A DNA stretch of 22,545 nt from a virus, in the IMG/VR virus record IMGVR_UViG_3300022413_000218, positions 1-22,545 of that record; one strand, written 5' to 3'. How positions within the stretch are numbered: the first letter of the stretch is position 1; each line of letters begins with the position of its first letter. Made by a program: the position numbers and the translations under genes. Under the pieces are notes generated by a model. The model was given only the letters and a program-made list of their open reading frames with translations. It made no database searches and was not told where the DNA came from. This document shows positions 1 through 22,545 of the stretch, one piece after another.

Positions 1-119
1 GCAGTGGGGGTTGTTTCTCCACCTATTCGGTCTATGATATCATTTTGTTTCTTGGTGGTGGACTTTCCGCCCTCTTCCTGGGTTGCAGGTGGGCTTGCAT
101 CCTTGGTTATGGTTGTCAT
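1..119 (-). CDS. Unknown protein, N-terminal part only (runs off the left edge)
   Basis: An ATG at 119 opens a frame that stays open to base 1, giving 39 visible residues beginning MTTITKDASPPATQEEGGKS. Its ATGA start/stop overlap with the end of the 1001-aa phosphoesterase gene is the same junction used throughout this genome, which supports the start. The visible part is polar and rich in Thr, Lys, Glu and Gly, so it looks like a flexible N-terminus. Its position after two appendage genes suggests another virion or tail protein, but no domain can be seen. The remainder lies outside the window. Confidence 0.6.
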   Translation of the reverse strand, partial: MTTITKDASPPATQEEGGKSTTKKQNDIIDRIGGETTPT

Positions 120-3100
120 GTTATGGTTACACTCCCTATTTGAGTAAGGCTAGGCGTGGGGATAGCGTCCACACCATCTGTTAATGTAAATTGCTGGTTA
201 GCATCAGCTCCTACCGTACATCGTGCGTCTGGACTGTCTATTGTGACTATAACCGTTCTTGATCCGTTGGTTCCTGTCCTGTTTACAATCGTAAGAGGCA
301 CCAAGAATGGTCCATTGCCTGAGCTGGTCTGCGTGGATGAGGTCAGCGCTGTGTAATCAGTTACCGCTACGGCCGTACCTCCTCCAGGGGATTCCGTATC
401 AAAGTCAATCTTTGCAGGACCTAAGAAATGTCCCCTGTCAAATATGAAATCCTCTGTTCCCACGTCATCAAGTACGGGGTTAAGATCTGCTCGTGATGTG
501 ATGGCTGTGCTTGTAGGAGTATCAAGGTTTGAATATGTTGTGGTGTTGACTACCGTTCCATCAGCCTCGATTCCTTGGTATGTATATGTAATGAAATAAT
601 TAGCAGGATTGTCTGTGAGTACAAGTTTTCCATAGATTTGTTGGTTGAGTCCACCACCTGTACTGGTAGTATCTGTATCAACTGCAAACCAAGGTTTGGG
701 AGTTGCTGGGCCGGTTGTAACTGTAAACTTGCCTGGTGCACAGGAAAAGTCTACTATGTAACCTGTGGCTGCACCTGTCATGTATGAATTGGTCAATGTA
801 CCGTCATCTGCAAAGAATCGGTGTGAATCACCGTGGATCATTACCATTTCTGGCACGTTATTATTTACAGCATAGTTAAAGAATGCACTTCTTTCTGATG
901 TGGCTATTCCCCATCCTTCACTTGTATCCTCTATGGATGTACCGCCAGGATGGATTATCATCTTTGCGCCGTTGGTCTGGGATAATAGCATCTGTTGTTC
1001 TATCCATGCCATTTGATCCCATGTCTGGACTGATGGGGTTCCGTAGCTTGTGCCATCTCCAAAGAACTTGACATCATCTACTGATCTGTATGACATCTGA
1101 TCAGTGACTAGCATTGTAATTCTTCCTATCTCTGCACGCTGAACGTAAGGATCTGTCCATGCTCCCGTTCCAGTGACTGCAAATGCTCCTATGTGTGGCA
1201 TGAGTTCGCTGTATGCCTGCTTGGCTAGAAGATACATTGATTGTCTTACTGAGTTGTCCAGTGGAGCGCCTTCGGTACCTGCATCATACCCAAGATCGTG
1301 ATCATCTAACTGGCTTGCCCACCAACACATCTTTAGTAATCTGACGGTATCGCCTAGTACCATAGTAGAGCGGAATCTTGATCTAAATACGGAGACATCA
1401 GTGATTGGATTAACAGCCGGGTCTACATCCTGATATACCCAGTCTCCACCAAAGTCTATAATGAATGGATCCTCATTGTCAGCTATCTGTGTAAATACTG
1501 GTACCTCTCCCGATGCGGAACCAGTACCTCCGATGAACGTATAATCTACATCATTGACCTGAATCCAGTTGTATGTCCTGGTTGCAGCAGGTGCAGTATT
1601 TGCTGTGTCAGGGGTCTTGAATGCTCCTATGTAACTGGTGTCAGTTGTACTATCTGCCTTGACACCCCAATAATATTGTGTATTTGCCGTAAGCCCTGTA
1701 ACTTCTACCTGTAATATTGGGAGTAACCCTATACCATCAAAGTTCATGCTGGTAGTAGCAGTTGATGCGCTGAGAAAGTCCTCGCTTGCAAGTCCGCTGT
1801 CAACGGATACGACTATCTGCGCGTCTGTCTCAACGTCTCCAAGTTCTGCAGTAAATCTCGCTGATGTGTCTGCCGGGTGGTCTACGTGTCCCCAGTTAAC
1901 TGCGGTTGGCAAGTCTGCTGCAGCTGGCTGGTCTTCAAACAGCATTGCATATGATACGGTTCGAGCAGTAGGTGAGCCTGTTGGAACACATCTCATTGAT
2001 AGTGTCTCGCCAGCCTCTACATCAAGTGTCAGCCCTGAAAGACTGGCAGTCGTGCCGGTTGTAGTAATTGCGATGTCAGTTGAGCCTTGTGCTACTCCAT
2101 CTAACATAAGGGTAAATGTGTAAGTTCCAGTGGGTGTTCCACTGAGTAGTATATTGATATCTGTAATTCGTTTGGCTGATGCAAATCGTAACACCCTGTT
2201 GGCTTCTGTGGAGTTCCAAAGGCCACCTGTCATGTTTATGAAATTATATTCTGTGGCACTTGTTGACAATGTATCGTCACCGCCTCCAAAGAAATGTCCC
2301 TGTCCAGATGTGCCAGTGTCCAAGGTATAGACCATGTTATCCCTTCCTGTTACAGGGGTTGATGTAGGAATACATTCCCTTATGAGGGTATCACCTGCGA
2401 CTATGGACATGGTAGATGACCCTGCATTTGCTGTCATATTGGATTCGTCAAGTGTAATGGTTACTTTTTCAGGCGTGCCATCTGGGTTCTTTACCATTGA
2501 ATGTGCAAAGCTGTTTCCAGCACCTGGTGGTGAGTTATCCTGCTGTCTATGTATGCGGAAATTGCCTAGTGTTGCACTGTTTGAGACTACTGTCTGTTCG
2601 GTTGTAGTCGTACCCCAGCCACCCTTGCCACCTAATTCAGGGGAAAGATACACCGTAACTGTATTATCAACAGCCCCAGGGGTAAAGCTTGTGTGGGTGT
2701 CTTCAGTTGATACGGCTGGCTTCCAATTAAGACAGTGTTCAAACTTTCCTATTGATGCCGGAGCGGTACCAGTGGATGCGGTGAGTCCCATCTGTACACG
2801 GTCGTCCTGGTTTACCCACATGTTACGTCTTGAGAGTTTGGATGTTTCACCGTTCTCAATTCTTATTTGTATGTTCTCGCCTGTAGTGAGGTTCATCAGT
2901 CTGATTTCCCAATATGCGCCTGCACTTCCTGGATCAGTATCTATGAAACATTCAAGGTCTCCCATCCAACCATCAGTGGCAGCATACCAATCAACCTTGT
3001 CTTTCTGGTTCTGTGTTACGTAATCGTTGTTTCCCATTGGAGGGATAAACCAAGTGCCTGATGTAGTAGGAACATTAGTTACTGAAATGCCACCTTTTGG

Positions 3101-3121
3101 GTAGGCTGCTGTGCGTACCAT
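116..3121 (-). CDS. Virion appendage protein with PhoD-like metallophosphoesterase domain (1001 aa)
   Basis: A modular protein. Residues 1-400 are Thr/Gly/Ser-rich and beta-like, as in phage appendage proteins, with two related jelly-roll-like stretches (about 215-270 and 310-395). Residues 405-505 resemble the Fn3-like lead-in domain of PhoD proteins, ending in GLTANTQYYWGVKAD. Residues 555-800 carry the PhoD phosphodiesterase/alkaline phosphatase D signature in order: GDWVYQD (559-565), DDHD (606-609), TDQMSYRS (673-680), an EGWGIATSER segment (735-744) and GDSH (764-767). These Asp/His residues match the family's metal ligands. Residues 870-1001 form another beta-rich tail. No signal peptide is present, so it is probably a virion component rather than a secreted enzyme. 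The gene follows the fibre gene with a one-base TAATG overlap. Likely role: hydrolysing phosphate esters at the host surface during entry, or binding only if inactive. The fold call is strong; the substrate is unknown. Confidence 0.85.
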   Translation of the reverse strand: MVRTAAYPKGGISVTNVPTTSGTWFIPPMGNNDYVTQNQKDKVDWYAATDGWMGDLECFIDTDPGSAGAYWEIRLMNLTTGENIQIRIENGETSKLSRRNMWVNQDDRVQMGLTASTGTAPASIGKFEHCLNWKPAVSTEDTHTSFTPGAVDNTVTVYLSPELGGKGGWGTTTTEQTVVSNSATLGNFRIHRQQDNSPPGAGNSFAHSMVKNPDGTPEKVTITLDESNMTANAGSSTMSIVAGDTLIRECIPTSTPVTGRDNMVYTLDTGTSGQGHFFGGGDDTLSTSATEYNFINMTGGLWNSTEANRVLRFASAKRITDINILLSGTPTGTYTFTLMLDGVAQGSTDIAITTTGTTASLSGLTLDVEAGETLSMRCVPTGSPTARTVSYAMLFEDQPAAADLPTAVNWGHVDHPADTSARFTAELGDVETDAQIVVSVDSGLASEDFLSASTATTSMNFDGIGLLPILQVEVTGLTANTQYYWGVKADSTTDTSYIGAFKTPDTANTAPAATRTYNWIQVNDVDYTFIGGTGSASGEVPVFTQIADNEDPFIIDFGGDWVYQDVDPAVNPITDVSVFRSRFRSTMVLGDTVRLLKMCWWASQLDDHDLGYDAGTEGAPLDNSVRQSMYLLAKQAYSELMPHIGAFAVTGTGAWTDPYVQRAEIGRITMLVTDQMSYRSVDDVKFFGDGTSYGTPSVQTWDQMAWIEQQMLLSQTNGAKMIIHPGGTSIEDTSEGWGIATSERSAFFNYAVNNNVPEMVMIHGDSHRFFADDGTLTNSYMTGAATGYIVDFSCAPGKFTVTTGPATPKPWFAVDTDTTSTGGGLNQQIYGKLVLTDNPANYFITYTYQGIEADGTVVNTTTYSNLDTPTSTAITSRADLNPVLDDVGTEDFIFDRGHFLGPAKIDFDTESPGGGTAVAVTDYTALTSSTQTSSGNGPFLVPLTIVNRTGTNGSRTVIVTIDSPDARCTVGADANQQFTLTDGVDAIPTPSLTQIGSVTIT

Positions 3122-5277
3122 TATGTCGTACGCTCCAGATACAATACTAGTTTAAGATCAGTAGATAATGATGCTGAATCAATAACAATCATGACATGTT
3201 GTCCTTTTGTGACAGTGGTGGTACTCCATCCAGATATGGACAGTTGCTCCACTCTTTGGGATGAGGTTAATGTTGGTTTTTGTGCTCCAGTGATGGTATC
3301 TGCTACGGTTGGAGGGTAATTGCCAGGGTCTTCAACCCAGATATCAAATACTGCGCTGCCTACCTCATTAGGAGAAGTAATTTCATACCCTATTATGGTC
3401 GCATCGTATGGCATACGGATGTCTCCTATGGTGGCTGCAATTATCTCAGATGTACCTGCGTTCACATGTGCTGTGATCTGACCGTCTATCTGTGTAGGAA
3501 TATTCTTCCAAGTAGTACCGTCATCGTCCGTATATTGTGGTCGTCCGTCTGGGCCTTCGCGTGCTTGCAATGTACCAGATGAATCAATATAATCTATATT
3601 GCCTGCTGTCTGACCTGTTGCGGGTTTAAATGACATCGTGGCATCTGTGAGCTGAGAGCCACCAAGCCTGTATATTCTCCCACCGTGACCGATGGCAGTA
3701 TGTACTTGCCCATGATTTGGAAAAGTAGCATCTTTTTGCATTATAGTCAGTTTGCTTATCTCTCTTTGATACCCCTGCTTGCCTGTGTTTCCTACACCTG
3801 CGTAAATTGTGTGACCTCCTTCGTCATCATCTACAAAGATGACATCGCCACTCTGATTGTTAACATAAACATTCTCTATCTCAAGACCGTTGAGGTTTGC
3901 GCCTGAACTTATCTTTAATACTCTCTGATTAGCCCCTTCCATGGATACCGAAAGGTTATGGATCTTGACTGCCCCTAAAGCCCCTTGTAGCATGGTAGCG
4001 TTAGGATAGTTGCTATTATCAGCCTCATAGTGAAGCAGATCGATTGATATATTTCTTGCACCACCAGTTCCGCTCATTATAGCTGTGCCACCACATTTCT
4101 CAAGGTTCAATCCTCCGGTAAATGTCATAAACTTGCAGCCACCACGCATAATAATCTGATTAGTAGAACCGCCTGCATTTGAGGTTGCGACGCCCATAAA
4201 GTTATGGAAATTGTGCTGTTGCCCTGCCTCCAGTGTCATTGCACAGTATGTATAATCATCACACCTGACATCATTGAATCGTCCGTTTTGCTGCAATGTA
4301 TATGACATGGCCTTGGATGTGGCCAGATCATCGCAGTCGAATGTCATTTGATCTATAAAGTATCTTCCCAGTCCGTGTATTGTGGTGCCATTGGTTCCCA
4401 CTATGAGGGATACGGTTTCAGTTCCAGGTACACCCGCACCCAGACTGTATGATTTGGAATCAATGGTTGAAAGGCTTGTCACTGCTTCCGTCCATGTTTC
4501 AGTAAAGTCAAAAGTGCTATGTGACTTTATTGTGCTTCTATTGCCTACAAGGTGCTGTTCTGTAAAATGTAATAATGGAGCACCAATCAATATCGTACCT
4601 AATGGTATGAACACACCTCGTACTGTAGTATCATCTGCTGCTGCCTGCATTGCTGCTTGCAAGCCCGCTCGCTGGTCACTGGAATCATTCATGACCACGC
4701 TATATGGTGCATCACGTGGATCGATGAATCCTGGTGGGGCAGTATTACCTGCGGAAGATGATATTGTAATATCGTCAGAATTTTCAACCACTGTGATGTT
4801 GCTACCACCAATGATCTTTCTAGCTTCCAATGTCTGTGCTGTGATCTGCTTAAGAACGGATGAACCAGACGCGCCTAAATTAGAAATAGTGTCTATTTTA
4901 TTGTCAAGTGTTGATTGTAATGCTGTAACATCTGAAATAACATGCGTATGTACAGAAGATGCCTTTCCGTCTAAAAGTGTCTGTAAGTTTGTAATGTCAT
5001 CTATAATGTGAGTATGTGCTGATGCTGCCTTTCCGTCCAGTGTTGTTTGTAGGCTTGTAATGTCTCCTATGATATGCGTATGTACTGATAATGCTTTTGC
5101 ATCAAGGTCGGTTTGAACGTCTGATGCGCCTGTGGTCTCAATGGATGAGGCTTGTATGAATTCAGTAGCATGTGTACCCTTTGCGACCTGAACAAGTTGG
5201 ACTATATCAGGAGCACCATATTTTGTAGAGTCTCCTGCGGTTGCGTCTGTTGCCTCCTTAACAGTAAGATTAACCAT
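3121..5277 (-). CDS. Tail fibre / receptor-binding protein with HTH repeats and beta-helix (718 aa)
   Basis: Three or more 22-residue repeats (about residues 57-126) have the pattern LDgKa..(V/A)HTH(I/V)I.D(I/V)T.LQ, with HTH at 66-68, 88-90 and 110-112; such repeats are common in phage fibres. Residues 185-260 resemble the start of a pectate-lyase-like right-handed beta-helix (a run of Ala and Asp ahead of GVFIPLGTILIGAPL, then LVGNRSTI). Asn/Gly-rich beta strands continue to about 500. The last 100 residues resemble a C-terminal domain seen at the ends of many phage tail proteins: DIWVEDPGNYPPTVADTITG, then a SGWSTTTVTKG segment and a hydrophobic VDSAS strand. Its own candidate promoter element lies at 5314-5326. 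Likely role: host recognition. Specificity cannot be told from sequence. Confidence 0.82.
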   Translation of the reverse strand: MVNLTVKEATDATAGDSTKYGAPDIVQLVQVAKGTHATEFIQASSIETTGASDVQTDLDAKALSVHTHIIGDITSLQTTLDGKAASAHTHIIDDITNLQTLLDGKASSVHTHVISDVTALQSTLDNKIDTISNLGASGSSVLKQITAQTLEARKIIGGSNITVVENSDDITISSSAGNTAPPGFIDPRDAPYSVVMNDSSDQRAGLQAAMQAAADDTTVRGVFIPLGTILIGAPLLHFTEQHLVGNRSTIKSHSTFDFTETWTEAVTSLSTIDSKSYSLGAGVPGTETVSLIVGTNGTTIHGLGRYFIDQMTFDCDDLATSKAMSYTLQQNGRFNDVRCDDYTYCAMTLEAGQQHNFHNFMGVATSNAGGSTNQIIMRGGCKFMTFTGGLNLEKCGGTAIMSGTGGARNISIDLLHYEADNSNYPNATMLQGALGAVKIHNLSVSMEGANQRVLKISSGANLNGLEIENVYVNNQSGDVIFVDDDEGGHTIYAGVGNTGKQGYQREISKLTIMQKDATFPNHGQVHTAIGHGGRIYRLGGSQLTDATMSFKPATGQTAGNIDYIDSSGTLQAREGPDGRPQYTDDDGTTWKNIPTQIDGQITAHVNAGTSEIIAATIGDIRMPYDATIIGYEITSPNEVGSAVFDIWVEDPGNYPPTVADTITGAQKPTLTSSQRVEQLSISGWSTTTVTKGQHVMIVIDSASLSTDLKLVLYLERTT
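4900..5109 (-). repeat. 66-base tandem repeats encoding HTH fibre motifs
   Basis: Slightly more than three imperfect 66-base units encode the 22-residue motif around His-Thr-His in the fibre's N-terminal half. The bases have diverged (for example ATGCGTATGTACTG against GTGAGTATGTGCTG on the plus strand), but the peptide pattern is well kept. This points to an old duplication kept by selection on structure, probably a trimeric stalk with metal-binding histidines. Confidence 0.85.
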
Positions 5278-5313
5278 ACCTAAATCATGTTAATTCTCAA
5301 AAATCAAATAAAG

Positions 5314-5326
5314 AGAAGTAATTATT
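5314..5326 (-). promoter_or_regulatory. Candidate late promoter element before the fibre gene
   Basis: The minus strand reads AATAATTACTTCT, followed by the AT-rich CTTTATTTG. The element lies in the 50-base gap between the 135-aa gene and the fibre gene, with ACTTCT ending 37 bases before the start codon. It is the most divergent of five related elements in the structural module. Confidence 0.4.
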
Positions 5327-5327
5327 G

Positions 5328-5735
5328 TTATCTTAGAACTTGGGAGAATAATGTGTCCTGTTCAGTGTCATATGTTTGCGATGCAACCTCAATCTTGTTT
5401 CTTGCTGTTGGTCTTGCTCGCAATGCAATAAGTAGTGATTCCATGTCATCATCTGCGGCCTCTCTGAAATCCTTTGCACCTTGCGTATTGTTATTATGTT
5501 TCTTGTAGAGTTCGGCTGCCTTGTTACATGCTGCGGATATCGCTGACTCCTGATCTTCTGTATCCAGTGGGAAAGAGTCTGAATGTGCTATGAGTCTGTT
5601 CTTTACCCATCTTTCGGATCTTAGTCCTATGCTTCCCATAAGCAGTGCATCTTCTGATTCATCACCATCCTTGAACTTTAGAAGGGCTTTTGTCATTGGT
5701 AAGACAAAGAACTCAAAGTTAAAATCAGTGGCCAT
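5328..5735 (-). CDS. Unknown structural-module protein, possible head-tail connector (135 aa)
   Basis: I do not recognise a family. The protein begins MATDFNFEFFVLPMTKALLKF and is charged and probably mostly helical (for example the segment around SAISAACNKAAELYKK), with no membrane segment or Cys motif. The start is fixed by a TAATG overlap with the upstream 56-aa gene. Lying between the capsid gene and the fibre gene, it occupies the slot where head-tail adaptor or completion proteins are usually encoded. That role is inferred from position and size only. It is followed by a 50-base gap holding a candidate promoter. Confidence 0.7.
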   Translation of the reverse strand: MATDFNFEFFVLPMTKALLKFKDGDESEDALLMGSIGLRSERWVKNRLIAHSDSFPLDTEDQESAISAACNKAAELYKKHNNNTQGAKDFREAADDDMESLLIALRARPTARNKIEVASQTYDTEQDTLFSQVLR

Positions 5736-5905
5736 TAGTTGAGTGTTTTACCTCGTAGGATAAGAGCAATATCTGCATATTGTCTATTTCCATAGAATTT
5801 GGCTGCTGTGATATAATGATCAGAAAGTTTGTTTGTCTCTACGTCCTTGAATCCTCCACGATCTGCCCCTATTGGGGTTCTTCGTAGTGGTGTTGTGTCA
5901 GGCAT
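5735..5905 (-). CDS. Small unknown protein after the capsid gene (56 aa)
   Basis: An ATG at 5905 opens 56 codons. GAGG lies five bases before the start, one of the clearest ribosome binding sites here. The product begins MPDTTPLRRTPIGADRGGFK and ends YADIALILRGKTLN. It is basic and soluble and matches no family I know. It shares a TAATG junction with the next gene, so the two are probably translated together. The gene starts a new unit after the capsid gene: a T-rich tract and a copy of the ACTTCT element lie just upstream. Probably a minor structural protein. Confidence 0.75.
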   Translation of the reverse strand: MPDTTPLRRTPIGADRGGFKDVETNKLSDHYITAAKFYGNRQYADIALILRGKTLN

Positions 5906-5922
5906 GATATCCTCTTTGTCTA

Positions 5923-5939
5923 ATTAAAATAAAAAAAGA
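5923..5939 (-). terminator. T-rich tract after the capsid gene, possible archaeal terminator
   Basis: About 20 bases after the capsid stop codon the transcript strand reads TTCTTTTTTTATTTTAA. No hairpin precedes it. Archaeal RNA polymerase stops at U-rich tracts of this kind, and termination after a highly expressed capsid gene is expected. The tract touches the ACTTCT element, so it may instead be the AT-rich part of a promoter, or both. Confidence 0.4.
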
Positions 5940-5949
5940 AGTATTTGGT
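5937..5949 (-). promoter_or_regulatory. Candidate late promoter element after the capsid gene
   Basis: The minus strand reads ACCAAATACTTCT, followed by T-rich sequence and TTTTAATTAG. ACTTCT ends 32 bases before the ATG at 5905. The spacing matches the other copies (28-37 bases). Confidence 0.45.
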
Positions 5950-5957
5950 TTTGAAAC

Positions 5958-7106
5958 CTAACTCGATATTGTTGGTGGGTTTGCTACAGTCGTTGGTGTT
6001 CCGAGAATTGAAGCTGCTGCCTCTAGGGTTGCTGGTTCAGTATCTGCTGTGTCACCTGATGCAGTCAATGTTAGATCACTCTTGAAGCCGTATCTGGATG
6101 GGTTCATTAGAATACATTGGAAGTAGTCTCTTGCTATGCCCATGTCAGTGTTGTTCTCTGGTCTTCTCCATTGCTCTGTTTGCATTGGACCAATACCTTT
6201 GAGAAGTGCTTGGCTGTCTACAAAGTAGACGGTTCCGAGTGGTACCATTGGGTCTACGTATGCGTTCAAACCTGGGATTCCTCTAACTTGAGTAATACCA
6301 TCGTTCACAACATCTAATCCTGGTTGGTATCCTTTTACAAAGTCATTGCCTTCGTATCTTTGATAATCAACTGGGTTAACTGCCCATGAATCGATTCTGG
6401 ATAAGTTGGTCTTCCAGTGTGCTTGAATTGCTTCCATGATGTCTTTCTTTGGGTTGTAATCACTTACTCCACTTGTCTTTGCATCCCAATCGTTTGCGAG
6501 TACGTCGGTATCTGTTAGGCCTGTTAGGGCAAACAATACCATGACGTTTCTTGCTTCTGCAAGGGCTCTACGTGATTCTTCCATGTCGACATTCATTGGA
6601 TTGATTACTCCTCTGATAATGTCTTCAGTTGGATGGAATATTGGGGTTGCGTTGTACGTTAGATTAAAGTTGTCTTCTCCATACTTTACGTTGGTAAAGT
6701 CAACTTCTTGAAGTGGTTTGACTCCTAGTTGTGCCTTGTATGCATCCCTTTCAGGAATTCTTGCATTAAGACTTGGAACTGGGATATCTCGACCCATTTG
6801 CTGCAAAAAGTTAATCTCTGCTGGCTTGCCTACAAGTTCTCTTAGTAATGGGAATGCATTGATGTGATCAATGGAGTTATCCCCGATTGCTGCATGGTAA
6901 CCATTTTTTTTGATTGCCATAAGGGCTTGTTTGGCTTCTCTGCCATAGCTGATTTTGTGACTTTTTGTTGCTGCATCATAGCGTATGTGTCCGAGCTTTT
7001 TATGAGATGCACCAAAAGATTTTGACACGTCTTGTTGCTCTGCACCAATACCTGCATAGACTGCATGATTGTAGGGGTGATAAGTGTATATTTTATTGTC
7101 AGACAT
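5958..7106 (-). CDS. Probable major capsid protein (382 aa)
   Basis: The assignment rests on context and composition. It follows the protease/scaffold and decoration genes, has the usual size for an HK97-fold capsid protein, and has no Cys clusters or membrane segment. Features include a basic N-terminal arm beginning MSDNKIYTYHPYN, a region at about 140-260 with an EDIIRGVINPMNVDMEESRR helix followed by a hydrophobic helix, and a Thr/Ala/Pro-rich tail that may be disordered. I chose the ATG at 7106 because the decoration gene stops at 7109. An upstream in-frame ATG at 7136 would add ten residues and overlap that gene. No sequence motif proves the fold. Confidence 0.72.
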   Translation of the reverse strand: MSDNKIYTYHPYNHAVYAGIGAEQQDVSKSFGASHKKLGHIRYDAATKSHKISYGREAKQALMAIKKNGYHAAIGDNSIDHINAFPLLRELVGKPAEINFLQQMGRDIPVPSLNARIPERDAYKAQLGVKPLQEVDFTNVKYGEDNFNLTYNATPIFHPTEDIIRGVINPMNVDMEESRRALAEARNVMVLFALTGLTDTDVLANDWDAKTSGVSDYNPKKDIMEAIQAHWKTNLSRIDSWAVNPVDYQRYEGNDFVKGYQPGLDVVNDGITQVRGIPGLNAYVDPMVPLGTVYFVDSQALLKGIGPMQTEQWRRPENNTDMGIARDYFQCILMNPSRYGFKSDLTLTASGDTADTEPATLEAAASILGTPTTVANPPTISS

Positions 7107-7108
7107 TT

Positions 7109-7543
7109 CTAGACTGCTCCTAACAGAATTATACAATCTGTTTCAGTGTCTGCAGCCGGAGTTGCTTTAGTCTCACCTGCGTGCTTAATGTATCTGCCAA
7201 CGACATATCCTGCAGCGAGATCAGCTGCTGTACCTACTATAACTTCAGCACTGCCTGTTTCTACTGCGACATATCCGCCTGGTTGGATTGCTCCACCTGC
7301 ATCTACAACAACATAACTACCTGGACCTGCGACTTGACAATCAGTAACCACACCTGCTGAGAATACTCTAGTTTCTAATGCAACGAATACACCGGTTGCT
7401 GTGGTGGTGTCGGTTGCTAAGGCTACTAGGTTTCCTGCGGAAAGTGTGTAAAAGTTTCCTTTTGTGATTGTACCAGTTGCGAAGGGCAAAGTTTGTACGT
7501 TATGTTTGCCGGGTTGGGTAAGATCTCCTTTTGTGAATGTCAA
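7109..7543 (-). CDS. Probable head decoration protein, DUF2190-like (144 aa)
   Basis: A small beta-rich protein high in Gly, Ala, Thr and Val. It has TGTITKGNFYTLSAGNLVAL near residue 23 and turns such as AGVVTDCQVAGPGSYVVVDA. This resembles capsid decoration or stabilisation proteins of the DUF2190 type, which are normally encoded between the scaffold/protease and the major capsid protein, exactly as here. It starts with TTG, overlapping the protease stop as TTGA, and stops three bases before the capsid ATG. It would sit on the outside of the mature head. The family call is from pattern and position. Confidence 0.68.
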   Translation of the reverse strand: MTFTKGDLTQPGKHNVQTLPFATGTITKGNFYTLSAGNLVALATDTTTATGVFVALETRVFSAGVVTDCQVAGPGSYVVVDAGGAIQPGGYVAVETGSAEVIVGTAADLAAGYVVGRYIKHAGETKATPAADTETDCIILLGAV

Positions 7544-8034
7544 TTTTCACTTACCTCCATTAACAATGTCTCACTGTCCATATCATCAAATGAAGCATCA
7601 AATGATCCAGCATTAGATCCCATGTATGGGGTTGATATGCCTGGTGAGAATGTTTTGAGTTTGGCCTCAAATGATTGAGAGGTTAACAAAGTGCGATTTA
7701 ACTCGTCTTTGCTTGCTGTCATGAAGGATTGAGTAGTAGAAGGTACTTGTTCCTGGGTAATGATTCCGGCTGCGAGTTGACTGGTAACGATTTTTTCCAC
7801 AAGTGGTTCTTTTTCAAGAACTTCTATTCTTGCTTTCATTGCTACCTTTTCTTTGTCTTCCTCGACTTCTTCGGCTTTCTTACTTTTTTTGGAAGTTTTT
7901 TCCTCTTCTGGCTCTTCTTCTTCTTGAGCGCGTTTGGCCTCTTTTTCTTTGAGTTTTTGAAGCTCCTCTTCAGCTGCTTTTAGAGCCTTTTTGGACTCTT
8001 GCAACTGTTTTTGGAGTTCTTCTTCTGTTGCCAT
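7540..8034 (-). CDS. Possible nested scaffold from an internal start (164 aa)
   Basis: Codon 229 of the protease gene is an ATG giving MATEEELQKQLQESKK, exactly where the acidic coiled coil begins and just after a Ser/Asn/Lys-rich linker. A copy of AAACACTTCT, the element found before four structural units, lies 31-40 bases upstream inside the protease frame. A separate shorter scaffold made from inside a protease gene is known in phage lambda (Nu3 within C). There is no Shine-Dalgarno sequence before this ATG, which would suit a short-leader archaeal transcript. This is inference. Confidence 0.4.
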   Translation of the reverse strand: MATEEELQKQLQESKKALKAAEEELQKLKEKEAKRAQEEEEPEEEKTSKKSKKAEEVEEDKEKVAMKARIEVLEKEPLVEKIVTSQLAAGIITQEQVPSTTQSFMTASKDELNRTLLTSQSFEAKLKTFSPGISTPYMGSNAGSFDASFDDMDSETLLMEVSEN

Positions 8035-8718
8035 TGTTTTGGAATTGTTTGAATTAGTCTTATCAGAAGTGTTTTGTGACTTTTTGGAAGTGTCAGGGAT
8101 CTTTATCTTGTGTTCTACCAGCGGTTCAATCTCAGATATGGATGCATTGAACTTTGATAACTCCAACATACAGTCTTTTGATGTACCATCACAAAATGAC
8201 TTGATGGATGCTTCATCCCCATATGCTGGCTCGTCTACAAATGCGTAATGTAGCCAGTCATAATCATGAACTATTGATGTTTCTCCACCGTCTGTCTTTG
8301 GTATTAGTTCAACTGCGTTCTCTTTAGGCCATATTGAAGGACTGATAAATTTGATTTCTCCTGCCTCAATTAACTTTGCGACTTTGTTGTTTATTATCTT
8401 GGATACTTGCCACATTCTTCTAGTAGCCATGTCAGAGCCCACGGCAAGTATTGATGCTGCCCTATACAGCTCTTGAATTTGTAGTGATTTCTTTTTAGTG
8501 GTGGCTCCAGTGTGATCTCTTTTGCCTTCAGCATTGATATAATGAATGCCAGGCCGACCAATGGCATCGTCTAAGTTCATTATGTTGGCTTCATGCGTGG
8601 CCTGCCAGTCGTTTAGATTAACTTTATCAGATATTAAGAAAGATTTTAGATACTTGCCCTTTTCACCGTTGAATTCCTCAAACACATCGAATTCTTGTAG
8701 GGCTGCAAAGAACTGCAT
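7540..8718 (-). CDS. Prohead protease with fused acidic scaffold domain (392 aa)
   Basis: Residues 1-170 resemble phage prohead serine proteases of the XkdF/S78-like group: a His-containing segment (IGRPGIHYINAEGKRDHTG, 53-71), the Ser-containing EIKFISPSIWP (121-131) and HYAFVDEPAYGD (157-168), which matches the 'H.AlVd.PA' motif that closes these domains. Residues 229-305 are a Glu/Lys/Ala-rich, highly charged coiled coil typical of scaffolds. The C-terminus (310-392) probably binds capsid protein. Protease and scaffold fused in one frame is a known phage arrangement. An internal ATG at 8034 could give the scaffold alone. Likely roles: directing capsid assembly inside the prohead, then cutting the scaffold and itself. 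Catalytic residues (H59 or H69, S126) are proposed from motif position. Confidence 0.8.
   Translation of the reverse strand: MQFFAALQEFDVFEEFNGEKGKYLKSFLISDKVNLNDWQATHEANIMNLDDAIGRPGIHYINAEGKRDHTGATTKKKSLQIQELYRAASILAVGSDMATRRMWQVSKIINNKVAKLIEAGEIKFISPSIWPKENAVELIPKTDGGETSIVHDYDWLHYAFVDEPAYGDEASIKSFCDGTSKDCMLELSKFNASISEIEPLVEHKIKIPDTSKKSQNTSDKTNSNNSKTMATEEELQKQLQESKKALKAAEEELQKLKEKEAKRAQEEEEPEEEKTSKKSKKAEEVEEDKEKVAMKARIEVLEKEPLVEKIVTSQLAAGIITQEQVPSTTQSFMTASKDELNRTLLTSQSFEAKLKTFSPGISTPYMGSNAGSFDASFDDMDSETLLMEVSEN
8065..8077 (-). promoter_or_regulatory. Candidate promoter element inside the protease gene
   Basis: The minus strand reads ACAAAACACTTCT followed by GAT, sharing 13 identical bases (AAACACTTCTGAT) with the element before the protease gene itself. 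It is the only copy of the extended element that lies within a gene, and it sits at the usual distance from the internal ATG at 8034. Confidence 0.4.
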
Positions 8719-8745
8719 GCAGACATTTGCAGAATTTGTTTAATC

Positions 8746-8758
8746 AGAAGTGTTTAAC
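8746..8758 (-). promoter_or_regulatory. Candidate late promoter element before the protease gene
   Basis: The minus strand reads GTTAAACACTTCT, then GATTAAAC. TTAAA can serve as an archaeal TATA box and overlaps the stop codon of the upstream zinc-binding gene. ACTTCT ends 28 bases before the protease ATG. Confidence 0.5.
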
Positions 8759-8897
8759 CATTGAAGGCATGCTTTACAGTTACACCTTTGTATGATTTCT
8801 TTTTCTTTGCACAAGTAGGACATGATGGAAAGTCGTCATTGGTGGCAATTATTTCTACGTTTGTAGAATGACAGTCATGGCAGAGCCCTTTAGTCAT
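8754..8897 (-). CDS. Mini zinc-ribbon protein (47 aa)
   Basis: An ATG at 8897 overlaps the preceding stop as ATGA and opens 47 codons. The product begins MTKGLCHDCHSTNV, has CPTC at about residues 26-29 and ends in a Lys-rich segment. Two CxxC pairs about 17 residues apart are the pattern of a one-zinc ribbon. The protein is basic overall, so it may bind nucleic acid or act as a small structural adaptor. Its place between portal and protease is unusual for a zinc ribbon. Confidence 0.75.
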   Translation of the reverse strand: MTKGLCHDCHSTNVEIIATNDDFPSCPTCAKKKKSYKGVTVKHAFNG

Positions 8898-9112
8898 ATT
8901 TTCACCGTGTTTAGTTTGATATTCATCTTTAGCCCGAGTTCCAACAGTTTGGCCTCTATGTGATGGATTTGTTTAGCTTGTGAGGATAATGCAAATGGTT
9001 CGTCTGATGTAACTAATTTAGTGAGGACAGCAGCGTATTGTTCAGCAAGTATCTTACTTTGGTCTGTTGGTTGAATTGGCTTTACTTGTTGGGTCTTGCT
9101 TTGACTGTCCAC
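8894..9112 (-). CDS. Small helical protein overlapping the portal gene (72 aa)
   Basis: A GTG at 9112 lies inside the end of the portal gene and gives a 59-base overlap in another frame. The stop overlaps the next ATG. The sequence begins MDSQSKTQQVKPIQPTDQSK, continues with a long helix (ILAEQYAAVLTKLV, then HHIEAKLLELGLKMNIKLN) and has no Cys. It is not recognised. Gene order suggests a small head protein. The junction with the next gene supports its being real. Confidence 0.62.
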   Translation of the reverse strand: MDSQSKTQQVKPIQPTDQSKILAEQYAAVLTKLVTSDEPFALSSQAKQIHHIEAKLLELGLKMNIKLNTVKI

Positions 9113-10772
9113 TAGAGGATCCTTTTCTCTTCATCTTAATATCTTTTCCCTCAGAGTCCATAAACCCGAATCCTTGCTTGTTAGGGTCTGGTCTGTCCAT
9201 ATCTGGATCAACCATTGTCTCAAAGTTATCAATGCCTAACAACTCACCAATTGCCTTTGTTGTGAGAGGTACCTGTTCGTTTAGCTTGGCTACTGCTTCC
9301 ACTGAATCATCAAATGCCTCCAGTTTCAATGGCTTGAATTCAGCCTCTACCTTGTATAGTTTAAACTCTTCAGAGTCCGTTTTGTATACTGCCTTAAAGT
9401 TGGGCATGTACCATTGCTTACCTATTTGCTGACCGTCATCTTTTTGCTGGTTCTTGATTACCCCGTCCATAAAGAACCTGACCTTTTGCACTAATGTGCT
9501 GCGGTTACTGTCTTGTTCCTGTGCAAACAATGCTTGAGGCATTCCTGTTTGTGCTATGTTATGTCTAATCAAAAAGTCTGCCAACTCTACCAATTCTTTT
9601 ATCTTTGGTGAGAATTCCATTTGATCAAGTCGTGTCTTGTCAGGGGATATCATGAGGTTGTTTAACCTGCCTACCTTTGCCACTGCGTTAATGTTGTTTA
9701 GTTCTGCCTGCTTTTCTGCTGGGGTTGTGCCTTCTGGCTCTATGAACAAAAAGCCCATTCCAGCCCACACGTGTTTTGATATGGTTGGGAAATCAACTTC
9801 AATCATTTGTCGTAGTGACCTTGATGCACCTATCATTGATTGCATCTCTGAGAATCCATAATGTAATGCGTTATACACTGGGTTGTTGGAGCCGTGTTCC
9901 ATGTAGATCATTTGCTGTGGGACTACCTGTTCACCTGTAAATCTAATCTGCACTGACTTTAGCTTCCATGATTCCTGATCAATTTCAACCCAGCCCATGT
10001 CCCTTGTTGCTACAACTTTGAGAATGTTTGGTATGCCAGGGTATGATGTACCGTCAGGCAATACAAGTTTCTTTGTGAACTCTTTGATTATCATGGATCT
10101 GCCATAGACAGATGCATTCTTTGACAATGCTTGAAATTTTGTGTTAACGTCAGTATCTAAAAATGGATCAAGGGCATCATCAGGATCACCTAATGCTTGG
10201 TCTATCATGATTAGTTTGTCAATGATGTATTGACCCTTCTCTAGCAGTTCCTTTTGTGCATCCTCATCTCCTGCTTCGTTGGGGTTTCTTAGTTTTAATA
10301 CGGGAGTTATGCCTTGGCCAAACTTTAGCTCTTCCTTTCTGTCAATGATTCTGCCACCCATTGAATTGGCATAGATGTCTTGTAGCACGATATAATCCAG
10401 GTCTTGATAGGGATTCATGAAGAACTTTGGGAAGAATACCTTCTTCTTTGATCTTGCCTTGTATGATTTTATTTGATTAGCTGATAATGGTTTGGGGTCT
10501 GCACCGTGTGAGTATGGCACCACATTATAATTTGGAACATGTGTTCTGATTTGCTCTTCTGTAAAATCACTGTACATACCAGTGCTATAATCAGTCATCT
10601 TCTCGTCATCATACTGCATTACACCTACTGCATGAAATGGTGCCTGCTTTTTTGTGGGTGGTTCTTTACGTTCAGGTGATAATGGATAAGTAGATTTAGG
10701 CTGAGGTAATCTTGTCTTAATGGAACTATCTGCTTTTTTCTTAATTGATACACGTTTCTTTTTTGATGCCAA
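9054..10772 (-). CDS. Portal protein (572 aa)
   Basis: Placed directly downstream of the terminase and of typical portal size. The N-terminus is very basic (KKKRVSIKKKADSS) and probably disordered. The body has portal-like features: a helical stem region with MSPDKTRLDQMEF-like text, then a helix with NIAQTGMPQALFAQEQDSNR (about residues 405-425) resembling the conserved portal segment where 'G.P..lf....~snr' precedes a long helix. A C-terminal acidic crown domain ends in a Lys/Ser/Gln tail. It would form the dodecameric DNA channel at one head vertex. The start is TTG at 10772, with GGAG nine bases upstream. No tidy motif defines portals, so the call combines position, length and pattern. 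Confidence 0.82.
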   Translation of the reverse strand: MASKKKRVSIKKKADSSIKTRLPQPKSTYPLSPERKEPPTKKQAPFHAVGVMQYDDEKMTDYSTGMYSDFTEEQIRTHVPNYNVVPYSHGADPKPLSANQIKSYKARSKKKVFFPKFFMNPYQDLDYIVLQDIYANSMGGRIIDRKEELKFGQGITPVLKLRNPNEAGDEDAQKELLEKGQYIIDKLIMIDQALGDPDDALDPFLDTDVNTKFQALSKNASVYGRSMIIKEFTKKLVLPDGTSYPGIPNILKVVATRDMGWVEIDQESWKLKSVQIRFTGEQVVPQQMIYMEHGSNNPVYNALHYGFSEMQSMIGASRSLRQMIEVDFPTISKHVWAGMGFLFIEPEGTTPAEKQAELNNINAVAKVGRLNNLMISPDKTRLDQMEFSPKIKELVELADFLIRHNIAQTGMPQALFAQEQDSNRSTLVQKVRFFMDGVIKNQQKDDGQQIGKQWYMPNFKAVYKTDSEEFKLYKVEAEFKPLKLEAFDDSVEAVAKLNEQVPLTTKAIGELLGIDNFETMVDPDMDRPDPNKQGFGFMDSEGKDIKMKRKGSSSGQSKQDPTSKANSTNRPK

Positions 10773-10801
10773 ATAGTATTTTCTCCGTTATTCATTTAAT
10801 G

Positions 10802-10814
10802 AGAAGTGTTTAAA
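10802..10814 (-). promoter_or_regulatory. Candidate late promoter element before the portal gene
   Basis: The minus strand reads TTTAAACACTTCT, then CATTAAATG. It begins one base after the tRNA-His 3' end and lies 30 bases before the portal TTG. TTTAAA is a good archaeal TATA box. It is the strongest copy of the shared element. Confidence 0.52.
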
Positions 10815-10815
10815 G

Positions 10816-10887
10816 GGCTTTCGTGAAGAATCGAACTTCATCCTACAGGTTCACAGTCTGTTATGCAGCCATTACACTACAAAAGCC
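10816..10887 (-). tRNA. tRNA-His (anticodon GTG)
   Basis: The minus strand folds into a full cloverleaf. The acceptor stem GCTTTG region pairs with CGAAAGC, with an extra 5' G (position -1) opposite C73, the hallmark of histidine tRNA. The D stem is GTGT/GCAT with two G-U pairs. The anticodon loop CTGTGAA carries GTG, and its stem ACAGA/CCTGT has one A-C mismatch next to the loop. The T stem TGAAG/CTTCA is perfect with loop TTCGATT. Only one C of CCA is encoded, so CCA must be added later. It lies between terminase and portal. It may support translation of late genes. A relic of an integration site is also possible, but no integrase is seen. Confidence 0.93.
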
Positions 10888-11108
10888 AAAAGAAAGGTAG
10901 GCGTAACCTGGACGCCTCGTTAATGTAAACGGCGGACGACCTATAACAGGTTGTACAACCCTGCCTCTTGGTCGATGTCTGATAGAGCCATAACAGCCAT
11001 TATCAGACATGCAGCCTTTCATCTACAATCTCCCGCCCCCATAGTCTAAGACCGTATTACACCAGGTCGGACGTGAAGCCTTTCAATGTTAGTTAGAATT
11101 TACTTTTA
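10888..11108 (-). ncRNA. Structured non-coding stretch between terminase and tRNA-His
   Basis: This 221-base stretch has no credible reading frame and is more GC-rich than its surroundings. It contains several inverted repeats: 10899-10917 (AGGCGT/ACGCCT, 7-base loop), 10949-10960 (GGTTGTACAACC, a perfect palindrome), 10975-11010 (ten perfect pairs, ATGTCTGATA/TATCAGACAT, 16-base loop), 11050-11068 (GACC/GGTC), and a possible long-range pair 10937-10942 with 11064-11069. AGCCTTTCA occurs twice as a direct repeat. It does not fold as a second tRNA. Possible roles are a viral small RNA made with the tRNA, a packaging RNA or site (it adjoins the terminase), or a leader. The structure is seen; the function is not known. 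Confidence 0.45.
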
Positions 11109-12872
11109 TTAATAATTTCCAAAGGCATTATCAAAGTCTGCCTCTTCCCCAAGGCCACCACCGATTATCTCGCCTCCTTTGCTTCTGCCAAGATCCCATG
11201 CGATGTATGCATAATTACAGGCTTGTAGTGCATCGTCAGGTTCTGAGTCCTTGTGGATATATCTAATGTATGTCTGGCCTGTGCTCTTTAGCTTGGCAGT
11301 TTCTGATTCCAACGCTACAAACTGCTTTACTGCCCATTTTAGATCCTCCTGATTCTTACCTGGCAATATTACCCTGTTTGATTTAAAGTCCCCTTGCACG
11401 TAAGGGTGTGATATTAGATCAATAACTCTGTCAATTGAGAATGTTCTGTCTATTACATATCGTAATTCTTTTCTTTGTTTCTTTGCCTCTTCCCTTGTTG
11501 GCAGTGGCTTTTCAGGTCTTGCATGATATGAGTTTCTTATGCATCGTGTACCATACCGTGTCTGTAATGCTTGGACCTGCCTTGTCCCTCCCCCTGCATC
11601 CACTACTATCTGTGAGGCTTCATATGCATCAATTAGATTAATACAGAAATTCTTTTGTTCTTCCACATCACTGGTTTCCATTCTTTCAGCCCATAACAGT
11701 TTGAATATTGGTGCCTTGTCATCCAGGCATTGCCATATCCATACGATGGTCTTTCCACCGCCTCCCCAGTCTATTCCTATATACACCCTACCTGCTGCAT
11801 GATCTACGTCTGCTGCTTTTGTGAGCCCGACTGTCTTGTCAAAGAGTGCAAGCATCATCTTTGTGGTGATTGGCTTTACATCGCCTTCGACAAACTCGGC
11901 CATGACATTCCGTCTAAACTCTGAGTTGGTATAGTCAGGGTCTTTGAGTTTCCACTCTATTGAGAATTCTGGGGATACTTTATAGAGTTCTATTGCATCC
12001 GCTTCTGTTAATGGTATTCTTGGGTTGTATATTTGTGGGAGCCAATAGCCATGCCTTGAGAAATTCTTTGGTGCTTGAGGTACCCACTTACCATCCATTA
12101 CATCAGATAGATTATCATCATATACTAGCCCATGCTCATCAAAGCATCGTCTTTCCAATTCTCTTCTCCAAGACATGTTTTCATACCCCTTGTAGTCCTC
12201 ACCATGCCTAAACTTCCAAGTCATCTGGTTTGTGGTCTTCCATAGTCTTTCATATTGGGTGTCAACATACCCGCCAATCCCGCCAACCATAAAGTCTCCC
12301 ATAGTGTCAGCCTGTGTCTCTCTGGCGTTTTGAAATCCTTCCCACTCTATGTCATTGCCTTCGTCTACTATCATCTTCTGGTTTGATTTTCCTTGTGCGT
12401 GAATCCATTTGTGCAATGCTGTGATCATGTCTATTGTTGAATTGGTCTTTAGTGTCACTTTGGACATTGAGCCATACTTGGACACGCCTTCAATATACTC
12501 TGATAGTGGATATACTGAGAACACATCTTTCCTGAATTTGTTATCTGAGAATGTCTTTACTGCCTCTAGCTCAAAGTTTACGTATGTCTGATCATAATCA
12601 TGGTTGGTACTTGCACCATATGCCAACTCGGATGCAAACTGTGTTGTCTTACCCCATTGCCTTCCCCATAGATATTGTTTCCAAGGATGCTTGTCTAATA
12701 CCGCTTCCAGTAACATTGGTAAATACTTGAGCCTGTTTGGTACTCCTTTTATCTTTGGTCTGCATGCGTACTCCCACTCTATCCTATCTGTAGGGATGTC
12801 AGGCAGTATGTCATCTACTGACTCTTCAAAGTTATAAATGTCGGAGATCTGGTAATCTCTTTTGGATATCAT
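11109..12872 (-). CDS. terL: Terminase large subunit (587 aa)
   Basis: The DNA-packaging motor with ATPase and nuclease domains. Walker A is GRQWGKTT at residues 70-77 and Walker B is MIVDE at 167-171. The RNase-H-like nuclease domain shows its three acidic positions: GIDWGGGG (D368), IVVDAGGG (D425) and SEPDDALQA (D546/D547). A long insert (about 200-340) joins the domains. The length suits the family. The start codon lies inside the end of the small-subunit gene (41-base overlap), indicating coordinated expression. The protein docks on the portal, cuts concatemeric DNA and pumps it into the prohead. All catalytic signatures are intact, so it is probably functional. Confidence 0.95.
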   Translation of the reverse strand: MISKRDYQISDIYNFEESVDDILPDIPTDRIEWEYACRPKIKGVPNRLKYLPMLLEAVLDKHPWKQYLWGRQWGKTTQFASELAYGASTNHDYDQTYVNFELEAVKTFSDNKFRKDVFSVYPLSEYIEGVSKYGSMSKVTLKTNSTIDMITALHKWIHAQGKSNQKMIVDEGNDIEWEGFQNARETQADTMGDFMVGGIGGYVDTQYERLWKTTNQMTWKFRHGEDYKGYENMSWRRELERRCFDEHGLVYDDNLSDVMDGKWVPQAPKNFSRHGYWLPQIYNPRIPLTEADAIELYKVSPEFSIEWKLKDPDYTNSEFRRNVMAEFVEGDVKPITTKMMLALFDKTVGLTKAADVDHAAGRVYIGIDWGGGGKTIVWIWQCLDDKAPIFKLLWAERMETSDVEEQKNFCINLIDAYEASQIVVDAGGGTRQVQALQTRYGTRCIRNSYHARPEKPLPTREEAKKQRKELRYVIDRTFSIDRVIDLISHPYVQGDFKSNRVILPGKNQEDLKWAVKQFVALESETAKLKSTGQTYIRYIHKDSEPDDALQACNYAYIAWDLGRSKGGEIIGGGLGEEADFDNAFGNY

Positions 12873-13230
12873 GCTCAGTTACTTTTTGAGATGCTTGGTA
12901 ATATGTTGATAGTAATGGCTGTAAATTAGCTATTGTCTCTAAGATTCTTACCTTTCTTGATGGTAAGTCTTCCATATGATAGTTTTGCCAGGTTAACTTT
13001 AGTATAGTTTCTAGTTGATCAATTCTTTCTAAGTGCTGCTCCCATAGTCCCTCTCTTGTCAAGTCAAACTTTCTCTTCTCAGTTGAGCCTTTGATATGAG
13101 CCTTTATCTTATAGAATGTGGCCTGCTTGATATCATACCCATGTTGCTTTAGCCATTTCAGGGAGTCCTTTTCTGATAGTCTCATACACATTGTTTGCAC
13201 AACAAGTATTTCTCTATCGTTGAATGTCAT
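12832..13230 (-). CDS. Probable terminase small subunit (132 aa)
   Basis: A short helical protein directly upstream of the large terminase and overlapping it by 41 bases. Residues about 17-47 (LSEKDSLKWLKQHGYDIKQA and the following helix) look like a helix-turn-helix of the kind small terminase subunits use to bind the packaging site. A second helical part with DQLETILKLTWQNYHMED may form the oligomer. It is basic overall. No catalytic motif is expected. Assignment rests on HTH-like sequence, size and gene order. A different DNA-binding regulator cannot be excluded. Confidence 0.72.
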   Translation of the reverse strand: MTFNDREILVVQTMCMRLSEKDSLKWLKQHGYDIKQATFYKIKAHIKGSTEKRKFDLTREGLWEQHLERIDQLETILKLTWQNYHMEDLPSRKVRILETIANLQPLLSTYYQASQKVTEHDIQKRLPDLRHL

Positions 13231-13260
13231 CTTATGTATGAAATGTGGAGATTAACCCCA

Positions 13261-14472
13261 TTAAGGAACTATTTTGACGGCTTTCTTGCCTGTAAAATTC
13301 TCCCAACGCAGTATGATTACGTCAATGTAACCTGGGTCTATTTCCATTCCATAGCATATTCTATTTGTTTGCTCACATGCAATTAGTGTGGAGCCTGAGC
13401 CTAGATAACAGTCTAATATGAAATTATCTTTATTTGAATAGTCTTTGAGTATGTTTGATAATAACCCCACTGGTTTTTGTGTTGGATGGACACGATCCTT
13501 TAATTCCTCATCCCTATTCCCTTGACGTGTCATACCATTCCAAGTATGACGATATGTCTTTACGGACACCTTATCAGATACACTTGTCCAAGCCAACTCA
13601 GCATCAGAAAAGTTATCAGTATACACCTCTTGATCACCCTGTTTTTTGTCCCACACAAGCCAGTGGGATCTTTTGGGGAGTTTGTCTGTATAGTGATTGG
13701 CACCAAATAAGATTTGCTGTTTGCTTAATGTGAGTAAGAATGTAGGATCAAATGGTTTATCATCCCCTATTATTTTACGATATAATCTTCTATGTATCAT
13801 CTTTCCATTTAACATTGACGACTCTTCCGAATTAGAGTTAAACCCATACCCGTCTCCACATATACCACCCCCCTGCACTACTGATATGCCATAAGGAGGA
13901 TCAGTCAATAATAAATCAATCTCTTTATCCTCAAGCAGTTTGTCTAGATCTTTAGTAGCATCGCCACACATTATCCTATGCCTTCCCAACTGGTATATCT
14001 CCCCTAACTTACTCTTAGGCTCTGCTGGTGGCTCTGGTATCTCGTCCGTTTCCTCTTTGGGGTCTCCTAGTTTGAACTCCTTAAAATCCATGTCGACCTT
14101 TGCAAAATCAAACTTTGTCCTGTTTAGTATGAAACTGAGGTTTTCCTCGTTCCAGGGGGATACACCAGCCTCGTTATCCATTATCATTATGGCATCCTTT
14201 TCTGACTGGGTTAATCCGTCAAGTACAACACATGGGACCTGTTTCATGTTTAGCTTTCTTGCTGCCAGTATCCTTCCATGCCCTGCCAGTATGTTGTCTT
14301 TCTCATCAATTAGTAATGGATTGACAAACTTCTTTTCAAACTGCATTACCTTGACCAGTCTGAGAACCTGTTCTTCGGGGTGTTGTTTTACGTTGTGTTT
14401 GTTCTCCTTTAGAGAGTCAATATCCTTCAGTATTGGGGTTGGGATTGTTACTTCTTCAGGCATTGTTCTCAT
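13261..14472 (-). CDS. ParB-fold / DNA methyltransferase fusion (403 aa)
   Basis: Residues 10-110 are a ParB/sulfiredoxin-like domain with the GHGR motif (ILAGHGRILAARKL, 61-74). Residues 155-395 are an N6-adenine or N4-cytosine methyltransferase: DPPYG (191-195) is catalytic motif IV, HPTQKP is at 329-334, and LGSGST (357-362) with GMEIDP (375-380) is the SAM-binding motif I. Motif IV precedes motif I, the order of beta-class enzymes. Such fusions are common in phages, usually as solitary methyltransferases that protect DNA or mark it for packaging or regulation. No partner restriction enzyme is visible. The start at 14472 overlaps the upstream gene by 17 bases; the ATG at 14463 is an alternative. 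Confidence 0.93.
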   Translation of the reverse strand: MRTMPEEVTIPTPILKDIDSLKENKHNVKQHPEEQVLRLVKVMQFEKKFVNPLLIDEKDNILAGHGRILAARKLNMKQVPCVVLDGLTQSEKDAIMIMDNEAGVSPWNEENLSFILNRTKFDFAKVDMDFKEFKLGDPKEETDEIPEPPAEPKSKLGEIYQLGRHRIMCGDATKDLDKLLEDKEIDLLLTDPPYGISVVQGGGICGDGYGFNSNSEESSMLNGKMIHRRLYRKIIGDDKPFDPTFLLTLSKQQILFGANHYTDKLPKRSHWLVWDKKQGDQEVYTDNFSDAELAWTSVSDKVSVKTYRHTWNGMTRQGNRDEELKDRVHPTQKPVGLLSNILKDYSNKDNFILDCYLGSGSTLIACEQTNRICYGMEIDPGYIDVIILRWENFTGKKAVKIVP

Positions 14473-15706
14473 TAATAGTATCCCATGTTACTGAAATTGT
14501 AGGTGCTTGTTTTGGTAGCTTGTATTTCTTAGGCTTTGGCAAATATGAGCATGAATAGCACATTAACGACATATCATTTTTCATGTGTACTGGGTCATTA
14601 TCCTTGTCATAGTTTGGATTATCTACCATTTCATACCCTACTGAATACCCTAGACAGTTATCACATTGCTGTCCTGAGAATCCCCTATCCTGTGCATCTT
14701 CTGCATCTAATGGCATGTATCTTTGGTGGACCTCTTTTATCTTGCCCTCCATTGCCTTTTTGGTCTGTTTCTCTGAGATAAGCTTTGCAAACTGCCCCAC
14801 TTCAGTAAAGAATTGTACCCCCTCAGAGTGTCTCCTTTCTGCGAGATCCAGGCGTGCCATGATATATCTTCCCCCTGCTACATTTTGTGTCTCTATTGCA
14901 TATGCCACTACGAGTAGATGCATTGTGAGTGGATCGATTAGTTGTTTCTTGTTCTTTGCTGTCTTGATTAGAAATTCTCCTGCCCTGTTGATTAGAAATA
15001 TGTCCTGTTTGGTTGCCTCTATCTGTGCTTCTGTGTATAGTTGTGAGTTCTTTTTGATTACCCCTGCAAAGTCGTAAAGCCTGTCTGCTGCTGCTTGCAT
15101 TTCCTTGACAACTACCATAATGCCTGTTGGTGGGATGATGATCTTCTTTTTTGGGTTAAGTTCCTGGTCTTGTTGCTCATTTGGTGTATGCTCATACAGT
15201 TTCCCGTCTATCATGATTGCCTCACATACAAAGTCTGCCCCTCCCATGCATTTTTTCATTATCCCTAGTGATGATTTTCCACTTGTTACCCAGTCATGCT
15301 CATGTTTGGAGTTTGTTTTCTTTGTTTCGTCTGATTGCCAGTCCCTTTTTTGGTCGGGTTCAAAATATTGATAGTAATGATTGCTTATTGGTACACCTCT
15401 CCCCTTGAGTTGCTTTCTTACATATCCCGCAGTGTCTTGGATCTCGTATCCGGGGATTGCTTCTGCCTCTATTAGTTTTGATGTTACGTCTCTTAGTTTT
15501 TTGATTAGTTCACTGAGATGCCTTGTGTATCTTTCCTTGGGTTGGTCAAATTCACTCATAGTAGTATTGTATTCATCCCATAGAAATTCTATGTCTGTTT
15601 TAGTAAAGTCCCCACAGGGGACTTTGGAAATAGTTCCATTGTTTAATTGAGAGTTTGATTGCACACTCTCTTCCCTGAGGTCATTCAAACTGTTTAATAG
15701 AAACAA
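14456..15706 (-). CDS. Unknown protein with C-terminal zinc motif (416 aa)
   Basis: Not recognised. A mostly helical, soluble protein. Residues 40-110 are charged helices. The middle (about 200-330) has long helices such as MVVVKEMQAAADRLYDFAGV and a nearby ARLDLAERRHSEGV segment. Near the C-terminus CDNC and CYSC, about 35 residues apart, form a likely zinc site. It starts with TTG at 15706 and runs into the methyltransferase gene with an overlap, so it probably acts in the same process: DNA modification, packaging or replication. The zinc site and charge pattern would suit a DNA-binding protein. No enzyme motif was found. Confidence 0.72.
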   Translation of the reverse strand: MFLLNSLNDLREESVQSNSQLNNGTISKVPCGDFTKTDIEFLWDEYNTTMSEFDQPKERYTRHLSELIKKLRDVTSKLIEAEAIPGYEIQDTAGYVRKQLKGRGVPISNHYYQYFEPDQKRDWQSDETKKTNSKHEHDWVTSGKSSLGIMKKCMGGADFVCEAIMIDGKLYEHTPNEQQDQELNPKKKIIIPPTGIMVVVKEMQAAADRLYDFAGVIKKNSQLYTEAQIEATKQDIFLINRAGEFLIKTAKNKKQLIDPLTMHLLVVAYAIETQNVAGGRYIMARLDLAERRHSEGVQFFTEVGQFAKLISEKQTKKAMEGKIKEVHQRYMPLDAEDAQDRGFSGQQCDNCLGYSVGYEMVDNPNYDKDNDPVHMKNDMSLMCYSCSYLPKPKKYKLPKQAPTISVTWDTINENNA

Positions 15707-15747
15707 CTGAGTCTTTTAAGTCTATCTAACTTGTCTCAAAGTCGATA

Positions 15748-15837
15748 TCAGTCATCTGTAACCGTTACCTCCGCTATTTCTTCGACACAAGGGACACCAA
15801 ACAGGTTAAAATTCCTCAATAATTTCTTTTTACTCAT
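15748..15837 (-). CDS. Very small protein (29 aa)
   Basis: An ATG at 15837 opens 29 codons: a basic start MSKKKLLRNFNLFGVPCVEE and an acidic end. It overlaps the frame before it as ATGA. At this length the coding case rests only on the junction. The next 40 bases, before the 416-aa gene, contain a nine-codon frame at about 15752 and a CTTAAAAG tract, neither of which I call. Confidence 0.4.
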   Translation of the reverse strand: MSKKKLLRNFNLFGVPCVEEIAEVTVTDD

Positions 15838-15982
15838 TGCCAGATTGTGCTCCTGATGGGATAAAGTAACTCATATAGATGGATCCTAGATTTACCATGA
15901 AGTCGTAATTGTTCTGAGTAAACCGTGCATAGATTAGCACCGTGTCCACGATAAAATTTGCAATGTTTACACCAGCGGTCAT
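15830..15982 (-). CDS. Alternative small protein in the competing frame (50 aa)
   Basis: An ATG at 15982 opens 50 codons ending SYFIPSGAQSGNE. The composition is ordinary for a protein, with a moderately hydrophobic N-terminal half. It lies almost wholly over the 51-aa TTG frame. The GGAGG sequence is 11 bases upstream, farther than ideal. At least one of the pair is probably real, and I cannot decide between them from sequence. Confidence 0.38.
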   Translation of the reverse strand: MTAGVNIANFIVDTVLIYARFTQNNYDFMVNLGSIYMSYFIPSGAQSGNE

Positions 15983-15989
15983 ACTTCAA
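15834..15989 (-). CDS. Small Cys-containing protein (51 aa), one of two competing frames
   Basis: Starts with TTG at 15989, joined to the upstream stop as TTGA, with GGAGG five bases before it. The product reads KYDRWCKHCKFYRGHGANLC near its start, a CxxC plus a third Cys that could bind zinc, and has a basic C-terminal half. A second frame over the same bases, 15982-15830, starts with ATG and encodes a 50-aa protein (MTAGVNIANFIVDTVLIYAR...) that also looks natural. The ribosome-binding-site spacing and the Cys motif favour the TTG frame. Both could be used. Confidence 0.45.
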   Translation of the reverse strand: MKYDRWCKHCKFYRGHGANLCTVYSEQLRLHGKSRIHLYELLYPIRSTIWQ

Positions 15990-16102
15990 GGCTGCCTCCC
16001 TGCATAGAACCCTAACGCATAGAACACCAGAAATGAGAATGTTGTAATTATCACCGTAGTAAGTACTGCTATCTGCTCTCTCTCTGTGTTGAATATCTTC
16101 AT
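15986..16102 (-). CDS. Single-span membrane mini-protein (38 aa)
   Basis: An ATG at 16102 overlaps the previous stop as ATGA. After a charged N-terminus (MKIFNTEREQ) comes one hydrophobic segment of about 22 residues (IAVLTTVIITTFSFLVFYAL), then GFYAGRQP. It lies directly after another single-span mini-protein. Paired tiny membrane proteins in a tailed virus could act in lysis (holin-like) or modify the host membrane, but there is no lysin beside them. Confidence 0.6.
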   Translation of the reverse strand: MKIFNTEREQIAVLTTVIITTFSFLVFYALGFYAGRQP

Positions 16103-16200
16103 GATCTATACACCATCACATACCATGCTGAGATTAACAACACGCCTGTAATTACTACTCCTTTGAAAAAGTCTCTGTTTAGGTTAATCTTTAGTTCCAT
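16099..16200 (-). CDS. Single-span membrane mini-protein (33 aa)
   Basis: An ATG at 16200 opens 33 codons: a polar N-terminus MELKINLNRDFFKG, then one hydrophobic stretch VVITGVLLISAWYVMVY and a basic end. It overlaps the previous gene by 17 bases and the next by four. Probably a small membrane protein with the N-terminus inside. No family is recognised. Confidence 0.58.
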   Translation of the reverse strand: MELKINLNRDFFKGVVITGVLLISAWYVMVYRS

Positions 16201-16402
16201 CTTTTAACTCCGTATCATTACCATTACCAGATAAGTCATTCCATTTTGGTCTATGGCCTTCATCAGATACCATGATAGTATTAGTATTAGATTCAACAAA
16301 GCAATACACGTCATTACAATGTGGACAGTAATCAATCATGCCCTTTAACCCAAAAGGCTCAATCACACGTTTAACATTGCATAATATTTCTTCTTCAGTC
16401 AT
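16184..16402 (-). CDS. Small CxxC protein (72 aa)
   Basis: Begins MTEEEILCNVKRVIEPFGLK and then has YCPHCNDVYCF, a CPHC knuckle with a Cys on each side, probably binding one zinc ion. The C-terminal third is polar (Asn, Asp, Gly and Lys) and probably disordered. It overlaps the upstream frame by eight bases. Function unknown. It belongs to a run of four small Cys-containing products between 17243 and 16184. Confidence 0.65.
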   Translation of the reverse strand: MTEEEILCNVKRVIEPFGLKGMIDYCPHCNDVYCFVESNTNTIMVSDEGHRPKWNDLSGNGNDTELKDGTKD

Positions 16403-16529
16403 TATTTTTCTCTGCGATTTTATGAGTAAACATTAGTCTCCACATCTCATCATAATCATTAAATGGTATTTCAACTTTGATGATATGTTTTATATCATAT
16501 GTAACAAATACACCTGAATCATCAGTCAT
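16395..16529 (-). CDS. Small unknown protein (44 aa)
   Basis: An ATG at 16529 shares its A with the preceding TAA stop (TAATG). The product is acidic, begins MTDDSGVFVTYDIKHIIKVE and has no Cys or membrane segment. The alternating polar/hydrophobic pattern suggests beta strands followed by a short helix (MWRLMFTHKIAEK). No family is recognised; it is supported mainly by the junctions on each side. Confidence 0.55.
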   Translation of the reverse strand: MTDDSGVFVTYDIKHIIKVEIPFNDYDEMWRLMFTHKIAEKNND

Positions 16530-16984
16530 TATTTACCAACCACCACATGTTTTTTTGTTAAATAGTTATATCTGGCATAATGCAGTGATTTCTCAACACC
16601 ACATTTAGGACAGATTAAACATTTGAATCCACGTTTGTCTATCTTTTGTTTTCGTGGTATTGCTGCCTGTGTGTTATGATAACAATTAGAGCATACACAT
16701 GAAACCCAGTAATATTCTCTATCGGTATCATGTACTTTATGGTTAAAGATTTCATATTCGGGTAGTTTCTTTTTCTGTTTATTCTTGTGAATTGTTTTTG
16801 TTAGGGTGATGGGATGATCTATTTCAGGTATACCCACCCATTTAGACCCACTGTATGTCTTGACCTTTGATGATTCAGTCCTGAGTTCAGTTTTGATTAT
16901 ACCATCATAATTATCTGCGTTAAGGCCATAATCTATAAAATGAGTCTTGCCGTCTGGTTGTCTTAAATATACTCGTAGAGTCAT
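16529..16984 (-). CDS. Unknown protein with C-terminal zinc ribbon (151 aa)
   Basis: The first 60 residues (MTLRVYLRQPDGKTHFIDYG and on) look like beta strands. A Lys-rich linker (KNKQKKK) follows, and the C-terminal half holds CVCSNCY and CLICPKCG, about 30 residues apart, as in a zinc ribbon. It is strongly basic, so RNA or DNA binding is likely. I chose the ATG at 16984 because it shares TAATG with the upstream stop. An earlier in-frame ATG at 17020 would add 12 residues but overlaps the upstream gene. Function unknown. Confidence 0.68.
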   Translation of the reverse strand: MTLRVYLRQPDGKTHFIDYGLNADNYDGIIKTELRTESSKVKTYSGSKWVGIPEIDHPITLTKTIHKNKQKKKLPEYEIFNHKVHDTDREYYWVSCVCSNCYHNTQAAIPRKQKIDKRGFKCLICPKCGVEKSLHYARYNYLTKKHVVVGK

Positions 16985-17082
16985 TATTTCCAGTGACCTC
17001 CCTTGTAGCATTCTGGGCATTGTCCGTATTTAATGGGTCCATATTCCCCCCCTCCGCATGATCTGCATAGTGTAGTCGGCAT
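16984..17082 (-). CDS. Mini zinc-ribbon protein (32 aa)
   Basis: An ATG at 17082 opens only 32 codons, with MPTTLCRSCGGGEYGPIKYG, then CPEC and a C-terminal GGHWK. Two CxxC pairs in so short a protein make a minimal one-zinc ribbon with little else. It is joined by TAATG at both ends. Its role may be binding a larger partner. Confidence 0.62.
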   Translation of the reverse strand: MPTTLCRSCGGGEYGPIKYGQCPECYKGGHWK

Positions 17083-17243
17083 TATTCTTTAACCTCTTCT
17101 GTTACTTCATAATACATTATTTCATTGTCCCCATGACATGTACATTCACAAAACTGTGCTGAACTTCTAGGTCTATGATACTCGTTACAATTACAATCCG
17201 TTCTAGGTCTGGGGTATCCCAGTGTTGGTGTTCCTCTAGGCAT
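17082..17243 (-). CDS. Mini Cys-rich protein (53 aa)
   Basis: An ATG at 17243 shares TAATG with the upstream stop. The product begins MPRGTPTLGYPRPRTDCNCN and continues with FCECTCHGDN, giving five Cys and a His in CxC spacing, then an acidic tail ending TEEVKE. This could bind one or two metal ions, although CxC spacing differs from the usual zinc ribbon. The N-terminus is rich in Pro and Arg. Not recognised. Confidence 0.6.
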   Translation of the reverse strand: MPRGTPTLGYPRPRTDCNCNEYHRPRSSAQFCECTCHGDNEIMYYEVTEEVKE

Positions 17244-17518
17244 TATTTCTTACTTTCCTCTAATAGTTTTTCTAAAAGTTGCTGGCGTGTATACCACGAT
17301 ATGCGATGGGGGTTAAGATTTATGATTCTATCAATTTCCGCTTCTACCAGTCTCCTTAGTTTCAGAGATGCTAGGATTTGTTTCTTGAGTTCAACACCTA
17401 CGGACATCTTTTTACAATATACCTTAACCAGATATCCCTCCTTTGGTATTACACCTGCAAATTCATCTACTGTTAATGTTTTATCGTTTAATAAAAAAGG
17501 TGGTTGTGGCATGCTCAT
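17243..17518 (-). CDS. Small helical unknown protein (91 aa)
   Basis: Starts MSMPQPPFLLNDKTLTVDEF with an ATGA overlap on the preceding 438-aa gene. After a strand-rich part come two amphipathic, basic helices (KKQILASLKLRRLVEAEIDR and YTRQQLLEKLLEESKK). Cytosolic and basic with no Cys motif; it could be a small nucleic-acid-binding or regulatory protein. No family assigned. Confidence 0.62.
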   Translation of the reverse strand: MSMPQPPFLLNDKTLTVDEFAGVIPKEGYLVKVYCKKMSVGVELKKQILASLKLRRLVEAEIDRIINLNPHRISWYTRQQLLEKLLEESKK

Positions 17519-18831
17519 TTCTGAGCCTCCAAGTATTCTGCTATCTTCTCGTCTATCATATCCTTATCATAGTTTTGAGGATCAAAGAATCCGATAGGTA
17601 TCAATCTTTCATATTGTGCACAACTGAATTTTGACTGCAAATCCTCAAGATATGCTACGTGACTGTCATTTACAATGTGTCCGTATGGGATTATTCCACA
17701 TACTAGTTCATGCATTCTATGATTGATTTGTGGCACTGCATCTTCTGTAGTCAGGCCTCCTGTGTTCTTGAAGCTTCCTTCATACTCTATGTCAGTTTCA
17801 CACCCCATCTGCTTCTTGAACTTTGCACTATAGTTTTGGCTGTTACAGATTATATCATTTGATTTAGATTCCTCTGTTGCAAAGTCACTGTCATTCCTTG
17901 ATGGCATGGCAGTCTTTACGGTTGCCTTATCTTGGTGTCTTGGCTGGAAATCATCCTCTGTCATTACCATGTCTTGATAGTGTTTTGGTAATACTATATT
18001 TTCATGAATGATTTGAGCTTTGCATTCCTCCACAAGCAAACTTGATTTTGCAAAAGGGCTTCTATCTTTAAGATCGTTTGTTTTACCATCCTCAACTTGT
18101 GGCATTACTATTACTAACTTTCCATTAATAATTTGGATTGCATCCTTTGGTAGTTCAAAGAAGCCTTTGGTTTGAGTTGCTTCTGAATTGCCTATCCCTC
18201 TAAGGGTACAGTAGTTCGCTTCTGTAAGTACATCAATCTGCTTTTGTTGTGAGATAGTTGGGTTTTCTATTAGATATAGATCATCCAATGTGTTTTGTAT
18301 TGCTATTATCTGTCTCTGGTCATCTGTTAGTGCCATTGCTCTTTCTTCATAGCTTTTAGCGTCAGCTTCTAGTTTCTCAGATAATGCATCGGCTTCATCT
18401 TGTGCAGTCCATATTGCAGTATTGGTTTTCCCGACATAAACACATGTTATCTCTGGGGTGTTAAGATTCCACTCAACACTTCCACAATACTGGTGTGAGA
18501 CTGGGAATGGTATTGATGTTAAGACATCTTCTGAATACTTTTGTATGTTTGCAGTTAATTGGGCTTCTGGTGGTTGTACGTATGTACCTTCTGCCTTTTG
18601 TTGTTCTATGTCATCTAAGACCTTTTGTTCTTCTGGGGTTAATCCAGTTTGAGTAACAGAAATCTCAGCGTAGACATTAGGAACGACTGCTAACATCATA
18701 ACCGTAGCAAGAATTGCAACTACTGCCTTTAGGGATATTTTACTATCGCACTGTGAGCAGGTTGTTCTTTTTGCATTGGTAGTGACCTTTGGTTCATGCC
18801 CACAATTGGGACATGTTGGTTTTTTTGTCAA
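17515..18831 (-). CDS. Membrane-anchored protein with N-terminal zinc ribbon (438 aa)
   Basis: Residues 7-28 form a zinc ribbon (CPNC at 7-10, CSQC at 25-28). A hydrophobic segment follows (about 33-52) ending in VYA, which looks like a signal-peptidase site or an anchor. The remaining 380 residues are polar, with helical Glu/Gln-rich parts (about 60-80 and 140-200) and several Cys (for example YCGSVEW, ITCVYV, EECKAQ, IICNSQ) that could form disulfides outside the cell. A cytoplasmic zinc ribbon before a membrane anchor is a common design in archaea. Function unknown; it may be displayed on the host surface during infection. The start is TTG at 18831, after a 38-base gap with a TATA-like box. 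Confidence 0.75.
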   Translation of the reverse strand: MTKKPTCPNCGHEPKVTTNAKRTTCSQCDSKISLKAVVAILATVMMLAVVPNVYAEISVTQTGLTPEEQKVLDDIEQQKAEGTYVQPPEAQLTANIQKYSEDVLTSIPFPVSHQYCGSVEWNLNTPEITCVYVGKTNTAIWTAQDEADALSEKLEADAKSYEERAMALTDDQRQIIAIQNTLDDLYLIENPTISQQKQIDVLTEANYCTLRGIGNSEATQTKGFFELPKDAIQIINGKLVIVMPQVEDGKTNDLKDRSPFAKSSLLVEECKAQIIHENIVLPKHYQDMVMTEDDFQPRHQDKATVKTAMPSRNDSDFATEESKSNDIICNSQNYSAKFKKQMGCETDIEYEGSFKNTGGLTTEDAVPQINHRMHELVCGIIPYGHIVNDSHVAYLEDLQSKFSCAQYERLIPIGFFDPQNYDKDMIDEKIAEYLEAQK

Positions 18832-18850
18832 TATGTTAGGTGGTGGGGGT

Positions 18851-18859
18851 GGTGTATTT
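18851..18859 (-). promoter_or_regulatory. Possible TATA box before the 438-aa gene
   Basis: The minus strand has CTTAAATAC about 25 bases upstream of the TTG at 18831, in one of the few real gaps of this module. That spacing would fit an almost leaderless archaeal transcript. Between box and start lies a C-rich tract (CACCACCCCCACCACC), G-rich on the plus strand. There is no ACTTCT element here. Confidence 0.4.
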
Positions 18860-18869
18860 AAGATTATGG

Positions 18870-19553
18870 TTATCTCTCTGGCAAGACTGGTTTTATTTCA
18901 GTTTTAATCTCATCGATATCCCATTCTATTTGTTTCAAATCACCCATTACACTGCTTAACAGTTTCATTGTGTTGCCTGCGATATCCTGTATGTCATTGT
19001 TCATGTTGATTAGTTCCATCTGTAGATCCTGATTGTGCTGCTTGACTATGGTGTTTTCCTCCCGTAAATCATCAATGTACAGTTCCAATGCGGTTATGGT
19101 ATTTTCCAGCTCTGTCGTGTCTTCTGGAGATCCTCCTGACTGTGCTAGTTGGTTCTCAAGATCGATTATCTCATTTTTTAGTCCCGTATTCTCAGTTCCT
19201 AGTATTTCATTCTCAAGGTGTAATGCATTAATCTTGTCTGATGCCAATGATGCGTCAAAGCGCTTTATGTTTATTTGCAGGTCGTCACAAAGTATGATAT
19301 CAACTGATAGTCCCGGCTTTGCCTTTGTGCAGTTTAGATTATTTTGTTCTATTACCAGTGGCCCTAATGTATAGTCAAGATTCACGTTCCCGTTGAATTG
19401 CTGTTCTTCTGGTGGGGTTATTGGTGGGTCTTCTTGTAGAGTGGTATCATCAAGATCAGCTCCTTGGGATATAAGTAATGCGGTTACGATTAGTGTGACT
19501 GCAACTGTCATGTTGACTTTAATCCCCAACTTAGTAATAAGCTTACTTTGCAC
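18870..19553 (-). CDS. Secreted or membrane-anchored coiled-coil protein (227 aa)
   Basis: A basic N-terminus with three Lys, then a hydrophobic segment (residues about 15-31: MTVAVTLIVTALLISQG) make a signal peptide or anchor. A Pro/Glu linker (TLQEDPPITPPEEQQ) and a small domain with two Cys follow. Residues about 105-215 are a long coiled coil with leucine-spaced heptads (for example LENEILGTENTGLKNEIIDL). The GTG at 19553 was chosen because it includes the basic residues. The ATG at 19511 would fit an ATGA junction but loses the charged region. It may be a stalk or spacer on the host cell surface. Family unknown. Confidence 0.68.
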   Translation of the reverse strand: MQSKLITKLGIKVNMTVAVTLIVTALLISQGADLDDTTLQEDPPITPPEEQQFNGNVNLDYTLGPLVIEQNNLNCTKAKPGLSVDIILCDDLQINIKRFDASLASDKINALHLENEILGTENTGLKNEIIDLENQLAQSGGSPEDTTELENTITALELYIDDLREENTIVKQHNQDLQMELINMNNDIQDIAGNTMKLLSSVMGDLKQIEWDIDEIKTEIKPVLPER

Positions 19554-19600
19554 ATGTTTGATGAGTCGAGTTTAGTTAAAAGTGACTTTTTAGTTGTCAT
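19508..19600 (-). CDS. Doubtful 30-aa frame before the coiled-coil gene
   Basis: An ATG at 19600 joins the upstream stop as ATGA, and its own stop overlaps the ATG at 19511 in the same way. The product begins MTTKKSLLTKLDSSNMCKVS. It overlaps the coiled-coil gene if that starts at 19553. Only the junction pattern supports it; it may instead be leader sequence. Confidence 0.28.
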   Translation of the reverse strand: MTTKKSLLTKLDSSNMCKVSLLLSWGLKST

Positions 19601-19689
19601 TTCCCTTCATTCCTTTTGATGATTGCACTGACCCATGAGTCAAATTCCTTCCTTGAGACTGTTATCTGAGTCCATATACTAACAGTCAT
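19597..19689 (-). CDS. Very small unknown protein (30 aa)
   Basis: An ATG at 19689 overlaps the stop of the 250-aa gene as ATGA. The 30 residues, beginning MTVSIWTQITVSRKEFDSWV, have an amphipathic, basic C-terminal helix (SAIIKRNEGK). No family can be assigned. It is kept because it fills the space between two genes with the usual junctions. Confidence 0.42.
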   Translation of the reverse strand: MTVSIWTQITVSRKEFDSWVSAIIKRNEGK

Positions 19690-20438
19690 TTCCAGTACCC
19701 CTGAACGGCTGCAACTGTATCGACTGTATTGCCATCCAACATCTTTATCCCATCATAGTTGGTTGCCACTATTCTAATATCATTAGGCATTATGTATTCA
19801 GTGTTAACATAGCCCCCGTTCTTAACACATAGATCATAAGCCCAGTCCTTTACATATGTGTCTGGGTTTGCGTAGATGCCTACACCAAAGCAGTCATTTT
19901 CAAATGTACGGTCAGGTAGCAGGTGAACCGATTTGATTCCCAGTTCTTCTAGTGTGTACATGCCGATAAAGTCAGTAACCATGATATCGTCATACCTGTC
20001 ATCTTTTGGATCTAGCCAGTAATTGTGATTTGAATCGTATTGCATTGCTACCTCATAGGATGTCTTTGTGAGACTCCAAAAGATTTCATCGCCTGTTGTG
20101 AATCTTCCATCTCCATCATTGTCAATCCCAACGGTCATGGTTCCAATCATATTTCTTGCACAGAATTCTTTTTCTCCACTGCCAGTGAAATCAAACCAGC
20201 ATACTGTATCCCAATGCTTTTGGTCAGGGAATTGCTTGTCATAGGTTATATTGCCAAATATTATTGGGTCTCCGCCCGTAGTACTGGTTTCTTTTGGTGG
20301 TTGGTTGGTTCCATGGTCTTGCTCCCATTGTTGTTGTTGGTCTTGCTCCCATTGTTGAATCACTGGGGAAGTTACCATTATTACACCTATACCAAATGTC
20401 GATATCACAACAATTACTGTGATAGCACCTAGAACCAT
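19686..20438 (-). CDS. Membrane-anchored extracellular protein with calcium-type loops (250 aa)
   Basis: A hydrophobic segment (residues about 3-24) anchors the protein or is cleaved. Next comes a Gln/Trp/Glu repeat (QQWEQD twice, 28-42) and a Pro/Thr linker. The main domain (60-250) has four Cys and two Asp-rich loops: DNDGDGRFTTGDE (about 106-118) matches an EF-hand-type DxDxDG calcium loop, and DSNHNYWLDPKDDRYDD (about 134-150) is similar. Such loops occur in extracellular archaeal and dockerin-like proteins. It starts with ATG inside the stop of the 50-aa gene (TGATG). Likely displayed outside the cell; function unknown. Confidence 0.72.
   Translation of the reverse strand: MVLGAITVIVVISTFGIGVIMVTSPVIQQWEQDQQQQWEQDHGTNQPPKETSTTGGDPIIFGNITYDKQFPDQKHWDTVCWFDFTGSGEKEFCARNMIGTMTVGIDNDGDGRFTTGDEIFWSLTKTSYEVAMQYDSNHNYWLDPKDDRYDDIMVTDFIGMYTLEELGIKSVHLLPDRTFENDCFGVGIYANPDTYVKDWAYDLCVKNGGYVNTEYIMPNDIRIVATNYDGIKMLDGNTVDTVAAVQGYWK
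20315..20357 (-). repeat. Short direct repeat encoding QQWEQD
   Basis: Nineteen identical bases (plus strand GGTCTTGCTCCCATTGTTG) occur at 20315-20333 and 20339-20357, with a 24-base period, so the reading frame is kept. They encode two copies of an eight-residue unit in the linker after the membrane segment. Exact identity points to a recent duplication. Confidence 0.85.
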
Positions 20439-20590
20439 CAGTCAGATTCCTCCTTTGCCTCTAGTAGTTCTCTAATTATGTCGATTTTGTCTCGTAATGT
20501 TCGAGCATCATTACCATCTTTTACACGTATTGTAAGTGACCTAGGAATGTCAGTGTTATAATTAAATTTTAGGTCTGTTATCTCAGTCAA
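20438..20590 (-). CDS. Small charged helical protein (50 aa)
   Basis: A TTG at 20590 overlaps the upstream stop as TTGA, with GGAG eight bases before it, and the stop overlaps the next ATG as TGATG. The product begins MTEITDLKFNYNTDIPRSLT and ends in a charged helix (RDKIDIIRELLEAKEESD). Soluble with no Cys. No family recognised. Both junctions and the ribosome binding site make it likely to be real. Confidence 0.62.
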   Translation of the reverse strand: MTEITDLKFNYNTDIPRSLTIRVKDGNDARTLRDKIDIIRELLEAKEESD

Positions 20591-21060
20591 TAGTTCTTCT
20601 CCTGTGTCCAAAATAACATCGACTTGGTTACTATCTGATCTTCATGGTACCCAGTGACTATAATCTGATACTCAGAGTGTGAGCCGTATTTTTCATCTAT
20701 GAATATTGGGTAGCTTATGATACCCAATATTCTGGTGTTTGACTCAAATGTCTCTACAAACACCGGGTTATCCTCGTCTGTAATATCATATATATCGATG
20801 GTGAAATCCACATATGCTATTCTGTTCTTGTAGTGGCATGAGTTTTTGATACTGTCACAGCTTTCTACGGTTACAGTTATCTCGTTTTGCTTAAAGCCGT
20901 ACTGTGTGTCAGTATCTGCCCTCATATCCAATACTGGGTCATCCCAAGGATAGGCTAATGCAAATAGTACAGAGAATAATGATATTGTAAACATTAGAAT
21001 AGCCGTTGTAATCAAAAAGAACCTGGTCGCGGTTTCATAACTCATTGTGTAATTAATCAT
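20587..21060 (-). CDS. Membrane-anchored extracellular protein (157 aa)
   Basis: After a short polar N-terminus, residues about 13-37 form a strong membrane segment (FFLITTAILMFTISLFSVLF). The other 120 residues are beta-rich and acidic, with two Cys (ESCDSIKNSCHYK) that could form a disulfide, and look like an Ig-like or similar sandwich (YVDFTIDIYDI, YQIIVTGYHED). The ATG overlaps the upstream stop as ATGA. Its place beside the 250-aa and 227-aa proteins suggests a set of surface proteins. Function unknown. Confidence 0.68.
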   Translation of the reverse strand: MINYTMSYETATRFFLITTAILMFTISLFSVLFALAYPWDDPVLDMRADTDTQYGFKQNEITVTVESCDSIKNSCHYKNRIAYVDFTIDIYDITDEDNPVFVETFESNTRILGIISYPIFIDEKYGSHSEYQIIVTGYHEDQIVTKSMLFWTQEKNY

Positions 21061-21197
21061 GGCTCGTAGCTAACTCCTTTTTCTTTATTCCAGTTCTTAT
21101 TCTTACAAACAGGGCACATTACTGGGGTCAGTAATTTTCTTGGTGTCCAAGGATGACCGCATCGTTTGCATTCGCATTGTGGTAGTGTTATCCTCAT
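21057..21197 (-). CDS. Mini zinc-ribbon protein (46 aa)
   Basis: An ATG at 21197 overlaps the upstream stop as ATGA; its own stop overlaps the next ATG the same way. The product begins MRITLPQCECKRCGHPWTPR and continues with MCPVCKNKNWNKEKG. The pattern CxxCGHxWxPR...CPxCKNxxW is a classic small archaeal zinc ribbon, often a DNA-binding regulator or adaptor. This is the clearest of the mini zinc proteins here. Confidence 0.78.
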   Translation of the reverse strand: MRITLPQCECKRCGHPWTPRKLLTPVMCPVCKNKNWNKEKGVSYEP

Positions 21198-21421
21198 TGC
21201 TTATTCGATTCTCCTTCATGCCTGTTTGACTCAGATGGTCTATTTTCTATTATGGCTCGTCCTAACTTATACCAGAGGGAAGCCTCTTTCTTGCTCATCT
21301 TGCCTGCGGTGTCATATATCATGTCCCTTTGTGGCTTTGTGGAACGCCAGTCATATGACTCGGTATCTTTATTGTTGTTAAAAAAAGTGGTTTGTGGGTC
21401 GGATGATGTATCTGAACTCAA
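21194..21421 (-). CDS. Small polar unknown protein (75 aa)
   Basis: Starts at TTG 21421, overlapping the preceding stop as TTGA. The first 30 residues are Ser/Thr/Asn/Asp-rich and probably disordered. The rest has a helix DMIYDTAGKMSKKEASLWYK followed by LGRAIIENRP and a polar tail. No Cys and no membrane segment. It may bind a partner through the helix. Not recognised. Confidence 0.6.
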   Translation of the reverse strand: MSSDTSSDPQTTFFNNNKDTESYDWRSTKPQRDMIYDTAGKMSKKEASLWYKLGRAIIENRPSESNRHEGESNKQ

Positions 21422-21798
21422 TCTAATACACTCCTAGTTTTTTGTTCTAGTATGTCTATTTCCTGTTCTGGAACTAATGCATACTGTCCCTTTTGTATTG
21501 GAATTTCATGGTGCTCCTCATGTGTTACCGTGGTGTCTTCTAAGACATCCACGAATTGGTCCACGAGTATGGTTCTTCCTTCGTATTTGTATTGTTGTGG
21601 CTCTGGCATATCATACACTACACACTGTCCTGATATCTTATGTCTGTGCCATGATTCGCCAACCCCTACAATCTTACTCTCAGATGGTGGAAGATCAGAA
21701 GGAATTTTATCCAGTCCTATGCTTTCTATCGTCCTAAAGTTTCGGTCTCCATGTCGCATGAAATTAATTTTTTTGTTGTTTGATTCCATTACTGTCAT
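21418..21798 (-). CDS. Small partner protein of the DUF6745 gene (126 aa)
   Basis: Residues about 14-18 read MRHGD, and a VGVGESWHRHKISGQCVVYD segment and THEEHHEIPIQKGQYALVPEQE (about 92-113) follow. This matches a family of short proteins with 'R.GD...', 'GE.tgH.H' and 'THEEH.pI.lp.G.Y.v..q.E' motifs, usually encoded next to DUF6745 genes. The conserved His residues suggest metal binding, perhaps in a cupin-like barrel. It shares TAATG with the upstream DUF6745-like gene. The function of the family is unknown to me. Confidence 0.7.
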   Translation of the reverse strand: MTVMESNNKKINFMRHGDRNFRTIESIGLDKIPSDLPPSESKIVGVGESWHRHKISGQCVVYDMPEPQQYKYEGRTILVDQFVDVLEDTTVTHEEHHEIPIQKGQYALVPEQEIDILEQKTRSVLD

Positions 21799-22545
21799 TA
21801 TGCTTCTATCTCCAATTCATTATATTCTTTCAATGACATTTGTGACTTCCAAGCCATAGCTTCATTGGCTGTTTTTATTGACTTATCATCATCGTGTTCA
21901 TTTTCATCAGCAACCTGGGATATGTATTGTCTGCCAGTTGAGGGGTCTGTATATTTTACCATTAGTATGTCTATATCTGGGACCATATCCTTGATTTTAT
22001 ATAGTTCAGCCTTTGAGTTTCTATTACTCTTGTTAAGTAGTTTAGAATCTAGATGATCAAATATCATATCCATACCATAATGATTCATTGCAACCCTTCT
22101 TTGCTCGATGTTTGATATCTTTAGAACATCCTTCACTTGCATTTCTCGTTTAGTTACTGCTTTGAATAGTTCTGATTCCCCTAAGAGAGTCTCTGCAGGG
22201 AATGTCACACCCTGTATTGAATATATGGTATTGATGCCATCTCTCCATTCTATAGCAGGACCAGATACTGAATGTAGTCCTTTGTCTTGGATATGGGTCT
22301 TTTTTGGTAGTTTGCACGCTACTATGAAATGTTCAAACATGACAAGACTGAATGCCTGACGATTCAATTGTGAATACTTGTCAAAGTCATCACTAGTTAC
22401 AATTCCCATTTTTTTGAAATAGTCATAAAAAGACAACCATGGGGAATCCCAACAACCAAACCAGTGCTCATAAAATTTAATGGGTGTGTTAAATTCAATC
22501 CTTACTTGGTCCCTTACTTGTTCCTCTACTTGGTTCCTTACTTGT
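21798..22545 (-). CDS. DUF6745-like protein with QVxx repeats (5' end outside the window)
   Basis: The frame is open to the right edge (first full codon ends at 22544), giving 248 visible residues rather than only those after the TTG at 22436. The start reads QVRNQVEEQVRDQVR, four tetrapeptide repeats, then FYEHWFGCWDSPWLSFYDYF, an SGPAIEWRDGINTIYSIQGV segment, and near the C-terminus a TANEAMAWKSQMSLKEY segment. These match DUF6745 proteins, which often carry QVWDQV-type repeats, a 'W..fydff' segment, 'GPA..y.DG...y..hGv.vP', and end with 'T..EA.AW...l...Y'. Function unknown. The gene is not intact in this window. Confidence 0.72.
   Translation of the reverse strand, partial: QVRNQVEEQVRDQVRIEFNTPIKFYEHWFGCWDSPWLSFYDYFKKMGIVTSDDFDKYSQLNRQAFSLVMFEHFIVACKLPKKTHIQDKGLHSVSGPAIEWRDGINTIYSIQGVTFPAETLLGESELFKAVTKREMQVKDVLKISNIEQRRVAMNHYGMDMIFDHLDSKLLNKSNRNSKAELYKIKDMVPDIDILMVKYTDPSTGRQYISQVADENEHDDDKSIKTANEAMAWKSQMSLKEYNELEIEA
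22498..22545 (-). repeat. 12-base tandem repeats encoding QVxx
   Basis: Four imperfect 12-base units on the minus strand (CAAGTAAGGAAC, CAAGTAGAGGAA, CAAGTAAGGGAC, CAAGTAAGGATT) encode QVRN, QVEE, QVRD and QVRI. The array reaches the window edge and may go on. Copy number could vary by slippage. Confidence 0.88.

Follow-up and report, generated by a model that had tools for sequence, protein, structure and literature searches.

A PhoD-fold domain with an altered iron site in a predicted appendage protein of a virus probably infecting Nitrosopumilaceae

How a domain of the PhoD phosphoesterase type comes to stand beside a fibre gene in a virus, and whether it cuts its target there or merely binds it, are questions raised by one end of a 22.5-kb virus record, the whole of which (22,545 nucleotides) is referred to here as the window. 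An earlier note on this DNA had described the 1001-residue product of the open reading frame at 116-3121 as a PhoD-like phosphoesterase built into a viral appendage, encoded directly after a fibre gene and lacking a signal peptide; that the frame, which opens with ATG, lies on the minus strand was left unstated. The motifs on which that description relied are all present and in PhoD order, with GGDWVYQD at residue 558, LDDHD at 605, TDQMSYRS at 673, EGWGIATSER at 735 and IHGDSH at 762, and the gene does directly follow that of the fibre; of the other likely appendage gene that the note placed downstream, the window takes in only 39 codons. The layout of the protein and the neighboring genes used below are as follows.

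1-119, minus strand: start of the next gene, 39 codons before the window end cuts it off
116-3121, minus strand: multidomain protein with a PhoD-like domain, 1001 aa (open reading frame and Pfam)
119-511, minus strand: C-terminal region, residues 871-1001, with no relative detected and no PHROG match
512-1606, minus strand: PhoD-like metallophosphoesterase domain, residues about 506-870 (PF09423 at 537-777; Foldseek and VIA to 2yeq)
821-829, minus strand: GDSH, with Asp765 and His767 at the positions of Asp436 and His438 of Bacillus subtilis PhoD (alignment)
1283-1306, minus strand: DDHDLGYD, with Asp606 and Asp607 at Asp265 and Asp266, and Tyr612 and Asp613 at Asn271 and Asn272, in an uncertain register (alignment)
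1433-1444, minus strand: GDWVY, with Asp560 and Tyr563 at Asp207 and Tyr210 (alignment)
1520-1522, minus strand: Gly534, at the position of Fe ligand Cys180 (alignment)
1607-1906, minus strand: fibronectin-III-like domain in the PhoD_N position, residues about 406-505 (sub-threshold Pfam PhoD_N and Pur_ac_phosph_N; the 2yeq structure alignment begins at model residue 1)
1922-2254, minus strand: probable beta-sandwich module before the PhoD domain, residues about 290-400 (single-sequence model)
3121-5277, minus strand: fibre, 718 aa, with phage tail repeats (Pfam PTR, E 1.7e-19; tail PHROGs) and a weak pectate-lyase-like match (Pect-lyase_RHGA_epim, 20.2 bits, below cut-off)
5958-7136, minus strand: major capsid protein (phrog_1650, E 1.2e-4; matches in the related contigs L003 and L010)
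9054-10772, minus strand: portal (weak Pfam Phage_portal; related viruses have 30-37% matches in the corresponding position)
11109-12872, minus strand: large terminase, used for placing the virus (phrog_675, E 8.8e-32; relatives)

Pfam family PF09423 scores 35.2 bits on the protein, above its cut-off of 27 (E 1e-8), with PhoD_N and Pur_ac_phosph_N matching just before it, each below its own cut-off. Searched against PHROGs as an isolated domain, the PhoD-like region finds PHROG 13624 (hydrolase; 7.2e-11) and PHROG 24476 (phosphodiesterase; 1e-6); the whole protein has no PHROG match at 0.1, residues 1-150 and 850-1001 have none, and residues 145-405 have none below 0.5. Among viral contigs, neither close relatives of the whole protein nor relatives of residues 1-405 were found. 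A 20-residue internal match (E 1e-4) offers at most a hint of an internal repeat in the N-terminal modules, and the fibre and the PhoD protein share no significant sequence similarity. Modelled from its single sequence, the N-terminal part is mostly unusable (pLDDT 37), with strands at residues 307-397 reaching pLDDT 50-75, and given so poor a model its structure matches were set aside as evidence. No relatives were detected for the N- and C-terminal regions, so that any attachment module there is putative. Judged by hydropathy, the protein has no apparent signal peptide or membrane segment (the highest 19-residue Kyte-Doolittle mean is 1.18, at residue 461), as the earlier note had proposed, and the hydrophobic N-terminal stretch that would correspond to the export signal of PhoD is missing.

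Residues 406-870 were modelled with AlphaFold2 from 15 viral sequences and without templates, yielding a prediction of middling confidence (mean pLDDT 67, pTM 0.76). Its best PDB match by Foldseek is B. subtilis PhoD (2yeq; E 3.2e-21), to which it aligns with VIA-align at a Z of 28.8 over 394 residues (rmsd 3.1), the likeness extending over the whole modelled region including the N-terminal sandwich domain. By sequence, a profile built from relatives recovers 2yeq (3.1e-34); phmmer with the window protein alone against PDB sequences returned no PhoD hit and weak chance matches only. Because the two structure comparisons and the relatives' profile converge on the same protein, the PhoD fold predicted for this domain can be considered secure. 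Purple acid phosphatases come second in the structure ranking (Z 26) and share with the domain both the fold and the architecture of the Tyr-ligated Fe site; unlike them, the window domain has the PhoD-type second-metal motif (DDHD), and they score below PhoD in sequence as well as in structure. Nuclease-type metallophosphatases (Mre11) rank far lower, with Z about 13.

Conservation of the fold is accompanied by a change in the metal site. The metal ligands of B. subtilis PhoD were taken from PMC4223295 and their numbering was checked on the 2yeq sequence, Tyr210 and His438 being placed by way of the Tyr-ligated Fe site of that paper and the GDxxY and GDVH motifs. In the alignment six ligands are kept, four in the Fe site (Asp207, Tyr210, Asp436 and His438) and two in the Ca site (Asp265 and Asp266). 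Fe ligand Cys180, however, is replaced by Gly534, a loss missed in the earlier note, at a column that holds Cys or Asp in all 16 of the other aligned sequences (14 viral, one bacterial and B. subtilis). Relatives keep the metal ligands, whose loss among them the note had named as evidence against its reading, and it is the window protein itself that has lost one. Asn271 and Asn272 read as Tyr612 and Asp613, or as Asp613 and Ala614 if a one-residue viral insertion is honored; the family tolerates Asp in place of Asn272 (PMC4223295), and Asn271 is not clearly kept. Since Cys180 is Gly534, Asn271 is not clearly kept, and Cys180Ala and Asn271Ala each abolished the pNPP activity of B. subtilis PhoD (PMC4223295), enzymatic activity of the window domain appears doubtful. 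Ser535 and Glu539, both near Gly534, are only possible substitute ligands. The earlier proposal of an entry phosphoesterase thus stands as regards a PhoD fold in a large viral protein beside a fibre gene, but not as regards activity. With Gly found in place of a defining ligand, the protein is not assigned to the catalytic PhoD enzyme family; it is described instead as an appendage domain of phage type and PhoD fold, which may function as PhoD does or only bind.

The gene belongs to a structural module. On the minus strand the genes run methyltransferase, small terminase (TerS), large terminase (TerL), tRNA-His, portal, protease/scaffold, small head protein, major capsid protein (MCP), a gene encoding 135 aa, the fibre, the PhoD protein and the cut-off gene, and the order TerS-TerL-portal-protease-MCP-fibre-PhoD, in which the PhoD gene comes after the head genes of a tailed virus, favors an appendage role. 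The fibre, in which HTH-type phage tail repeats are followed by the weak pectate-lyase-like match, is possibly a depolymerase acting with the PhoD protein. Elsewhere in the window, the open reading frame at 17515-18831 begins with a CxxC zinc-ribbon-like segment followed by a hydrophobic, signal-like stretch, so that its start codon may be misplaced.

Placement of the virus relies on its large terminase, which 23 viral contigs match at 57-69% and which in cellular genomes finds a Nitrosopumilus MAG at 68%, a Nitrosopumilales contig at 59% and a MAG labelled Deltaproteobacteria at 49%. The Nitrosopumilus contig carries an integrase-like gene (named by sequence reading), terminase, portal, protease, MCP, fibre and tail genes, with the same head-gene order as the window and the fibre after the MCP. 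Both flanks hold apparent host genes, for instance those of carbamoyl-phosphate synthase and of asparaginyl/aspartyl-tRNA synthetase, named by reading their sequences rather than by family search, so that this element of about 40 kb is interpreted as an integrated provirus. As the nearest cellular terminases include that of this provirus, the window most likely derives from a tailed virus of Nitrosopumilaceae.

None of 250 host-family genomes contains PhoD (0/250, with search controls found), and the window protein has no match in them; the 23 virus records related by TerL likewise contain none (0/23, with the PhoD-bearing record L014 recovered as a positive control), many of these being short fragments and five spanning 33-50 kb. 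The gene therefore appears to be accessory. Among 400 genomes sampled from the whole class (Nitrososphaeria), 19 have PhoD above the cut-off. A tree built from 34 domains places the window protein with 17 phage sequences (support 94/84), apart from the cellular PhoDs of Nitrososphaeria, and on the longest branch of the phage side (2.18), in a comparison whose phage members were picked by similarity to the window protein and in which long branches are poorly placed. A host origin of the gene was rejected on two grounds: the 250 host-family genomes have no PhoD, and the PhoDs of other Nitrososphaeria take a separate position in the tree.

PhoD-domain proteins are already recorded in phages of Streptomyces and Microbacterium and in cyanophages (PHROG 13624, "hydrolase"), some of them fused to tail-fibre modules. 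In a 1257-aa protein of the viral record L036, PhoD occupies residues 380-619 and is followed at 838-1249 by a tail-fibre module; 63 phage records match this PhoD domain. The PhoD genes of records L013 and L047 directly follow tail-fibre-like genes, that of L014 lies two genes after one, and the protein of L018 reaches 1467 aa. In a Dolichospermum phage a PhoD-like gene is the neighbor of one for a capsid fibre. The PhoD-like (PAP-like) gene of Microbacterium phage Rowlf, whose function is termed unknown (PMC12352085), has the major tail protein on one side and the head-to-tail adaptor on the other. No tail gene is annotated beside the PhoD-domain genes of Streptomyces phage Tribute and Anabaena phage Elbi, which counts against an appendage role. 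To place a phosphodiesterase in a phage appendage is therefore no new idea, and the nearest comparisons, L036 and Rowlf, agree with the appendage placement proposed earlier.

Comparison with known systems shows which features are particular to the window protein. The phage "hydrolase/purple acid phosphatase" proteins of PHROG 13624 (from Streptomyces Stanwilliamsviridae, Microbacterium, Anabaena and Dolichospermum phages) share its domain and its tree grouping and are, like it, long multidomain proteins (420-1467 aa) often encoded in or near structural modules; unlike it, the ones in the alignment have Cys or Asp as the Fe ligand, their phages infect bacteria, and identity is only about 25%. 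Compared with B. subtilis PhoD, the window protein is extended at its N terminus by some 400 residues of viral sequence, ends in a unique C terminus and has no apparent export signal. Glycerophosphodiester phosphodiesterases (GDPDs), whose fold is a TIM barrel, offer a further parallel. Those of enterococcal phage tail modules, predicted to attack a surface polymer (PMC10194240), are likewise phosphodiesterase-type domains, but their fold is unrelated and their target is teichoic acid.

Nitrosopumilus has an S-layer. To our knowledge Nitrosopumilus has no teichoic acids, and Gram-positive-type teichoic wall polymers are not expected; its phospho-groups would plausibly be those of phosphohexose lipid head groups and of methylphosphonate esters. 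In the reading favored here, to which we give about an even chance, the protein would be a virion appendage in which beta-rich modules display the PhoD-fold domain with the fibre alongside, and the domain would act on the exterior of the cell while the virus attaches or enters. Working with the fibre at the host envelope, it would engage groups bearing phosphodiesters or phosphonate esters on host surface glycans or lipid head groups, its catalysis being weakened, altered or lost. The step might be cleavage through an altered metal centre or binding alone, with a somewhat better than even chance of binding only or of very weak catalysis.

Other readings differ chiefly in what they make of the altered iron site. 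A pseudoenzyme, in which the fold is retained as a lectin-like receptor-binding domain that recognizes phosphorylated surface glycans without cutting them, is a less likely possibility: the fold and most residues of the phosphate site have been retained despite loss of the Fe ligand, the tree suggests accelerated divergence, and the gene has an appendage context, but most ligands are intact, which is often not so in strict pseudoenzymes. Slightly less likely still is a virion-borne phosphodiesterase of the PhoD type that is fully active, its lost ligand made good by another residue such as Ser535 or Glu539 or by a different metal. Six ligands are kept, and the existence of Cys-ligand and Asp-ligand subfamilies (PMC4223295) indicates that the position tolerates change; Gly, however, offers no ligating side chain, Ala at Cys180 or Asn271 inactivates the B. 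subtilis enzyme, Cys or Asp is otherwise invariant in the column, and the window protein has the longest branch in the phage clade.

Two further readings place the activity elsewhere. As bacterial PhoD enzymes serve phosphate acquisition (PMC4223295), the gene could be an auxiliary metabolic gene whose phosphatase, in infected cells or released from them, frees phosphate from organic sources, much as the earlier note had suggested for phosphate-poor water. The lack of an apparent export signal and the location among structural genes make this unlikely, and the large beta-rich fusion, the altered metal site and a host family with no PhoD to supplement also tell against it. A nuclease acting within the cell or after release against competing genomes (superinfection exclusion) has a precedent in the suggestion made for an MPP-domain protein of Thermobifida phage P1312, a 1096-aa metallophosphatase/phosphodiesterase encoded after a tail gene and without mass-spectrometry coverage in the virion study (PMC4569894 and its Table 1); given a fold that is PhoD/PAP-like, with Mre11-type nucleases far down the ranking, this reading was set aside as highly improbable. 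The missing coverage of the P1312 protein also weighs against the favored reading of a virion protein. Within the favored reading of a surface-acting appendage domain, one specific version draws on N. maritimus being a confirmed phosphonate producer and on the proposal that phosphonoglycoproteins are anti-phage decorations in marine microbes (PMC8931226). The domain would then counter this decoration by binding or removing methylphosphonate esters on Nitrosopumilus surface glycans, with a PhoD fold that was re-tuned when the Fe-ligand side chain was lost, a version that is itself quite improbable.

The papers searched described neither an adsorption enzyme nor a receptor for the tailed viruses that infect ammonia-oxidizing archaea, for which the window protein offers a concrete, expressible candidate domain. 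It also shows that a module of the phage surface-phosphodiesterase type has made its way into a virus whose probable host lineage has no PhoD of its own, and it provides a natural case in which the usual PhoD Fe ligand is lost and the fold kept, so that the question of binding versus cutting is directly testable.

Several features of the related elements may be mentioned. At the two ends of a 50-kb related virus record (G003), near-identical baseplate-like proteins with scattered substitutions (L007:1-3169 and L009:7553-10393) could reflect terminal redundancy, a strain mixture or a duplicated gene. Between portal and protease, another related virus carries a tandem array of six paralogs, each about 115 aa long (L080:4267-6584), possibly a diversifying family of small structural proteins. 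The contig from the MAG labelled Deltaproteobacteria (L012) is probably a binned virus contig, or else points to a wider host range of the virus group. In the Nitrosopumilales contig, TerS and TerL occur without head or tail genes and adjoin JAB/ThiF-like genes (L011:3256-5440); a comparable lone terminase element, NitKor-E1, is known from Nitrosopumilus koreensis (PMC6563490).
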